A DNA stretch of 64,000 bases. Source: an uncultured Desulfovibrio sp. (GTDB lineage: Bacteria; Desulfobacterota; Desulfovibrionia; Desulfovibrionales; Desulfovibrionaceae). The translations under genes were made by a program, and so were the position numbers. The notes under the pieces are model-generated. The model did no database searches. It saw only the letters and a program-made list of their open reading frames with translations, and was not told where the DNA came from. Position 1 is the stretch's first letter, and the number at the start of each line of letters is the position of its first letter. The DNA lies in NCBI GenBank assembly GCA_913063155.1, contig CAJXYU010000001.1:186001-250000 (forward strand), in the 5' to 3' direction. Positions 1 to 64,000 of the stretch are shown piece after piece.

Positions 1-4
1 GACT

Positions 5-1678
5 TTGACCGACCAACTGCAAGGGATATTCGGGCGGCGGCTGAACATGGACCATGTTCTCTTCGGCCAGCTGGATCAATACGAATTCACCGAAGGCGAC
101 ATGCTTCTGGCTCTGACCAAAAGCAGCCTGCGCATCGCCGGAAAGTTCCACCCGAATCTTTCGCACACCTTCCTGGGCGCCCGCTGCATCAATCAACTCT
201 ACCTGACGCACATCCTGGCTCTGCCCGCAGGACAAAACATTCTGGTGGTCAACGACTCCCTGGACAGCACCATGGAAGTGGTCCGCGAACTGGAGGCCTA
301 CGAACTGCCCCATAACTTCGTGCCCTTTCACCCGGGCAAAACACCCGAAGAACATATCGACTGGGTGGTCACGCCGGACGAGGAAGCGTTGGTGCCCGCG
401 GAATACAATCAGGTCATCAATCTGGGCACCCGGCTCATCGGATTGGATACCATACTGAACCTGAAGGAACTGTTCTCCTTCGGAAACGGGCTCGACCGCA
501 AAGAGATCATCGACAGCTACTTCAAAACCCTGGTCTGCATGGTGGACAAACAGCTCGCTCCCACCTCCAACCGCTACATCTCCAACTGGCTGGGCAGCCG
601 TACCGAAAGCAGAAAGGACGTTTCCTTCGACATGCTGGTGGCCAAGAGCAACGCCATGCAGGAACTCGTCACCCGGGGCAGGATGTTGGCGGTTTCGGCC
701 ACTCCCGTTCATGTAAGCGGTTCCATAGGAGCGGGAAAACGCCGCATTGCACGGATGATCCACCACGAATCCCCGCGCTGCATGCACCCGTTCAACGCCC
801 TGCACTGCCCGTCACGACCGATGGACATGCTGGAGCGGGAACTGTTCGGATGGGAGGACGGCAAGGACATCTACCCGGGCCTCCTGGAGAGCAGCCACCT
901 CGGAACTCTCTGCCTGGAAGGACTGGAGTCCCTGCCGCGCGAACTGCAGAACAGGCTGATCCAGGTCATTCAGGAGCAGAGGCTGGTGCGGCAGGGCGGA
1001 AAGGTCTTCGTGCCCGTGGACGTCTGTCTCATCACCACCAGTCACGCCCCCCTCGGCACACTCTACAACCGAGAACAGATCTCCCGCGAGCTGTTTCTGC
1101 TCCTGCAAAAGGGCGTCTGCCCGCTCCCCGCGCTTTCCGAACGGGCCGAAGATGTGGAAGAGCTGGTTTCCACCTACCTGGAGGAACGGTTTCCCGGCCA
1201 CCCTGTCAGGCTGACCGGCAGCCTCTTGGAGTTCCTGAGGAATCACACCTGGGAAGGCGACATGCAGGAGCTTTTCAACGTGCTTTCCCTTATGGCCGCT
1301 TCGGAAAAGAAAGTGCTGGACGTGGGAGACCTTCCCTACCACATCCTGGCCAACGTCAGCCAGAACGCTCCGGCAGAGAGCGAAACGGACGCACTCGTCT
1401 CCGAGATCGAAAAGCGTGATTTCCTCCCGGAAATCCTGGCCATCCTCAAGGTCTACCAGGAGGGGAAGCAGGCCAACAGCCGCTACGGCAGGCGCACGGT
1501 CATCTCCCTGTTGGCCGAAAAAGGCATTTCACTGACCATCCAGCAACTGAGGCTGCGTCTCGAACGCCTTCAGTCCCTAGGGCTCATCGAGGCCCGCAAA
1601 GGTCGGGCCGGCAGCACCATTTCCCGTTCCGGCGAAGAATTGCTCGTGCATTTCGCCGACGACGGCGATACCCCCTGA
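5..1678 (+). CDS. Degenerate sigma-54-activator-like AAA+ regulator (5' end may lie outside window)
   Basis: The protein has an unrecognised N-terminal region (about residues 1-210), a central region that follows the layout of the sigma-54 activator AAA+ domain, and a C-terminal winged-helix-like segment (about 460-557) instead of the usual Fis-type helix-turn-helix. The AAA+ landmarks are eroded. Walker A reads GSIGAGKRR near residue 239. The ESELFG position is followed by WEDGKDIYPG, so the GAFTGA loop that contacts sigma-54 is missing. The Walker B region reads GTLCLEGLESLP near residue 300, without the usual D-E pair. I infer a regulator that keeps the fold but probably not ATP-driven sigma-54 remodelling. 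The first in-frame start visible is TTG at base 5. The frame is open to the window edge, so the true start may be upstream. Confidence 0.75.
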   Translation: MTDQLQGIFGRRLNMDHVLFGQLDQYEFTEGDMLLALTKSSLRIAGKFHPNLSHTFLGARCINQLYLTHILALPAGQNILVVNDSLDSTMEVVRELEAYELPHNFVPFHPGKTPEEHIDWVVTPDEEALVPAEYNQVINLGTRLIGLDTILNLKELFSFGNGLDRKEIIDSYFKTLVCMVDKQLAPTSNRYISNWLGSRTESRKDVSFDMLVAKSNAMQELVTRGRMLAVSATPVHVSGSIGAGKRRIARMIHHESPRCMHPFNALHCPSRPMDMLERELFGWEDGKDIYPGLLESSHLGTLCLEGLESLPRELQNRLIQVIQEQRLVRQGGKVFVPVDVCLITTSHAPLGTLYNREQISRELFLLLQKGVCPLPALSERAEDVEELVSTYLEERFPGHPVRLTGSLLEFLRNHTWEGDMQELFNVLSLMAASEKKVLDVGDLPYHILANVSQNAPAESETDALVSEIEKRDFLPEILAILKVYQEGKQANSRYGRRTVISLLAEKGISLTIQQLRLRLERLQSLGLIEARKGRAGSTISRSGEELLVHFADDGDTP

Positions 1679-1695
1679 TACAGACAATGAAAAAA

Positions 1696-1730
1696 CAAGG
1701 GCCGATACGGTGATACCGTATCGGCCCTTG
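1696..1730. terminator. Bidirectional intrinsic terminator between convergent genes
   Basis: A perfect 15-bp inverted repeat (1696-1710 with 1716-1730) has a 5-base loop. On the minus strand the stem is followed by a run of six Ts (1690-1695), so it ends the minus-strand phosphorelay operon well. The plus-strand side has only a pyrimidine-rich tail. It sits between the stop at 1678 and the minus-strand stop at 1767. Confidence 0.85.
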
Positions 1731-1766
1731 CCTCTTCCCAAACCCGGGAAATGAATGTCTTGAAAG

Positions 1767-2195
1767 CTACCAGCCCTTGCTGCCGATGATGTCCTTCACC
1801 TTGGCTTCGGTCTCGGTCTCCACCAGCACCATCTTTTTGGCCTGGGCTTTCTTGATCTTCTCGGTCAGCACGTCGATGTCGGCAGGCTTTTCCATGAAAT
1901 CCATGGCTCCGAGCTTGATGGCCTCGACTCCTTTTTCCAAAGTGGCGTGGCCGGTGAGCAGGATCACCTGCATGTTCGGATTCACCTTGCGGATATGACG
2001 CAGCACCTCGATGCCGTCCATACCCGGCATCTGCAGGTCCAGGACAATGGCGTCGTACCCTTCGGCATCGATGCTTTCCACGGCCTCCTTTCCGGAGGAC
2101 GCCGTGGTCACGTTCATGCCGCGCAGCCTCATACGTTCGGAAAGGTTTTCCAGGAATTCGACTTCGTCGTCGATAAGCAAGACTTTCTCAGCCAT
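1767..2195 (-). CDS. Stand-alone response regulator receiver (REC) protein, last gene of SulP phosphorelay operon
   Basis: This is a 142-residue single-domain receiver. The acidic pair DDE is near the N-terminus, the phospho-acceptor Asp lies in IVLDLQMPGMDG, the Thr switch is in LLTGHA, and the Lys is in MEKPADID. No DNA-binding output domain is present, only a short Lys/Glu-rich tail, so it probably passes phosphate on or acts by protein contact. The ATG at 2195 is preferred over an upstream in-frame start because a clear AAGGAGA precedes it (2201-2207). It is closest in sequence style to the REC domain of the fusion at 5022-6236 (LSERMRLRGM / LSERLLLRDM), which suggests duplication within the operon. 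Confidence 0.9.
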   Translation of the reverse strand: MAEKVLLIDDEVEFLENLSERMRLRGMNVTTASSGKEAVESIDAEGYDAIVLDLQMPGMDGIEVLRHIRKVNPNMQVILLTGHATLEKGVEAIKLGAMDFMEKPADIDVLTEKIKKAQAKKMVLVETETEAKVKDIIGSKGW

Positions 2196-2250
2196 TTGTA
2201 TCTCCTTGCATCTCGTTCGATGCACACAATTATAGCGTGGCATCGAGTGC

Positions 2251-2889
2251 CTACTTCATTTCTTTGCCGATGACCAGTTCCAGGGTCTTGGTTCCCGCGT
2301 CGGCGGCCAGGACAACGTCCTGTTCGCCGGCCAGGGCAGTCAATTCTCCCGGCAGTTCGGCCCCGGTCCCCAATCCCGCGCCGGTGAGCGTAGCCATGGA
2401 TCCGCCCCCCGGGGAAGAACAGGAAAAGGTCAGGACCCCGCCGTCCTCCGCATGGGCGAGTGCATGGGTGACCATGCCGTGCAGCAGGTATTCCAGAGCG
2501 TACACGTCGATACGCACGAAGACCTCGTCACACGCGCCGACCTCCAGCGACACGTTTCTGGCCCTGGCCAGGCGGGCGGCCAGGGAGACGACCAGAGATA
2601 CGACCTCAGCCAGATTCACGGAGGACACGGGCTCGTCCACGCTGTGGGCAAAGGTGTTCAGCCCCTTGATGATCTCGTCCCCTCGCCTGATCTGGGCCTG
2701 GATGGAACCGGCCACGGACCTCAGCTTGGCCGGGTCCAGAGGCATGCCCTTCTCGGCCATGAGAGAGAGGTCGGACAACAGACCGGCCCCTTCGTTGACC
2801 ACGGCCAGGACATTCTTGAGGTCATGAGAAACGGATGCGCAGATGCGCCCGAAAAACTGCAGGTCCTCGCGGCTTCGGAAATCGTTCAT
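2251..2889 (-). CDS. Histidine-kinase-like phosphotransfer protein with degenerate ATPase domain
   Basis: The 212-residue protein begins with a clear dimerisation/phosphoacceptor helix, ASVSHDLKNVLAVVNE, with His at residue 22. The region after about residue 100 has the length of a HATPase_c domain but shows no recognisable N, G1 or G2 ATP-binding boxes (no DxGxG or GxGLG). That combination (intact H-box, dead ATPase fold) is known from histidine phosphotransferases such as ChpT, and I infer a phosphotransfer rather than a kinase role. It lies between two stand-alone receiver genes, 16 nt after the upstream one and 55 nt before the next start, which fits a relay function. No membrane segment is present. 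Confidence 0.75.
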   Translation of the reverse strand: MNDFRSREDLQFFGRICASVSHDLKNVLAVVNEGAGLLSDLSLMAEKGMPLDPAKLRSVAGSIQAQIRRGDEIIKGLNTFAHSVDEPVSSVNLAEVVSLVVSLAARLARARNVSLEVGACDEVFVRIDVYALEYLLHGMVTHALAHAEDGGVLTFSCSSPGGGSMATLTGAGLGTGAELPGELTALAGEQDVVLAADAGTKTLELVIGKEMK

Positions 2890-2905
2890 AGCTGTTCTCC
2901 CTCCG

Positions 2906-3259
2906 CTATTCCCCGACGGCTTCCCGGATCTTGGCCAGGAGGTCCTCGATGCTCACGGGCTTGATCAGATAGCACTCCGCCTCTGCCGACCCGGCCTTGA
3001 AATCGCTTTCCGACCCATGACCGGAAAGAAAGATGAACTTCATGCCCGGGCACTTTCCGGACAAGGTCCTGCGCAGGTCCAAGCCGCTCAGGCCGGGCAT
3101 CTTCACGTCCAACACGGCCACATCGTAATCGCAGCCGTCCACCAATTCCATGGCCTGCTCACCGCTTACGGCCCAGTCGGCATCCACACCACGCAGAGAC
3201 AGTCGCTCGGCCATGGCGGTCACCAGTTCCATCTCATCGTCCACTAGCAGTATCTTCAT
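2906..3259 (-). CDS. Stand-alone response regulator receiver (REC) protein
   Basis: The 117-residue protein is a receiver domain only. It has DDE at the N-terminus, phospho-acceptor Asp in AVLDVKMPGLSG, Ser switch in FLSGHGSE and Lys in LIKPVSIED. The start at 3259 overlaps the end of the upstream histidine kinase by 26 bases, so the two are probably translationally coupled and this is the likely first phosphate acceptor of that kinase. A longer in-frame reading from 3331 would add a low-complexity leader encoded inside the kinase gene, and I rejected it. There is no output domain. Confidence 0.9.
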   Translation of the reverse strand: MKILLVDDEMELVTAMAERLSLRGVDADWAVSGEQAMELVDGCDYDVAVLDVKMPGLSGLDLRRTLSGKCPGMKFIFLSGHGSESDFKAGSAEAECYLIKPVSIEDLLAKIREAVGE

Positions 3260-4994
3260 AGCTCTCAGCCTTGTTGCCTTGTTGCCGCAAAGGCAGGGTG
3301 ATGGTAAAGGCGGCGCCCTGTCCCACTTCACTTTTCACGGTCATGGAACCGCCCAACTCCTGGACCAGGCCGTAGGTGATGGACAGTCCCAGCCCGGTGC
3401 CTCCCTTGCTCTTCTTGGTGGAAAAAAAAGGTTCGAAAATCCGTTTGCGATCGCTTTCCGGAATGCCGCAGCCGTCGTCCTCGACCATGAACTCCAACCG
3501 GTCGCCCTCCGCCCGGCGGGCCATGATGTGCAGATGCCCGCCGTTGCTCATGGCCTGAAAGGCGTTGTTGACCAGGTTGAGGAAAATCTGCTGCAGCTTG
3601 CCCCGGTCCGACTCGAAATCGGGCAGGTCGTCCGGAATATCCTTGATGATCTCGATGCTCCGAAACTCGGCCTCCTTCTTGAGAAATCCGAGGACCTCGC
3701 CGACCAGATCCTTGAAGGCGATCCGGTCGATACTCACGTCGATATGCCGGGCAAAACTCAGCAAACGCTTGGTGATGGTCCCACAGCGCTGCACGGACTG
3801 AATAATGGAATCGATGTTGCCCATGAGCCGGTCGTCGGCCTGGTACTTGTTCATGTAGGTGAACATGTCCCGGATCAGGCCTGCCTTTTCGTTGATGATG
3901 GCCAACGGATTGTTGATCTCGTGGGCCACGCCGGCAGCCAGCCGTCCGATGGAGGCCATGCGGTTGGTGTGTTCCATGTGATGCAGGGTCTTGGCCCTGT
4001 TATGGTCGGCGATGAATATCTTGCTGACCATGCGGGTGGCCACCCCCACGATCACCAGCAGAATGACCGCTATGCTGACCGCGAGCATCCAGAACAGTTC
4101 CATGCGGATGGAATACCAGGGCTGCATGATCTCGGAGCTGATCTTGACCACCATGAGAATGTACGGAGTGTCCGTAATGTAGGCATAGCCGGCCAGTATT
4201 TCGCGGCCGTCGGCATCGGCTGCGTAGTATACGCTGGTCTTGTCCGAGTAGTCCGGGATGGGCAGATGCAGAGGAACCAGCACCTGGCCGTGCCAGCGGG
4301 AAGGTGTCTGGAGCACACCGTCCTTGTTGATGATGAACACGTCGCCGCTGCCCTCAAGGTCGATGTCCGCAAGGATGGCGTTGAACTGGGCCGTGCTCAA
4401 AGTGGCCCGAAGCACGTAACACTCGCCGCTTCGGGTGGGCGGGCACTTGACCGCCACAATGAGGTGCGGCACCTCGCGAAAGCCGCGATACACGTCGCTG
4501 ATGTATGCGCCCTTGTTCAGGGTGCGCAGGTACCATTCCTGGTCGCTGTAATCACGGCCCAGCAGTTCATAGGGCCCCACATAGGCCACCTGACGGCCGC
4601 CGCTGTTGATAAGCCCCAGATCCACGAACCCGCCGAAACTGCTCTGGAGTCCCCGGAGCAATTCGGCCAGCCTGGCCGGACTGCTCATGCTTGCCAGGGT
4701 TTCGTGCCGGGCGATGAACTCCAGGGCGTTCTTGCGTTCGTCAAGAAAGTAGGTCACGGCCCGGCGGGTGTTGGAAGTCACCCGCGCGAGCCTGAGTTCG
4801 TTTTCGGATTTGAGGGAGGTCCGGGTGACGTTATAGTCGATGAAAGTCATGACCAGCAGGGGCACCAAGGCCACCACCGCCAGGAGCATCACGGTCTTGC
4901 GCCAGGTCCTTCGGTAGTTGAAGAGACTCTTGTTCGGCCCTGCCTCGGGATTGGCATCCCAAAACTCCGGCCTGAATCTTCTCAAGAACGACAT
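3234..4994 (-). CDS. Membrane sensor histidine kinase with extracytoplasmic Cache-type domain
   Basis: The protein has about 586 residues. A first membrane helix (about 35-52, VMLLAVVALVPLLVMTF) is followed by a roughly 250-residue periplasmic region that resembles dCache, then a second helix (about 305-326, LAVSIAVILLVIVGVATRMV). The kinase core is complete: phospho-acceptor His in AAGVAHEINNPLAI, N box LVNNAFQAM, G1 EDDGCGIP and G2 GTGLGLSITYG. It therefore looks like the active kinase of the operon. The ATG at 4994 is preceded by GGGGAA; a TTG six codons upstream is less likely. It lies 27 nt after the cytidylate-kinase-like/REC gene and overlaps the next REC gene. Confidence 0.9.
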   Translation of the reverse strand: MSFLRRFRPEFWDANPEAGPNKSLFNYRRTWRKTVMLLAVVALVPLLVMTFIDYNVTRTSLKSENELRLARVTSNTRRAVTYFLDERKNALEFIARHETLASMSSPARLAELLRGLQSSFGGFVDLGLINSGGRQVAYVGPYELLGRDYSDQEWYLRTLNKGAYISDVYRGFREVPHLIVAVKCPPTRSGECYVLRATLSTAQFNAILADIDLEGSGDVFIINKDGVLQTPSRWHGQVLVPLHLPIPDYSDKTSVYYAADADGREILAGYAYITDTPYILMVVKISSEIMQPWYSIRMELFWMLAVSIAVILLVIVGVATRMVSKIFIADHNRAKTLHHMEHTNRMASIGRLAAGVAHEINNPLAIINEKAGLIRDMFTYMNKYQADDRLMGNIDSIIQSVQRCGTITKRLLSFARHIDVSIDRIAFKDLVGEVLGFLKKEAEFRSIEIIKDIPDDLPDFESDRGKLQQIFLNLVNNAFQAMSNGGHLHIMARRAEGDRLEFMVEDDGCGIPESDRKRIFEPFFSTKKSKGGTGLGLSITYGLVQELGGSMTVKSEVGQGAAFTITLPLRQQGNKAESYEDTASGR

Positions 4995-5021
4995 GACGCT
5001 TTCCCCGGCCAATTGCCCTTG

Positions 5022-6236
5022 TTACCGTTGCTGAATCTTTTCGTTGGCGGCCTTGAGGGTTTCGCTCAAGACATCGATATCCACCGGCTTGTGCAGGTAG
5101 GCGAAAGCGCCCAGTTCCATGCACACCTTGCGATCGGCCTCGGAGCCATGGCCGGTGAGGATGATGACCTCGATATTGGGCCTGCTGGCCTTGACCCTGC
5201 GCAGCACCTCGATGCCGTCGATGCCGGGCATCTTGAGGTCCAGGATCATGACCTCGGGCTCGTCCTCTTCCACAAGGTTCAGAGCGGACTCGCCATCGTA
5301 AACCACTGCGGAGCCCATGTCACGCAGCAGAAGTCTTTCGGACAGCGTCTGCACGAATTCCCGCTCGTCGTCCACCAGCAGGACCTTGGACGGGATGTCG
5401 AAGTCCATCTTGCGGTAGATGTCGGTCTGGTGGAATCCCTTGCCCACCTTGGTGGCCACGGATTTCACGCCTTCCACCTTGCCCACGATCTCCTTGAGTT
5501 CGTTTTCCAGGCGTTCCAGCATAAGCACGTGCTTGTTGATGGTCAGAAGCACGTCCCCGTTCCTGGAAGAGACGGATACGTTGTGCCCCTCCCCGGCCAG
5601 CACGGTCCCGACCGTGGCGGACAGCAGGAAGTCGGCAACGGCGCTCCGGGTGGCCGGAGTGACCGTGACGGCCGTGTTGGCGGCCTGTTCCACGATAAGA
5701 GCGGCGCTCTCCTCCACACCGGTGGAAGACACGGGAACGACCATGTCGTAGACGTCCGCATTCCAGGGGTCTTCGACGTTCCTGAGGGTCTTGATCCAGG
5801 CAGCGCGGTCCTTGTCGTCATGATGGATGATTTTCTGGGCGTGCTTTTCCGCATAACCCTCTTCGCGCTCGGCCACGGCCAGGCGATTCTTCATGTCCGA
5901 GATCAGGCAGACCTTGAGGATATGCGCCATCCCGGCCGGAGGCAGCATGGCGGCGAATCCGGAAAAAAGCAGGTTGTCGGCGTCCACAAGTTTCCGGGCC
6001 ATGGCCAGCCGCAGCCAAGCCACCGCGCGTTCCTTTTCATGGCTGAAGGAGTTGAAGACCGAGGTCTTGGCGGAGAAGGCGCGTGTTATCTTGTCCTCGG
6101 CCATGCCCGAGAGCTTGGAGGCGTCGGCCACGATTTCCTGGTCCGGAACCAAACGGTTGCCGGTGGCGTCCACCACCCGCTTGACCACGACGCCGGCTTC
6201 GCAGAACAGTCCGTTGAATACAGTGATAATCGACAT
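5022..6236 (-). CDS. Cytidylate-kinase-like domain / BON-like segment / receiver domain fusion
   Basis: The 404-residue protein has three parts. Residues 1-200 resemble the cytidylate-kinase-like family found in Desulfovibrio signalling proteins, but the usual N-terminal P-loop is not recognisable (it reads FNGLFCEAGVVVKR), so nucleotide binding is doubtful. Residues about 215-275 look like a BON domain (ending VEGVKSVATKVGK). Residues about 282-404 are a receiver with DDE, phospho-acceptor Asp in MILDLKMPGIDG, TGHGSE and Lys in LHKPVDID. It starts 23 nt after the SulP permease stop and ends 27 nt before the kinase start, so it is part of the same transcript. The N-terminal family assignment is by resemblance only. 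Confidence 0.75.
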   Translation of the reverse strand: MSIITVFNGLFCEAGVVVKRVVDATGNRLVPDQEIVADASKLSGMAEDKITRAFSAKTSVFNSFSHEKERAVAWLRLAMARKLVDADNLLFSGFAAMLPPAGMAHILKVCLISDMKNRLAVAEREEGYAEKHAQKIIHHDDKDRAAWIKTLRNVEDPWNADVYDMVVPVSSTGVEESAALIVEQAANTAVTVTPATRSAVADFLLSATVGTVLAGEGHNVSVSSRNGDVLLTINKHVLMLERLENELKEIVGKVEGVKSVATKVGKGFHQTDIYRKMDFDIPSKVLLVDDEREFVQTLSERLLLRDMGSAVVYDGESALNLVEEDEPEVMILDLKMPGIDGIEVLRRVKASRPNIEVIILTGHGSEADRKVCMELGAFAYLHKPVDIDVLSETLKAANEKIQQR

Positions 6237-6259
6237 TGCAATCTCTCCTTACACCCGCC

Positions 6260-8383
6260 TTACACGAGACGGCATACGGTGGTAAGCGGACAGTTTTCTT
6301 CGTCTCCATCCTGATGCGCGCCCGCATGGGTGGCGCACAGGGCCGTTTCCATGGTCGGGTAGACATGATCCTCGCCGATCTTTTCCAGCAGGTGGGTGCG
6401 CCGCAGCACATCCATGACCGCTTCGTTCACGCCGGAGAAGGAGATGTCCACCCCGCTGCTGCGCACGCGATCCACAATGAGGGACAGCGCTTCCTCGCCT
6501 GAGGCGTCCATATCGTTGATGCCGTTGGCGACCACGAGAATGTGCCTGAGCTTGTCGTTGTTCATGAGCCGTTCCGTGATCTGGTCCTCCAGAAAGCTGG
6601 CGTTGGCGAAGAACAACGGGCCGTCGAAACGAACCACGGAAATGTGCTTGCACTCCTGCAGGCCGAAGACTCCCGCGTCGCGCAGGGTTTCGTCTTCGGA
6701 ACGGGACAGGGACGCCACGCGCGGGCGCATGCTCTTGTACAGGAACACCAGCAGAGAGAGCACCACGCCGATCATGATGCCCTTGTCCAAGTGCGGGGCG
6801 AAGGCCAGGGTGGCCACAAAGGACAGGATGGAAATGGCCCCGTCATACCACTGGGCCTTCCAGGCATGGATGAAGCCCGAGGCGTTCACTAGACCAATGA
6901 CGGCCATCATGATGACTGCGGCCAGCACGGCCTGGGGCAGGTGATAGAGCAGCGGCGTGAAGAAGAGGAGCACGATGACCACCATGAGCGAAGTGAACAC
7001 GCTGGACATGCCGGAAATGGCTCCTGCCTGGAGGTTGACCGCGGAGCGGGAGAACGACCCCGAAGCCGGATAGCTCTTGCCGCATGCGCCGAGAATATTG
7101 GACAATCCCTGTCCGATGAGTTCCTGGTTGGGGTCCAGGCGTTGGCCGGTCTTGGCGGCCATGGCCTTGGCGATGGAGATGGCCTCCATGAAGCCCAGCA
7201 GGGAGATGATGGCCGCGAACGGAATCAGGTGGAGCATGACCTTGAGGTCGAGCTTGGGCACGGTAAGCGCCGGAAGCCCGGAGGGCACGGTGCCCACCAC
7301 TGCGCCGCCGCCCATGGCCCTGAGCTTGGCGGTGTCGAGCTTCTTGTTGCCCACCTTGATGCGCCAGGTGCGGCCGTCGGCCTGCATGTCCGCCGGGGTT
7401 TCACCCTGCGGGAAAAGCAGCAGGGAACCGCCCTGCTCCACACCGTCGAAAAGCGTGGCGCGCAGCCCCTCGCGCAACAGGTGCGCCTCGTGCTTGAGTC
7501 GGGCAATCTCCACATTGACCACGCTCACGTCGTGTTCCGCATCCAGGACGCCGATGACATCCTTGGCGCTCTTGACCGTGTCCAGCCTGGCGTTCAGTGC
7601 GGTGCGCTCGGCTGCCAGGGCGTCGATGCCTTCGATGGCGGCATTGAACTTGACGACCTTTTCGTGCACGGCCGGAGACTGGATGGCGTCGAGGGAAACG
7701 GCGGTGTCGTGGTTGAAGCCCGTGCCCCAGGAAATGACCGTGGTCAGGGCCACGGCCACAAGCACGTTGGGGATGCGCGGATTGATGCGTTTGAGGACCA
7801 CCATGACGACGATGGCCCCCACCCCCATGGCCAGGGTGGGCCAGTGGGTATAGTGGACGGCGCTTTTGACCACGCCGATGATGGTCTCATAGTGGTGCTC
7901 GGCCTTGTCCACGTAAACCCCGAACAGCTTGGAAAGCTGGGACGTGGCGATGATGATGGCCGCGGCGTTGGTGAAGCCGTTGACCACCGGATGGGACAGA
8001 AAATTGACCACCAGGCCCAAGCGCAGCACGCCCAGCAGGAACTGGAACACGCCGACCATGAGAGCCAGCAGGATGGCGTAGGCGATGTAGCCTTCGCTGC
8101 CCGCGGTGGCCAGCGGTTCGAGGGAGGCCGAGGTCATGAGTGAAACGACCGCCACGGGGCCGGTGGCCAGCTGGCGGCTGGAGCCGAACAGGGCCGCGAT
8201 GAGCGGCGGCAGGAAAGAGGCATAGAGCCCGTAGTATGCGGGCATGCCCGCCAACTGCGCATAGGCCATGGACTGGGGAATGAGCACCAGGGCCACGGTC
8301 AGTCCGGCGATGGCGTCCGCTCGGAACGCCGCCATGGTATAGCCCTTGAACCAACCTAAGAAGGGAAAAATTCTCGTCAGCAT
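6260..8383 (-). CDS. SulP-family inorganic anion permease with STAS domain and large internal insertion
   Basis: The protein has about 707 residues. The SulP core is clear: GLTVALVLIPQSMAYA near the N-terminus, GPVAVVSL, then GLSNILGACGKSYPASGSFSRSAV in the second half. A C-terminal STAS domain (about 570-690) carries the DASG motif near its regulatory serine position. Between about residues 226 and 365 there is an extra hydrophilic, partly coiled-coil block, while the flanking SulP sequence resumes at VVGTVPSGLPALTVP. Sulfate or bicarbonate is the likely substrate for this family; the sequence does not decide which. ATG at 8383 has AGAGGA upstream. It follows a tetR gene by about 12 nt and precedes the phosphorelay genes. 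Confidence 0.93.
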   Translation of the reverse strand: MLTRIFPFLGWFKGYTMAAFRADAIAGLTVALVLIPQSMAYAQLAGMPAYYGLYASFLPPLIAALFGSSRQLATGPVAVVSLMTSASLEPLATAGSEGYIAYAILLALMVGVFQFLLGVLRLGLVVNFLSHPVVNGFTNAAAIIIATSQLSKLFGVYVDKAEHHYETIIGVVKSAVHYTHWPTLAMGVGAIVVMVVLKRINPRIPNVLVAVALTTVISWGTGFNHDTAVSLDAIQSPAVHEKVVKFNAAIEGIDALAAERTALNARLDTVKSAKDVIGVLDAEHDVSVVNVEIARLKHEAHLLREGLRATLFDGVEQGGSLLLFPQGETPADMQADGRTWRIKVGNKKLDTAKLRAMGGGAVVGTVPSGLPALTVPKLDLKVMLHLIPFAAIISLLGFMEAISIAKAMAAKTGQRLDPNQELIGQGLSNILGACGKSYPASGSFSRSAVNLQAGAISGMSSVFTSLMVVIVLLFFTPLLYHLPQAVLAAVIMMAVIGLVNASGFIHAWKAQWYDGAISILSFVATLAFAPHLDKGIMIGVVLSLLVFLYKSMRPRVASLSRSEDETLRDAGVFGLQECKHISVVRFDGPLFFANASFLEDQITERLMNNDKLRHILVVANGINDMDASGEEALSLIVDRVRSSGVDISFSGVNEAVMDVLRRTHLLEKIGEDHVYPTMETALCATHAGAHQDGDEENCPLTTVCRLV

Positions 8384-8395
8384 CAACCGATTCCT

Positions 8396-8980
8396 CTAGT
8401 GAGCCTGCAACATCCTCCGGCAGGCCTGCATCAGCTCCCTGAGCAGCGCGCCGGCGTCATACAGATTGTAGTTTTTGAAACGTACAAGACCATCAACCAT
8501 CGTGAACAGAACGAGCGCCGACTTCCTGGGTTCGACGTCGGGTGTGATGGAGCCGTCTTTCTGCCCCGCCGCAATGGCCTGCTCGAAGAACTGGGTTATA
8601 CAATTGTATATGGCTTCGAGATTGGCCCGGAACTCGGGATTGGTTTCCGAGTACTTGTAGAGGAAATGGCGATGCAGGAGGAGGAATTGATCCTCCATGA
8701 GCCCGGCCATGTAGAGATAAAAGGAGATCATTTCTTCCACCATCTCCATGCCCGAATCAAAGCTGCGCTTTTCGAGATACTCGTCGAACTGGCCGACGAT
8801 GCTCTCCCGCGTCTTGTCCAGAATGGTCAGGAGCAGGCCTTCCTTGCTCTTGTAGTGGTAGAAAATGGTTCCCTCGGCAGCGCCGGTGAGCTCGGAAAGC
8901 TCATGTACGGAAGTATCCGCGAACCCTTTGTTCGCGAACAGCACCGTGGCTACCTTGAGGATCGCTTCCTTTTTCTTCAT
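8396..8980 (-). CDS. TetR-family transcriptional regulator, first gene of the SulP operon
   Basis: The 194-residue protein has a standard TetR N-terminal DNA-binding domain (residues 1-50: ATVLFANKGFADTSVHELS, then GAAEGTIFYHYKSKEGLL). The C-terminal ligand-binding part is not assignable to a ligand. GGAG precedes the ATG. The stop lies about a dozen bases before the SulP start, so both are probably co-transcribed. Two identical palindromes upstream (9005-9030 and 9073-9096) are the obvious operators, implying autoregulation and control of the entire downstream permease/phosphorelay set. Confidence 0.93.
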   Translation of the reverse strand: MKKKEAILKVATVLFANKGFADTSVHELSELTGAAEGTIFYHYKSKEGLLLTILDKTRESIVGQFDEYLEKRSFDSGMEMVEEMISFYLYMAGLMEDQFLLLHRHFLYKYSETNPEFRANLEAIYNCITQFFEQAIAAGQKDGSITPDVEPRKSALVLFTMVDGLVRFKNYNLYDAGALLRELMQACRRMLQAH

Positions 8981-9004
8981 GGTGACTCCAACACGTCTGT
9001 CATA

Positions 9005-9030
9005 AAAAACTGAGCGACCACTCAGTTTTT
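9005..9030. promoter_or_regulatory. Probable TetR operator, proximal copy
   Basis: An inverted repeat with 10-bp perfect arms (AAAAACTGAG and CTCAGTTTTT) surrounds the 6-base core CGACCA. It ends 25 bases before the tetR start and directly abuts a possible -10 hexamer on the minus strand (TATGAC, 9004-8999), so binding would block transcription of the operon. Confidence 0.8.
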
Positions 9031-9072
9031 CGAAAGATAGATTGGAAGAGTCCGGATGTCAAAGAAATCCCT

Positions 9073-9096
9073 AAAACTGAGCGACCACTCAGTTTT
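9073..9096. promoter_or_regulatory. Probable TetR operator, distal copy
   Basis: This is a second copy of the same palindrome (AAAACTGAG, CGACCA, CTCAGTTTT), identical over 24 bases including the asymmetric core. Its centre is about 67 bases from that of the proximal copy. Two well-separated sites suggest cooperative binding or a looped repression complex. The rest of the gap 8981-9277 holds only this pair and the terminator of the next gene. Confidence 0.75.
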
Positions 9097-9210
9097 TATA
9101 TTTAAGATGCTGTAATGCTTGAAAACCGTTGACTGGAGCGGACTTTCAAGAGACAGAAAAATGTGAAAAAATGGACAAGCGAAGATCCCTCCCTTCGCCT
9201 CCCCAAACAA

Positions 9211-9244
9211 AAGGAGCCCTTCGGCGTTCACCGAAGGGCTCCTT
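9211..9244 (-). terminator. Intrinsic terminator of the POT transporter gene
   Basis: A perfect 14-bp stem (9211-9224 with 9231-9244) has a 6-base loop. On the minus strand it is followed by TTTTGTTT. It lies 34 bases beyond the stop of the minus-strand transporter gene. Confidence 0.9.
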
Positions 9245-9277
9245 CGTTATCTCTCTTTTACAGAGCGGAACTCGAAA

Positions 9278-10930
9278 CTAGTCCTGCTTGCCGGGGTAGC
9301 GGTCGGCGGTCTCCAGTTCCTCTTCCACGCCTTCGACGACGTTCTTTTCCAGCACCAGTTGACGCCTTTCGTGCATGCCCTTCTTCAAAATCGGAGAGAT
9401 GAGCAGGATGAAAAACCCGATGCCCATGGCCAGCATGCCGACCTTGCCGTATACCGCGACATAGTTGGCCTTGGCGTCCGCCAGATTGGCGAACACGTCG
9501 CCGCCGTGGGAATTGCCGCCGGTCATGGCCGCGATAAGGCCCGCGATGTAGTAGGCGAAAGACGAGGCCAGGAACCAGACGCCCATCATCATGCCCACGA
9601 TGCGGGGGGTGGACAGCTTGGTGATCATGGACAGGCCCACCGGGCTGAGACAGAGCTCACCCATGGTGTGCAGCAGGTAGAGCAACACAATCCAGTACGC
9701 GCCCACCAGGGCGGTGGTGCTTTCGCCGGAAAGCTTGACGCCGGCCACCAGCGCCAGGAAACCGAGGCCCACGAGCAGGATGCCGAAGGAGAACTTCACC
9801 GGGGTGCGGGGCTCCAGGCCGCGCTTGGAAAGGCGGACCCACAGCCAACTGAACACCGGCCCCAGCAGAACGATGAAGATGGGGTTCAGGGACTGGAACA
9901 TGGAAGCGGGCACGCCTGCGCGATCCACGGCGCGGTCGGTGAACAGGCTCAGGGAAGACCCCGCCTGCTCGAAGAGCGCAAAGAAGACTACCGAGAAGAA
10001 GATCAGAGCCGAAGCCACGAACAGTCGGTCGCGCTCCACCTTGGTGCATTCGCGGGTGGCGTGCAGCGCGATGACCGAAAGCATGACCGCGGAGAAGATG
10101 AGCAGGATGATGCCTACCGGGGTGAAGTCGCCCCAGACGGCACCGACGACCTGGTCCATGCGCAGAAGCACGAAGCTCAGGGCCACGATCACGAAACCGC
10201 CGAGGTAGATCCACCATTCGCGGCTCAGTCCGGCGAACTTCTCGGCCAGCTTCGCCGGGTCGTGAGGCTCGCCCACGAGTCCCAGATGCCTACGGCCCCA
10301 GGTAAAAATGCCCAGGCCCACGAGCATGCCCACACCGGCGGCGCCGAAACCGTACGACCATCCGTACGTCTCACCGAGATACCCGCACAGCAGAGAGGAA
10401 ACCAACGCGCCCAGGTTGATGCCCATGTAGAAAATGGTAAAACCGCCGTCGCGGCGGGAATCGCCCTGCTTGTATAGGCCGCCCACCATGGTGGAGATAT
10501 TCGCCTTCAGAAAGCCGACACCCGTGGCGATAAGAGACAGGCTGAAGAAAAAGCATTGCAGATGGAAGGCGCTGCGAACGACGACCTCGCCGTTCACAAA
10601 GCTGGGCGGACCTTCGAAGGCCATACCCAGGTGACCGAGCACCAACAGCAGTGCGCCGTAGGTGACGGCCTTGCGGGGGCCGAGATATCTGTCGGCGAGA
10701 ATACCGCCGATGACCGGGGTCAGATAGACAAGAGCCGTATAGGCCCCGTAAATGAGGCTGGCCTCACCGTCCCGGAACAGGAAGTGCTTTGTGAGGTAGA
10801 AAATGAGCAGAGCGCGCATTCCGTAGAAGGAAAAGCGCTCCCACATTTCTGTTGCGAAAAGTATAAAGAGTCCCTTGGGGTGTCCCAATAGATTGCCCGA
10901 GTCTGCATTAGGTACCGTAGTTGTAGCCAT
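9278..10930 (-). CDS. POT/PTR2-family proton-dependent oligopeptide transporter
   Basis: The protein has about 550 residues and some 14 hydrophobic segments. The family signature ExxERFxFYG is present near residue 28 (EMWERFSFYG), and the second PTR2 signature region lies around GFLKANISTMVGGLY and DGGFTIFYMGINLGA. The family imports di- and tripeptides with protons across the inner membrane. ATG at 10930 is chosen because AGGAAGG precedes it; ten extra in-frame residues upstream are probably not translated. It is a single-gene unit with its own terminator, divergent from the FUSC-type gene. Confidence 0.92.
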   Translation of the reverse strand: MATTTVPNADSGNLLGHPKGLFILFATEMWERFSFYGMRALLIFYLTKHFLFRDGEASLIYGAYTALVYLTPVIGGILADRYLGPRKAVTYGALLLVLGHLGMAFEGPPSFVNGEVVVRSAFHLQCFFFSLSLIATGVGFLKANISTMVGGLYKQGDSRRDGGFTIFYMGINLGALVSSLLCGYLGETYGWSYGFGAAGVGMLVGLGIFTWGRRHLGLVGEPHDPAKLAEKFAGLSREWWIYLGGFVIVALSFVLLRMDQVVGAVWGDFTPVGIILLIFSAVMLSVIALHATRECTKVERDRLFVASALIFFSVVFFALFEQAGSSLSLFTDRAVDRAGVPASMFQSLNPIFIVLLGPVFSWLWVRLSKRGLEPRTPVKFSFGILLVGLGFLALVAGVKLSGESTTALVGAYWIVLLYLLHTMGELCLSPVGLSMITKLSTPRIVGMMMGVWFLASSFAYYIAGLIAAMTGGNSHGGDVFANLADAKANYVAVYGKVGMLAMGIGFFILLISPILKKGMHERRQLVLEKNVVEGVEEELETADRYPGKQD

Positions 10931-11353
10931 GCCTTCCTCGCTGACTTGCGGACCACGCACTGCCGCGGCAGACCGCCAAAACAGCGCTCATGCTCCGGGC
11001 CATGCGTTTTCCTGGTCGGTTAAAGTTCAAAATTCCCCATTCTCCTGCCGGTTTTTCAAACTGCGCCCTAAAAAAGGGGCTCCTTATATGCCTCACAATT
11101 CCATATATTGCAATATATAATTATGTTTTTAAAAGAACGCTTAAAAGAAAAATATTATTTTGCTTTTTTCGTAAAATACCAACATGAACACACCTTGAAT
11201 TGACGCCTCAAATTACCCGATCGGAAAAAGGGAAACCGCCGGAAAGCCGGGCCTGAAAAACCCGCAAGGGAAAATCCGGGCTTGATTTTGTCGGAAAAAA
11301 GAATCAGGAAGAGCTGCCGGTGATCGTCAAGACCGGCGTATGAGGGAACAGCA
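10931..11353. other. Divergent intergenic region with 16-bp AT palindrome
   Basis: This stretch separates the divergent POT transporter and FUSC-type genes. It is much more AT-rich than its surroundings between about 11095 and 11175. A perfect 16-bp palindrome, ATATATTGCAATATAT, lies at 11103-11118 and could be a regulator site or part of a promoter. I see no open reading frame, hairpin-plus-T-run or RNA gene here that I can support. Confidence 0.5.
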
Positions 11354-12490
11354 ATGATTCGGGCTGCGCAGCAAACAGCCCGCAGGACGATGCAAACCAT
11401 GCGCTTCATGCCTTTTTTCCCGCAGGATTCACTGCAGGCCCATATCATCCATGGCGTCAAGGCCGGCCTGGCCGCATTGATGGCCTACGCCCTGGCCGAT
11501 GTCTTTCAGCTCAAATTCGGGTACTGGGCGGCCCTGTCCGCAGTCATAGTCATGCAGATCAGCGTGGCCGACTCCGTGCGGATGTGCTGGTACCGCTTTT
11601 CCGGAACCGCCGTGGGCGCAGTCATAGGCATTCTGGTCATCCTGATCTTCCCGGAAACCCCGGCCATGATCTACGCAAGCCTCTTCCTCTCGACCGCCTT
11701 CTGCGCCTACATGACGCGATACAACGTGCGTTACAAAATGGCGGCCATAACCACGACCATCGTGGTGCTGGCCAGCCTGGGCATGCCGGACCGCATCACC
11801 TTCGGGTTATTCCGCGTACTGGAAATCGCCGTCGGCGTGAGCAGCGCCTTCGTGGTCAGCATCCTGCTCCTGCCCCAGAGGGTGGGCGTGGACCTGGAAC
11901 ACCGCCTGGCGGAACGATTTCGGGAGTGCGGCAGGCTCTATCACGCCCTCATGGAAGGATTCCTGTTCCTGCAGGAACACATGGACCCGCGCATGCTGGA
12001 CACGTTCATAAGGGAACTCGGCAAGGACCGGGAAATCTTCCACAAGGTTCTCAAGCATGAACGATATATCTACCGGGACAACACAGCCCTCCTGGGGCTG
12101 AACCTGGCCACCCTGGAAAAATGCGCGGCCCATGCCCAGGCCATGCTCGACGTCCTGAACAGCCACGAAGGCAAAGGGTATGAAATCCTGATGGCGCGGG
12201 AGCTTCGGGAACTGACCGCAGCCACGACCACGGCCATGCGTCATGCGAGCGAAGGAGTTCCGCCCAATCCGGAACGGCTGGCCGAAGTCATCCAGCTCTG
12301 CGAGGTCAGGCTGGCCGAACTGCGGGGCGAAGGCGTTACCAAGCGCTTCTACCTCCAGAAGCTGACCCAGTTCTTCGCCTTCTACCACGGCGCCCACTTC
12401 ATGGCCCAGGACATGCTTCATTACGCCAACGAGCCCATGGTCATGTGCATGAACAACAGCGGCAGACTTCCGACGGCGAACAAGACATAG
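11354..12490 (+). CDS. FUSC/aromatic-acid-exporter-like membrane protein
   Basis: The 378-residue protein has an N-terminal half with about five to six membrane helices of the FUSC type (VKAGLAALMAYALADVF, YWAALSAVIVMQ, GTAVGAVIGILVILIF). The C-terminal half is soluble, helical and rich in charged residues. Known relatives (YccS, YhfK and ArAE proteins) export aromatic acids or other organic anions; the substrate here is unknown. GAGGGAACAG precedes the ATG. The stop is only three bases from the stop of the convergent MFS gene, so no terminator fits between them. Confidence 0.8.
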   Translation: MIRAAQQTARRTMQTMRFMPFFPQDSLQAHIIHGVKAGLAALMAYALADVFQLKFGYWAALSAVIVMQISVADSVRMCWYRFSGTAVGAVIGILVILIFPETPAMIYASLFLSTAFCAYMTRYNVRYKMAAITTTIVVLASLGMPDRITFGLFRVLEIAVGVSSAFVVSILLLPQRVGVDLEHRLAERFRECGRLYHALMEGFLFLQEHMDPRMLDTFIRELGKDREIFHKVLKHERYIYRDNTALLGLNLATLEKCAAHAQAMLDVLNSHEGKGYEILMARELRELTAATTTAMRHASEGVPPNPERLAEVIQLCEVRLAELRGEGVTKRFYLQKLTQFFAFYHGAHFMAQDMLHYANEPMVMCMNNSGRLPTANKT

Positions 12491-12493
12491 ACG

Positions 12494-13660
12494 TTACCCG
12501 CGCCTTTCCGCCCGCAGCTCCAGGATGCCGGCGCAGAACGGGATGCTCAGACAGCAGAACACGAACCCCATCACCCCGCTCCACCCTGCGGCCTCGAAGG
12601 CGAAACCGGCCGCGTTGATGCCCACCCAGCCACCGGCATAATAGAAAAGCACGTACAGGGCGTTGGCCTTGCCGTGCCCGTCCGAAAGCGTGCGGTTCAG
12701 CAACCCGACGGCCACGGCGTGAACCGTGAAGAATCCGGCGCACACACCCAGCAACCCGGCGATGACCGCAATGATGGACGGCGCCAGCAGCAGCCCCAGG
12801 GAGGCTCCCTGAACAACAACTCCGCCAAGGAGCATGGGCCCTCCACCGAACCGGTTGCTGAGCCTTCCGGCCAGCGGTCCGAGCGGCACGCCGATGACGT
12901 AGACCAGATAGACGAGGGTGATGAATTCGGTGGAGAATCCGAAGGGGGGAGCGGCAAGCCTGTAGGGGAGATAATTGAAGACCGACGAGAAGATCATCAG
13001 CCCGCCCGCGCCGCACCCGAAGAAGAGCAGCAGATCAGACCGCTTCAGCAGGGACAGGTACCCGTTGCTTTCCCTGCCCGATCGAGACGCGGACGGCTTG
13101 CTGCACGCACGGGGCAGGACGAGCACGGCCATGACGGTGGTGCAGACGATGAGGGCCGCCGCCGAAAAAAAGGCGTAGCGCCAATGCAGGGGAGGATGGA
13201 TCCAGCCGCCCAGCAGGCGTCCGCCGAGACCGCCCAGCACCGTGGCGGACACGTAGGCCCCCATGATCACGGTGAGACGCTCGACAGGCAGGGTGCGGGC
13301 CAGCCAGGCGGCAAGACTGGTGGTCAGGGCCGGGACGAACAGCCCTTGCACGAGCCGGGCCGCCACCAGCAGGCGAAAATCGTGGGTGACGGCGCAGACC
13401 AGCCCGCCCAAGGCCACGAACGCCCCTCCCACGCTCAGAATGGGATGGATGGGGAAGCGGTCCGACAGGTATCCGAAAAAGAGGTTGGAAAGCACGATGC
13501 CCAGGATGACCGCGGAGACGGTCTGGGAGACCTCTACCGGACTGACCTGAAACTCGTGCTGCAGCACCGGCAGGATGGGCTGGGTCAGGTAGAGGTTGGT
13601 GAAGGACGCGGTGACGAGCGCGAAGACGGCGAGTTGGAGCATCCCGGTATTGTTCTTCAT
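12494..13660 (-). CDS. MFS transporter (YnfM-like drug/metabolite exporter)
   Basis: The protein has about 388 residues and 12 predicted membrane helices. The MFS motif A-like loop FGYLSDRFPIHP follows helix 2, and motif-C-like Gly-rich sequence (VLGGLGGRLLGGW) follows in the first half. The N-terminus (LYLTQPILPVLQHEFQVSPVEVS) is typical of the YnfM/Bcr-type exporters. ATG at 13660 is preceded by GAGGCAGG; a longer reading frame from 13771 would add a non-membrane leader and lacks support. Substrate is not deducible. Confidence 0.88.
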   Translation of the reverse strand: MKNNTGMLQLAVFALVTASFTNLYLTQPILPVLQHEFQVSPVEVSQTVSAVILGIVLSNLFFGYLSDRFPIHPILSVGGAFVALGGLVCAVTHDFRLLVAARLVQGLFVPALTTSLAAWLARTLPVERLTVIMGAYVSATVLGGLGGRLLGGWIHPPLHWRYAFFSAAALIVCTTVMAVLVLPRACSKPSASRSGRESNGYLSLLKRSDLLLFFGCGAGGLMIFSSVFNYLPYRLAAPPFGFSTEFITLVYLVYVIGVPLGPLAGRLSNRFGGGPMLLGGVVVQGASLGLLLAPSIIAVIAGLLGVCAGFFTVHAVAVGLLNRTLSDGHGKANALYVLFYYAGGWVGINAAGFAFEAAGWSGVMGFVFCCLSIPFCAGILELRAERRG

Positions 13661-13835
13661 TTGCCTGCCTCGAACGGTGATAAGTGGTGTGTAAAATGTT
13701 AGCAGCAAAAACGATTTATAAAAACCACTCAAATCAGATCCCTCTGAATGCCCTGTTCCGAAAATGCTCAAGCATCAGGGAGAGCTGGATAGTCATGGGT
13801 TAATGGGATAGACAAGAACGGAACGGAGCGAGTAA

Positions 13836-14960
13836 ATGCATATCCTAGTGGACGAAAGCGGCAGCCCGGAGACTTTGGGCCGGATGCTCGCAGAAATGGA
13901 CAGCCGAGACGACGTCGGCAGTATGCTTGTGCTGGCGGCGGACGGCAACGGCTGGACAGTGGAAGCCATAGACCCTTTGCTCTCCCAAACGGGGAAACCC
14001 GTGTTCGGAGGGATTTTCCCGGCCGTGATCCACGATGACCGGTACATGAAGACCGGCACCGTCGTCACCGGGCTGAAGACCGAGGCCACGCCGCACCTCA
14101 TCCCCGGCCTGAGCGCCGAAAACGCCGACTACGAATCCCAACTGGAAAAACACATCGAGGAAAGCGACTCCCTGCGGACCATGATGGTCCTGGTGGACGG
14201 CCTGTCCACGCGCGTCGGCCAGTTCCTGGAAGCCCTGTATGCGGTCTTCGGCCTGGAGATCAACTACGTGGGAGGTGGATGCGGCTCCCTGACCTTCCGG
14301 AAGAAGCCCTGTCTCATCACCCCCGACGGCATGGTCGGGGACTCGGCCCTGCTCGTGGAGCTGGAAACGGAAAGCGGTGTCGGCGTCGCCCACGGCTGGC
14401 GGCCCGTAAGCACCCCGTACAAGGCCACCGAGGTCGGCCCCAACAGCATCCGTACCCTGGACTGGAAACCAGCCCTGGAAGTCTACCGGGCAGTGGTGGA
14501 ACCCTCGGCGGAAGAGGCCCTGACCAACGAGAATTTCTTCCAACACGCCGCGAATCATCCCTTGGGCGTAGCCAAAATGGACGCCGAGATGGTGGTCCGC
14601 GATCCGTACCAGCATACCGAGGAGGGAGAGTTGCTCATCGTAGGCAATGTACCCTGCGGGGCGTACCTCTACGTGCTGTCGGCCACCCCCGAGGATCTCA
14701 TCAAAGCCGCGGTACGGGCCAGGGACATGGCCGCCAACGCCCTGCGCAGGAAAGGGGAATCCGCCCTGTACCTGTTCATGGACTGCATTTCCCGCGAAAT
14801 GCTGCTAAAAGAGAAATTCAACCAGGAGATTGAAGCAGTCTTCACCGGCAAGACTCCGCTCGTGGGAGCATGTTCCATGGGCGAGATAGCCAATACGGGC
14901 AAGGAATTCCTGGAGATCTACAACAAGACCGCCGTTCTGGCCCTTTTGGAGGACGTGTGA
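13836..14960 (+). CDS. FIST-domain sensory protein, coupled to downstream histidine kinase
   Basis: The 374-residue protein matches the FIST N plus FIST C layout. The N-terminal half holds GKPVFGGIFPAVIHDD and, later, NYVGGGCGSLTF. The C-terminal half ends in CISREMLL and ACSMGEIAN, which corresponds to the GxxxxGE-type end of FIST_C. FIST proteins are thought to bind small ligands such as amino acids in signalling. No signal peptide or membrane helix is present, so it is cytoplasmic. The stop codon overlaps the GTG start of the histidine kinase by four bases, which implies that the two work together. Confidence 0.88.
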   Translation: MHILVDESGSPETLGRMLAEMDSRDDVGSMLVLAADGNGWTVEAIDPLLSQTGKPVFGGIFPAVIHDDRYMKTGTVVTGLKTEATPHLIPGLSAENADYESQLEKHIEESDSLRTMMVLVDGLSTRVGQFLEALYAVFGLEINYVGGGCGSLTFRKKPCLITPDGMVGDSALLVELETESGVGVAHGWRPVSTPYKATEVGPNSIRTLDWKPALEVYRAVVEPSAEEALTNENFFQHAANHPLGVAKMDAEMVVRDPYQHTEEGELLIVGNVPCGAYLYVLSATPEDLIKAAVRARDMAANALRRKGESALYLFMDCISREMLLKEKFNQEIEAVFTGKTPLVGACSMGEIANTGKEFLEIYNKTAVLALLEDV

Positions 14961-16642
14961 GCAGCGCATTCTGGGAACACCTGTATTTCGAGATCGCCAT
15001 GTCCCTGGGCAACAGCCTGGACCTGAAGAAAATGCTCAAGGAGAGCGTGTCCACCTACCTGCGGAAACTCAACTGCATGGCCGCCCAGGTCTATCAATTG
15101 GACACTGCCGGCTGTCGCTACGCCTCCTTCGAGCTGGTCTACAGCATGCCTCGCCGCATGGGGACGAACCCGGCCATAAACACTCTGCGCAGCCTGCTCC
15201 CGGGGCCGGGCAACTGGAACCTGGACGACTTCTTCGCCTCGCTGCCCATGGTAGGGACCGTGCCGGACGGGCAGAAAGACGGCGGTGAAATGCATTACTA
15301 CCTCATGGAGTTGCCCGACTTCGGCCTGCTGGCGCTGATCAAAAGCGGGCCTCCCTTTGACGGCTCCGTGCTCAAGGCGTTGGCCCCGCTCAACATCAAG
15401 CTTGCCAGGTCCTGCGTCTCCTGCCTCAAGGCCGAGCAGGCCGAGCAGATGAACGAGGCTCTTCAGGTGGAGATTGTGGAACGTGTGGCCGCAGAAAAAA
15501 AATTCCGGCGCATTTTCGAAAACGCGGTGGAAGGCATGTTCCAGTCCACCACGATCGGCGGCCTGGAAGCCGCCAACCCGGCCTACGCCCGAATTCTCGG
15601 ATACGACTCCGTGGACGATCTCATGGACAGCGTACAGGACATCCGAGCCCAGCTCTACTTTCAGCCCGAGGAACGGGACGAACTCATCAATATGCTCACG
15701 GAAAAGGAAGTCGTTGCCGGGCACGAAATTCAGATGCGGCGCAAGGACGGCGGCCCGGTTTGGGTGTCCGTATCCGCGCGGCTGGTGCAGGACCATCCGG
15801 GCGGACCCACCTATTTCGAAGGCATCCTCGAGGATGTGGGCATGCGCAGGCGGGCCGAGAAAGAACTGCGCCAGGCCAAGGAAAAAGCCGAGGAACTCTC
15901 ACGGCTCAAGTCCGAGTTCCTGTCCATGGTCTCCCACGAACTGCGCACGCCGCTGACCTCCATCCTGGGATTTTCCAAAATCATGAAACGCCAGTTCGAG
16001 TCCGGCGAGCACGCGGACGCCATTTGCAGCACAGCCGGGCTCTCCAAGAACCGCGTAGTGGGCAACCTGGACATCATCGCCAGCGAGAGCAGCCGCCTCA
16101 CCGAACTGATCAACAACGTGCTGGATCTGGCCCGGCTGGAGTCCGGCCGATTCGAATGGAAGACAGAACAAGTCTCCATGAATGAAGTTCTGGAACACTG
16201 CATGGAGCTGACAGCGGTTCTCTTCGACGACAAAGGCCTCAAGCTGCGTTCGGAACTCGAGGACAGCCTGCCCGCCGTCCGTGGCGACCGCGACCGGCTC
16301 ATGCAGGTATGCATCAACCTGCTTTCCAATGCGGCCAAGTTCACCGTGGCCGGAAGCGTCATCTGCCGGGCGAGGCGGCGAAACGGAGACCTGCTCGTGG
16401 AAGTGGCCGACACGGGCATCGGCATTCCCCCGAAAGAAGCCGAGTCCATCTTCGACAAGTTCCGCCAGTTGGGCAACACCCTCACGGACAAGCCCAAGGG
16501 CTCGGGCCTCGGCCTGCCCATCTGCAAGGAGATCGTGGAACATCATGGAGGTGAGATCGGGGTGCGGGCCGTGCCGGAAGAAGGCAGCGTCTTCTGGTTC
16601 ACCGTTCCGATTGCCGGGCAGGCAGGGTGCGGGCTCTTTTGA
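14957..16642 (+). CDS. Soluble PAS sensor histidine kinase, partner of FIST protein
   Basis: The protein has about 561 residues. Residues 1-165 are GAF-like without a firm match. A PAS domain covers about 178-300 (FRRIFENAVEGMFQST through YFEGILEDV), a short coiled coil follows, then HisKA with His in SMVSHELRTPLTSIL near residue 325. HATPase_c is complete (NLLSNAAKF, DTGIGIP, GSGLGLPICKEIV). The GTG at 14957 overlaps the FIST stop (GTGA) and has GGAGGA upstream; an in-frame ATG at 14870 would lie deep inside the FIST gene and is unlikely. No membrane helix is seen, so the FIST protein is the probable ligand-binding partner. No cognate response regulator is adjacent. Confidence 0.9.
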   Translation: MSSAFWEHLYFEIAMSLGNSLDLKKMLKESVSTYLRKLNCMAAQVYQLDTAGCRYASFELVYSMPRRMGTNPAINTLRSLLPGPGNWNLDDFFASLPMVGTVPDGQKDGGEMHYYLMELPDFGLLALIKSGPPFDGSVLKALAPLNIKLARSCVSCLKAEQAEQMNEALQVEIVERVAAEKKFRRIFENAVEGMFQSTTIGGLEAANPAYARILGYDSVDDLMDSVQDIRAQLYFQPEERDELINMLTEKEVVAGHEIQMRRKDGGPVWVSVSARLVQDHPGGPTYFEGILEDVGMRRRAEKELRQAKEKAEELSRLKSEFLSMVSHELRTPLTSILGFSKIMKRQFESGEHADAICSTAGLSKNRVVGNLDIIASESSRLTELINNVLDLARLESGRFEWKTEQVSMNEVLEHCMELTAVLFDDKGLKLRSELEDSLPAVRGDRDRLMQVCINLLSNAAKFTVAGSVICRARRRNGDLLVEVADTGIGIPPKEAESIFDKFRQLGNTLTDKPKGSGLGLPICKEIVEHHGGEIGVRAVPEEGSVFWFTVPIAGQAGCGLF

Positions 16643-16694
16643 AAACAGACCGGAAACGCCGTGAATGCGGCCATGGCCCAAGAGGATATTCTCC

Positions 16695-17384
16695 ATGACA
16701 CAAGATCATTCCCGGCGGATAATCGAGGCCCTGCAAGCGGACGCCAATTTGCATTACGCATCGGAACAGGCCCTTGCCGAACTTGCCCGACACGCCCGGC
16801 TGCAGGACTTCGACAAGGGCGAATACATTTTCGCCGCAGGCGACGATTCGGACCATGTCTACATAGTGGAAAGCGGCCGGGTCGTGCTCTCCAAGGAGTC
16901 GCCCTCGGGAAAGGTCTTCACCTACCTGATCGCCCTGCGGGGAATGACGCTTAACGGAGTGACCTCTTTCATGGCCCGGCGCATCTTCTCCGCCCGCGTG
17001 GCCGAGCAGTCGACCATGGTCGTGATCCCCGACCAGGTGTTCAGGCTATGGGTGCTCGGCCAGCCCGAGGTCGCTTCGGGCATCTTCAACACCATGGGCG
17101 AACTGCTGAACGGAGCCTATGCCCGCATCCTGGACCTCATCGACGAAAGCGCCGAAAACCGCATCCTGAATGCTTTGAACATGCTTTCCTCACGGGTCGG
17201 GGCAGACCTCCCGCTGACGAACAACGACGTTGCGGAGCTGACCGGCGTCTCGCGGGAAACAGCAGCGCGGGTCATCTCCAACCTGCAGAAACTCGGCCTG
17301 ATATCCAAGACACGGGGAAGCATACGAATACTCGACGAAACCCAGTTGAAGGATCTGTCCACCAGCCCCTTCTTCATTCTCTGA
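16695..17384 (+). CDS. CRP/FNR-family transcriptional regulator without cysteines
   Basis: The 229-residue protein has a cyclic-nucleotide-binding-like beta barrel (about 30-120), a dimerisation helix, and a C-terminal helix-turn-helix with recognition sequence VSRETAARVISNLQ. It contains no cysteine at all, so it does not carry the oxygen-sensing iron-sulfur cluster of FNR. AGAGGA lies eight bases before the ATG at 16695. A TGAC-N4-GTCA palindrome lies just downstream (17402-17415) and could be its target. The histidine kinase gene ends about 50 bases upstream, so co-transcription is possible. Confidence 0.88.
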   Translation: MTQDHSRRIIEALQADANLHYASEQALAELARHARLQDFDKGEYIFAAGDDSDHVYIVESGRVVLSKESPSGKVFTYLIALRGMTLNGVTSFMARRIFSARVAEQSTMVVIPDQVFRLWVLGQPEVASGIFNTMGELLNGAYARILDLIDESAENRILNALNMLSSRVGADLPLTNNDVAELTGVSRETAARVISNLQKLGLISKTRGSIRILDETQLKDLSTSPFFIL

Positions 17385-17401
17385 GCCATATTTCCTTATC
17401 A

Positions 17402-17415
17402 GTGACCTGGGTCAT
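17402..17415. promoter_or_regulatory. CRP/FNR-type palindrome upstream of DUF190 gene
   Basis: GTGACCTGGGTCAT is a near-perfect dyad with half-sites GTGAC and GTCAT separated by four bases. Half-sites of this kind are typical of CRP/FNR-family regulators. It lies between a CRP/FNR gene and the DUF190 gene about 100 bases downstream. No promoter hexamers are clear around it. Confidence 0.4.
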
Positions 17416-17512
17416 TGTTTCCTACCCATCCCTTCCTATAATCATCCGGTACGGCAAAACGCCGGTAGCGGACCACGCCGTCCGAAACGACTGCGAAAAA
17501 TGGGAAATATGA

Positions 17513-17830
17513 ATGCAAGGATATCTGGTTACATTTTTTACCCAACGAAACCGAGAGGTTGATGGAATCCCCATCGCCAGCTGGATCGTCGAGAAAGCCA
17601 AAAAGCTCAGCGTCCGGGGCGCCACCCTCTTTTCCGGCAAGGAAGGATTCGGCCACGACGGACGCTTTCATTCCGAAAACTATTTCGACAATGAAGACGC
17701 GCCCATGCAGGTGGCCATGGCCCTCACCAAAGAGGAGTGCGATCGGTTGATGAATCTTCTGGAAGAAAACAAGGTGCGAATTTTCTACACGAAGTCGGGA
17801 ATCGAGTTCGGCTACACCTGCGACGCTTGA
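17513..17830 (+). CDS. DUF190 family protein
   Basis: The 105-residue protein matches the DUF190 family by its start (MQGYLVTFFTQRNREVDGIP), the centre (RGATLFSGKEGFGHDGRFHS) and the length. DUF190 proteins have a PII-like fold and often accompany CrcB fluoride channels, but no crcB is nearby. The function is unknown. It is probably monocistronic, with a T-rich weak terminator downstream and a CRP/FNR-like palindrome upstream. The ribosome binding site is weak (GGGAAAT). Confidence 0.85.
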   Translation: MQGYLVTFFTQRNREVDGIPIASWIVEKAKKLSVRGATLFSGKEGFGHDGRFHSENYFDNEDAPMQVAMALTKEECDRLMNLLEENKVRIFYTKSGIEFGYTCDA

Positions 17831-17870
17831 TGCCTTCGGCTTGAATTGTTTCTCCGTGCCCCTTTCACAC

Positions 17871-17908
17871 GACGGCCGCATGATGAACGAGGCCGCCTGT
17901 CTTTTTTT
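17871..17908 (+). terminator. Possible intrinsic terminator after DUF190 gene
   Basis: An imperfect stem (GACGGCC with GGCCGCCTGTC, with a bulge) is followed by seven Ts (17902-17908). The T-run is good and the stem weak. Confidence 0.4.
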
Positions 17909-17970
17909 ATCCTTATTTCATCAAAGAACAGCGGAACACGGCATTGGTTCGTGTTTCCAAAGGAAATAGT

Positions 17971-18684
17971 ATGATCGGTCCTTTAGTCAACGGAACTGCG
18001 TTGCTTGCGGGAAGCCTGTCGGGTGTGGCCATAGGCCCGCGCCTCAGCCAGAATCTCAGGCTTCGGATGCCCATGGTGTTCGGATGCGCCTCCATGGGGC
18101 TCGGGGTGGTCATGACCGTCAAGGTCAAATTCCTCGCGCCCGTGGTGCTGGCTCTGGTGGTGGGGTCTGTCCTCGGTGAACTGATTCAGTTGGAATCGGC
18201 CATCCAGAAAGCCGCCAACAGTGCCCGAAAGTGGATTGAAAAAATCACGCGCCCTGCCGAGGGACTGAGCCAGGAAGAGTTCCTGGATAAATTCGTCGCC
18301 CTGCTTGTGCTTTTCTGCATGAGCGGAACCGGCGTCTACGGCTCCATGCAGGAGGGCATGACCGGAGACCCGACCCTGCTCATCATCAAGTCCATACTGG
18401 ACTTTTTCACGGCCCCCATCTTCGCCTCCACTATGGGCTGTTCCGTGGCCCTTCTGGTCATTCCCCAGTTCATAATCCAGGCGCTGTTGTATTCCGGGGC
18501 CTCTTTGATCATGCCCCTGACCACGACCGACATGCTGGCGGACTTTTCCGCATGCGGCGGGCTGGTCATGCTCGCCACGGGATTCCGCATCTGCGGCATC
18601 AAGCAATTCCCGGTCGCCAGCATGATCCCGGCCCTGCTGTTGGTCATGCCCATGTCCTGGGCATGGTCGATCTTCATGGGATAA
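17971..18684 (+). CDS. DUF554 family membrane protein
   Basis: The protein has about 237 residues and six to seven hydrophobic helices. The N-terminus (MIGPLVNGTALLAGSLSGVA), the SMGLGVVMTVK segment and the LVVGSVLGELIQLE segment fit the DUF554 family (YdfK/YqgA-like), which has no assigned function. ATG at 17971 is preceded by AAAGGAAA, so the longer in-frame start nine codons upstream is not needed. It is convergent with rsgA, with 66 bases between stops. Confidence 0.85.
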   Translation: MIGPLVNGTALLAGSLSGVAIGPRLSQNLRLRMPMVFGCASMGLGVVMTVKVKFLAPVVLALVVGSVLGELIQLESAIQKAANSARKWIEKITRPAEGLSQEEFLDKFVALLVLFCMSGTGVYGSMQEGMTGDPTLLIIKSILDFFTAPIFASTMGCSVALLVIPQFIIQALLYSGASLIMPLTTTDMLADFSACGGLVMLATGFRICGIKQFPVASMIPALLLVMPMSWAWSIFMG

Positions 18685-18750
18685 TGAATCGAGACACTTT
18701 CCAGGTAAGAATCCAATCTCCTCTCAGGGCCGGGGCGCCGGTCCTGAGCA

Positions 18751-19806
18751 TCACTTTCTCTTCTTCCGCTTCCTCGCCACCAGCCCCTTGTACCGGGGTC
18801 TGTCCCGAACCTTGCGTTTCTGCTCGATGATGGCCGCGGCGGCCTCGGCCGCCTCCTCGAGAAGCTTGAGATAATTGCCCACCCGACGCGGGTCCAGCCG
18901 TCCGGCGTCAAGTGCCTCCCTGATGGCGCAGCCCGGTTCGTGCCGGTGCCCGCAGTCCGCGAAACGGCACTGCCCGGCCAGTTCGGCGATGTCGTTGAAG
19001 GCGAGCTGGATACCGTCCTCGCATTCGTAGAGATGCAGTTCGCGGATACCCGGCACGTCCACCAGCAACGCACCCGATTCCATGATGTGCAGGGACCGTG
19101 TGGTGGTCGTATGGCGGCCCTTGTCGTCCTTTTCGCGCACGGCCCCGGTCTTGTGCCGGGTGGTGCCGTTGATGGTGTTGAGCAAGGTGGTCTTTCCCAC
19201 GCCGGAGGAGCCCAGAAAGACGATGGTCTTGCCCGGCTCGCACCAATGGCGCAGCGTCTCCACACTGTTCCCGTCGTGGCTGTTGACCGTACGGACAGGC
19301 ACACCTTCGCGCAGGGTCTCGGCCTGGCGGCGATACTCGTCCGGGTCTTCGGCGGTGTCCGACTTGGTCAGCACGATGACCGGCTCCACCCCGGCGTCCA
19401 GAGCCAGACAAAGATAGCGCTCCAGCCGATTGAGGTTGAACTCCTGGTTGCAGGAGGAGACGATGAACAGGGTGTCCACGTTGGCCGCGATGGGCTGCGG
19501 CTTGGTGTCCGTGCCCGGGGCCTTGCGCTTGAACAGACTGCGCCGCTCCAGCAGGCGAACGGGAAGGTAGGTGTCCTTGTCCAGCAGGAGCCAGTCGCCC
19601 ACGGTGGGCTGCTCGGCGAGCCGCAGCAGGCCCTTGTCGGCAATGGGGATAAGGTGCTCGTCGGCGCCGGTGAAGGCCACCACATGGCCGCGATGGGTCA
19701 GGGTGACACGGGCGGGCACGGTTGTTTCAAGGTCCTCCGGGCCGACCTGCTCCCCGAAAAAGGAGTCCCACCCCAACTCGGGCAAGGTGTACTGCTGTCG
19801 ATTCAT
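18751..19806 (-). CDS. rsgA: Ribosome small-subunit-dependent GTPase RsgA
   Basis: The 351-residue protein has an N-terminal OB-fold, then a circularly permuted GTPase in which the G4 motif (LTKSD) comes before G1 (GSSGVGKTTLLN) and G3 (DVPGI). The C-terminal zinc motif is CxxxxCxHxxxxxC (CRFADCGHRHEPGC), followed by a basic tail. RsgA (YjeQ) hydrolyses GTP on the 30S subunit during late ribosome maturation. The ATG at 19806 begins MNRQQYTLPELGW; upstream in-frame sequence looks untranslated. It stands alone on the minus strand. Confidence 0.95.
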   Translation of the reverse strand: MNRQQYTLPELGWDSFFGEQVGPEDLETTVPARVTLTHRGHVVAFTGADEHLIPIADKGLLRLAEQPTVGDWLLLDKDTYLPVRLLERRSLFKRKAPGTDTKPQPIAANVDTLFIVSSCNQEFNLNRLERYLCLALDAGVEPVIVLTKSDTAEDPDEYRRQAETLREGVPVRTVNSHDGNSVETLRHWCEPGKTIVFLGSSGVGKTTLLNTINGTTRHKTGAVREKDDKGRHTTTTRSLHIMESGALLVDVPGIRELHLYECEDGIQLAFNDIAELAGQCRFADCGHRHEPGCAIREALDAGRLDPRRVGNYLKLLEEAAEAAAAIIEQKRKVRDRPRYKGLVARKRKKRK

Positions 19807-19900
19807 GGCAGGCTCTATAGCACCGGGGAGCACAGTGGGCAATGGAACAGCCGGGGGCGTCCCGACAGGCTTGACGATGGGACGCCCCCGGAAGGAACGA

Positions 19901-20527
19901 CTAATCCAGCATCATATCCTCGTAGGACTGGCGCCAGGGTTTGGGATGCAGGGTCACGCCGGGCTTGAGATAGCCCACGGCGATGAGCATGGGAACCCAG
20001 TAGTTGTCCGGGATGCCGAAGGCCTGCTTCACGCCGTCGTGGTCGAATCCGTCCATGGGGTGGGTCTCCAGGCCGTGGCTGCTGGCCGTATACATGAAGG
20101 ACATGGCGAACAGGCCTGCGTTCTTGTTGGCGAAGGCCTGGGCCGCTTCGTCGTCGCGGCCGTAGAGGCCCTGAGTCACGCCCAGGAACCAGTCCTTCTG
20201 GTCGGGCTGCATCTTGCCCGCGGCCACGAAGTCCTTGAACACGCTCTCCAAGGTGGCGTTGCCGTCCTTCCAACCGTCGCGGTCGGCCAGGACCATGAGA
20301 ACCACCGGGGCCTCGGTGACCTTGGGCTGGTCGAACGCCAGCTTGCGCAGCTCTGCCTTTTGGCCCGGGTCGCGCAGCGCCTTGAGTTTCCAAGGCTGCA
20401 GGTTGTAGCTGGACGGGGCCTTGACCGCCGACTCGACAACGGCCCGAAGCAAGGTTTCGTCCACGTCCCGGTCCGGGTCGAAGTGGTTGACGGCTCTTCT
20501 CTTTTCCAGAATATCCTTGAAATCCAT
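19901..20527 (-). CDS. Nitroreductase-family flavoprotein
   Basis: The 208-residue protein shows the nitroreductase layout: an N-terminal RRAVNHF segment that contacts FMN, KAPSSYNLQPWKLK, the dimer helices, and the C-terminal GYLKPG...PRQS-like end (LHPKPWRQSYEDM). The size fits the NfsB/YdgI-like family that reduces nitro or quinone compounds with NAD(P)H. AAGGAGCC precedes the ATG at 20527. The next upstream gene (YhcH/YjgK type) is 112 bases away on the same strand and may share transcription. The natural substrate is unknown. Confidence 0.9.
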   Translation of the reverse strand: MDFKDILEKRRAVNHFDPDRDVDETLLRAVVESAVKAPSSYNLQPWKLKALRDPGQKAELRKLAFDQPKVTEAPVVLMVLADRDGWKDGNATLESVFKDFVAAGKMQPDQKDWFLGVTQGLYGRDDEAAQAFANKNAGLFAMSFMYTASSHGLETHPMDGFDHDGVKQAFGIPDNYWVPMLIAVGYLKPGVTLHPKPWRQSYEDMMLD

Positions 20528-20639
20528 GATGGCTCCTTGGTTCATGATGCGTGCGATGACAATGGAAACGGCGGCGCATGCCACGGTTCCGACCATGGTA
20601 CCACGCATCACGTGCAAGGCAACCGAAAAAAAGAAACGG

Positions 20640-21083
20640 CTAGACCGGCGCCTTGACGATGACCTTGTGCAGCAGGTCGCCGCCGACCATGGGCTGGTGC
20701 GCGTCGCAGGGAAAAAAGATGGCCATCATGCCCGGTCCGACGGGCGTCCACATATGCGGGACATCCGAGAAAAAGGCCACGTCCTTTTCGTCGTCAAAGG
20801 ACTGTGCGACCTGGGCGCAGGCCATGGCGGGTTTCCAGCCCATCTCGTCGACTCCGGCGACGACGTACTGGATATCGATGTACTTTCGGTGAATTTCCAG
20901 TTGGGCCTCGGCCTTGTCGCGCCCCCGCCCTTTCGCGACCACGGCGAACAGGTCGCCTTCGATGTCGTGACGGCCTTCGGCGAGTTCGGCAAGATCGGCC
21001 CTGCGCAGGAATTTGAAGGCTGCGGCAAAATGCTTATTCACGGCTTCGTACCGGCCCGCGTTTTCCAATATATCGATGATCAT
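20640..21083 (-). CDS. YhcH/YjgK/YiaL family protein
   Basis: The 147-residue protein matches this cupin-like family: MIIDILENAGRYEAVNKHF at the start, EIHRKYIDIQYVVAGVDEMGW in the middle and FFPCDAHQPM near the end, which supplies metal-binding His and Glu residues. Relatives occur with sialic acid or other sugar-acid catabolism genes; here there is none, so the role is open. AGGAGCAG precedes the ATG. The gap from here to 21329 shows no gene. Confidence 0.88.
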   Translation of the reverse strand: MIIDILENAGRYEAVNKHFAAAFKFLRRADLAELAEGRHDIEGDLFAVVAKGRGRDKAEAQLEIHRKYIDIQYVVAGVDEMGWKPAMACAQVAQSFDDEKDVAFFSDVPHMWTPVGPGMMAIFFPCDAHQPMVGGDLLHKVIVKAPV

Positions 21084-21329
21084 GGCTGCTCCTGTGGCAA
21101 AAACCGTTTCAACAACGTCAGCAAGTTAGCCCAAAGACAGGAAAAGAAAAAGGGAGGACCGGAATCCGCCCTTGCCGGGCAACGCGCACTGAACGATGTC
21201 TTCAAAAACACCGCTGATCATGTTGTATTATCCCCTGTGGTATGTTCACTGTATTTTCCTCATGGGACAAAAACAGAACACAAGATGAATCCCACCCATC
21301 TTCATAAAGAGATCAAATCAACAAATATA

Positions 21330-22250
21330 TTATTGCAACCTTCCTATTCCCTTGATCGCCTTGAGATCTTCCAGATCCTTCACCAGAACCGTTTCCGTCA
21401 CAATACGCTTTGCAACAGGCTTTCCCTCAAACGCGTCGCAAGCCGCCATGACACCTTGGTATCCCATCTCGTATGGAATCTGTATCATGGCCCCCTGTAA
21501 CAACCCTGTCGCCAAAGATTCATGAATCTCCTTTGTATAGTCAAAACCGACCACTACGACCTTTCCGGCAAGACCCAACTCTTTCACGGCCTTCAACATA
21601 CCCACCGTGGTAATCTCTCCGGGCGAAAATACGGCGACGGCCTCGGGGTGCTCCCGAAACAACTCCAGAGTCTTGTAATATCCGTTCCCTGCGCTGACGC
21701 CGACGTAACCTGCATCGATGATCCTGATGGAGAGGGGAAACGGCGGCACCGCATCCAGAAATCCCTGCTCCCGGGCCAGGGTGGATGCATTGTTCTCCAT
21801 GTAACGCAACAGAATCACGCTGCCTCCGTCAGGCAGCAGGGAAAACAGGTATGTCCCGGCCCTTTTCCCGGCCTGGTAGTTGTCGGACGAAACAAAACTG
21901 ACACGCGGCTCAAACTCCATGTCCGAGTCTATGATCACCACCTTGATGCCCTTGTGTGCGGCCACCTCGAGCAGATCCTTCGCATGGGTGTCATGGCTCG
22001 GGGCAATGACCATGGCGTCCACGCCGTCCTCGATGCCGTTTTTGATGATCTGCAACTGGGCCATATAGTCGTCGGACTCCCTCGGCCCCCGGAAGATAAC
22101 TTCCGCACCCCGCTCCTCCCCGGCCTGCATGGCGCCCTGTCGAACCCATTTCCAGTGCTGGACACGGACGCCCTTGGGAATCACAAGTATTCTCGGCCCT
22201 TCGGCACGTGCCTCGGAAAGGATCATGACCAGCATGCAGCAGGCCAGCAA
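21330..22250 (-). CDS. Solitary periplasmic sugar-binding-type protein (possible frameshift in signal peptide)
   Basis: The mature part is a type I periplasmic binding protein of the ribose/galactose-binding group (EGPRILVIPKGVRVQHWK, KGIKVVIIDSDMEFEPRVSFVSSDN, GKVVVVGFDYTKE). No ABC permease, ATPase, sensor kinase or chemoreceptor gene is adjacent. In the given sequence the frame can only begin at TTG 22250, giving a short leader, MLACCMLVMILSEARA. If the T6 run (A6 at 22249-22254 on the plus strand) were T5, the ATG at 22263, which has GAGGTGG upstream, would be in frame and give a textbook signal peptide, MRCFLLACCMLVMILSEARA. A sequencing error, slippage or a recent frameshift are all possible. 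Confidence 0.8.
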   Translation of the reverse strand: MLACCMLVMILSEARAEGPRILVIPKGVRVQHWKWVRQGAMQAGEERGAEVIFRGPRESDDYMAQLQIIKNGIEDGVDAMVIAPSHDTHAKDLLEVAAHKGIKVVIIDSDMEFEPRVSFVSSDNYQAGKRAGTYLFSLLPDGGSVILLRYMENNASTLAREQGFLDAVPPFPLSIRIIDAGYVGVSAGNGYYKTLELFREHPEAVAVFSPGEITTVGMLKAVKELGLAGKVVVVGFDYTKEIHESLATGLLQGAMIQIPYEMGYQGVMAACDAFEGKPVAKRIVTETVLVKDLEDLKAIKGIGRLQ

Positions 22251-22369
22251 AAAAGCATCTCATGGCGCACCACCTCATGGTTGAAGGAACCCATCAATTC
22301 TCTCCGGCGACCTGAAAGCAGACTATTATTAATGCAATACCGCACGGTTCCCCATCTTTCCCCCGGCGG

Positions 22370-22398
22370 TTGACAATCCGTTTCGAAGGCGCTAGGCA
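22370..22398 (+). promoter_or_regulatory. Candidate trp promoter
   Basis: TTGACA at 22370-22375 is separated by 17 bases from TAGGCA at 22393-22398. The -35 is perfect and the -10 weak. The start site would fall just before the leader-peptide ATG, so either the leader is nearly leaderless or the real -10 is elsewhere. The rest of 22264-22406 contains no gene. Confidence 0.35.
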
Positions 22399-22406
22399 TT
22401 TTGGTC

Positions 22407-22463
22407 ATGCAGATGAAGAACGTTTTTACCCTCACCGACGGCAACTGGTGGTGGCGCTCCTAG
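22407..22463 (+). CDS. trpL: Tryptophan leader peptide
   Basis: An 18-codon frame reads MQMKNVFTLTDGNWWWRS and stops with TAG. Three consecutive Trp codons (22446-22454) sit just before the stop, the hallmark of a ribosome-stalling leader for Trp attenuation. Either ATG (22407 or 22413) could start it; neither has a strong ribosome binding site. The Trp codons and stop are overlapped by the hairpin GGCGCT/AGCGCC (22453-22458 with 22466-22471), and the downstream antiterminator and terminator elements are in place. Confidence 0.9.
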   Translation: MQMKNVFTLTDGNWWWRS

Positions 22464-22555
22464 AAAGCGCCGTGGTATCCGACGTCTGAACATCTGACTG
22501 AAAAAAAGACGAAGAATCAACGAACCGCGGCAGTGCAGACTGACCGCGGTTTTTT
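22453..22555 (+). promoter_or_regulatory. Tryptophan transcription attenuator (pause hairpin, antiterminator, terminator)
   Basis: Three mutually exclusive pairings can be drawn. The 1:2 hairpin is GGCGCT (22453-22458) with AGCGCC (22466-22471). The antiterminator pairs GCCGTGGT (22469-22476) with ACCGCGGC (22524-22531), eight pairs with one G-U. The terminator pairs AACCGCGGCAGT (22523-22534) with ACTG(A)CCGCGGTT (22539-22551), followed by six Ts (22550-22555). Ribosome stalling at the Trp codons frees 22469-22476 and so prevents the terminator. This is the classical design, and here it controls trpB alone. Confidence 0.9.
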
Positions 22556-22599
22556 CTTGGTCGATCTACACCCGCTGGAAACAAGAGAGGAGATTTCAA

Positions 22600-23817
22600 A
22601 TGGCTGTGAACGTAACTGCTGACGGCTTTTTCGGTGACTACGGTGGACAATATGCTCCGCCGCCGCTGGTCCCCATCCTGAACGACCTTGCCGACGCATT
22701 CGAAAAATACCGCAACGACCCGGAATTCATCGAAGAGTACAACTACTACGTCAAGCATTTCTCGGGCCGCGAGACTCCGCTCTACCTGTGCGGCAACCTG
22801 ACCGAAAAGCTGGGCGGCGCAAAGATCTACCTCAAACGCGAGGACCTCAACCACCTGGGCGCGCACAAGGTCAACAACACCATCGGTCAAATTCTGCTGG
22901 CCAAACGCATGGGCAAGAAGAAGATCATCGCCGAGACCGGCGCGGGTCAGCACGGCGTGGCCACCGCGGCCACCGCGGCCCTCATGGGCATGGAGTGCAC
23001 CATCTACATGGGGGCCGTGGACGTGGAACGCCAGAAGCTCAACGTCTTCCGCATGCAGATGATGGGCGCAAAGGTCGTGGCCGCCCAGTCCGGCCAGCGC
23101 ACCCTCAAGGAGGCCGTGGACGAGGCGCTCGTCGCTTTCGTGGAAGAGGCGGACACCGCCTTCTACCTGCTCGGCTCCGCAGTGGGACCGCACCCCTACC
23201 CGCTCATGGTCCGCGAATTCCAGTCCATCGTGGGCCGCGAGGCCAAAAAACAGATCCTGGAGGCGGAAGGCCGCCTGCCCGACTACTGCATCGCCTGCGT
23301 GGGTGGCGGTTCCAACGCCATCGGGCTGTTCGCCGACTTCATCGACGACACGGACGTGAAGCTGGTGGGCGTGGAACCCTCGGGGCGAGGCCTGGAATAC
23401 GGCCAGCACGCCGCCACGCTGTGCCTGGGCGAACCGGGCATCATGCACGGCTTCAACTCATACATGCTCAAGGACGACAAGGGCGAGCCCGCCGAGGTCT
23501 ACTCCATCTCCGCAGGCCTGGACTATCCCAGCGTGGGACCGGAGCACGCCCATCTCAAGGATCTGGGACGCGCCGAATACGTCCACGCCTCGGACAAGAA
23601 CGCCGTGGACGCCTTCTTCATGCTCTCCCAGATGGAAGGCATCATCCCGGCCCTGGAAAGCTCCCACGCCCTGGCCCATGCCATCCGCATCGCGCCCGAA
23701 CTCTCCAGGGACACCATCATCATCGTCAACCTGTCCGGCCGCGGCGACAAGGATGTGGCCCAGATCGAACAGATGGTGGCCAACGGCGATTTCGAACTTC
23801 CCCATTACAAAAAATAG
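22600..23817 (+). CDS. trpB: Tryptophan synthase beta chain, stand-alone gene
   Basis: The 405-residue protein is a TrpB1-type beta subunit. It condenses indole with serine to give tryptophan. The PLP lysine lies in [11 protein letters not shown] (Lys90), the phosphate loop in [10 protein letters not shown], and the [12 protein letters not shown] and [10 protein letters not shown] motifs are intact. GAGAGGAGAT precedes the ATG. No trpA or other trp gene is adjacent, yet a complete Trp attenuator lies directly upstream, so this copy is tuned to Trp-tRNA supply. It may salvage free indole, or serve a TrpA encoded elsewhere. Confidence 0.97.
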
Positions 23818-23837
23818 CATCAAAAGTTGATGCAATG

Positions 23838-23871
23838 AAAAGCCGCGTTCCCCTATGGGTTCGCGGCTTTT
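23838..23871 (+). terminator. Intrinsic terminator of trpB
   Basis: The stem AAAAGCCGCG (23838-23847) pairs with CGCGGCTTTT (23862-23871), with an internal CCC/GGG extension. It lies about 20 bases after the trpB stop. Confidence 0.8.
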
Positions 23872-23967
23872 CCATTCGCGTCCCGAAAAAACGCCTCCGC
23901 CTGTTCACCTCGCGCCCGAGCCGTGCTATCCCTTGTGGACATTACGCATATTTTCGGAGGTAAACCC

Positions 23968-25203
23968 ATGATTCGACGCAGCTACGCACTGCTGACGCTC
24001 CTGCTGTTCTTCACTCTCTCGCTCCCGGCCGGGTGCAGCCGGGAACCGGACACGAAAACCTTCCAGGCGAACCAATCCTGGACCGACACCCTTGACCAGG
24101 CCAAGGGCAACACGGTCCGGTTCTACATGTGGGGCGGCGGGGCCAACATCAACAAATGGATCGACACCTTTGTGGCCGGAGAACTCAAAAAGCGCCACGA
24201 CATCACCCTGGTGCGCGTCCCCATGGACGCCTCGACCTTCGTGAACAAGCTGCTCACGGAAAAGGGCGCGGGCAAGAGGACCGGCGCCATCGACCTGCTC
24301 TGGATCAACGGCGAAAACTTCAAGAACACCAAGGAGGCCGGCGTGCTCTTCGGCCCCTTTGCCCAAGACCTGCCCAACTTCGAAAAGTACGTGGACCCGG
24401 ACTCCGCGGCCACTGATTTCGGTTTTCCGGTGGAGGGATACGAAGCTCCGTACGGCCGCGCCCAGTTTGTCTTCGAATACGACGCGGCCCGCGTGCAGCA
24501 GCCGCCCAAAAGCTTTGCCCGGCTGGTCGCCTGGGTAAAGAAACACCCCGGCAGGTTCACCTATCCGCAGCCGCCGGACTTCACGGGCTCGGCCTTCATT
24601 CGCCAGGCCCTGTACGCCACCACGGGCGGCCACGAACAATACATGCACGGTTTCGACAAGGAGTTGTACGAAAAAAACGCTCCCAAGCTCTGGACCTACC
24701 TCAACGAGATCAAACCCTACCTCTGGGAAAAGGGAAAGACCTACCCCAAGAACTCGGCCACCCAGGATACCTTGTTCGCCCGCGGGGAAGTGGACTTCAG
24801 CATGGCCTACCATCCCACCCACGCCCAGAACATGATCCTGCAGGGCAGCTATCCCGAGACCGTCAGCACCTTCGTCATGAAGGAAGGGTCCATCTACAAC
24901 ACGCACTTCACGGCCATTCCGGCCTCTGCCCCCAACAAGGCGGGCGCCCTGGTGACCGCCAACTTCCTGCTTTCGCCCGAGGCGCAGCTCTCCAAGTACG
25001 ACCCGACCAACTGGGGCGACTCGCCGGCCATTTCCATACACAAGCTGCCGCAGGACTGGCAGGCCAGGTTCCATGAAGTGGATCTCGGCCCGGCCACGCT
25101 TTCGCCCGAAGCGCTGGCAGCCGTGGCGGTCCCCGAAATCCCGGCCGCCTATCTGGAACTGTTGGAAAGGGATTGGGAGAGGTTCGTGCTCAACGCCGAA
25201 TAA
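23968..25203 (+). CDS. YnjB-like ABC transporter substrate-binding lipoprotein (orphan)
   Basis: The 411-residue protein has a lipoprotein signal peptide ending in the lipobox LPAGC, then a periplasmic binding fold. The start FYMWGGGANINKWIDTFVAGEL and the FARGEVDFSMAYHPTHA segment are typical of the YnjB family, the putative binding component of the YnjBCD ABC importer. No permease or ATPase gene follows; instead a small membrane protein does. GGAGGT precedes the ATG at 23968. Substrate unknown. It could feed a permease encoded elsewhere. Confidence 0.85.
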   Translation: MIRRSYALLTLLLFFTLSLPAGCSREPDTKTFQANQSWTDTLDQAKGNTVRFYMWGGGANINKWIDTFVAGELKKRHDITLVRVPMDASTFVNKLLTEKGAGKRTGAIDLLWINGENFKNTKEAGVLFGPFAQDLPNFEKYVDPDSAATDFGFPVEGYEAPYGRAQFVFEYDAARVQQPPKSFARLVAWVKKHPGRFTYPQPPDFTGSAFIRQALYATTGGHEQYMHGFDKELYEKNAPKLWTYLNEIKPYLWEKGKTYPKNSATQDTLFARGEVDFSMAYHPTHAQNMILQGSYPETVSTFVMKEGSIYNTHFTAIPASAPNKAGALVTANFLLSPEAQLSKYDPTNWGDSPAISIHKLPQDWQARFHEVDLGPATLSPEALAAVAVPEIPAAYLELLERDWERFVLNAE

Positions 25204-25229
25204 CCTGACAAACACACAAGGAGGTCGTG

Positions 25230-25868
25230 ATGGTCGAACTCAGTTCCCCCTCTTTCATCATTCCGGTGACACTGGCGGTGCTGCTTACCATTGCGGTCTC
25301 CCTTGTGCTGGCGTTCCGGGCCAAAACAGACTCCGAACGGCAGCAGTGGCTGCGGTTCGCCAAGTTCGCCCTGGGCTCTTTCGTCCTCGCTCTGGTGTCC
25401 ATTTCCGTAAACCACCAGATCCAACTCAGAAGCGTGGAACTGGAGGAGCAGAAGCACCTGACCACCCTCATTCCGCACATCGTGGACAAAAGTCCGGCCA
25501 CACGGCTGGAGCTGGCCCGCTTCTTTGCCATGGTCTCGGTCTCGCCCACCATCAAGGCCGGCTGGACCGACTACTTCAACCGCGTTCAGGTGGAGGTGAA
25601 GCGGGCTGAAACCGCACTGGCCGAAAAGGAAAAGCAGGAACGGGACCAGAAAGCAGAGCTTGCGGCCTACATGGCTTCGACCGGGGATGCGCAGCCCGCA
25701 AAGAATCCGCAGACCAAGGATCTCTTTGAATCCCTCAATGCCACCAAAACAGAAATCAGGCACCTCAAGGAACAGCTCCAGGTCCAGCAGATAGCGCCGG
25801 TCCGACAGGAACAGCAGCAGTCCGGTCCGCCGGTGATATACACCTACCAGCCCCCTTCGGGGCAATAG
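25230..25868 (+). CDS. Two-helix membrane protein with C-terminal coiled coil, unknown function
   Basis: The 212-residue protein has two N-terminal membrane helices (about 8-31, IIPVTLAVLLTIAVSLVLAF, and 44-62, FAKFALGSFVLALVSISV). A cytoplasmic or periplasmic domain follows, then a long charged coiled coil (about 110-185, VKRAETALAEKEKQERDQK and EIRHLKEQLQVQQ) and a Pro/Gln-rich tail. I do not recognise the family. AAGGAGG lies five bases before the ATG at 25230; the GTG one codon earlier is too close to it. It follows the lipoprotein gene by 26 bases and probably shares its transcript. Confidence 0.75.
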   Translation: MVELSSPSFIIPVTLAVLLTIAVSLVLAFRAKTDSERQQWLRFAKFALGSFVLALVSISVNHQIQLRSVELEEQKHLTTLIPHIVDKSPATRLELARFFAMVSVSPTIKAGWTDYFNRVQVEVKRAETALAEKEKQERDQKAELAAYMASTGDAQPAKNPQTKDLFESLNATKTEIRHLKEQLQVQQIAPVRQEQQQSGPPVIYTYQPPSGQ

Positions 25869-25884
25869 CCGACCGCAAAACGAG

Positions 25885-25922
25885 AAGAGCCGGATTCCGC
25901 AGGAAATCCGACTCTTTTTTTT
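25885..25922 (+). terminator. Intrinsic terminator after coiled-coil membrane protein gene
   Basis: AAGAG-C-CGGATT (25885-25896) pairs with AATCCG-A-CTCTT (25905-25916) with one mismatch, followed by eight Ts (25915-25922). Confidence 0.85.
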
Positions 25923-25934
25923 GACGGTTTTGCT

Positions 25935-27482
25935 TTATCTCACTTCATAAATGGTGGTAGTGCCGCTCACCTCGCTGCCGACAATAAGCAAGTTGGTGCC
26001 GGTGTGACTTTCGGAGGCGGGAACAAACTTGAAACCCTCGGGGCCCAGGTCGCCAGCCGTGCCCTTTTCCGGGTCGCCGGAGAAGTCGCGGTCCAGGCGG
26101 TATTCCACAAACTCGGGATTCTTCGGGTCGGTCACGTCGTAAACCATGATGCCGCCCATGCGCTCCAGGCCGATGAAGGCATAGGCACGGCCATCAATCA
26201 CGCCGACGGCCACGGCCTCGGGCTCGCAGCCCTTGTCGTCGCTGCGGTTGTCGAACTTGTTTTTGTCGTTGCCGGCATTGAACCACTGCGGATACCGCAC
26301 GGCCAGGACATGCTCGAACTCGTCGCCCGAGTCGTAGACCAGCCTGCCGTCCTCGTCCCAGATGGAGAAGGAGCGCCCGCCGAAGGCCACAATACGGTCG
26401 AAATCGCCGTCACCGTCCCGATCGCTCAGGTCCTGGATGACCTTGAGACGGCCCAGGGCCTTTTCATCCTGCAGCGCCTTGGCATAGCTGCAGGAATCGC
26501 CATCAATGGCCGCCTTGCCGAAGCGAATTTCGTCGGCGTAGTCGCCATACTCGCGGCTGTCGCCCTCGTTGGCGGAAACGATGTAGGTTTTGCCGTCCAC
26601 TTCATAGGCGGCCACTGCATCGGGCATGTATGCGCCGAACACGGGCCAGAAGTGAAGGTTGATCCGCTTGTCCTTGTCGCTGGCGTCGAACTTCCAGCCG
26701 TTGCCGTCCCAGTCCTTGAGTCCCAGGGGCAGGATATCCCTGATTTTTGCTGAACGAATGTCCACCACGGCCAGGGCGTTGTTTTCCTGCAAGGCGACAT
26801 AGGCGATGCGGGAGTCCGGGCCCACGGCGATGTATTCGGGTTCCACGTCCTGGGCGACCGTGGAGCCCGGGTGGGAAATGCGCACTCCCTTTTCGCGCAG
26901 CGTATCCAGCTTTGAATTGAATCCCCTGAAATCGGCCTGCCGCACGCGGGCCTTGGCTATGCCCCGGGAAATGTCGATGACCGTGACGGAACCCTCGGGG
27001 TCGTTGTCGTAGGCGTCGTTGGGCTCGCCTTCGTTGGCGGCCAGGATGTACTTGCCGTCCGGAGTGAAAGTGACCATGTCGGGCAAGGCGCCGGCCTTGA
27101 ACGCACCGAGTTTCCTGCCGCGTACGTCCGTGACCACAATGACGCCCGGAGCCTGCTTGTCCTTTGCCTCCACGGCCACGGCGACCATACCGTTCATGCA
27201 GGCCACGCTGTTCACGGTCCCGCCGAATTGGGAATAGTCGAAATGCCTGACCTTGCGCGGCCGGGTGATGTCCGAGGCATCGAGTACATCCACGTGGCCG
27301 CTGTTGGCATTGACCACGAACACTTGGCTGGTGTCCCTGTCATAGGCAACGATTTCAGCGGCGCTTTCATCGAAGACGCCGGAAGAGTAGGTACCTGCCT
27401 TGTGCAGCCTGACTCCGGCATCGGCCACGCCCGGCGCGATCAGCGCGGCGCACAGCAACATGAAAAAGACAATACGGTTCAT
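25935..27482 (-). CDS. Secreted choice-of-anchor-I-type beta-propeller protein
   Basis: The 515-residue protein starts with a cleavable signal peptide (MNRIVFFMLLCAALIAPGVADAG). The body has repeated beta-propeller-like blocks (VTVIDISRG, AYVALQENNALAVVDI, MVYDVTDPKNPEF) and Asp-rich putative calcium sites (DRDGDGDFDRI, DWDGNGW). ANEGEPNDAYDNDPEGSVTVID is characteristic of the choice-of-anchor I family, which is often attached to extracellular phosphatases or nucleases. Here no catalytic domain is fused and no anchor is seen at the C-terminus. AAGGGGA precedes the ATG. The enzymatic role is unknown. Confidence 0.82.
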   Translation of the reverse strand: MNRIVFFMLLCAALIAPGVADAGVRLHKAGTYSSGVFDESAAEIVAYDRDTSQVFVVNANSGHVDVLDASDITRPRKVRHFDYSQFGGTVNSVACMNGMVAVAVEAKDKQAPGVIVVTDVRGRKLGAFKAGALPDMVTFTPDGKYILAANEGEPNDAYDNDPEGSVTVIDISRGIAKARVRQADFRGFNSKLDTLREKGVRISHPGSTVAQDVEPEYIAVGPDSRIAYVALQENNALAVVDIRSAKIRDILPLGLKDWDGNGWKFDASDKDKRINLHFWPVFGAYMPDAVAAYEVDGKTYIVSANEGDSREYGDYADEIRFGKAAIDGDSCSYAKALQDEKALGRLKVIQDLSDRDGDGDFDRIVAFGGRSFSIWDEDGRLVYDSGDEFEHVLAVRYPQWFNAGNDKNKFDNRSDDKGCEPEAVAVGVIDGRAYAFIGLERMGGIMVYDVTDPKNPEFVEYRLDRDFSGDPEKGTAGDLGPEGFKFVPASESHTGTNLLIVGSEVSGTTTIYEVR

Positions 27483-27753
27483 CCGGATTCCCCTTGTGCG
27501 ATTGAAAGTTTATGGATTTCGATGGTCCTCTATACGTCACCATGTCTCCGCTTTGGCGTCGCTTTCTTCACGGACGTGAAACAATTGTATTTCAAGCCGC
27601 TCAAAAAAGAGAAAACGGGATCAACGAAGAAATCCGCAGTACAGCTTCGGACGTTGCCATTCAAGGCAACGCCTGCAGGGCGGACCGAATCAATCGTGCT
27701 TTTTCGAGCAGCCGGATCTGGCAACCGCCGCCCTTTTAAGGCAAGCTGACGCC

Positions 27754-28758
27754 ATGAGCATACCGGTCATACTCGACATGGATAATGCGGCGGGCATTGC
27801 AGGACGGGATGTGGACGACGCCCTTGCGCTCGCCCTGGCCTTGGCTTCCCCGGAAGTAAATCTGGTGGGCTGCACGGCCTGCGCCGGCAACTGCCGCACA
27901 TTTGAATCCGCCAAAAACACCCTGCACATGCTTTCCCTGGCCGGCCGCGAGGACATCCCTACGGCCGCAGGACGCGAAGAGCCGCTCCTGCGCGACCGCA
28001 GCACACATTTCGCCTGCATGGATCGCACCCTGAACGAACCCGGGGCCGCATTCTGGCGCGGCATGCCGGCCCAACCCGATCAGCCGCCGCTCTCGCAACT
28101 CAAGGCCCACGAACTGATCATCGAAAAGGCGCGCGAATATGCCGGAGAGCTCGTGCTGGTCATGGTGGGATCGCTCACCAACCTGGCACTGGCCCTGCTC
28201 ACCGCCCCGGAGATCACCCCACTCGTCAGGGAAGTCATCCACATGGGCGGTGCGTATGAAGACAAGGACGTGAGCTGGGAGAACAGCACCCCGGATATTC
28301 CCCCCGAGGTCTGGCGCGACACCCTGCGCTTCAACCCGCTGTTCGATCCCGAGGCTTCCCTCGTGGTCTTCCGTTCGCACATTCCGATTACCGTGGTCCC
28401 GGCCAACGTGACCATGAGCGTTTTCCTGCGGCCCGGCGACCTGGAACCGCTGCGCGAATCCATAAGCGCCTTTCACCGCCATCTTTTTGCCTGCTGCACT
28501 CCATGGATCGGGTGGTCCTGCGCCTGCCGCAACCTGGAGGGCATGCACCTGCACGATCCGCTGGCCCTGGCCCTGGCCTTCCGGCCCGAACTGGGCTGTT
28601 ATGAAACCATGCAGGTGAGCGAGCAAAAGCTTTTAGCCTCGGAAGCTGATTTTCTGGTAAAAGCCACAGACGGCCCGGAGGTGCGGGTTGCCACCCAGGT
28701 GCAGCAGCGCCACTTCGAGTCCATTCTGCGTGAACGGCTTCTTTCAGGTCTTTCATAA
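27754..28758 (+). CDS. Inosine-uridine-type nucleoside hydrolase with altered calcium-site motif
   Basis: The 334-residue protein has the nucleoside hydrolase fold. It hydrolyses the N-glycosidic bond of nucleosides in this family. The usual DxDPGxDDA motif is expanded: Asp8 and Asp10 (DMDNAAG) are separated from the DDA pair (residues 21-22) by about seven extra residues. Other landmarks are present: VMVGSLTNLALAL, IHMGGAYED, and the late LHDPLALALAF that supplies a calcium ligand. A cysteine-rich patch (CCTPWIGWSCAC) is unusual. It precedes the amidohydrolase gene by about 125 bases, suggesting a purine-salvage pair. Confidence 0.85.
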   Translation: MSIPVILDMDNAAGIAGRDVDDALALALALASPEVNLVGCTACAGNCRTFESAKNTLHMLSLAGREDIPTAAGREEPLLRDRSTHFACMDRTLNEPGAAFWRGMPAQPDQPPLSQLKAHELIIEKAREYAGELVLVMVGSLTNLALALLTAPEITPLVREVIHMGGAYEDKDVSWENSTPDIPPEVWRDTLRFNPLFDPEASLVVFRSHIPITVVPANVTMSVFLRPGDLEPLRESISAFHRHLFACCTPWIGWSCACRNLEGMHLHDPLALALAFRPELGCYETMQVSEQKLLASEADFLVKATDGPEVRVATQVQQRHFESILRERLLSGLS

Positions 28759-28884
28759 TCAAAGCCATCCATGCGTTGAAATCTCTCTGGCGAGCCCGGC
28801 CAGCAAGGTTGTTCAAAAATGAGACTGCAAGACGCGCGTGAAACCGATACGGCAATTGCGCCAGCCCTACCCCGAGGAGGAAAA

Positions 28885-30243
28885 ATGACAGACAGAACCT
28901 GGATCAGGAATCCCCTGGCCATATACACCGGCAACGACATGGACGCCGCGTCCGGCATCGTGGTCGAGGGCGACATCATAACCGAACTGGTTCCGGCCGG
29001 CGGCGAGCCGTCCCGGCCCGTGGACAGGACCGTCGACGCAGGCGGACACGTGCTCATCCCGGGGCTGATCAATACCCACCACCATTTCTACCAGACCCTG
29101 ACCAGGGCCTTTCCACCGGCGCTGAACAAGAAGCTTTTTCCATGGCTCCAGACCCTCTATCCCGTCTGGGCCGACCTCAAACCCGAACACATCGAAGTTT
29201 CCACGGAACTGGCCCTGACCGAAATGATGCTCTCCGGCTGCACCTGCGCCGCGGATCACCACTACGTGTTCCCGGAGGCCGCCCCCGACTGCATCGACAT
29301 CCAGGCCGAGGTCGCCGAACGCCTGGGCATCCGTGTCATGCTTACCCGCGGGTCCATGAGCCTGGGGCAGGAGCAGGGAGGCCTGCCGCCGCAGTCCGTG
29401 GTCCAGAGCGAGGATATCATCATGGCCGAAAGCGAGCGACTCATCAGCCGCTGGCACGACGCCTCCGAAGGGGCCATGTGCCGCATTGCACTGGCTCCAT
29501 GCTCGCCCTTTTCCGTCACCTCGGCACTCATGAAGGCCTCGGCCAGACTGGCTGGAGAAAAAGGAGTTCTCCTGCACACCCATCTGGCCGAAACACTGGA
29601 CGAAAACGACTTCTGCCTGAAGTTCGCCGGCAAGCGTCCGCTGGACTACATGGAATCCCTGGGCTGGATGGAATCCAACGTCTGGTACGCCCACGGCATC
29701 CACTTCACGGACGAGGAAATCGCACGCATGGGCAAGGCCGGTGTCGGCGTGGCCCACTGCCCGTCCTCCAACATGGTCCTGGCCTCGGGCATCTGCCGCA
29801 CCAAGGAACTGGATGCCGCAGGCGTGTCGGTCGGCCTGGCGGTGGACGGTTCCGCCTCCAACGACTGCTCCAACATGATTCAGGAAGTACGCATGGCCCT
29901 GCTCATGGGCCGCCTGCGCTACCAAGCCGACGACCTGACCCATCTGGACGCCCTGCGCTGGGGCACGACAGGCGCCGCCGCCGTCTTCAGCCGGGACGAC
30001 ATCGGCGCCCTGGCTCCGGGCAAGCAGGCCGACCTGGCCATGTTCAAGCTGGACGAACTGCGCTTTTCAGGTGCGGGCGACCCGCTGGCGGCCCTGGTGG
30101 TCATCGGCCACAATCGCGCGGACAAGGTCATGATCAGGGGACAATGGAAGGTGGAAGACGGCCTGCCCATCGGCACGGACCTTACCGACTTGATGACGCG
30201 TCATTCAAAAGCGGCCCATGAGCTCATCACTCCTCACCGCTAG
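28885..30243 (+). CDS. 8-oxoguanine-deaminase-like amidohydrolase
   Basis: The 452-residue protein belongs to the amidohydrolase superfamily, subgroup of chlorohydrolase/8-oxoguanine deaminase. The metal ligands are visible: HHH in INTHHHFYQTLTRAF near residue 70, His in LLHTHLAETLDE, His in YAHGIHFTDEE, and Asp in LAVDGSASNDCSNM. The latter sequence and the FPPALNKKLFPWLQTLYPVW segment are typical of 8-oxoguanine deaminase and hydroxyatrazine-type enzymes. GAGGAAAA precedes the ATG at 28885. Next to the nucleoside hydrolase it suggests degradation or salvage of (oxidised) purines. Confidence 0.85.
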   Translation: MTDRTWIRNPLAIYTGNDMDAASGIVVEGDIITELVPAGGEPSRPVDRTVDAGGHVLIPGLINTHHHFYQTLTRAFPPALNKKLFPWLQTLYPVWADLKPEHIEVSTELALTEMMLSGCTCAADHHYVFPEAAPDCIDIQAEVAERLGIRVMLTRGSMSLGQEQGGLPPQSVVQSEDIIMAESERLISRWHDASEGAMCRIALAPCSPFSVTSALMKASARLAGEKGVLLHTHLAETLDENDFCLKFAGKRPLDYMESLGWMESNVWYAHGIHFTDEEIARMGKAGVGVAHCPSSNMVLASGICRTKELDAAGVSVGLAVDGSASNDCSNMIQEVRMALLMGRLRYQADDLTHLDALRWGTTGAAAVFSRDDIGALAPGKQADLAMFKLDELRFSGAGDPLAALVVIGHNRADKVMIRGQWKVEDGLPIGTDLTDLMTRHSKAAHELITPHR

Positions 30244-30267
30244 ACCATATTGCATCTACTGGCCGCC

Positions 30268-30296
30268 CCCGGGGCAAAATGCCCGGGAACTTTCTT
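30268..30296 (+). terminator. Possible terminator after amidohydrolase gene
   Basis: CCCGGGGC (30268-30275) pairs with GCCCGGG (30281-30287) with one bulge, followed by AACTTTCTT. The T-run is interrupted. Confidence 0.5.
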
Positions 30297-30688
30297 CGTC
30301 ATTGCTTCGATCCGGCTTTCTCGCGGCGTACGATTCACCATTTTCCTGTCAAACGGACTGAAAATCTCATCCCTTAAACCTTCTCGAAATGAGAATTTTA
30401 TCACCATGATAAGGCACCTAAGCATTTTTGAGATCGGACACCACTCCTGAAATCCATAATGCAAAATATTTTCGGCTTAAAATTAATAATAATAAAAAAT
30501 AAAGGCCTATTTTGCGCATTCAGAACCACAGCAAAACGGCATCATTCTTGCCAAGTTGAAGACCGTGCCATTGTCGGCTCCAGACAATGCTACGGATTAC
30601 GGCATTGATGTATTAAACTCGGCGACTCGGAATATGCGAAGCAGAGAACAACAACGCACGACGGGGTCGCCCGGAAAAGGACAGCTGC
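30297..30688. other. AT-rich gap upstream of thrC-like gene
   Basis: This is about 390 bases of low-GC DNA, including an AT-only stretch near 30478-30505. An imperfect inverted repeat (AAAATCTCAT at 30361 with ATGAGAATTTT at 30389) is visible. I found no Thr-rich leader peptide, no attenuator and no convincing promoter hexamers, so how the thrC-like operon is regulated is not apparent. Confidence 0.5.
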
Positions 30689-31864
30689 ATGAAATTCACA
30701 TATAAATGTACCGACTGCGGTTCCACATTCGAGATCAAACCGGAACTGACGGTCTGCCCCGCCTGCGCAACCAAGCAGGAACCGGAAACCCCGCTCACGG
30801 GCGTTCTGGAAGTGGTGCTTGAAGGGCAAGCCCCCGAGGGCTGGGAGGTCATGGACTTGCTGCCCGTTCCCGAGGAGTTCTTCCCGCCCGCCCCGGTCGG
30901 CGACACGCCCCTGTGGGAGCCGCGAAACCTGCGCAGGGAATACGGCGCCCCGAATCTCTACATCAAGGATGACGGGGCCAACCCGACCTCGTCCTTCAAG
31001 GACCGCGCCTCCTACCTGGTGTCCGCTTTCGCCAGGCAGCACGGCATTGAGGACATCGTACTGGCCAGCACCGGCAACGCGGGTTCCTCCATGGCGGGGA
31101 TCGGCGCGGCGGCCGGGCAGCGCGTCACCCTGTTCCTGCCCGAGGCGGCCCCCCCGGCCAAAATAATCCAGGCCCTGCAGTACGGCGCACGCGTGTTCAA
31201 GGTACGCGGCAACTACGACTTCGCCTATGCCCTGTCGCAGGAATACAGCAAAGCCCACGGAGGCATGAACCGCAACACGGCCTACAATCCCATGACCATG
31301 GAAGGGAAAAAGACCGTATCCCTGGAGATATTCCGGCAGCTCGGCCGCGTTCCCGACCACGTGTTCGTGCCCACGGGCGACGGCTGCATTATCGGCGGCG
31401 TGTTCAAGGGTTTCCTGGACCTCAAGCGCCTGGACATCACCGACCGCATGCCCACCATCTGGTGCGTGCAGTCCGACAAGAGCGACGCCATCAACCGCGC
31501 CTTGGAAAACGGAAAATTCGAAAAGATCAGCTCCTCCACCCTGGCCGACTCCATATCCGTGGACGTCCCCGCCAACGGGCGCCCGGTGCTGCGCTGGATG
31601 AAGGAACACGGCGGCCGCGCCGTGACCGTCGAGGACGCCTCCATTCCCAGGGCCCAGGCCAAACTTTCCTCCAGCACCGGCCTCTTCACCGAACCTGCCG
31701 GAGCTACAGCCTTTGCCGGATTCCTGGCGGTGAAGGACCAACTGCCCAAAGACGATACGTTCGTTGTCCTGGCCACAGGCAACGGACTGAAAGATACCAA
31801 CACGGCCATGAAGGGTGTGAATGCCCCCGACGTGGTCATCGAATCTTTGAACGATATTCCCTAA
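30689..31864 (+). CDS. thrC: Threonine-synthase-like PLP enzyme with N-terminal zinc ribbon
   Basis: The 391-residue protein begins with a zinc ribbon (Cys7, Cys10, Cys25, Cys28) and continues as a fold-type II PLP enzyme. The PLP lysine is Lys104 in NPTSSFKDRAS, the STGNAGSSMAG motif binds the substrate carboxylate, and PTGDGCIIGG is the phosphate loop. It resembles threonine synthase (O-phosphohomoserine to threonine), but ThrC paralogues can have other roles, for example cysteate synthase in archaea. AAAAGGA precedes the ATG. It is followed 15 bases later by a second fold-II PLP enzyme, so the pair likely works together. Confidence 0.85.
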   Translation: MKFTYKCTDCGSTFEIKPELTVCPACATKQEPETPLTGVLEVVLEGQAPEGWEVMDLLPVPEEFFPPAPVGDTPLWEPRNLRREYGAPNLYIKDDGANPTSSFKDRASYLVSAFARQHGIEDIVLASTGNAGSSMAGIGAAAGQRVTLFLPEAAPPAKIIQALQYGARVFKVRGNYDFAYALSQEYSKAHGGMNRNTAYNPMTMEGKKTVSLEIFRQLGRVPDHVFVPTGDGCIIGGVFKGFLDLKRLDITDRMPTIWCVQSDKSDAINRALENGKFEKISSSTLADSISVDVPANGRPVLRWMKEHGGRAVTVEDASIPRAQAKLSSSTGLFTEPAGATAFAGFLAVKDQLPKDDTFVVLATGNGLKDTNTAMKGVNAPDVVIESLNDIP

Positions 31865-31879
31865 AACGGAGACAAGCCA

Positions 31880-33334
31880 ATGATCGATCTGACTGTCGAC
31901 AAAAAAAGAATGGAACGGAACGCGGCTTACTGCCGCGAAAAAGGCATCAAGCTGCCGACCTTCGAGATGATGCGCAACCCGGAAAAAGTGCCGGGAAAAA
32001 TCAAGGACAAGCTCAAGAACACGGGCCTGTGGGACATCGATCCCGTGAACCTTTTCCGCATCTGCTGGAAGAACGAACCCACGGAAAAGGGAGGCCTGTA
32101 CGGCGGTGTGAACCACATCGTGCTCCCGCCCGAACTGACCGGCTGCAAGGCCTCCATCGTGCTCCTGCTGGGCAAGTGGTTCCCCACCGGGGCGCACAAG
32201 GTGGGCGCGACCTACGGCTGCCTGGTGCCGCGTCTGGTCACCGGCCAGTACGACCCGCAGTCCACCAAAGCCGTCTGGCCCTCCACCGGCAACTACTGCC
32301 GCGGCGGCGCGTATATTTCCGCCCTGCTGGCCTGCTCGGCCATCGCCATCCTGCCCGAAGGCATGAGCAAGGAGCGCTTTGAATGGCTGCGCAGCGTGGC
32401 GGGCGAAGTCATCGCCACCCCGGGCTGCGAATCCAACGTCAAGGAAATCTTCGACAAGTGCAACGAACTGTCCGCTTCCGGCCAGGACCTGCGCATCTTC
32501 AACCAGTTCGACGAACTGGGCAACCCGCTCTGGCACTTCAACGTCACCGGCCCGGCCGTGGAAGAGGTCATCGCGCCCATGCTGGCCTCGGGCAAACGTT
32601 TTGCCGGCTACGTGTCCTCCTCGGGTTCCGGCGGCACCCTGGGCGGCGGCTACTACCTGAAGCAAAAATTCCCGAAATCCAAGCTCGTGGCGGCCGAAGC
32701 GCTCCAATGCCCCACCCTGCTCAACAACGGCTTCGGCGACCACCGCATCGAAGGCATCGGCGACAAGCACGTGCCCTGGGTGCACCACTGCCGCGACACC
32801 GACTTCGTGGTGGCCGTGGACGACGAGCAGCCCATGCGCCTGCTGCGCCTGTTCAACGAACCCGAGGGCCGCGAAATCCTGCGCAAGCAGGGTGTAAACC
32901 CGGAACTGGTGGAACAGCTCGACCTGCTGGGCATCTCCGGCATCGGCAACACCCTGGCCGCAATCAAGTTCGCCAAATACAGCGAACTGACCGAAGATGA
33001 CGTGGTGGTGACCATCGCCACCGACTCCATGCAGCTCTACGGCTCCCGCCTGGCGGAACTCACCGCCGAGCGCGGCGAGTACTCCGAGGCAGTGGCATGG
33101 CAGGACGTACAGCTCATGAACGACATGACCTACGACAACGTCGAGGAACTGCGCCACTACGACAAGAAGCGCATCCACAACCTCAAGTACTTCACCTGGA
33201 TCGAGCAGCAGGGCCGCGAACTGGACGAACTCAATGCCCAGTGGTACGACGCCGACAATTACTGGCTCGGCACCTTCAACGAGGCCGAAAAAATGGACGA
33301 ACTCATCAACGAGTTCAACGACATGATCGGCTGA
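31880..33334 (+). CDS. Fold-type II PLP-dependent enzyme of unknown specificity
   Basis: The 484-residue protein is a cysteine-synthase/TrpB-superfamily enzyme. The probable PLP lysine is Lys107 in TGAHKVGATYG, and a Gly/Ser-rich phosphate loop follows (VSSSGSGGTLGGGYYLK). The substrate region differs from CysK, TrpB and ThrC (VWPSTGNYCRGGAYISALLA), and a roughly 100-residue acidic C-terminal extension (YNVEELRHYDKK to the end) is unusual. I recognise the superfamily but not the reaction. It is 15 bases downstream of the threonine-synthase-like gene with GGAG before the ATG, so the two are an operon that ends in a strong terminator. Confidence 0.8.
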   Translation: MIDLTVDKKRMERNAAYCREKGIKLPTFEMMRNPEKVPGKIKDKLKNTGLWDIDPVNLFRICWKNEPTEKGGLYGGVNHIVLPPELTGCKASIVLLLGKWFPTGAHKVGATYGCLVPRLVTGQYDPQSTKAVWPSTGNYCRGGAYISALLACSAIAILPEGMSKERFEWLRSVAGEVIATPGCESNVKEIFDKCNELSASGQDLRIFNQFDELGNPLWHFNVTGPAVEEVIAPMLASGKRFAGYVSSSGSGGTLGGGYYLKQKFPKSKLVAAEALQCPTLLNNGFGDHRIEGIGDKHVPWVHHCRDTDFVVAVDDEQPMRLLRLFNEPEGREILRKQGVNPELVEQLDLLGISGIGNTLAAIKFAKYSELTEDDVVVTIATDSMQLYGSRLAELTAERGEYSEAVAWQDVQLMNDMTYDNVEELRHYDKKRIHNLKYFTWIEQQGRELDELNAQWYDADNYWLGTFNEAEKMDELINEFNDMIG

Positions 33335-33356
33335 CAAGTCATCATAATAAAGAAAT

Positions 33357-33394
33357 ACAAATCCCCCGGCCGCAAATGCGGCCGGGGGATTTGT
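33357..33394 (+). terminator. Strong intrinsic terminator of the PLP-enzyme operon
   Basis: A perfect 17-bp stem (33357-33373 with 33378-33394) has the 4-base loop AAAT. The T-run is short (TTTGTAT, within the 3' arm). Confidence 0.8.
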
Positions 33395-33525
33395 ATATGG
33401 GATTCCTTTTGGCAAGCTTCGTGCAAGCAACCTGACGAATGCGTCGGAAAAATGATTTTTCCGGCCCACCGTGCGTTGAGAAAACGATAACCAACTTGTT
33501 TCATGGAACAAACAGGCAGGTAGCT

Positions 33526-34746
33526 ATGGCCGAGTACATTCACAGCCCGAAAATAATCTGCATCACGGGTCCCCGGGCGGCCGGGAAAACCACCGTTGCC
33601 AAACAGTTGGCCGACGAACTGGGGTACCTTCACGTTTGGCTGGACGGTATAAACGGCCAAGTCTGCGAACAGCTGGGCATCGAATTGGCTCAGGTCAATG
33701 TGCCCACCCAGGAAAACTGGAAGGCTTACGCCGATATCTTCAGGGACCTGCTTAAAGGAAATCGCTACCGGAACATCGTCTTCGAGGGCGAGCGAATTCG
33801 ATTCCCCTACATCCTGACCGCGTTCCTCAACAACGTCATGAATTACTACGGAGAATACGCCATCATCCGTGGATTCTCGCTGGTTCCGGACAAGGAACAA
33901 CATTTCAAGCAGTTCCAGCTCCGGGAAATTCAACGGCTCAAAAAATACATCAAGAAAAACGCAAACAAGCCACCGGAAGAACGCCATGGCGACTCCAAGG
34001 TTCGGGAGTTCGACCTGAACACCATGCCCGACCCCGAAGGTTTTGAAGTGGTGGATGATCCTGAAACCATCATGCAATGGGCCCGGGACAATGCCGACGT
34101 TCGCCATCCCGACCTGCCGGAGAATTATGCGGATATCATCAAGGTGGTGGCGGATTCAGAAACCTACACCCCTTTCTATCAGACCATCGAGGTGGATGGA
34201 AACGTCCTTATCCGGGGCATGACCCGCTCGGACAAATCATGGAAGAATGTGGAGCTTCTCGGCGTGGACTTCCGCGATAAAAACACTGTGGATCTCGGGG
34301 CCATGCACGGCTACTTTACCTTCAAGATGGAAGAAAGGGGCGCCCAGGCCATCACCGGGCTGGAAGTCAACCCAAGTTCCGTGGATGCGGCCCGCTACAT
34401 TGCCGAAGCCAGAAAATCCAAGGCGACCTTCGAAGTCTGCGACGTCAACACCGACCCCCTGCCAAAATGTGATGTCATGCTGGCCATGAACATGCTGCAC
34501 TGGGTCGATGACCAGAAAGCATTTGTCACAAAAATGGCGGAAGTAGCCGATGAAATCGTCATGGAAATCGGCGAAGTCCAAATCAAGAACATCATGAAGA
34601 CCCTGCGCGACCTCGGATTCGCGGCCCAAAACACGGTGCAGTCCCATCGGCCGGACAAAGTCATCGGACAACGCTATCTTTTCCACCTCGTGAAAAAGCA
34701 AAAAGTCGGGGCGGGCCCGGTACAGGCACAGGCAGCAACCAGCTGA
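33526..34746 (+). CDS. P-loop kinase / SAM-dependent methyltransferase fusion
   Basis: The 406-residue protein joins two enzymes. Residues 8-200 form a small-molecule-kinase-like P-loop domain with Walker A GPRAAGKTT (15-23) and a basic helix (EIQRLKKYIKKNANK). Residues about 215-395 form a class I methyltransferase: motif I VDLGAMHGYFTFKMEERGA near residue 254, acidic residue after beta 2 (GLEVNPSSVDAARY), and CDVNTD followed by MLAMNMLHW. The stretch before motif I resembles CmoB-type methyltransferases. The start at 33526 is chosen because a protein beginning MAEYIHSPKIICITGP fits the domain edge. It stands alone between two terminators. Substrates are unknown. Confidence 0.75.
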   Translation: MAEYIHSPKIICITGPRAAGKTTVAKQLADELGYLHVWLDGINGQVCEQLGIELAQVNVPTQENWKAYADIFRDLLKGNRYRNIVFEGERIRFPYILTAFLNNVMNYYGEYAIIRGFSLVPDKEQHFKQFQLREIQRLKKYIKKNANKPPEERHGDSKVREFDLNTMPDPEGFEVVDDPETIMQWARDNADVRHPDLPENYADIIKVVADSETYTPFYQTIEVDGNVLIRGMTRSDKSWKNVELLGVDFRDKNTVDLGAMHGYFTFKMEERGAQAITGLEVNPSSVDAARYIAEARKSKATFEVCDVNTDPLPKCDVMLAMNMLHWVDDQKAFVTKMAEVADEIVMEIGEVQIKNIMKTLRDLGFAAQNTVQSHRPDKVIGQRYLFHLVKKQKVGAGPVQAQAATS

Positions 34747-34774
34747 CCGGAGAGTTCACATATCCTGTAATATT

Positions 34775-34806
34775 CCCCCCGGAGGCAAAAACTTCCGGGG
34801 GATTTT
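34775..34806. terminator. Bidirectional intrinsic terminator
   Basis: CCCCCGGAGG pairs with CTTCCGGGGG through an A-rich loop (34776-34800), followed by TTTTT. It separates the plus-strand fusion gene from the minus-strand radical SAM gene and can serve the plus strand best. Confidence 0.75.
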
Positions 34807-34810
34807 TCGT

Positions 34811-35605
34811 TTAAATATGGATTTTCAGTTCAGGCTTCATTGTCAACTGCGCTTTTTCCAGTCTTGTCCGCAGATCCCGCCAGTAGGCATGCTCCCGATC
34901 GAAAACGACTTCTTCAATACGTTTTCGGTTGGCAGGATAGTGCCCTGCCAGAATCGCCTCGACATTTTTCCAGTTCAGCCCGTTCCTGTCCCGGATAGTC
35001 AGGCCGTAAACCCATATGGTGTCGGTGACGGGTGCAAGACTGTCCAACAACTCCATGGCGTCCGTGACATAGGGAATGATCGGACAGAGCAGGGCCGAAG
35101 TCTGAAGACCGGCATCCTGCGCCTGCTTCAGGGCGTCCATGCGCATTTCCGTGGGCGTGGTGTCGTGTTCGAAGAGCCTGCGCGTTGCATCGTCGTTGAA
35201 GGCCACGGAAATGCTGACCCGGGCATCCTCCATGCGCGTCAACAGGTCAAAGTCGCGGGCAAAAAGATCGGATTTGGTCAGGAAGCTCGCCGAATGGCCG
35301 GTTTCGACAAAAAGTTCAAGCGCCTTGCGGGTCTGCCGTTGCTCCGCCTCCACGGGCTGATAAGGGTCGGAATTGTAGCCCATGTAGATGGTCTGGGGAG
35401 GAATGGTGAGCAGTTCGTGGAAAAGACGGCCAGAGAGGTCTTCATGCACGCGCACCTCCTCACGCCAGTCCGTTTCGGCATGATTGAGAGCGTAGCAATA
35501 GGAGCAGTAGTGGCCGCACCCCACGTAGGGATCAACCTGATATACCAGGTCCTCGAGGCCGCAGGATTCCAGAATGAGTCGCTTGGAACAGGTGGTCACT
35601 CTCAT
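34811..35605 (-). CDS. Radical SAM protein related to spore photoproduct lyase
   Basis: The 264-residue protein has the radical SAM cluster motif CxxxCxxC in GCGHYCSYCYALNHAE, characteristic of the SPL/Rv2578c-type group. The later segments MGYNSDPYQPVEAE and TKSDLFARDFDLLTRM are also typical. It would cleave SAM through a 4Fe-4S cluster; the substrate is not known for this short subgroup, and spores are not expected here. The ATG at 35605 has GAGGAG nine bases upstream; the longer open frame upstream overlaps the FAH gene antisense frame and is spurious. It lies 62 bases after the FAH-family gene. Confidence 0.85.
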   Translation of the reverse strand: MRVTTCSKRLILESCGLEDLVYQVDPYVGCGHYCSYCYALNHAETDWREEVRVHEDLSGRLFHELLTIPPQTIYMGYNSDPYQPVEAEQRQTRKALELFVETGHSASFLTKSDLFARDFDLLTRMEDARVSISVAFNDDATRRLFEHDTTPTEMRMDALKQAQDAGLQTSALLCPIIPYVTDAMELLDSLAPVTDTIWVYGLTIRDRNGLNWKNVEAILAGHYPANRKRIEEVVFDREHAYWRDLRTRLEKAQLTMKPELKIHI

Positions 35606-35667
35606 GACGATGGTCTCCTCAAGAAAGACCATACACCAGAACAGGCCGAAGGGCTTGAAAAAAACGC

Positions 35668-36420
35668 CTAGCCGACCACATTCTCCAGCACGCCGAGCCC
35701 TTCGATCTCCACGCGGACCACGTCGCCTCTTTCCATGGGACCGATCCCCGGAGGCGTGCCCGTGATGATCACGTCGCCGGGCAGCAGGGTCATGACCTGC
35801 GACACAAAGGAGATCAGGCGCGGCACCTTGAAGATAAAATTGGAGATGTCGGAGGACTGTTTTTCCTCTCCGTTGAGCGTCAGCCGGATGGGCGCGCTGT
35901 CCGGCTTGAAGCGGGTATCGATGCACGGGCCGATGGGCAGGAAGGTGTCGAAGGACTTGCAACGCGTCCATTGGCCGTCCCTTGCCTGCAGGTCACGGGC
36001 GGTGACGTCGTTGGCGCAGGTATAGCCGAGGATGCACTCCCCTGCCTCCTCTTCGGAAACGGCCTTGCACCGTTTCCCGATCACAATGCCCAGCTCCGCC
36101 TCATAGTGCAGGTTTTCGGTCATGGCCGGATAGACGATGGTGTCTCCCGGACCGCAGACCGAGGTGGACGGTTTGAGAAACATCAGGGGTTCAGCGGGCA
36201 GGTCCATGTTCAGTTCGGCGGCGTGGTCCACGTAATTGAGGCCGATGCAGACCGCCTTGCCCGGTTCGCACGGAGCCAACAACCGAACATCGTCCAACGC
36301 CAATTTCCTATCGCCGATGTGGAACACGCCGAACACGTTGCCATCCACAAGGCTGATCTCGTCGCCCTTCAGGACGCCATATCCGATTTCATCCTCGTGC
36401 CTGAACCTGACTATCTTCAT
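35668..36420 (-). CDS. Fumarylacetoacetate-hydrolase-family protein
   Basis: The 250-residue protein matches the FAH family: CIGLNYVDHAAEL, the metal-binding E-x-E in HYEAELGIVIGK, GYTCANDVTARDLQ, and the C-terminal LLPGDVIITGTPPGIGPM. Members hydrolyse or decarboxylate beta-diketo acids and oxaloacetate-like compounds using magnesium. It starts 11 bases after the MscS gene stop, so both are probably on one transcript. Its specific substrate cannot be read from the sequence. Confidence 0.92.
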   Translation of the reverse strand: MKIVRFRHEDEIGYGVLKGDEISLVDGNVFGVFHIGDRKLALDDVRLLAPCEPGKAVCIGLNYVDHAAELNMDLPAEPLMFLKPSTSVCGPGDTIVYPAMTENLHYEAELGIVIGKRCKAVSEEEAGECILGYTCANDVTARDLQARDGQWTRCKSFDTFLPIGPCIDTRFKPDSAPIRLTLNGEEKQSSDISNFIFKVPRLISFVSQVMTLLPGDVIITGTPPGIGPMERGDVVRVEIEGLGVLENVVG

Positions 36421-36431
36421 GAGGACTCTCC

Positions 36432-38747
36432 CTATCTGTCTTCTGCGGTTTCCTTGTTTCCGGCCTCGGCCTCTTCCTCTTCAACAGCCTGGGCCACGGC
36501 CGCTCCCACCTGTTGCATCCTGGCCGCGTCGGCCCTGATTTCCTCCGGCAAGGCAACGGAAACCTTCCGGTAAGCGAACTGCAATCCCTGCTCCTCGAAC
36601 TTCTTGCGCAGCTTGGCCAGAATGAGTTTGCGGATGGTGAACTGGCTGCCCGGTTTGGTCATGAACTTGATGCGCATGCGCATGCCGTATTCTTCCATTG
36701 CCTTGACGCCCTGGGACTTGATGTCCGTGAGCATGCCGCCAGCCAGCTCCGGTATGGCCTTGATCTCCTTGTTGATCTCTTTGACGATCTTCTTGACCTG
36801 CTGGATATCCGTGTCGAACGGCACCAGGTATTCCAGCTTCATCATGCTCCAGTCGCGGGTCATGTTCCGCACCTCGTGGATGGAGCCGTAGGGAATGGTA
36901 TAGAGCATACCCAGGTGATGACGCAACTTCATGGAACGCACGGAAATCTCCTCCACCGTGCCCTTGGAGTTCCCCACCTGGATATAGTCGCCCACGCGAA
37001 AGGCGTCGTCCATGAGGAAGAACACGCCGGAAATGATGTCTTTGACCAGGGTCTGGGAACCGAAGCCTATGGCTATGCCGAACACCCCGGCTCCGGCCAG
37101 CAGCGGTCCGGTGTCCACGCCCAGGCTGGAAAGGACGATAAGCACCACCACCACGATGAGCACGGCGAAGATGAACCGCTTGAGCAGTTCCAACAGGGTG
37201 GTCAGCCTGTCGCCTCCGGCGCCGCCCTCCTCGCTCTCCTCGTCTTCCTCGCCATCCTGGCCGCGCAGTTTCTTTTCGATGTAGGCCTTGGACACGGCCC
37301 AGAAAATATAGGCAAGCACCAGGGTCACCAGCACGCTGAGCGCCCCCTCGGCCACCCTGCGGGCGATGGGCAGGTCTATGCCCCAGATGCCCAGTATGAT
37401 GAGCACGGTGGTGGCCAGAAGAACCACGCTGAACATCTTGTGCAGGAAACGCCGCAACCGGGCCACCGGGCATGTGGCGACCATGGGCGCGCCCTTTTCG
37501 TCCACCAGGAAATCCGTACGCGGATCGGCGGCCACCTGCCCTTCCTCCAAGAGCGCCCCCTGGGCCAGTTCACCGGCGAAAATCACGGTGCGATCCACCA
37601 CCCAAGTGAGCATCAGATAGGCGGGAACAACGACCAGGGTCAGCGCCCCGGCAGCGAGGGCCTCGTATCCGAAGGCCAGCAGGTTGATGACCCAGAAGGC
37701 CCAGAACACGAGCACATAGGCCACGGTGAGCCAATGCCAGGATTTGGACAGCCTGTGACGGATGGTGCCCGGGGGGAATGCGGCGCGCAGGGCTTCGGCC
37801 CCCTTGCGGGCATTGGCCAGGGCCATGATGCAGAGGCTCAGGCAGACCAGGAGACCAGTGCTGGAGATGGCCATGAGGTACAGAGCCTCGGTGCTGCCGT
37901 ACAACTGAACGATGCCCACGAAGACAAGCCCGAGGCCCAGTTCGCAGCCGATGATCTCCGCATAGTTGAACATCCGCACGGCGGCCCGGTCGGAAACGGG
38001 CAGCAGCCTCAGGGCCGGCGCCTTGGGAGAAAGCAGAAAACGGGCGGCCATGCGGAAGAGCTCATGCAGCAAGACGGCCAGAATCCAGACCAGCAGCACG
38101 GGCCGTTGGCGCATGGGATCATGGAAAACCAGCATGTAGACGATGCCCAGCAGGATCATGACGGCCAGCATCGTTCCGAAATCGATGCACAGACGCAGGG
38201 ACAGCCGCCCGGCCTTGATGAACCAACCCGTCTCCCTGGGCGTGGCGTTGATGTCCCGGCGCAGCCGGGACGTGAGCCAGTGAAAAAGCCACTTCACCGC
38301 GAACCAGATTGAAGTCAACACCACCAGAGCCGCCATCAACCTGCCGAATGGAATCTGACGTTCGGCAGGGTCCACCGCGCCCAGCAGCTTGGGGTACAGC
38401 GCCGGAACCAGCTCTGCCCCGGAAAAGACATATTCCACGCGATCCCTGATCAGCTTGAGCTTTGCGCGCATGGCCTGGAGAGCGGCATGTATTCCCGTGC
38501 TCTCCCCGCTCTCCTGCTGTGCGGCGGCCTCCTTTTTCAGGTAGGACAGGAACACCCGGCGCACCTGTTCGTCGCTCATGCCGCCCAGAATCTCCCCTAT
38601 CTGCTCGGGCGTTGCGTTTTCGGGAATTCTGACATCTTCGGACTTGGTGCTTCCGGACTCCATGACCATGGGAATCTGGGCCCGCCCCACGCCCGCGTAA
38701 AATACCAGAATGAACAGAACGACGGCGGCAAGAGACTTCCGGCTCAT
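36432..38747 (-). CDS. Large MscS-family mechanosensitive channel
   Basis: The 771-residue protein has a signal peptide (MSRKSLAAVVLFILVFYAGVGRAQ), a periplasmic helical region (about 25-130), and about ten membrane helices. The C-terminal MscS core carries the pore-helix sequence GAGVFGIAIGFGSQTLVKDIISGVFF, then the beta domain FRVGDYIQVGNSKGTVEEISVRSMKLR. An acidic linker (GQDGEEDEESEEGG) separates the extra helices from the core. It should open under membrane tension to release osmolytes. The length resembles MscM/YbdG-like or MscK-like channels rather than small MscS. Confidence 0.92.
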   Translation of the reverse strand: MSRKSLAAVVLFILVFYAGVGRAQIPMVMESGSTKSEDVRIPENATPEQIGEILGGMSDEQVRRVFLSYLKKEAAAQQESGESTGIHAALQAMRAKLKLIRDRVEYVFSGAELVPALYPKLLGAVDPAERQIPFGRLMAALVVLTSIWFAVKWLFHWLTSRLRRDINATPRETGWFIKAGRLSLRLCIDFGTMLAVMILLGIVYMLVFHDPMRQRPVLLVWILAVLLHELFRMAARFLLSPKAPALRLLPVSDRAAVRMFNYAEIIGCELGLGLVFVGIVQLYGSTEALYLMAISSTGLLVCLSLCIMALANARKGAEALRAAFPPGTIRHRLSKSWHWLTVAYVLVFWAFWVINLLAFGYEALAAGALTLVVVPAYLMLTWVVDRTVIFAGELAQGALLEEGQVAADPRTDFLVDEKGAPMVATCPVARLRRFLHKMFSVVLLATTVLIILGIWGIDLPIARRVAEGALSVLVTLVLAYIFWAVSKAYIEKKLRGQDGEEDEESEEGGAGGDRLTTLLELLKRFIFAVLIVVVVLIVLSSLGVDTGPLLAGAGVFGIAIGFGSQTLVKDIISGVFFLMDDAFRVGDYIQVGNSKGTVEEISVRSMKLRHHLGMLYTIPYGSIHEVRNMTRDWSMMKLEYLVPFDTDIQQVKKIVKEINKEIKAIPELAGGMLTDIKSQGVKAMEEYGMRMRIKFMTKPGSQFTIRKLILAKLRKKFEEQGLQFAYRKVSVALPEEIRADAARMQQVGAAVAQAVEEEEAEAGNKETAEDR

Positions 38748-38859
38748 GGCTCCTCCTCATGGCTCCGAGTCAAAACGGCGACAACGTCGGCACATGCCGA
38801 CAGGTACGATGCACCACCATAGTCGGCAATTCAATGCCATTATTTCCGTTAAAGCGGTA

Positions 38860-41784
38860 CTATTTGCCTAATTTCGGGAGCCTGGGCCGCGCAAAGCCCT
38901 TTTCCTCGTCCAGCGCCTCGCAGGTCTTGTCGCCCAAGTGGACGAGAAAGGCCTCCAACTCGGTGCCGGGCAGAGGCTTGCTGTACAGGAACCCTTGGAC
39001 CTGGGCGCAACCGAAGGAGGTAAGCAGATCTTCCTGCTCCTGGGTCTCCACCCCCTCGGCCACCACGCCGATGCCGAGATTCTGGGCCATGAGGGTAATG
39101 GTCTGTACAATCTGGGCGTCGTTGGGATCTTCGCAGATGTCGCGAACAAAGGAACGGTCGATCTTGAGGGTGTCGATGGGGAAATTCTTGAGATAGTACA
39201 GGGAGGAATACCCGGTGCCGAAGTCGTCGATGGAAATGCGGATCCCCATGTCCACCAATTCGTTGAGCTTGCGGATCGTCTCGCTCACGTCCTTCATAAT
39301 GGTGGATTCCGTGATCTCCAACTCCAGGCGGGAGGGAGACAGCTCATGGATTTCCAGGGTGCGGACGATCATCTCCACCAACCCCTCCTGACGGAACTGG
39401 CGCGGGGAAAGGTTCACGGCCACGGAAAGTCCCTTGAACTCGGTCTCGTCCAGCAGGCGCAGGAAGGCGCAGGCCTTGTCCAGCACGCGCTCCCCTATGT
39501 CCACGATCAGATCCGTATCCTCGGCAAGCGGGATAAAGTCGCCGGGGTTCATGAGACTGCCGTCCAGGCGAACCCAGCGCACCAAAGCTTCCATGCCTGC
39601 GACACAGTGGCGTTTGAGGTCTACTTTGGGCTGGTAGTAGACCATGAACTCGTCCCGTTTGAGCCCCCGGCGCATATCATTTTCCATCTTGAGGCGCTTG
39701 TTGACCTTCTCGTTCATCTCCGGGGTGAACAGATTGTAGGAGTTCTTGCCGCTATCCTTGGCCTGGAACATGGCCATGTCCGCGTTCTTGATCAGGGTTC
39801 CGGCGTCGCTGCCGTCCTCGGGGTAAAGGGTCATACCGATGCTGGTGGTGATGAAGAACTCCGCATCCTCCACCTTGAACGGTTTCTCGAACAAAGAAAG
39901 AATCAGGTTGCCGTACTCCGCCATCATGCGGGTATTCACATCATCCTCGATCATGATCACGAACTCGTCGCCGCCCAGACGGGCCACGGTGGCGTGCTCG
40001 CCCAGTTCCGCGGACAGCAGATTGCCCACCTGCTGCAGCAGTTCATCACCCCGGGCGTGTCCCAGAGAGTCGTTGACGTGCTTGAAATTGTCCAGGTCGA
40101 GATACAACAGGGCGACCCGGGACCCCTGGCGGGCGGCATGGGCGATGGCCACTGTGAGGCGGTCGCTCAGAAGCTCACGGTTGGGCAGGCCGGTGAGGGC
40201 GTCATGATAGGCCTGAAAATGGATCTGCTCCTCCTTGAGCTTCATATCCGTTATGTCGTGGAACACCGAAACGTAGTGCGTGATCTCCCCTTCCACATCG
40301 CGGATGGCGCTGATGGAAAGGAGCTCGGGGTAGGACTCGCCGTTCTTGCGCCGGTTCCAGATCTCGCCGGACCAGCGCCCCGTGGAACTCAGCTCGCCCC
40401 ACATTCCGGCATAGAATTTCGGGTCATGCCGGTCGGATTTGAGTACGCGCGGATTCTGGCCGATGACCTCGTAGGATTCGTAACCGGTGATGGAGGAGAA
40501 AGCCGGATTCACTGCGATGATCTTCCCGCCCTTGTCCGTGATGATGATCCCTTCCAGAGCGCTTTCGAAAACCTTTTCGAAAAGCTTGTGACGGTATTCC
40601 ACCTCTTCCCGGACCTCGACTTCCTTTTCCAGGGTCTCGCGGGAGAGCTGCAGGCGGCCCATGAACATGTTGAACTGACGAGCGAGCAAGCCCACTTCGT
40701 CCTTGGTGTCGATGCCGCTGCGGAGGGTCAGCTCCCCGTCGGCCGCGCGCTCGAAATCACGCACCAGCCGGTGGAGCGGCCTGGTAATGCTCTTGGCCAG
40801 TATCCGACTTATGGGCAGCACCAGCAGGAGGGCCAGCAGGGCCGAACCGAGGATGAGCCATTTGATCTTGCCCAGGGGAGCATAGATTTCATCGGTGTAA
40901 CTGGTGGAGGCGATGATCCAGTCGAAATCCGGCAGGTAGCGGAAGACCATGACCTTTTCGCGAGCATGATCCTCGCCGGGGTTCTTCCAACTGTATGAGA
41001 GACTTCCGGATTTTTTGGCCAGAAGGTCGTGGACCACGTTCCGGCCTTCCTCTCCGGCCGCGTCGAAAAGATTGCTCGTGATGAAGGGATGAAGAACGAC
41101 ATTGCCGCTCCCGTCCACGATGAAGGTATATCCGGACTTTCCGAAATGCAGTTCGCCGATGCTGTCGCTGAAGTCCCGGGCGTCCACCAGGGAGTGGAAC
41201 TCCGAACGGTAGGAGGAGACGGAAATGATCCAGTCCCACGGCTCGAAGTAGATCATGTATTGGGCTTTGGCCCTGGGGTGCTCGTCTTTCGGGTTCCGCC
41301 AGTCATACTCGAGGTAGCCGGTGCGCCTGCCCATCTGCTTGCGAACGAACGGACGGTCCGCCACGTTCAAGCCTAAAAGCTCCTCCACCGGGTGGATTAC
41401 GATGTTTCCCTTGCTGTCCAGACAGTAGATATACCCGGTTTCGCCGACGGTCTGGCCAAGAAGAATTTCCCGGGCCTGGCTCTTGGCGGTCTGTTCGTCG
41501 ATTTCCCCGCGCTGATAACGGCGATAGATGTTGCTGACGATCTCCAGGTTCTTTTCCGCAATGGCCCGCAGGCGGTTCTTTACGGAAACGCTGACGGCTG
41601 TCTCGACCAGGTTGACCACCGTATCGGTGGAAACCTGCAGTTCCTTTTCTATGTTTTCCTTGAGTGTGGAATGGACGAAGGAAAAAATGATGCCGCCGGC
41701 AATGCCCACGGTAAAAAAGAAGAGTACCCCGTACCCCACCAGGAGCCGGTAGCTGATCTTTATGTCCTGTAAAAACTTGTACAT
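38860..41784 (-). CDS. Cache-HAMP-PAS-GGDEF-EAL c-di-GMP signalling protein
   Basis: The protein has about 974 residues. It has a membrane helix (about 12-38), a periplasmic double Cache region (to about 305), a second helix (LILGSALLALLLVLPISRIL), a HAMP domain, a PAS domain (FEKVFESALEGIIITDKGG), a GGDEF domain with intact GGDEF (ARLGGDEFVIM), and an EAL domain with intact EAL (GMEALVRW) plus DDFGTGYSSL. Both cyclase and phosphodiesterase signatures are therefore present. The ATG at 41784 is chosen (MYKFLQDIKISYRL); a GTG ten codons upstream is possible. It is a single-gene unit and responds to an unknown external ligand. Confidence 0.93.
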   Translation of the reverse strand: MYKFLQDIKISYRLLVGYGVLFFFTVGIAGGIIFSFVHSTLKENIEKELQVSTDTVVNLVETAVSVSVKNRLRAIAEKNLEIVSNIYRRYQRGEIDEQTAKSQAREILLGQTVGETGYIYCLDSKGNIVIHPVEELLGLNVADRPFVRKQMGRRTGYLEYDWRNPKDEHPRAKAQYMIYFEPWDWIISVSSYRSEFHSLVDARDFSDSIGELHFGKSGYTFIVDGSGNVVLHPFITSNLFDAAGEEGRNVVHDLLAKKSGSLSYSWKNPGEDHAREKVMVFRYLPDFDWIIASTSYTDEIYAPLGKIKWLILGSALLALLLVLPISRILAKSITRPLHRLVRDFERAADGELTLRSGIDTKDEVGLLARQFNMFMGRLQLSRETLEKEVEVREEVEYRHKLFEKVFESALEGIIITDKGGKIIAVNPAFSSITGYESYEVIGQNPRVLKSDRHDPKFYAGMWGELSSTGRWSGEIWNRRKNGESYPELLSISAIRDVEGEITHYVSVFHDITDMKLKEEQIHFQAYHDALTGLPNRELLSDRLTVAIAHAARQGSRVALLYLDLDNFKHVNDSLGHARGDELLQQVGNLLSAELGEHATVARLGGDEFVIMIEDDVNTRMMAEYGNLILSLFEKPFKVEDAEFFITTSIGMTLYPEDGSDAGTLIKNADMAMFQAKDSGKNSYNLFTPEMNEKVNKRLKMENDMRRGLKRDEFMVYYQPKVDLKRHCVAGMEALVRWVRLDGSLMNPGDFIPLAEDTDLIVDIGERVLDKACAFLRLLDETEFKGLSVAVNLSPRQFRQEGLVEMIVRTLEIHELSPSRLELEITESTIMKDVSETIRKLNELVDMGIRISIDDFGTGYSSLYYLKNFPIDTLKIDRSFVRDICEDPNDAQIVQTITLMAQNLGIGVVAEGVETQEQEDLLTSFGCAQVQGFLYSKPLPGTELEAFLVHLGDKTCEALDEEKGFARPRLPKLGK

Positions 41785-41870
41785 CTGCTTCGAACCCTTT
41801 CCTCTGCGGGACACCTTAGCAGAACCGCCGAGTTCTTAGCAACGAAACCGCAATGATTATAAGGCGATGC

Positions 41871-42875
41871 TCAACCACCTATGGCGGACATGCGCGTATG
41901 GCACACCCCGCCGCCCGAAGGCATGGTTTCCAGCAGCTTATGGCCCATGGGCTTGGCCTGGGTGGCCTTCCGAATGATCCGGTCCACAAAAGGCAAACCC
42001 AGTCTGGGATGACGCAAAGCCGGACGCAGGCGGTAGACCCGATCCGAAAAAAGGCAGGTACGCAGATTGCCGTCCGAAGTCAACCGTAACCGGTTACACG
42101 ATGCGCAGAAATGGTTGCTGTATGGGGAGATGATACCGATGCGTCCCTGACCGCCCTTTATGTCGTACATGCGCGCCGGGCCGCCGGTGCGTTTTTCGCG
42201 CGCTACCGGCTCCAGCTCGACCAGGTCCTTGATGCCGCCCAGGATGTCCTTGGCCAACCAGACCGCATCGCGGGACCAGCGGGTGCCGTCGCCGATGGGC
42301 ATGAATTCGATGAACCGCAGGTCGATGGGCAAAGAGCTTGCCATAGACACGAAAGCGGGCAGTTCGTCCTGGTTCACGCCGCCCATGGCCACCACGTTGA
42401 CCTTGACGTTGAGGCCGGCCTCCACGGCGCGGTCGATATTCGACCGGACATCGTGAAACAGGTTACGCTTGGTGATGCGCTCGAACTTGGCCGGGTCAAG
42501 CGTATCCAGCGAGATGTTGAGACGCTTCACGCCCGCTTCGGCCAGACGGGGGATGAACGGCTCAATGAGGGTGGCGTTGGTAGTCACGCAGAGTTCCACC
42601 GAGGGATGACGCAAAGCCGCGGACTCCAGAAACCCCATGAACCCCTTGCGCACAAAGGGCTCGCCTCCGGTGAAGCGGATCTTGTCCACACCCAGGGAAA
42701 CGCCGATGCCCATGAGGTCGAGAATCTCCTCGTAGCGCAGGATGGTCGGGTGCGGGATAAAACTCATGTCCTGGCTCACGCAATAGGAACAGCGCAGGTT
42801 GCAGCGGTCGGTGACGCTGACCCGCATATAGCTGACCTTGCGGCCATACCTGTCGGTCAATGGGGCTTCGGACAT
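41871..42875 (-). CDS. moaA: GTP 3',8-cyclase MoaA
   Basis: The 334-residue radical SAM enzyme catalyses the first step of molybdopterin synthesis. It carries the N-terminal cluster CNLRCSYC, RFTGGEPFVRKG, and the second cluster region CASCNRLRLTSDGNLRTC. The C-terminal GG dipeptide, typical of MoaA and needed for activity, is present (AIGG). The ATG at 42875 is preferred because the first in-frame ATG (42887) directly abuts the AAGGA sequence. It follows the FmdE-MoeA fusion gene by 170 bases. Confidence 0.95.
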   Translation of the reverse strand: MSEAPLTDRYGRKVSYMRVSVTDRCNLRCSYCVSQDMSFIPHPTILRYEEILDLMGIGVSLGVDKIRFTGGEPFVRKGFMGFLESAALRHPSVELCVTTNATLIEPFIPRLAEAGVKRLNISLDTLDPAKFERITKRNLFHDVRSNIDRAVEAGLNVKVNVVAMGGVNQDELPAFVSMASSLPIDLRFIEFMPIGDGTRWSRDAVWLAKDILGGIKDLVELEPVAREKRTGGPARMYDIKGGQGRIGIISPYSNHFCASCNRLRLTSDGNLRTCLFSDRVYRLRPALRHPRLGLPFVDRIIRKATQAKPMGHKLLETMPSGGGVCHTRMSAIGG

Positions 42876-43045
42876 ATCTTTCTTCATTCCTTATATAAAC
42901 CTTCAAAACAACCCAGTCGCCAGTCGAAGGCTGTTCTGAAGAATCCAATTGCGCGGAACCGGGAAAAGTCGGATCGCAACGTATTCCCACCACGTAAGAA
43001 TCCGGTTCTCGGCGCCAACAAATCAGATGATTCCTTATGGACAAC

Positions 43046-44674
43046 CTACTTCCCGAAAGGACACTTCGGGAACGTGCACGTACGGCACCCCAGACAGAAA
43101 CCGCCTTCACCCAGGCGCGCCATGTCCCTGCGAGTGATGCGCCGCCCCGCCAACAACATCGGCAGCAGCAGGTCGAGGCTGGTGGTTTTGTAGAACAGGG
43201 CGCATGCGGGAACGCCCAGAACCTGCACCCCGCCCATGCGGCCCACCAGGGTCATGGTTCCAGGCAGTACGGGAGCTCCGTATACGAAATCTTCGAGTCC
43301 GGCGTCAATGAGCGCGGGACGGGTCACATCGTCCGGATCCACAGACAGGCCCGCCGTGGTCACGATGAGATCGGCCCCGGCGTCCAAAAACCCCTTGACG
43401 CTCCCGACGATGGCTTCGCGGTCGTCCGGGACGATGTTCGAGGCTACAACCTCGGAGCCCAACGCCTCCACTTTGCTGGTCACAATCGGGATGAACTTGT
43501 CTTCAATCAGCCCCTTGAACACCTCGGTGCCGGTGACCAGCACGCCCACCTTGGCCTTACGTAGGGGCGTGACCGAGAAAAGCGGCTCCTCGCCCAGCAC
43601 GGACACGGCCTTGCTGAAATTCTCGCGAGAGATATAGAGAGGAACGGCGCGGGTTCCCGCCAGGTTCTTGCCTTTTTCCAGCACAGTGTCGCCCTGGCGC
43701 GTGGCGCACATGACGTCCGGCACCAAGTTGAAGGCTTCAAGCTTTTCCCGATCGATGGTCAGCAGGCCGGAACAGGCGGCGCGGAAATTGACCTTGCCTT
43801 CGCTGGCGGGCAGGTCGAACTCCACCCCTTCTCCGGCCATTCTCCCGGCAAAGCTTTCCACTGCGGCGTCCTCGTGAATCCATTCCCTGCCGGGATCGGC
43901 CAATTCCTCCACATAGACGCGGCTGCGGCCCATCTGCTGCAGACGGCAGACGTCGCCCGCTTTGATCCTGTGCCCGGCCTTGAACTCCACGTCCTTGGTC
44001 TCGCCGGGAACGATGCGGGTCATGTCGTGCAGGGTGGTTTTGCCCACGGCCTTTTCCACTGGCACGGCCAGGAGCTCGGGATCAAAGGTGTCGGCTATGC
44101 GCCGCTCCTGAGAAACATGAAAGGCCTCGCCCTGGCAGCCGCGACAGATGCCGCCGTCCACTGTGGGGTAGGCTTCGCCGCAGACCGGGCACACACCAAT
44201 GCCGGACATGTGCTTGTGGCCGAGACGATGCTCCGGAATACGGATTCTTTCCATGGAACATATGGTGTCCCCGGCTTCCTCAATCTCCCTGAAAAGCCGT
44301 TCCGTGTCCTGGGCATCCTTGGGCTTGAGCTTCAGGAACCACCCCTTGATCTCGGGAAAATCCTCCAACTTGGGCACATCCACCCAGACGCGCACGCCTT
44401 CGCCCGTGAACTTGTCGAACATACACAGGGCGTAACGGCCCAGGTTGTTGATCTTCATCCAGTTGTTGCCGGTGCTGCACAGGGTCAGCAACTGAACGGC
44501 GTCCGGCAGACATTTACCCGTTTCAACGACCACTTCGAACAAGGTCCCTTCGGGCATTTCCCGTTTGGCCATCTCCACCATGTATCCGCCGATGAGCAGG
44601 CCCGGGGCCGGGTAGCTGTGAAACTCGGCGGCTTTTTCCTTGAATGCCTGAAACGTGTACTGACCTATGTCCAT
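43046..44674 (-). CDS. FmdE domain fused to MoeA-like molybdopterin-binding protein
   Basis: The 542-residue protein has an FmdE domain (about 1-160: KAAEFHSYPAPGLLIGGYMVEMAKREM, LCSTGNNWMKI), a zinc finger CPVCGEAY...CRGCQGEA (about 162-185), and a MoeA-like region (about 215-520) containing the MPT-binding segment GVLVTGTEVFKG and TTAGLSVDPDDVTRPA. It ends in another cysteine cluster (GFCLGCRTCTFPKC). MoeA inserts molybdate into molybdopterin; FmdE is associated with tungsten/molybdenum formylmethanofuran dehydrogenases. I infer a metal-insertion or cofactor-delivery role. It lies between moaE and moaA on the minus strand. Confidence 0.88.
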   Translation of the reverse strand: MDIGQYTFQAFKEKAAEFHSYPAPGLLIGGYMVEMAKREMPEGTLFEVVVETGKCLPDAVQLLTLCSTGNNWMKINNLGRYALCMFDKFTGEGVRVWVDVPKLEDFPEIKGWFLKLKPKDAQDTERLFREIEEAGDTICSMERIRIPEHRLGHKHMSGIGVCPVCGEAYPTVDGGICRGCQGEAFHVSQERRIADTFDPELLAVPVEKAVGKTTLHDMTRIVPGETKDVEFKAGHRIKAGDVCRLQQMGRSRVYVEELADPGREWIHEDAAVESFAGRMAGEGVEFDLPASEGKVNFRAACSGLLTIDREKLEAFNLVPDVMCATRQGDTVLEKGKNLAGTRAVPLYISRENFSKAVSVLGEEPLFSVTPLRKAKVGVLVTGTEVFKGLIEDKFIPIVTSKVEALGSEVVASNIVPDDREAIVGSVKGFLDAGADLIVTTAGLSVDPDDVTRPALIDAGLEDFVYGAPVLPGTMTLVGRMGGVQVLGVPACALFYKTTSLDLLLPMLLAGRRITRRDMARLGEGGFCLGCRTCTFPKCPFGK

Positions 44675-44790
44675 TGATCCTCCCTGAAATGGTCACGAGC
44701 CGCCCTGACGAGGGCAATCATGTCTCCGGTAAAGACATCCCGCCGCATCGGAAATGACGCCGCAGCGGGACATCGGCGCTGCAATGCGTT

Positions 44791-45156
44791 TTATTCGGCG
44801 AATATTTCGCGTTTCGTCACCGCCTCGGACTTGATCCGGTCCAGGAGGTCAGCCAGGGCTGGTTTGACGTTCTCGCGAATATCCCCGGCAACGATGAGAA
44901 ACAACACGTCATCACCGGGCTGCATCAGGCCCTCGTTGGCCTTGCAGACCGCCCGCCAGATGCCCTCACGGGCCTCGATTTCCTGGCGGATCTCCTCCAT
45001 CTTCTCGTAATCCGGCGTAATCTCGATGCCGGTGACCGTGGAACGGTCCCGGCGCGACCAACCGCGCACGGTTCCGTTGTGTACCAGCACCATACCCACG
45101 TTGTCGTTGAAGCCGGGTTCATTTTTCAGTCTTGCTATTTCCTTGCTTATATCCAT
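44791..45156 (-). CDS. moaE: Molybdopterin synthase catalytic subunit MoaE
   Basis: The 121-residue protein resembles a short MoaE: the VGMVLVHNGTVRG segment near the N-terminus corresponds to the VGAxVxFxGxVR signature, and a C-terminal half rich in Lys/Arg follows. MoaE, with the sulfur donor MoaD, makes molybdopterin from precursor Z; moaD is not adjacent. AAGGAGCAG precedes the ATG at 45156, and residues encoded upstream of it are unlikely. It is the first gene of a moaE - FmdE-MoeA - moaA run on the minus strand. Confidence 0.8.
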   Translation of the reverse strand: MDISKEIARLKNEPGFNDNVGMVLVHNGTVRGWSRRDRSTVTGIEITPDYEKMEEIRQEIEAREGIWRAVCKANEGLMQPGDDVLFLIVAGDIRENVKPALADLLDRIKSEAVTKREIFAE

Positions 45157-45189
45157 GGCTGCTCCTTGGCTCCTTCTTTTTGGTCCTTT

Positions 45190-45217
45190 ATGGTATGTTT
45201 TCATCCACTTTCGTCAA
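45190..45217 (-). promoter_or_regulatory. Candidate moaE promoter
   Basis: On the minus strand, TTGACG (45217-45212) and TACCAT (45195-45190) are separated by 16 bases, about 35 bases before the moaE ATG. Confidence 0.45.
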
Positions 45218-45605
45218 GAAAACCCCACTCGCGCGGGAACAGGCACCGCATTCTCGCGAAGGGTTATAACGCGGGAAAATAATACAACCAGACCTCGGAC
45301 CGTGTATACTCCAAAATAAGTGAAAGAATAATCCCCGGATTGGCAGACACTTACGCTAAAGCACCACTCGACCACTCCTCCCTCATGCGCGTTCCGGCCC
45401 GGTATGAGCCAGCCCGATTCCATCTCTGCGCGGATCAGGCCCGAGTCCGCAGAATGGAATAATACCGGGATTCATTGTTCGGCATTGGCGGCCTGACGAC
45501 GTCACCGGCTCCCCCGCCTGACCTCCACCAGGCACAGCCGGCGCTATCCAAGGCCACCGACACCATGACCCTCGTCGGACAATGAGTCGGACGCAACTGA
45601 TATGA
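45218..45605. other. Gene-free region between moaE and ispH
   Basis: Between the moaE promoter region and the hairpin at 45606 I see no supportable gene. A 97-codon open frame on the minus strand (45383-45676) lacks a ribosome binding site and has no protein-like character. The region may contain part of a leader RNA or a small RNA, but the sequence does not allow a firm assignment. Confidence 0.45.
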
Positions 45606-45652
45606 GGGGCCAGGCAGCTTCCGAAATGCCCGTCTCGGAACCTCCTGGCCCC
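45606..45652. other. Long two-part hairpin downstream of ispH
   Basis: GGGGCCAGG (45606-45614) pairs with CCTGGCCCC (45644-45652). Inside it, TTCCGA (45619-45624) pairs with TCGGAA (45635-45640). Neither side carries a proper T-run, so it is either a poor terminator for ispH (stop at 45724) or a structured RNA element. Confidence 0.5.
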
Positions 45653-45723
45653 ATCCTTATTTACGGATTTGGGCATAACGCGGACAAGCCCTGACGGACG
45701 GGGTGCATGCGTTTTGATTCCGG

Positions 45724-46584
45724 CTAGCCGAACGATTCAAGTTTCCTGATCACCGCCTCGACCAGGTCGCGGGGAGTGGAAGCCCCGGCTGTGACGCCCA
45801 CGCGTGCAAACTTTCCGTAGACCTCGGGGTCCAGTTCGTCGGCGGTCTCCACATGCACGGCCGGAGTGCCCTGCTCCTGGACCACTTGGGCCAGCCTGCG
45901 GGTATTGCCGCTGTTCCGCCCGCCCACCACGACCATGGCGTCCACTTCGCGGGCGAGTTGCATGGCCTCCTTCTGGCGCAGTTTGGTGGCGTCGCAGATG
46001 GTGTGCAGCACCACCACGTCCTTGGCGGAATCCGCTTCCAACTCCTTTGCCATACGCTCGAAGAGTTGCCTGTCCTGGGTGGTCTGGGCGGCCAGTACGT
46101 AGCCCTTGTCCGCTTTCCAGGAAAAAGCCTCCAATTCCCGAGGATCGCCGAAGACCAGGGCCTTATTGTGGGCATAGCTCACCAGGCCGCGCACCTCGGG
46201 GTGATCCTCCTCGCCGTAGAGCAACAGATCGCGGCCGTCCTTGGTGTGGCGGGCAATGAGAAGCTGGGCCTTTTTCACCTTGGGGCAGGTGGCGTCCTTG
46301 ATGGTCACGTTGCGGGCCTCGAGCTCGGCCTCCACCTGGCGGGTGATGCCATGGGCCCTGATGACCACATACCCTCGTTCGGGCACATCCTGCGGTTCCT
46401 CGGCAATGACGACGCCCTTGCGGGCATAGCGTTCCAACACCTGGGGGTTGTGGATGATGGGCCCAAGGATGTGGATGGGTTGGCCCGCACGCTCCTCGAT
46501 GAGCCGGTCAAGACGCTGGAGGGCGAGGTCCACCCCCATGCAGAATCCGGCGGTTTTGGCAAGTTTAACGATCAACTGTGACAT
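45724..46584 (-). CDS. ispH: 4-hydroxy-3-methylbut-2-enyl diphosphate reductase IspH
   Basis: The 286-residue protein is the last enzyme of the non-mevalonate isoprenoid pathway and makes IPP and DMAPP. The three cysteine ligands of the iron-sulfur cluster are visible: Cys15 in GFCMGVDLAL, one in IKDATCPKVKKAQ and one in HTICDATKLRQ. HNPQV, RAHG and VGGRNSGNTRRL motifs are all intact. It is a single-gene unit on the minus strand, divergent from a TetR-family gene. Confidence 0.97.
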   Translation of the reverse strand: MSQLIVKLAKTAGFCMGVDLALQRLDRLIEERAGQPIHILGPIIHNPQVLERYARKGVVIAEEPQDVPERGYVVIRAHGITRQVEAELEARNVTIKDATCPKVKKAQLLIARHTKDGRDLLLYGEEDHPEVRGLVSYAHNKALVFGDPRELEAFSWKADKGYVLAAQTTQDRQLFERMAKELEADSAKDVVVLHTICDATKLRQKEAMQLAREVDAMVVVGGRNSGNTRRLAQVVQEQGTPAVHVETADELDPEVYGKFARVGVTAGASTPRDLVEAVIRKLESFG

Positions 46585-46720
46585 TCTTTTCCACTCAATT
46601 TATGTTTATTTTCACGAACTACATGTTTTTTCACAAATACTTTCTTGACTCCGGCCCCTCTTCCGACCTTTACACTATTCCACCCTTGACAATTTGCGCA
46701 ACACAAGGGAGACTTCCTGT

Positions 46721-46750
46721 TTCAAACGCCCGTTTTAAACGATTTTGAAC
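46721..46750. promoter_or_regulatory. Nested palindromic operator candidate of CerR-like regulator
   Basis: AAACG-CC-CGTTT-T-AAACG (46724-46741) forms two overlapping dyads. An outer pair CCTGTTTCAAA / TTTTGAACAGG spans 46716-46753. It lies 10-40 bases before the regulator ATG, suggesting autoregulation. Confidence 0.55.
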
Positions 46751-46760
46751 AGGAGAGAAC

Positions 46761-47399
46761 ATGAACAAGAATGACGTGAGTACCAAAACCGCCCTGCTGG
46801 AAGCAGCAGTCAAGGTATTCGCCGCCAAAGGGTTTTCCTCGGCCACTGTGCGCGAAATCTGCCAGCTTGCCAACGCCAACGTGGCGGCGGTGAACTACCA
46901 TTTCGGGGGCAAGGACGCCCTGTACAGCGCAGTATTGGAGCATGTCATCGGCAGGCGGACCGAATTGTTCCGCACCGGAGACAGAGACCCCGACGCAAGC
47001 CCGGAACAGAGACTCGAGGCCTACATCAGACGCAAGCTTCGGGACATCTATGCCTTGGACGGCGTCACGGGGCTGGCTTCGGACCACTGGGCCATTTTTC
47101 TGATGGAAGTGGCCAACCCCAGCGAAAACCTCAATCTCCTGGTGGAGCAATATGTTCAAGCGGCCGTTGATGAACTGCGCGGCATCGTCGCCGAACTGCT
47201 GAACCTCCCGCCCATGGACCAGGAAGTGCAGGACAGCGCACTCAGCATCTGGGGACAGTTGCTGGACCCGTTGGTCATGATGCCCATCACCGACCGCCTC
47301 ACCCCGCCGCGAGCACGGGTGCAGGAAGATCTGGACCGCTTTGCGGAACACATGGTCACGTTCACCCTTGGAGGCCTGCTCGCAATACGGGACTCCTGA
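46761..47399 (+). CDS. TetR-family regulator with CerR-type C-terminal domain
   Basis: The 212-residue protein has a TetR DNA-binding domain (AAVKVFAAKGFSSATVREICQLANANVAAVNYHFGGK, in two parts around residues 14-50). The C-terminal part (YIRRKLRDIYALDG, DHWAIFLMEVANP) resembles the CerR/DUF1956 group, e.g. YbhR-operon regulators that usually sit before an HlyD-ABC efflux pump. Here the next gene is only an 80-residue membrane protein. AGGAGAGAAC precedes the ATG. Confidence 0.9.
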   Translation: MNKNDVSTKTALLEAAVKVFAAKGFSSATVREICQLANANVAAVNYHFGGKDALYSAVLEHVIGRRTELFRTGDRDPDASPEQRLEAYIRRKLRDIYALDGVTGLASDHWAIFLMEVANPSENLNLLVEQYVQAAVDELRGIVAELLNLPPMDQEVQDSALSIWGQLLDPLVMMPITDRLTPPRARVQEDLDRFAEHMVTFTLGGLLAIRDS

Positions 47400-47539
47400 C
47401 GTCGCGTCCATCTTTTCGTTCACTGTAAAGAACTGATGCGGCGCCGGAACGGCCAGGAAATTCAGCCGCTTTTTTTTCAGTGAACGATCCGACCGGAACG
47501 CCCCTGCGTCCCGCGGACACAACACAGGAGCGTATCGCA

Positions 47540-47782
47540 ATGAACTCTTCCAACAAGAACAAGGCCATCAATCCTCTCTACAAAAAACGCTGGCTGGTCG
47601 CAGGCATAACCGCCCTGGCGGCGCTCCTCTGTCTCATCATGCTGATCGTCTGGGAAACCTGGTCCGACGTCATGGCCCTGAGCGCCGACAATGCGGTCAA
47701 GGTCTCGACCATGACCGTTGCTTCCCGGGGAACAGCCGACGGGATTCCCCAACTCCGCCGGACGCGTTCTTCCATGAACTGA
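47540..47782 (+). CDS. Small single-helix membrane protein, unknown
   Basis: An 80-residue frame begins MNSSNKNKAINPLYKKRW and contains one membrane helix (LVAGITALAALLCLIMLIVW). The C-terminal 40 residues are polar and unremarkable. AGGAG lies nine bases before the ATG at 47540. I do not recognise it. Its place after a CerR-like regulator is where an HlyD membrane-fusion gene usually sits, and the positively charged start plus one helix would fit the beginning of such a protein, so it could be a remnant; the sequence alone cannot show this. Confidence 0.55.
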   Translation: MNSSNKNKAINPLYKKRWLVAGITALAALLCLIMLIVWETWSDVMALSADNAVKVSTMTVASRGTADGIPQLRRTRSSMN

Positions 47783-47905
47783 GCCCTCCAGCGAGCGTCC
47801 CGCAACAGGAAGAGGGCTTTTGTGAACGGCCGTAGCGTTACCTCTCAACAGTTACAAGCATCCCAAAGGGTTGACCCCTGTCCGGGATAGCGTTTATTTG
47901 AAGAG

Positions 47906-48718
47906 ATGGCCCGCTTCCCCTGCCTGACACCGGCATTCCTTTTCCTGCTCTTCTGGAGCCTCCCGGCATTGGCCACCACCCCGACCTTCAAAGCCAAGGT
48001 CATCGCCGCCTATCCGCACGACCCGCAGTCCTCCACACAAGGGCTGGTCTTCATGGACGGCATGCTCCTGGAAAGCACCGGAGGCTACGGGCATTCCACC
48101 ATCCGCGAGGTACGGCTCGAGACCGGGGAAGTCCTGCGAACCACCAAGTTGAACCCGGACCACTTCGGCGAGGGCCTTGCCGTCCTCCACGGCAAGGCCT
48201 ACGTACTGACCTGGCTTTCCGGCGAAGGATACATTTTCGATCTCTCGGATTTCAAGGAGAGCTGGCCCGATTTCATCCAGACAGGGACCTTTTCCACCCC
48301 CCCAATGGACGGAGCCACCGAAGGCTGGGGCCTGGCGTTCGACGGCAAACACCTGCTCCTGAGCAACGGCTCCAGCAAACTGCGATGGCTGGCCCCGGCC
48401 ACAATGGAGGTCGTCCGGACGGTCACGGTCGTCAATGGAGAAAAGGAAATTCCTTACCTCAACGAACTGGAGTGGGTAAACGGCTTTATCCTGGCCAACA
48501 TCTGGAAACGGGAGCGCATCGCCGTCATCGCCCCGGACACCGGGCTGGTGCGTGCCTGGATCGACCTGTCTCCGCTCATCACCCGACGCAACCGCCGGGC
48601 CGGCGTGCCCAACGGCATCGCCTACGACGCCGTAGGCAAACGGCTGTTCGTCACCGGCAAACGCTGGGACACCCTGTACGAGATCAAGGTGCCGGAGATG
48701 TTGCAAGCCGAGGAATAA
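47906..48718 (+). CDS. Secreted glutaminyl-peptide cyclotransferase
   Basis: The 270-residue protein begins with a signal peptide (MARFPCLTPAFLFLLFWSLPALA). The body matches the plant/bacterial-type glutaminyl cyclase five-bladed propeller: PHDPQSSTQGLVFMDGMLLESTGGYG, GEGLAVLHGKAYVLTWLSG and the late NELEWVNGFILANIW...PNGIAYD. It converts N-terminal glutamine of exported peptides to pyroglutamate. The start has only a weak ribosome binding site (GAAGAG directly before ATG); possible TTGACC promoter at 47871 would leave almost no leader. Confidence 0.9.
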   Translation: MARFPCLTPAFLFLLFWSLPALATTPTFKAKVIAAYPHDPQSSTQGLVFMDGMLLESTGGYGHSTIREVRLETGEVLRTTKLNPDHFGEGLAVLHGKAYVLTWLSGEGYIFDLSDFKESWPDFIQTGTFSTPPMDGATEGWGLAFDGKHLLLSNGSSKLRWLAPATMEVVRTVTVVNGEKEIPYLNELEWVNGFILANIWKRERIAVIAPDTGLVRAWIDLSPLITRRNRRAGVPNGIAYDAVGKRLFVTGKRWDTLYEIKVPEMLQAEE

Positions 48719-48851
48719 AAAAGCTCCCGGGCGGCAGAAGCAATGGCCGCCGTCATGAGGAAACCATACAACAAGGCATGCAAAGACTCTCAGTGAGCCG
48801 CAAAAGCATACGGCCACTGAAGCCTGTCGCCTGCACAAAAGAGAGGATGCC

Positions 48852-49541
48852 ATGAAATTGTCGGAAGTGGTCCCGTGGGGAAGATCCCTGGGGGAATACA
48901 GGGAAATGTTTTCGCTTACAGGCAGCGATCTCGACAAAAAGATACTCGGCTGCGGCGATGGTCCCGCCTGCTTCAACGCGGAATTGTCGAAGACCGGCGG
49001 CACAATCGTATCTGTCGATCCGGTATACCAATTCAGCGAAGAGCAGATACGCATGCGCATTGACGAAGTCTATTCTCAGGTCATGGGACAAGTGGCAAAG
49101 AACATCGGCGACTATGTCTGGAAAAACATGGGCAGCCCTGAGGAACTGGGAAAGGTCAGGATGGATTCCATGATCACGTTCCTGAACGATTACGAAGCCG
49201 GGAAAAAAGAAGGCAGGTACGTCAACGCATCACTGCCGGAACTGCCGTTTGCGGACAACGAATTCGACTTGGCGCTGTGCTCCCATTACCTGTTCCTGTA
49301 CAGCAGGCACGTGAATGAAGCGCAGCATATTGCATCCATGAAGGAACTCTGCCGTGTGGCCGGTGAAGTCCGAGTCTATCCGTTGCTGTCGATCGACGAC
49401 AATACGCAATCAAGGCACCTGGATTCCGTGAGAACCGCCTTGTCCGAGAACGGCATCACCACCTCGCTGGTCCCGGTCGAATATGAATTCCAGAAAGGCG
49501 CCACTGAAATGCTGGTGGCAAAACAGGAGCCAAAAGGCTAG
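48852..49541 (+). CDS. Class I SAM-dependent methyltransferase, unknown substrate
   Basis: The 229-residue protein has a methyltransferase motif I in ILGCGDGPACFNAELSKTG, an acidic beta-2 end in IVSVDPVYQFS, and ASLPELPFADNEFDLALCSHYLFLY as the motif II/III region. A helical insertion of about 70 residues (around 70-125) separates the two. The substrate is not deducible. GAGGATGCC lies before the ATG. It is followed 61 bases later by the HAD hydrolase gene and they may share a transcript. Confidence 0.82.
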   Translation: MKLSEVVPWGRSLGEYREMFSLTGSDLDKKILGCGDGPACFNAELSKTGGTIVSVDPVYQFSEEQIRMRIDEVYSQVMGQVAKNIGDYVWKNMGSPEELGKVRMDSMITFLNDYEAGKKEGRYVNASLPELPFADNEFDLALCSHYLFLYSRHVNEAQHIASMKELCRVAGEVRVYPLLSIDDNTQSRHLDSVRTALSENGITTSLVPVEYEFQKGATEMLVAKQEPKG

Positions 49542-49602
49542 GCCCTCCGGAGTCCTGATGTGCCCGCAACCATATTGATGGAAATACATTGAGAAATTGA
49601 GC

Positions 49603-50325
49603 ATGAAGCGACAACTCAAGGCAGCTTTTTTCGACATGGGGGAAACGTTGTATACGTACAAGGCTCTTCCCCTCAGCTGGAAAGCCCACTATCCGCAAAG
49701 CTGGACAAGGGCGCTCACCCGAATCGGGGTGGAGCCGTCAGGGGCGCGGCTGGACGCCTTGGCGGATTACCTGACGCAATTCGACACGAGAGAGGTCGCC
49801 CGCGAAGTGGAGTATGACGCCGAGCACATCTTCTCCGGGGCAATGAATGCCATCGGGGTTGATGTCCAATTGCAGGAGGAGGCCTCCAATGCGTTTTTCG
49901 ATTACTTCAGGCAATCTCTCACCCCTTATGAAGAGACCATTGCCGTTCTCAACCATTTTCGGGAAACCGGGGTATATATCGGCGCCTTGACCGATGTTGC
50001 CTACGGCATGCCGGAACACTTCATTGCCGACGACCTGAAACAGGTCGGTGTTCTTGAGTTTATGGACAGCTGGAAGACTTCGGTTCAAGTGGGCTTGAGA
50101 AAGCCCAACCCCAAGGGGTTGCGGCTGTTGTGTCTTGAGGCGGACTGCAGGCCGAAAGAAGCCGTTTATGTGGGCAATGAACGAAAAGACATCGAATGCG
50201 CCAATGCCGCGGGACTGGTTGCCGTGCTCATCCACCGCTCAGACAGCGGAGCGCCGGCATGGGGACAGGACCATACAATTACATCACTGGCCGGATGTGA
50301 AGCCATTTTCAAAGAGACGTATTGA
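49603..50325 (+). CDS. HAD-family hydrolase
   Basis: The 240-residue protein follows the HAD layout with nucleophile Asp in AAFFDMGETLYTY, motif II in GALTDVAYGMP, Lys in LRKPNPKGLRL and motif IV in YVGNERKDIECANAAG. The nucleophile motif is D-M-G-E-T, with Gly where phosphatases carry the second Asp, which changes or removes acid catalysis. A dehalogenase- or phosphatase-like role is possible. The ATG at 49603 is preferred over the TTG two codons upstream. Confidence 0.85.
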   Translation: MKRQLKAAFFDMGETLYTYKALPLSWKAHYPQSWTRALTRIGVEPSGARLDALADYLTQFDTREVAREVEYDAEHIFSGAMNAIGVDVQLQEEASNAFFDYFRQSLTPYEETIAVLNHFRETGVYIGALTDVAYGMPEHFIADDLKQVGVLEFMDSWKTSVQVGLRKPNPKGLRLLCLEADCRPKEAVYVGNERKDIECANAAGLVAVLIHRSDSGAPAWGQDHTITSLAGCEAIFKETY

Positions 50326-50469
50326 GATGAAGCCCTGTCTCAAAGATGCCCCGGGCCGGAAAGAGCCAAGCCTTTTCCATCAATCCCGTGAAAACCGGAA
50401 TCAAACGCCCGCCCGGCAACTCGCAGGGCAGCCGGGCGGAGCGTCATGAAATTCTGAAAAAGGGGTTGC

Positions 50470-50503
50470 GGGGGAGATATCTTTTTCCGAAGCCTTCTCC
50501 CCC
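50470..50503 (-). terminator. Probable terminator of lgt
   Basis: GGGGGAGA (50470-50477) pairs with TCTCCCCC (50496-50503). On the minus strand the stem is followed by GCAACCCCTTTTT. A second GC-rich hairpin (CCGCCCGGC/GCCGGGCGG, 50409-50439) lies further on and may end the HAD gene. Confidence 0.6.
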
Positions 50504-50527
50504 ATAAACAACTTCACAAAAACACAG

Positions 50528-51298
50528 TTACTGCTTTCTGGACATCAGCCACACGCCCAGGAGAATCATCGGGAGGCACAGCACCTGGCCCATGCTCATC
50601 CAGTTCATGGCCACAAACCCCAGCTGGGCGTCGGGCTCGCGGGCGAACTCCACCAGGAACCGGAACACGCCGTATCCCAGCAGGAACAGGCCGCCAACGG
50701 CTCCGCGCGGCCTCGGCTTGGACGAATACCACCAAAGGATGACGAACAGGGCCAGCCCCTCCAGCAAGGCCTCGTAGAGTTGGGAGGGGTGCCGGGGCAG
50801 ATTGCCCGCGCCAGGAAAGACCATCCCCCACCAGCCGTCCGTGTGCCGTCCCCAGAGTTCGCCGTTGATGAAGTTGCCCAGGCGGCCGAAAAAAAGCCCC
50901 GGCGGCACCAGCGGAGCGACGAAGTCACCCACGGCCAGCAACGATTTGCCCTTGTTGCGGGCGAAGAGGGCGCAGGCGGCGATCACGCCTAAGACACCGC
51001 CGTGAAAGGACATGCCTCCATTCCACACGGCGATGATTTCGGTGGGATTGGAGAGATAATAGGACGCGTTGTAGAAAAACACATAACCCAGGCGGCCGCC
51101 CAGCACGATACCGAGAATGAGATAGGTAACGAAATCGTCCATTTCGGAGGCGGTCCAGCCGCTGCCCGGCCGACTGGCGCGCCAGCGGCCCAGGGCCCAG
51201 CCCAGTACCACGCCGACGACGTACATCATGCCGTACCAGCGGGCCTGAAACGGACCTATCTGAAAGATGACCGGGTCGAATTGAGGATATTGCAGCAT
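50528..51298 (-). CDS. lgt: Prolipoprotein diacylglyceryl transferase Lgt
   Basis: The 256-residue inner membrane protein transfers diacylglycerol to the lipobox cysteine of prolipoproteins. The Lgt signature [14 protein letters not shown] is intact, as are the N-terminal [16 protein letters not shown] and [10 protein letters not shown] segments and about seven membrane helices. It is a single-gene unit on the minus strand. The start [15 protein letters not shown] fits the family. Confidence 0.97.
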
Positions 51299-51485
51299 AT
51301 TTTCTCCGGTAAATCGGATTGTTGGAGTGACTCTTGCCGCTCTGTCATAGTCGCATCGACGGGTCCTGACAAGACGCTTGCACTCAGCAGGAAAACAGGC
51401 GGGGGCCGCACATTCCGCATCCCTTTGTTTTTTTGAAAGTTTGCGCTAAAGTCGTCAAGGAATCACCCCCAGCACGAGGCACGCG

Positions 51486-52232
51486 ATGAGCACCGAACAG
51501 GAACTCGACATACTGGAAATGCCCTTCGAGGGGCTGGCCGCCTACTGGCTGTCCATCAAGAAGATCATGGACGGGCGCAAGGGCAAGACCATCATCAAGG
51601 ACGAAATCGCGGGAACGCAGGAGACCTACATCAAACACCTGCTGGAAACCGTGTTCACCAAGATGGATCACACCCTGGTGCGCAAGCTGGCCGAGGTAAA
51701 ACGCGACACCCTGCTGGACGACTACCGCCGCAAGATCGACCTCATGCGCCTGGCCCTCTTCGCCATCGCCTCCCGGGAAAATCCGCGAGTCACCCTGGTA
51801 CGCATGGACTCCAAGTTCTCCCACGCACCTATGAGCGAAAAAAGGGCTTTCGACATGGCCCAGGGCCTCATGGACGCGGTCAGGGAAAAAGGGGCGGACA
51901 AACCGACGCTGTTGGCCGTGGACCACAAGATGCCCTATGACCGTCTCGTGGTGAAGCTGCTCTTCTACGTCATGTATTCGCGCCCGGACAAACACAGCCT
52001 GACCGGGCTGCTGCGCTACACCCGATCCCGCTATTTCACCGAAGGCCTTTCCCTGGCCATCGACAACTTCGAAGCCGATTTCGTGGCCTACCACCTGGAA
52101 GGAATCCGCGACCAGACCATCTCCGAAACCCGGCGCAAGATGGATATGTCTCTGGAAATGGCCGTGGGCATCAGGGACAAGCTGCACTACGACGACATAT
52201 TCAGGATCGCCAAGGCCTACATGCCCACCTAG
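51486..52232 (+). CDS. Conserved hypothetical protein
   Basis: The 248-residue protein is soluble, mostly alpha-helical and charged, with no signal peptide, membrane helix or motif I can identify. It begins MSTEQELDILEMPFEGLAAY and ends near YDDIFRIAKAYMPT. Codon use and GC content match the neighbours, so it is very likely a real gene. A GAGG sequence lies before the ATG. A long open frame on the other strand covering this region is a shadow. Confidence 0.7.
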   Translation: MSTEQELDILEMPFEGLAAYWLSIKKIMDGRKGKTIIKDEIAGTQETYIKHLLETVFTKMDHTLVRKLAEVKRDTLLDDYRRKIDLMRLALFAIASRENPRVTLVRMDSKFSHAPMSEKRAFDMAQGLMDAVREKGADKPTLLAVDHKMPYDRLVVKLLFYVMYSRPDKHSLTGLLRYTRSRYFTEGLSLAIDNFEADFVAYHLEGIRDQTISETRRKMDMSLEMAVGIRDKLHYDDIFRIAKAYMPT

Positions 52233-52322
52233 CGGACGACGACCCGCAACCCTGCCGACAACAATTCCTCTTTCTGGTCTTCCCGTGCTTCGCATGGTAT
52301 ACGCTTTCCCAAAGGAGTCACC

Positions 52323-52976
52323 ATGCGAAAGCGCACAATCTGCATCACGTTCCTGACCGTGCTGACATTGGTCGCCCCGGCCCTGGCCACACCTCCGGGC
52401 ATGGTGGGCGAGCGCAATTTCGAACGGGCCCTGCGCTCGGAATGGGCGAACAAGGATATGAAAAAGGCCGAGAAATATTACTCCCGCGCCGCCAACGCCT
52501 TGGCAACGCTCATGGAGGAAAATCACAAGGACGGCGTCAACACTCGAGTTTCGCGCCTGATCATGGCAGGCATCAGCCAGTTCAAAACCGGGCGTTATCC
52601 CGAGGCGGCAGCCACCATGCGGACAGTCGCAACACAGGACAGGAGCCTTTGGGAAGCATGGCTTTATGGAGGCCTGGCGTATGCCATGACAGGAAACAGC
52701 CGGAAAGCGCTGGACATGTGGCGGCGGTTCCCTCCCGACTCGGGCCAGCGCTACCTGTTGCCCGCCATCAGAGCTCAGGTCGCGGCTCTCGAAGCCGAAG
52801 AAAAGAGCCCGCGGCAGGCTGCCAAGGCCGTCCTTTCCGCCGTGGCCGACCAGTTCCACTGGAACTATTTCAAGCCCAAGTCCCGTCGTTCCCTGGCAGC
52901 GCAGGACGACTGCTCGGGCCGATTCTGGTGGCGCTACCACTATTCCCCTTGCGATCCCAGAGTGATTGAATGGTAA
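52323..52976 (+). CDS. Exported TPR-like protein
   Basis: The 217-residue protein starts with a signal peptide (MRKRTICITFLTVLTLVAPALA). The body has a TPR-like helical repeat pattern (AEKYYSRAANALATLMEEN, TGRYPEAAATMRTV, WEAWLYGGLAYAMTGNSRKAL), followed by a tail with two cysteines (DDCSGRFWWRYHYSPCDP) that may form a disulfide. It probably works in the periplasm as a binding scaffold. AAAGGAG precedes the ATG. The function is not known. Confidence 0.75.
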   Translation: MRKRTICITFLTVLTLVAPALATPPGMVGERNFERALRSEWANKDMKKAEKYYSRAANALATLMEENHKDGVNTRVSRLIMAGISQFKTGRYPEAAATMRTVATQDRSLWEAWLYGGLAYAMTGNSRKALDMWRRFPPDSGQRYLLPAIRAQVAALEAEEKSPRQAAKAVLSAVADQFHWNYFKPKSRRSLAAQDDCSGRFWWRYHYSPCDPRVIEW

Positions 52977-52982
52977 CGGTTC

Positions 52983-53004
52983 CTCGGGGCTCTCCGGCCC
53001 CGAG
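52983..53004 (+). terminator. Weak hairpin after TPR-like gene
   Basis: CTCGGGGC (52983-52990) pairs with GCCCCGAG (52997-53004). No T-run follows, so termination is uncertain. The rest of 53005-53260 shows no gene. Confidence 0.35.
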
Positions 53005-53260
53005 CCCGGATTCACAAAACAGTCACTGCCCTGAGTCAAAAAATAACCTTCCCCATCATTCATGAATTCAACCGATATCGTTGATGATCCGCAGTTGTGC
53101 GCTCTCTTTCGGCTGAACAACGCATAGGCATCGGGCACATTCCGATACCGATTCCCGTTTCCCCATGCTATGTTTCCCGCAAAACCATTCGCCGGGGACT
53201 GCGGACGCCGAAAAGGACTTCCCCTTCCGGCACGAACGCCAAATAGCACAGGAGAAACCC

Positions 53261-54775
53261 ATGCCGACCAAGAGAAAAACATTGACCGGGGCCTTCGGGC
53301 AGCCCGTGGGAAACGATCTCAACACCTTGACCGCCGGACCACGCGGTCCCGCGCTCATGCAGGACGTGCACCTGCTGGAAAAACTGGCCCATTTCGACCG
53401 TGAGCGCATCCCGGAACGGGTGGTGCACGCCAAGGGAGCCGGAGCATACGGATTCTTCGAGGTCACAGCGGACGTCACCAGATACACCAAGGCCGCGTTC
53501 CTCTCGAAGGTGGGCAAAAAGACCGACGTGTTCGTGCGTTTCTCCACCGTGGGCGGGGAAAAGGGCAGCGCAGACGCCGAGCGCGATCCGCGCGGATTCG
53601 CCATCAAGTTCTACACCGAGGAAGGCAACTACGACATGACCGGCAACAACACCCCGGTCTTCTTCATCCGCGACCCGCTCAAATTCCCGGACTTCATCCA
53701 CACCCAGAAACGCGACCCGGCCACCAATCTCAAAAGTCCGACCATGGCCTGGGACTTCTGGTCCCTGACCCCGGAGTCCATGCACCAGGTGACCATCCTC
53801 TTCTCCGACCGTGGCACCCCGGCCACGTATCGGCACATGAACGGATACTCCAGCCACACCTTCAAATGGTACAATGCCGAGGGCGACTATTTCTGGGTGC
53901 AGTATCATTTCAAGACCGACCAGGGCATCAAAAACCTCACCGGCCCCGAAGCCGCGGAAATGTGCGGCAAGGACCCGGATCACGCCACCCGGGATCTTCA
54001 TAAGGCCATCGAGGCCGGGGACTTCCCGTCATGGACCCTGGAAATGCAGATTCTCAGCCCGGAACAGGCCAGGGACTTCAAGTGGGACATCTTCGACATC
54101 ACCAAGGTCTGGCCGCACGGCGCGGTGCCGCCCATCAAGGTGGGCAGGCTGGTGCTCGACAGAAACCCGGAGAACTACTTCGCCGAAGTGGAACAGGCCG
54201 CCTTCAACCCCAGCAGCCTCGTGCCCGGCATAGGAGTGTCGCCGGACAAGATGCTCCAGGGGCGGCTCTTCTCCTATCACGACACGCACCTGCACCGGCT
54301 GGGGCCGAACTATCATCTCATCCCGGTGAACCAGCCCAGGCATGCGCCTGAAAACAGCTACCAGCGTGACGGAGCCATGCGGGTGGACGACAACGGCGGA
54401 GGCGGCCCCAATTACTGGCCCAACAGTTTCCACGGCCCGGAGCCGGACAACGTCTCCATCGAACCGGACATCCCACTGGAAGGAGAAGGAGCGCGGCGCC
54501 CCTACACCTTTGACAACGACGATTTCGTCCAGCCCGGCAACCTGTACCGGCACGTCATGAGCGAGCAGGACCGCACCAGCCTGGTCAACAACATCCTCGG
54601 CAGCATGAAAGACGTGCCCAAGCCCATTCAACTCAGGCAATGCGCGCTCTTCCACCTGGCCGATGTGGACTACGGCGCCCGGGTCGCCCAGGGACTGGGC
54701 CTCGACCTGGACGAGGTCAGAAAGCTGTCCGCCATGTCCCAGGAGGAACGGGTGGCCGCCACGCCGGTGAAGTAA
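53261..54775 (+). CDS. katA: Monofunctional heme catalase, small-subunit type
   Basis: The 504-residue protein decomposes hydrogen peroxide. The active-site His is in [17 protein letters not shown], the Asn in [18 protein letters not shown], and the proximal heme Tyr in [16 protein letters not shown]. Length and the lack of a C-terminal flavodoxin-like domain fit the clade 3 (KatA-type) enzymes. AGGAGAAACCC precedes the ATG at 53261; a longer in-frame reading from 53165 is not needed. In an anaerobe this is an oxygen-defence enzyme. Confidence 0.96.
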
Positions 54776-54799
54776 CAGGACAACCCACAGCGGGTTTCG

Positions 54800-54830
54800 C
54801 GGCCGTTCCCCGGAGCGGCCGTTTCCTTTT
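54800..54830 (+). terminator. Intrinsic terminator of catalase gene
   Basis: CGGCCG (54800-54805) pairs with CGGCCG (54816-54821), extended inside by TCC/GGA, followed by TTTCCTTTT. Downstream to 55072 no gene is seen. Confidence 0.65.
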
Positions 54831-55072
54831 GCGAAATCGGCACGGTGCGGCAGGCCATCGTGGACGCGCAGTGCCCGATACCTGAAAGCGCGCACGTCGC
54901 CCCGGACCGCAGACACGCCTCCCTGTTTCCCACTGAAATTGCCACAAAGCGGTAGTCATGATATTCGTGAAATGTTCAAAACCATGACCGACTGCCTCGG
55001 ACCGGGCTCCGTCGCAGCCGTTTCACGTCGGATTCATTAGTTTTTCACACTTTTACCGCGTGAGGTCAGTCC

Positions 55073-56476
55073 ATGAAATTTCTCAAGAACTCGTCTCCGG
55101 TCATTGTCGCCGTTCTCATGGCCCTGCTGCCGACACCCCAGGGGCTCGCCCCTGATGCATGGTATTTTCTCAGCATCTTCGTCGGCGTGGTGGTGGGCCT
55201 CATCATCGAGCCTGTTCCGGCAGCCCTGGTCGGCCTGACCGGCGTATCCGTCGTCGCCATGCTCGGGCTGATCGACCCCAGCGCCACGGTGAATCGCAAC
55301 TGGGCGCTGTCCGGCTTTTCCAACGGCGTCATCTGGCTCATCTTCGCCGCCTTCATGTTCGCCCTCGGTTACAAGAAGACCGGGCTGGGAAAACGGATCA
55401 GCCTGCTGCTGATCAAGCATCTGGGAAAAAGCACCCTCGGGCTCGGTTACGCCATCGCCTTTTCCGACGCGGTCCTCGCTCCGTTCATGCCGTCCAACAC
55501 CGCCCGCAGCGCGGGCACCATCTACCCGATTGCAAGCAACATCCCCCCCATGTTCCAGTCCACCCCGGAAATCGCTCCGCGCAAGATCGGGTCCTACCTG
55601 ATCTGGGTAGGCATTTCCGCCACCTGCGTCACCAGCTCCATGTTCCTGACCGCCCTGGCCCCGAACCTGCTCGCCGTGGACATGATCCAGAAATCCGCCG
55701 GCATCTCCATCAGCTGGGGACAGTGGGCCAAGGTGATGATTCCGGCCATGCTGCCGCTCTTTCTGCTGACGCCCTGGCTCGCATACGTCATCTACCCGCC
55801 GACCCAGAAGCATTCCCCCGAGGCCCCGGTCTGGGCCGACTCGGAGCTGGAAAAAATGGGCAGGATCACCACCAAGGAACTGATGATGCTCGGCTACGCC
55901 GTTCTGGCCCTGTTCTTCTGGGTGTTCGGCAAAAAAATCGGCGTGAACGGTACCGTGGCCGCAGTCTTCGTCCTTTCCCTCATGGTCCTGACCAAAGTCA
56001 TTTCCTGGGAAGACGTCATTTCCAACAAGGGGGCGTTCAACGTCTTCATCTGGTTCGCCACTCTGGTCGCCATGGCCAGCGGCCTGAAAAAAACCGGCGT
56101 CCTGACGTGGATGGGCGAACTCATCTCCACCAACCTCCAGGGCATGGCCCCCGAGACCATGGCCATCATGCTGGTCATCCTCTTTTTCGTGCTCCATTAC
56201 TTTTTCGCCAGCACCACGGCGCACACCACGGCCCTGCTTCCCCTGTTCATGGCCACGGCCGCTCCACTCGTTCCACCGGAAATGCTGCCCAAGCTGGCCC
56301 TCATGCTCGCCGGTTCCCTCGGCCTCATGGGAATCATCACTCCCTACGCCACCGGCCCCTCGCCCATCTGGTACGGCGCCGGATACATCAACCAGGCCCG
56401 ATGGTGGGCGCTGGGCGCCATTTTCGGAGGCCTTTATCTCGCGGCCATGATCGGTGTGACCGTCTTCTATCTCTGA
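55073..56476 (+). CDS. DASS-family anion/dicarboxylate symporter
   Basis: The 467-residue protein has about 12 membrane helices and the layout of the divalent anion:sodium symporter family (CitT/TtdT-like). Two conserved substrate-site segments are visible: APFMPSNTARSAGTIYPI in the first half and FFASTTAHTTALLPLFM in the second, i.e. the paired SNT/T-x-T signatures. It likely carries C4-dicarboxylates, citrate or tartrate. GTGAGGTCAGTCC lies before the ATG. Confidence 0.92.
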   Translation: MKFLKNSSPVIVAVLMALLPTPQGLAPDAWYFLSIFVGVVVGLIIEPVPAALVGLTGVSVVAMLGLIDPSATVNRNWALSGFSNGVIWLIFAAFMFALGYKKTGLGKRISLLLIKHLGKSTLGLGYAIAFSDAVLAPFMPSNTARSAGTIYPIASNIPPMFQSTPEIAPRKIGSYLIWVGISATCVTSSMFLTALAPNLLAVDMIQKSAGISISWGQWAKVMIPAMLPLFLLTPWLAYVIYPPTQKHSPEAPVWADSELEKMGRITTKELMMLGYAVLALFFWVFGKKIGVNGTVAAVFVLSLMVLTKVISWEDVISNKGAFNVFIWFATLVAMASGLKKTGVLTWMGELISTNLQGMAPETMAIMLVILFFVLHYFFASTTAHTTALLPLFMATAAPLVPPEMLPKLALMLAGSLGLMGIITPYATGPSPIWYGAGYINQARWWALGAIFGGLYLAAMIGVTVFYL

Positions 56477-56627
56477 GTTTCCGCCCGGCACACAAAAAGA
56501 ACCGACGACACCGGCGCCTAACCTTTTTCAACACCCTGATGAAAACTTGACCTTTTCCATAATTTGATTATGACCAGCGGGGCCGCAACCGATGCGGCCT
56601 CATTTTTCGTGCACAAGGAACAGACAC

Positions 56628-58214
56628 GTGGAAAAGATACTCAAGAAAGAAGTGGAACGTCGCCGCACCTTCGGCATCATCAGCCACCCGGATGCGGGCA
56701 AGACCACGCTCACGGAAAAACTGCTGCTCTTCGGCGGGGCCATTCAGATGGCGGGCACCGTCAAATCACGCAAGGCGGCACGCCATGCCACCTCCGACTG
56801 GATGGCCATGGAACAGCAGCGCGGCATCTCCGTGACCTCCTCGGTCATGAAATTCGAATACAACGGATACGAGATCAACCTGCTGGACACCCCCGGTCAC
56901 CAGGATTTTTCCGAAGACACCTACCGGGTGCTCACTGCGGTGGACTCCGCTCTCATGGTCATCGATTCGGCCAAGGGCGTGGAAAACCAGACCCGCAAAC
57001 TCATGGACGTCTGCCGCCTGCGCGACACGCCCATCATCACCTTCATCAACAAGCTCGACCGGGACGGCCGCGACCCCCTGGATCTGCTGGCCGACATCGA
57101 GGAAACCCTGAACATCGAATGCGCCCCCCTGTCCTGGCCCATCGGCATGGGCAAACAGTTCAAGGGTGTCTATTCCATTTTCGAAAAAAAGCTGCACCTC
57201 TTTTCGGCCACCCACAACGGCGGCATCATGGAGGGGCTGGTCATCGACTCCCTGGACGACCCGAGGCTGGACGAAAAGCTGGGCCCGCAGGCCGACCAGT
57301 TGCGCGAGGAATTGGAGCTGCTCGAAGGCGCCGGCTATCCGTTTGACCCGGAACGCTACCTGAAAGGCAAGCAAACCCCGGTTTTCTTCGGCTCGGCCAT
57401 CAACAACTTCGGCGTCAAGGAGCTCATGGACACCTTCGTGAACCTGGCCCCCTGCCCGCAGCCGCGTCCGGCCGTGGAACGCGAGGTATCCCCCTTCGAG
57501 ACCGACTTCTCGGGCGTGTGCTTCAAAATCCAGGCGAACATGGACCCGCAGCACCGGGACCGCATCGCCTTCGTGCGCATCAACTCCGGCAAGTTCACCC
57601 GGGGCATGAAGGTCAGGCACCACCGCACCGGCAAGCCCATGCAAATATCCAAGGCCACCATATTCATGGCCCAGGACCGCGAAGGCGTGGAAGAGGCCTG
57701 GCCCGGCGACATCATCGGTGTGCACAACCACGGCACCATCAAGATCGGCGACACCTTCACCGACAAGGAACCGCTCAAATTCACGGGCATCCCCAACTTC
57801 GCCCCGGAAATCTTCCGCCGCGTCATCCTCAAGACTCCGCTCAAGGCCAAACAACTCCAGAAAGGCCTTATCCAGCTGGCCGAGGAAGGCGCCGTACAAC
57901 TTTTCCGCCCCATCCAGAACAACGACTACATCCTCGGGGCCGTCGGCATGCTCCAGTTCGACGTGATTCAGTCGCGCCTCAAGGACGAATACGGCGTGGA
58001 CGCCATCTACGAACCCGTGGAGTTGTACACCGCCCGTTGGGTGACCGCCGACGACCAGAGCAAGCTCAAAACCTTCAAAAAACAGGCCGAACGCTATCTG
58101 GCACTGGACGCGGACGAAAATCTCACTTACCTTGCTCCGAGCCGCTGGAGGCTGGATGATGCAGTTGAAACCTGGCCGGACATCAGTTTCCACAAGACCA
58201 GGGAACACGTTTAA
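56628..58214 (+). CDS. prfC: Peptide chain release factor 3
   Basis: The 528-residue GTPase recycles RF1/RF2 after peptide release. G1 is [14 protein letters not shown]3 [15 protein letters not shown]4 [10 protein letters not shown], and the RF3-specific [13 protein letters not shown] and [20 protein letters not shown]-like segments are intact. The start is GTG at 56628, with AAGGA eight bases upstream; the frame extending to 56592 has no support. It is followed nine bases later by an exonuclease gene. Confidence 0.96.
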
Positions 58215-58223
58215 GCGCAGTTT

Positions 58224-58832
58224 ATGACAGTTGTAGAGATACCAGAAGAACATCTGCGGGCATTCACCAAGGAAGAAATCAACGCCCTGCCACTGAGCCG
58301 GTACGAAGGCCCGGTGCACGTGGTTCGCACCGAAAAACAGCGCGAGGCCGCGGTCAAGGCCCTCCGGGGAGACCCCCTGCTCGGCTTCGACACGGAAACC
58401 CGCCCCGTCTTCAAAAAGGGCCGCAAGCCCAATCCGCCGTCCCTGATCCAACTGGCCAGCGCCACCGACGTCTACATCTTCCAGATCAATCTGCTGCCCA
58501 TGGACAACGGCCTGCTGGACCTTCTGTCCGACAAGACGGTCATCAAGACCGGCGTATCCGTGCACGACGACATCATCGGCCTCAAAAAACTGGCCCCGTT
58601 CAAGCCCGCCAATTTCATCGACCTGGGCGAGGTCTCCCAAAAAAACAAGATGCAGACCCACGGCCTGCGCAATCTGGCCGCCAACCTGCTCGGATTCCGC
58701 ATCTCCAAGTCCGCGCAGTGCTCCAACTGGGCCAAGGAAAAACTCACCAAGCAACAGGTCGCTTACGCAGCCACCGACGCCTGGGTCAGCCGCGAGATAT
58801 ACTTGGCCATGCACGAGCTGGGGTTAGTCTGA
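58224..58832 (+). CDS. DEDD-type 3'-5' exonuclease (RNase D/Werner-like)
   Basis: The 202-residue protein has the exonuclease motifs I (LLGFDTETRP), II (KTGVSVHDDIIGLKKL) and III (YAATDAWVSREIY), which is the DEDDy arrangement. It lacks the HRDC domain of RNase D, so it is a short stand-alone exonuclease, acting on RNA or DNA. It is nine bases downstream of prfC and probably co-transcribed. The ribosome binding site is weak. Confidence 0.9.
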   Translation: MTVVEIPEEHLRAFTKEEINALPLSRYEGPVHVVRTEKQREAAVKALRGDPLLGFDTETRPVFKKGRKPNPPSLIQLASATDVYIFQINLLPMDNGLLDLLSDKTVIKTGVSVHDDIIGLKKLAPFKPANFIDLGEVSQKNKMQTHGLRNLAANLLGFRISKSAQCSNWAKEKLTKQQVAYAATDAWVSREIYLAMHELGLV

Positions 58833-58875
58833 AAACGGGCTGACTGCGGGTGCCCACCAGCAGGAGAGCTTTTTC

Positions 58876-60201
58876 ATGATTCGACGCGTCCCGGCCATCT
58901 CCTTCCCACGGTACAGAATATGGCTCGCCTGCGTCGTCGGCCTTGTCTTTCTCATCGGCGCCAACATGGCCTGGCTCAATCCGAATCCGGGCTTCAAAGC
59001 CTATCGCACCCACCCGACGATCCCGATATTGTGGCAATACAACCCGGACGCGGGTATTGAAATCCTGACCGCCGCTTATTTCCCGGACATCTTCAAATCC
59101 TACCGCATCCGCATGGACAGACCCGTCTATCCGGCCGTGGCCAAGGGGGGGGCGGCCTGCCTGCAGGCCGTGGCCAAACCGTTCAGGCCCCTGAGCAACC
59201 TTGAGGCTGCGGGGCTTGCCTACATTGCGATGAAACTGGCCGTCTACCTCACCGGCATTCTGGCCCTTTTCAACCTGCTTTCGCGCTACATCGGAAAGCA
59301 GGGCGCTTTCATCGCCTGCTTCCTGTGCTTCACCCACTTCGTTTCCATTGAATACATTGCAGCCTTTCACACCACGGAACTGCAGTTCATCACTCCCATC
59401 TTCACCCTCTTCCTGCTCCAAAAGCTGGTGGACAGGTACTCATTGGGACGCAATGTCCTTTACTCAACCCTGATCGGGCTTCTCATGCTCTGCAAGCCCA
59501 ACTACGCCACCTACCTGGCAGTGCTGGCCTTTTTCTTCCTCGTCAAACGGGAGTACTCGGCCGTACTGACAAGTTTTGCCGCCCACTGCATCCCCATGCT
59601 GCTCTATCTCGGCTACCTCGAACTTCTGGGGATGAAGTATTACAGTTTCAATGCCGACTACTACGGACAGGGCGTCTGGCTTCTCGACCTGCTTCAAAAT
59701 GATTCCTGGAAGATATTTCCCGCCATGGCGAACTCTCTGATTCTCTTCGCCAAGCTTTCCTGGAACTACTATACGCTCTGGCTGGCAGTAGCCCTGACCG
59801 CATTGGTTCTCTTTCGCAAGGCAGTGCTCCTGCCCGCCCATGCCTGGCTGCTCATGCTCGGCATCATCGTCATGACCTGGGTGCAGATGTTCATGGCCAG
59901 ACAATGCACACCGCACATGCCCTCGGACTTTGCGTTCCTCGTTTTCGGGATGTCCGGCTTGGCCCTGGCGCATTGGGCCATGTCGAGTCGCCTGTTTTCC
60001 AAAGCCGTCCCGGCCATTCTCGCGGTCTGGCTCGCCCTCAATACACTCCACTTCCTGCACCTGCCCTGGGTGCCCCCGCTTGAGCAGGCCCATCGGTCGC
60101 AAGACAAACTCAAACAGCGCCTCGACATGGCCGTTCACCCGAAAAACTACACCGCCCAGGAGCATGAATGGTGGCGTAAAAAGCACAATGGGCGGAAATA
60201 A
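58876..60201 (+). CDS. Polytopic membrane protein, possibly glycosyltransferase-like
   Basis: The 441-residue protein has about ten hydrophobic helices. A large extracytoplasmic loop follows helix 1 (YRTHPTIPILWQYNPDAGIEI...), as in GT-C glycosyltransferases, but I see no clear catalytic motif. CAGGAGAGCTTTTTC precedes the ATG. It lies 43 bases after the exonuclease gene and about 110 before a GT2-GtrA gene, so surface polysaccharide or lipid-linked sugar modification is a reasonable guess only. Confidence 0.7.
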   Translation: MIRRVPAISFPRYRIWLACVVGLVFLIGANMAWLNPNPGFKAYRTHPTIPILWQYNPDAGIEILTAAYFPDIFKSYRIRMDRPVYPAVAKGGAACLQAVAKPFRPLSNLEAAGLAYIAMKLAVYLTGILALFNLLSRYIGKQGAFIACFLCFTHFVSIEYIAAFHTTELQFITPIFTLFLLQKLVDRYSLGRNVLYSTLIGLLMLCKPNYATYLAVLAFFFLVKREYSAVLTSFAAHCIPMLLYLGYLELLGMKYYSFNADYYGQGVWLLDLLQNDSWKIFPAMANSLILFAKLSWNYYTLWLAVALTALVLFRKAVLLPAHAWLLMLGIIVMTWVQMFMARQCTPHMPSDFAFLVFGMSGLALAHWAMSSRLFSKAVPAILAVWLALNTLHFLHLPWVPPLEQAHRSQDKLKQRLDMAVHPKNYTAQEHEWWRKKHNGRK

Positions 60202-60310
60202 AAAACGCTCCAAGTTATTGCCATTACCGGCCCGGTCCAATATTGTTCCCCTCTGGCAAATGGGGCACCCGCCCTTTGAATATCGCTAACTAATTAAGGA
60301 AAACCGTGAC

Positions 60311-61447
60311 ATGTCCCCTACCACTCTGAGCATCATCATCCCCTGTTACAACGAGGAAAGCACCCTGAAGCTCTGCGTCAAAAGGGTTCTTGAAATAGCC
60401 GATGAGAAAATTGCCCTGGAACTGATCATTGTCGACGACCACTCCACGGACGGAAGCCTTGAGATCGCAGAAAAGCTTGCCGAGGATGATGAACGCATCC
60501 GGGTGGCGGCGCATGAAGTGAATCAGGGCAAAGGGGCTGCCCTTCGTACCGGGATAGCCCTGGCCACTGGAGATATCGTCGCCATCCAGGACGCCGACCT
60601 CGAATACAACCCGCAGGAATTGAAGAAGCTGGCCAAACCCATCCGGGAAGGCCACGCCGATGTCGTTTTCGGTTCCCGCTACCTGAACACAGGCAACAGA
60701 CGAGTGCTGTATTTCTGGCATTCGCTGATGAACAAAAGCCTGACATTCTTTTCGAATATGTACACGGATCTGGGCCTGACGGACATGGAAACCTGCTACA
60801 AGGTCTTCAAACGGGAAATAATCCAGTCCATTGAAATCAAGGAAGACCGTTTCGGATTCGAGCCCGAGGTGACCGCCAAGATCGCCCAACTGCGCTGCCG
60901 GGTATATGAAATGGCCATCACCTATAATCCGCGCACCTTTGAGGAAGGAAAAAAGATCAACTGGAAGGACGGTGTCAGGGCGCTCTACTGCATCCTGCAC
61001 TATGCTGGCCCCAAGGCCCCCCTGCCGGTGCAGTTCCTGACCTATTTCTTCATCGGCGCCGTGTCCTGGCTCGTAAACATCACTACCTTTTCCATCTGCA
61101 TCGCGTCGGACATCGGCATCGCGACCTCGGTGGCCATCGCCTATCTCCCGGCCATTGTGGTCAACTACTTCCTGTGCATCGTCCTCCTGTTCCGCCATAA
61201 GGCTCAATGGAGCACCAAGACGGAAATCGCGATGTTCCTGCTCATAACCGTGCTGACATATCTTATCGACACAGGTCTGACTCTGGGCCTGGCCTCCGTC
61301 GGCACTCCCGTCATGCTGGCGAAGATGCTGGCGAGCGCCGCCACGATCATCTTCAACTTTCTGGGCAGAAGGCGCCTTGTCTTCTACGAACCGGCTCCAC
61401 CGGCATGGGAGAAAACCGGGATTCTGGATTCAAACGATCCAGACTGA
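60311..61447 (+). CDS. GT2 glycosyltransferase fused to GtrA-like membrane domain
   Basis: The 378-residue protein has an N-terminal family 2 glycosyltransferase (DPM1/GtrB-like: [15 protein letters not shown], the D-D in [24 protein letters not shown], and [13 protein letters not shown]) at residues 1-230. A C-terminal GtrA domain with four helices (about 245-365) follows. In O-antigen and other glycan modification, GtrB makes undecaprenyl-phosphate-glucose and GtrA flips it; here both are in one chain. AAGGAAAACCGTGAC precedes the ATG. Confidence 0.92.
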
Positions 61448-61570
61448 TCGAATGTGAGCCAAATAACGGAGAAGAGGAAAAGAGTGATCATATCACTCTG
61501 TGGGAATATTATTTCACAACCTGTTTAGCGGCAGCTTGGAAGCCGCGACGCCAAGGCGCCAAGACGCAAG

Positions 61571-61622
61571 AAAAGGGCGGTCCCCCATGTATTGAAACAT
61601 ACACGGGGGGCCGCCCCTTTTT
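61571..61622. terminator. Bidirectional terminator between GT2-GtrA gene and HesB-like gene
   Basis: A long stem-loop (AAAAGGGCGG with CCGCCCCTTTT, plus CCCCC/GGGGG and ATGT/ACAT inside) has a T-run on both strands. It ends the plus-strand glycosyltransferase and the minus-strand HesB/IscA-like gene. Confidence 0.85.
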
Positions 61623-61659
61623 GCAGTAATAAAGTCGGCGGGAGAATTTCACCAGCCGC

Positions 61660-62001
61660 TTACGAGCAACCGCTTCCGCAGCCGCCTTCAGTGGTGCCGC
61701 AGCAACCTCCGCTGCCACAACCGCCGCCACCGGGCAGCTGCTTTTCGCTGGCGACCTGGAACCCGTATTCGTTGGCGTGGATGTTGATGTCGCCGGTGAA
61801 TTCGAACAGCCCTTCTTCGGCGATGAAGGTGAATCCGTCGATATCAAAGGACTTGTCCCCGTCCTTGACGGCATCGAGAGCCAGGCCGAGCATGGGACCG
61901 GAGCAGCCGCCCTGGGCCACGTACACGCGGATGGGCTGGCGGTCCTGGCCGTCAAAGTGCTCTTCGAGCTTGCCGATAGCTTCCTTGGTAACTTCGATCA
62001 T
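61660..62001 (-). CDS. HesB/IscA-like protein with Cys33 and cysteine-rich tail
   Basis: The 113-residue protein belongs to the HesB/IscA group. The first conserved cysteine is Cys33 in AQGGCSGPMLGLALD. Instead of the C-terminal CGCG pair it ends in a Gly/Cys-rich tail (GGGGCGSGGCC, then TTEGGCGSGCS). IscA-type proteins carry or deliver iron-sulfur clusters; this subgroup is not characterised. It aligns throughout with the product of the upstream gene at 62232-62555, in which codon 33 is UGA, so the two are tandem duplicates. The ATG at 62001 has AGGAGG-like sequence upstream. It has its own terminator downstream and the other gene's terminator upstream, so each is transcribed separately. Confidence 0.88.
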   Translation of the reverse strand: MIEVTKEAIGKLEEHFDGQDRQPIRVYVAQGGCSGPMLGLALDAVKDGDKSFDIDGFTFIAEEGLFEFTGDINIHANEYGFQVASEKQLPGGGGCGSGGCCGTTEGGCGSGCS

Positions 62002-62179
62002 AAAGATCCTCCTTGTTGTCTACCTGTTGAGGTAGGTACGATCATGGTCTCCGTCAAATGGAAATTTGATGCGGTTTCAGGTCCGTCCCATAGAGCAGGC
62101 CTATGCCGTGCGCAAATGTTTCCCTCGGGACCGAATTCTACAGGTAAACATCATGGTCGCCCGCGTCAAACGATCGGAC

Positions 62180-62206
62180 AAAAAAAAAGCGCCCCCGAAG
62201 GGGCGC
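62180..62206 (-). terminator. Strong intrinsic terminator of the selenoprotein gene
   Basis: GCGCCCC (62189-62195) pairs with GGGGCGC (62200-62206) through a 4-base loop. On the minus strand nine Ts or so follow (62181-62188 and beyond). It ends the HesB-like selenoprotein gene just after its stop. Confidence 0.9.
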
Positions 62207-62231
62207 CGTACAGTCAGGGCGCCATAATGCG

Positions 62232-62555
62232 CTAACAGGCGCAGGAACCGCTGGAGCAGGCGCCGGAAGAGCAACCGCCTCCACCGCCCACGGGTTTTTC
62301 GGAATCCACAGAGAATCCGTAGTATGTCATATCGATCTTGATGCCGCCGGTCTCCTGGGAGAGATCCTTATCCAGCAGAAACCGGAACCCGGCAACTTCG
62401 TACACTTCGTCAGTATCCTTAGGCTCATCCAGAGCCAGAGTCAGCCTGGGGCCTGCTCAACCGCCGGATGCAAGATAGACCCGGATGGGCGAAGCTTCTT
62501 TGTCCGCGAAGTAGCCTTCAAGCTGCTTCTGAGCGGATTCAGTCACGTTAATCAT
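62232..62555 (-). CDS. HesB/IscA-like selenoprotein with in-frame UGA (Sec33)
   Basis: Reading through one TGA (62459-62457, codon 33) gives a 107-residue protein starting MINVTESAQKQLEGYF and ending in a cysteine tail (SSGACSSGSCAC). The UGA falls exactly at the conserved cysteine of the family: ASGG-U-AGPRLTLALD here versus AQGG-C-SGPMLGLALD in the tandem paralogue. Both sides of the TGA show clear homology to the paralogue with no frameshift, and a hairpin with a G at the start of the apical loop (62435-62449) follows. AGGAGG lies before the ATG. I read it as a selenocysteine codon rather than a nonsense mutation. Ordinary gene finding would report no or a truncated gene here. Confidence 0.85.
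62421..62456 (-). promoter_or_regulatory. Putative bacterial SECIS element inside HesB-like gene
   Basis: Counting from the UGA on the minus strand, CCAG (62449-62446) pairs with CUGG (62438-62435) around the 7-base loop GCUGACU, whose first base is G as bacterial SECIS loops require. AGGC (62454-62451) can pair with GCCU (62424-62421) outside. The apical hairpin begins 7 bases after the UGA, within the usual range. Confidence 0.6.
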
Positions 62556-62734
62556 TGATGCCTCCTTTCAATCATAGGGAAATGAAGAGGTAAGTCCTAT
62601 ACATGAGTTTGTCAATTCATAAATAGGAAGCAATCCTAAAACACACTGTTGACCGGTGCTTCCGCTTGGATTATCCCTTTATATTCCTAGAAGGATCATC
62701 CCCTTTGCTGCATCTAAAAAAAGGTGGAACATAT

Positions 62735-63271
62735 ATGCGCGAATGCGGAACCATACTCAACGGCAAGGACATGAACCGGACCCTTGAGCGTCTGGCCATG
62801 GAAGTCATAGAGCGCCGCGGCGACAACGAGCGTCTGGCCATCGTCGGCATCCAGCGGCGCGGAGCCGACTTGGCGGACCGCCTGAAACGGCTGCTGGACA
62901 AGGAACTGGACCGCAAGGTGCCTCTGGGCAAGCTGGATATCAATCTTTATCGCGACGACTGGACCACCCTGGACATCCAGCCGGCCATCAACTGTACGGA
63001 AATCCCCTTCGACATCGAGGGCGCGAGCATTGTTCTGGTGGACGACGTGCTCTTTTCCGGGCGCACCATCCGCGCCGCCCTGGAAGCTATCCTGGACTAC
63101 GGCCGCCCCAAGCGTGTGGAACTGCTGGTGCTCATCGACCGGGGCCTGCGCGAACTGCCCATCCAGCCGGACTACGTGGGCAAAAAAGTCAAAACCGTCA
63201 AGGGCCAGCACGTGAACGTGAAGGTGTTGGAACGCGACGCCGAAGACCAGGTCTGCATCGTCGAGGAGTAA
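62735..63271 (+). CDS. pyrR: Bifunctional pyr operon regulator/uracil phosphoribosyltransferase PyrR
   Basis: The 178-residue protein is a PyrR. It has MRECGTILNGKDMNRTLERL at the start, GIQRRGADLADRL, DINLYRDDW, and the PRPP-binding loop VLVDDVLFSGRTIRAAL. PyrR binds pyr mRNA in Gram-positives; in this lineage it may act mainly as a uracil phosphoribosyltransferase, since no pyr gene adjoins. The ATG at 62735 has AAGGTGG before it; the longer frame from 62666 starts with TTG and lacks support. The shikimate-kinase-like gene follows nine bases later. Confidence 0.92.
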   Translation: MRECGTILNGKDMNRTLERLAMEVIERRGDNERLAIVGIQRRGADLADRLKRLLDKELDRKVPLGKLDINLYRDDWTTLDIQPAINCTEIPFDIEGASIVLVDDVLFSGRTIRAALEAILDYGRPKRVELLVLIDRGLRELPIQPDYVGKKVKTVKGQHVNVKVLERDAEDQVCIVEE

Positions 63272-63280
63272 CCGGACAAC

Positions 63281-63817
63281 ATGGGTTTCAAAAAGGTTGA
63301 GCAGGAGGAACCCAAGGTCCCCTGCATTTCCCTCATCGGCATGGCCGGAGCGGGCAAGTCCACGCTGGCCCCGTTGTTGGCCAAGGTCCTGAACTGGGCT
63401 CATCTGGACTCGGACCACCATATTGAGGCTTACTACGCCATGCCCCTGCAGGCCATCTACGACACGTACGGTCACGAAAGATTTCTTGAAATCGAAGGCC
63501 AACTCGTGAGTGAACTCATGCTGCACCGCACGGTCATCTCCACAGGCGGCAGCGTGGTCTATTCGGAAAAGGCGCTCGCCAAACTCAAGAAGCTTGGCCC
63601 GGTGGTGCACCTGGACGTTTCAGAGGATACCTTCATCCAGCGCGTGGGCGACGCCAGCGAGCGCGGCCTGGCCATAGCGCCCGGCCTGACCCTGCGCGAC
63701 CTCTACAGAGAGCGGGAACCCCTGTACCTTGCCGCCGCCGACATCACGGTGCGTACCGACGACTGCACGCCGGAGGAATGCGTGCGCCGAATCCTCGAAC
63801 AAGTGAATCTTTCATGA
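63281..63817 (+). CDS. Shikimate-kinase-like P-loop kinase
   Basis: The 178-residue protein has Walker A GMAGAGKST, then LDSDHHIEA, YGHERFLEIEG and STGGSVVYSE, which match shikimate kinase in order and spacing. The usual D-x-D and R-x-x-E contacts are at DSD and ERFLEIE. The lid Arg (shikimate kinase R...R) is less clear (SERGLAIAPGLTLRDLYRERE). Homologues in this lineage may phosphorylate shikimate or another small alcohol. Its stop overlaps the next start by four bases (ATGA), and it follows pyrR by nine bases, so the three form an operon. Confidence 0.8.
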   Translation: MGFKKVEQEEPKVPCISLIGMAGAGKSTLAPLLAKVLNWAHLDSDHHIEAYYAMPLQAIYDTYGHERFLEIEGQLVSELMLHRTVISTGGSVVYSEKALAKLKKLGPVVHLDVSEDTFIQRVGDASERGLAIAPGLTLRDLYREREPLYLAAADITVRTDDCTPEECVRRILEQVNLS

Positions 63818-64000
63818 AGAAACTGACTCCCAAGGCTGCCTTCCGCAAGGCGGCCGCCCTCTACAAACGCATGGCCGACGGATATGCAGAGGCCGCCCAA
63901 TCCATGGGCCTGACCTGCGAGAACTGCACTGACAACTGTTGCTACAGCTTTTTCCAGCACCACACCTACATCGAGTGGGCCTATCTCTGGGAAGGGCTGA
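63814..64000 (+). CDS. Cysteine-cluster protein, truncated by window end
   Basis: The frame starts at ATG 63814, overlapping the previous stop (ATGA), and is open to the end of the window; about 62 residues are visible. It contains a cysteine cluster (LTCENCTDNCCYSFFQ) of the type found in the YkgJ-like zinc- or iron-binding proteins. Only the N-terminus can be seen, so the family assignment is tentative. Confidence 0.7.
   Translation, partial: MKKLTPKAAFRKAAALYKRMADGYAEAAQSMGLTCENCTDNCCYSFFQHHTYIEWAYLWEGL

Follow-up and report, generated by a model that had tools for sequence, protein, structure and literature searches.

A predicted HesB-like selenoprotein gene and its tandem cysteine paralogue in an uncultured Desulfovibrio species

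Does a short gene of an uncultured Desulfovibrio species, crossed by an in-frame UGA at its 33rd codon, encode a selenoprotein of the HesB/IscA type, and what is the role of the copy with cysteine at the same place that stands next to it? Both genes lie in the window, by which we mean the whole stretch of 64,000 nucleotides that was analyzed (G000:C1:186001-250000, from a 4.3-Mb genome). The features on which the question turns are the following.

62232 to 62555, minus strand: Sec (selenocysteine) copy, an IscA/HesB family protein of 107 amino acids with U33, four tail cysteines and the stop codon TAG (open reading frame read; NF038090, 121.1 bits, cut-off 85; Pfam Fe-S_biosyn, 31.4 bits, cut-off 26.3)
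62457 to 62459, minus strand: Sec codon UGA, codon 33 and the sole in-frame TGA (open reading frame read; 152 of 305 copies have TGA at the aligned position)
62561 to 62566, minus strand: AGGAGG, the likely ribosome-binding site of the Sec gene (read in the sequence)
62180 to 62207, minus strand: intrinsic terminator between the Sec and Cys genes (7 G-C pairs and 1 G-U pair, then 9 U)
61660 to 62001, minus strand: Cys paralogue of 113 amino acids with C33 and five tail cysteines (NF038090, 94.8 bits, cut-off 85; 1 bp, not 5, at the SECIS register)

A HesB-like gene with UGA at codon 33

The original prediction held that homology between the two neighboring proteins continues without a shift on both sides of the UGA, that the neighbor has Cys33 at the same residue, and that a terminator follows the TAG. 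All three observations hold: the Sec gene has a single TGA (62459-62457) within a shift-free alignment around codon 33, the reading frame at 62001-61660 encodes C33 at this position, and the hairpin with its U run lies at 62207-62180. The two genes are 230 bp apart, and their proteins are 49% identical. The best named matches of the Sec-gene protein are in Salidesulfovibrio, Pseudodesulfovibrio, and Desulfovibrio. Beyond the Cys gene, the interval that separates it from a convergent glycosyltransferase gene contains a long G+C-rich inverted repeat (61571-61622) with A and T runs at its flanks, likely, when read by eye, a two-way terminator.

Both proteins score above the curated cut-off of NF038090 (IscA_HesB_Se), for which the one-line description reads "IscA/HesB family protein," and nothing excludes their membership. 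The original prediction expected the Sec gene to escape standard annotation; for its family, NCBI has this curated model. Neither reached TIGR01911 (HesB_rel_seleno), the label used in reviews (36.2 and 31.6 bits; cut-off 66.35), and the Cys paralogue, at 24.6 bits, remained below the Pfam Fe-S_biosyn cut-off of 26.3.

HesB-like selenoproteins are a known family, not a new one. As the original prediction stated, such proteins have already been reported, according to the available parts of the sources since 2006-07 and with D. vulgaris included. Eleven HesB-like selenoproteins, with D. vulgaris and D. desulfuricans among the carriers, are given in Tables 1 and 3 of PMC1794560, which also illustrates a SECIS-like remnant in a Desulfitobacterium homologue with Cys. 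The accessible part of PMC1914089 places D. vulgaris DVU_1382 in the family, that of PMC13188914 gives the motif UxGP and the label TIGR01911, and PMC9312934 and PMC1242214 name the family in lists. An archaeal HesB-like protein, that of Methanococcus maripaludis, was found via mutagenesis and 75Se labeling; in the sections available, its function is described as not clear and the mutant as unimpaired in nitrogen fixation (unpublished there) (PMC11097638). The window protein resembles the bacterial members, as far as these sources describe them, in having Sec at the conserved HesB Cys and the motif UxGP, and Desulfovibrio is among their carriers. Likewise, a UGA aligned to the conserved Cys, a SECIS element, and the Sec machinery in the genome were all found.

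Evidence for reading of the UGA as selenocysteine

A search of the genome for selA, selB, selC, and selD had been suggested as a check, and all four were found above their cut-offs. The tRNA-Sec scored 76.9 bits (cut-off 47) and was called by ARAGORN as tRNA-SeC with anticodon tca; SelB (393.7 bits; cut-off 242.25), SelA (607.6 bits; cut-off 267.9), and SelD (323.4 bits; cut-off 125) were present as well. The SelD match holds one in-frame TGA (L197), and Sec synthesis thus seems to need Sec. A second match to the tRNA-Sec family (L002; G000:C3:211084-211160) scored 48.3 bits, barely above the cut-off of 47, and adjoins a SelB-like match (L012); it is perhaps an ordinary tRNA near an EF-Tu gene.

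Homologues were compared across 172 loci (L020-L190 and the window), which yielded 305 copies. The residue at the U33 position, a comparison that the original prediction had proposed, is Sec in 152 of these, Cys in 141, and another residue in 12. Merging of duplicate loci left 141 Sec and 129 Cys genes, and in the Sec genes one hairpin is fixed in its distance from the UGA.

62422 to 62436, minus strand: core of a bacterial SECIS hairpin, GGCUC-UGGAU-GAGCC, whose loop begins 25 nt after the UGA and has G as its second base (found in all 141 Sec genes and in 6 of 129 Cys genes; 4.9% predicted by synonymous recoding)

A stem with 5 or more base pairs, closing a 5-nt loop UGGAY that starts exactly 25 nt after the UGA was found in all 141 Sec genes, which are related and hence not independent trials, while a stem of at least 5 bp at this register was present in only 6 of the 129 Cys genes. 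Among genes sharing the same peptide, the stem occurred in 139/139 Sec versus 2/74 Cys genes. Synonymous recoding of the Sec genes produced it in 4.9%, and in no more than 9.9% in any of 200 runs; the Cys genes show it at a frequency of 4.7%, compared with 1.2% expected by recoding. The codon before the loop (Ala; Val in two genes) has T as its third base in 141/141 Sec genes, and C is the commonest third base there in the Cys copies. Furthermore, in two Sec genes a C-G pair of the stem has become T-A, with both sides changed.

The hairpin of the window has a 5-nt loop with G second, a 5-bp stem, a spacing of 25 nt, and, as an 18-nt hairpin alone, a folding energy of -8.8 kcal/mol. These values fall within the bacterial SECIS limits stated in the legend to Fig. 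2 of PMC13188914 (loop of 3-9 nt, upper stem of 4-16 bp, G as the first or second loop base, spacing of 16-37 nt, minimum free energy of -7.5 kcal/mol or lower). The same energy limit was reached by the 45 nt after the UGA in 141/141 Sec genes, the predicted structure containing the 5-bp core in 132 of them, and by the 18-nt hairpin alone in 126/141. The folding energy of the window segment compared with shuffles did not stand out (three cuts gave z = -1.10, -1.71, and -0.66) and was as such unconvincing; register and the synonymous-codon test were used instead.

The hairpin to which the original prediction had pointed, 7 bases downstream of the UGA and with G first in its loop, is present (CCAG-GCUGACU-CUGG, 4 bp) but is not the conserved element. 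Its loop begins 11 nt from the UGA, closer than the published 16-37 nt, and 4 bp at this site occur in just 17/141 Sec and 5/129 Cys genes, by which it was ruled out as a conserved SECIS. As for the six stem-bearing Cys copies, those of L020 and L091 retain a 6- to 7-bp hairpin at the SECIS place, and we regard these hairpins as SECIS-like remnants. The L020 copy sits beside its Sec twin, and the L091 copy comes from a genome (G088) in which no SelB was found at E <= 1e-60. The other four (L117-L119 and L121) are near-copies from one group with a different stem sequence.

The part of the gene behind the UGA is under selection as protein, as judged from low dN/dS and pN/pS values there. Codons 34-89 compared with the nearest relative (L154, from genome G229) gave a dN of 0.044 and a dS of 0.487. 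In 300 pairs of 25 Sec genes from the window and its genus, the median pN/pS over the 50 codons after the UGA was 0.24 (0.17 before the UGA), with values below 0.5 in 99.7%. Other stops or frameshifts in orthologues would have spoken against a selenoprotein. Of the 305 copies, 304 stay open for at least 95 residues without another TGA; the one exception is a Cys copy truncated where its locus (L133) ends. It was also observed that 33/152 Sec copies (L143, L075, L055, L157, L067, and L042 among others) terminate with TGA; UGA would thus be read as Sec and then as stop within one reading frame.

Matches to NF038090 were detected in 264/288 genomes of the family (above the cut-off in 241) and SelB at E <= 1e-60 in 232/288. 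For the co-occurrence count, 167 genomes were re-searched (47 selB-negative, and 51 plus 69 selB-positive without a TGA row among the matches listed); in the remaining 97 selB-positive genomes, a TGA row was already present among the matches listed. A TGA-bearing copy of at least 50 bits was found in 199/217 selB-positive versus 16/47 selB-negative genomes (Fisher p = 2e-16; hand count), a comparison that covers genomes with a family match and registers a TGA inside the match irrespective of its codon. No such copy was found in 18/217 selB-positive genomes, and 31/47 selB-negative genomes had copies without TGA only. Twelve of the 16 selB-negative TGA carriers are genomes of less than 90% completeness. 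Among the 24 selB-negative genomes with at least 90% completeness and at most 5% contamination, 4 keep a TGA copy (G093, G176, G263, and G269), and missing contigs are a possible reason for the absence of SelB from these four.

Taken together, the machinery genes, the fixed hairpin, the selection after the UGA, and the co-occurrence with selB bear out the original reading, and the window gene is near certain to be a selenoprotein gene whose UGA is read as Sec. That the UGA is instead a real stop, a sequencing error, or the mark of a decaying gene would agree with the unexceptional folding energy of the window segment taken alone. However, TGA recurs at the same codon in 152/305 copies, the SECIS hairpin is present in every Sec gene, and dN is far below dS past the UGA, which makes this explanation extremely improbable.

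The tandem locus and the origin of the Cys copies

The original prediction described the two genes as a Sec/Cys duplicate set, and the wider comparison agrees. Written with U for Sec, C for Cys, and X for a copy with neither, the order of copies in 161 non-redundant places was UC in 72, U in 33, CU in 21, C in 20, UCX in 10, CCU in 2, XU in 2, and UCC in 1, the single-copy counts being inflated where the fetched stretch ends nearby. In all 161 places the copies share one strand, and the median distance from a Sec gene to the following Cys gene is 136 bp. A third tandem copy was observed in the nine fetched loci of genus g39 (L037, L039-L044, L046, and L048; at about 1.0-2.0 kb in each locus), in which Cys33 has been replaced by E, A, or D and the tail has two Cys and one or two His at its end. 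In the genus of the window, one copy (L155) has Leu at position 33.

62735 to 63271, plus strand: PyrR-type phosphoribosyltransferase, divergent neighbor of the cluster (NF003549, 222.9 bits, cut-off 138; adjoins the cluster in 125 of 161 places)
62588 to 62615, minus strand: conserved promoter-like element TTGACA-N16-TTACCT, which begins 60 nt upstream of the Sec ATG (104 of 116 first-position Sec genes have TTGACA within 220 nt)

Neighbors were identified by tblastn with chosen neighbor proteins, as clustering of stop-to-stop reading frames had returned many antisense frames and was abandoned. The PyrR-type gene lies upstream and divergent in the 125 places noted above; it adjoins the cluster in 0/9 places of g34, 2/9 of g21, and 0/7 of the more distant loci L058-L064. 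Next to pyrR in the window, a shikimate-kinase-like gene (63281-63814, plus strand) matches NF040667 (hom_kin_desulfo, homoserine kinase; 238.8 bits, cut-off 197). On the other side of the cluster, a glycosyltransferase gene was found in 2/161 loci, most of which carry about 1.5 kb of flank. The window also contains the gene for release factor 3 (prfC; 56628-58211, plus strand; 873.6 bits), about 4 kb from the Sec gene. This gene was considered as a link to UGA decoding and treated as chance, being found in 1/161 loci (L165), a count that is weak evidence given the short flanks, about 1.5 kb in most loci.

The promoter-like element tracks gene order at least as much as Sec/Cys identity. TTGACA within 220 nt was present in 104/116 Sec and 33/43 Cys genes in first position, in 14/25 Sec and 17/86 Cys genes in second position, and in 5.9% of random windows. 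A terminator-like site separates the genes in 41/83 Sec-then-Cys pairs (2/83 after single-base shuffling) and in 9/23 Cys-then-Sec pairs (0 after single-base shuffling). These data bear on the suggestion in the original prediction that the two copies are used under different selenium or metal supply. The support is only indirect and comes from the 31/47 selB-negative genomes without TGA copies and from the terminator-like sites in Sec-then-Cys pairs, but the promoter-like element tracks position in the cluster as much as residue identity.

The history of the copies was examined in trees with residue 33 masked. The Sec and Cys labels require 24 and 27 changes, respectively, on a 282-row tree and 19 and 20 changes on a 93-row tree. 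A 40-row tree, with one Sec and one Cys copy for each of the 20/43 genus/locus labels that have both in one locus and the other rows dropped, required 12 changes per label, of which 7 are forced by starred branches. Forcing the 20 Sec rows into one group in this tree cost 197 log-likelihood units (p-AU 4.9e-7, in a test applied after the earlier trees had been seen), and a single old Sec/Cys split was thereby rejected. The alignment has 91 columns and the tree many open forks, and these few columns, together with long Cys branches, above all that of the window, limit the detail with which the origin of the Cys copies can be traced.

On this evidence, the Sec and Cys copies do not form two ancient lineages, and the Cys twins thus arose or were converted repeatedly. 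The SECIS-like remnants in the Cys copies of L020 and L091 also count in favor of this. We infer that either Cys copies were repeatedly born from the Sec gene or tandem copies were repeatedly homogenized everywhere but at codon 33 and the SECIS. Gene conversion could leave the same pattern as repeated duplication, and the AU test does not separate an ancient duplication followed by conversion from duplications made anew. A single ancient duplication into Sec and Cys genes, followed by conversion between the tandem neighbors, is a serious possibility, although we lean away from it. The pyrR-divergent locus is common to many genera, and the copies are closely spaced, which speaks for this history, but both gene orders exist (UC and CU), as do extra copies (UCX, CCU, and UCC).

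Sec and Cys isoforms within one genome are also known from M. maripaludis, where the Cys isogenes are repressed by HrsM at adequate selenium (PMC11097638, from the part available); no such regulator is known here, and in contrast to that system, as far as it is described there, the window and its relatives have copies of a small carrier-like protein in tandem. In the portions of the open-licence literature that were available, no earlier description was found of Sec and Cys genes clustered in tandem, of such clusters arising repeatedly, or of their place divergent from pyrR, which is weak evidence of absence.

Fold, cysteine-rich tail, and candidate function

The Sec protein has an A-type fold, as judged by Foldseek on its predicted structure (AlphaFold2; pLDDT 77.4, pTM 0.63; residues 91-107 under 50). 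The top five Foldseek matches were IscA (1r94 and 1s98), [2Fe-2S] IscA (1x0g, two chains), and SufA (2d2a), with E values of 9.5e-7 to 5.7e-6 and TM-scores of 0.58-0.67 by query length. A profile search agreed with this result and aligned Sec33 to the conserved Cys of AQ_1857 and HI1723.

A C-terminal CGCG motif is a trait of canonical IscA, SufA, and ErpA. The original prediction had noted a Cys-rich tail in place of this motif in the window pair, and this holds across the family: CGCG is absent from both window tails and occurs in 0/141 Sec and 7/129 Cys tails, while at least three tail Cys are present in 139/141 Sec and 126/129 Cys genes. The Sec protein thus shares with the canonical proteins the fold and the place of the first ligand residue but differs from them in having Sec for Cys and no CGCG, and it scores far below the equivalog cut-offs (IscA, 28.1 bits against 150.6; ErpA, 21.7 against 117; SufA, 19.4 against 136.2). 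It is also below the cut-off of TIGR00049 (35.6 bits against 58.8).

No protein above the TIGR00049 cut-off was found in any of the 36 genomes of the genus, while the same search succeeds in 8/14 control genomes. In the genome of the window, TIGR00049 at E <= 0.01 returned the Sec/Cys pair and no other match. A search of this genome with PF01521 returned nothing at E <= 1, even though the Sec protein itself reaches 31.4 bits in Pfam; PF01521 was judged too blunt and TIGR00049 was used instead. As PF01521 missed even the Sec/Cys pair, claims of absence from such searches are not airtight. With no IscA/SufA/ErpA-type protein above the TIGR00049 cut-off in the genus, the Sec/Cys family may be its sole A-type set. 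In other genera, weak extra matches were seen (e.g., G005, G010, and G016), which may be ordinary A-type proteins.

The Sec protein is most likely an A-type Fe-S or iron carrier with a selenolate at a ligand position and a flexible Cys-rich tail. In the proposed mechanism, SelB and Sec-tRNA decode the UGA at codon 33, aided by the hairpin whose loop begins 25 nt downstream, a step borne out by the comparison and the machinery genes. The selenolate of Sec33 would replace the conserved ligand Cys of A-type Fe-S carriers, and the flexible tail, with three or more Cys, would supply the other ligands in place of CGCG. The protein would then take up an Fe-S cluster or iron and hand it over to client enzymes, and the adjacent Cys copy would be its selenium-independent version. 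Such Cys copies would have been made or re-homogenized repeatedly at one locus, often divergent from pyrR. The carrier role is rated at about even or better, and selenoprotein identity and carrier role together are regarded as quite probable. The Sec/Cys family would accordingly form the A-type set of the organism, with Sec33 and the tail Cys as putative ligands.

A redox or metal-binding role based on the selenol, with the A-type fold but in place of Fe-S carriage, is unlikely for the Sec protein. Many selenoproteins are thiol-oxidoreductase-like (PMC13188914, in its accessible part), but the motif here, U[A/S/G]GP, is neither UxxC nor CxxU. Nine of the 12 copies without Cys33 retain a two-Cys tail with one or two His at its end, and the tail may thus bind metal by itself; against this stand the fold and the nearest PDB relatives, which are those of Fe-S carriers, and the lack of any other A-type protein above the cut-off in the 36 genomes of the genus. 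As for the Cys copy, it may be a specialized paralogue with other clients and not a selenium backup, a reading that is quite conceivable if not the favored one. The two window proteins are no more than 49% identical, the window Cys copy is a long branch, and terminator-like sites split the genes in 41/83 Sec-then-Cys pairs. However, 31/47 selB-negative genomes have non-TGA copies only, as if one copy sufficed, which argues against such a specialization.

The locus deserves attention for three reasons: the copies stand in tandem, this arrangement was made repeatedly, and the genus seems to lack any other A-type carrier. HesB-like selenoproteins are without settled function (PMC11097638, in the sections available). 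Here, many species have the Sec and the Cys version next to each other, and in the genus of the window no other A-type carrier was found, which makes the function accessible to deletion of one gene or the other. In addition, the invariant SECIS and the recurrent Cys twins offer well-defined material for comparing how genes retain or lose selenocysteine. A more far-reaching proposal, tentative and on balance doubtful, is that ordinary A-type Fe-S carriers have been replaced in this genus of relatives of sulfate reducers, and perhaps more widely, by a carrier with a selenolate-bound cluster, and that a Cys twin has split off or been converted beside it time and again, at one locus, as a spare that works without selenium. 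If true, nature would have run, in replicate, a test of what Sec contributes to cluster transfer.
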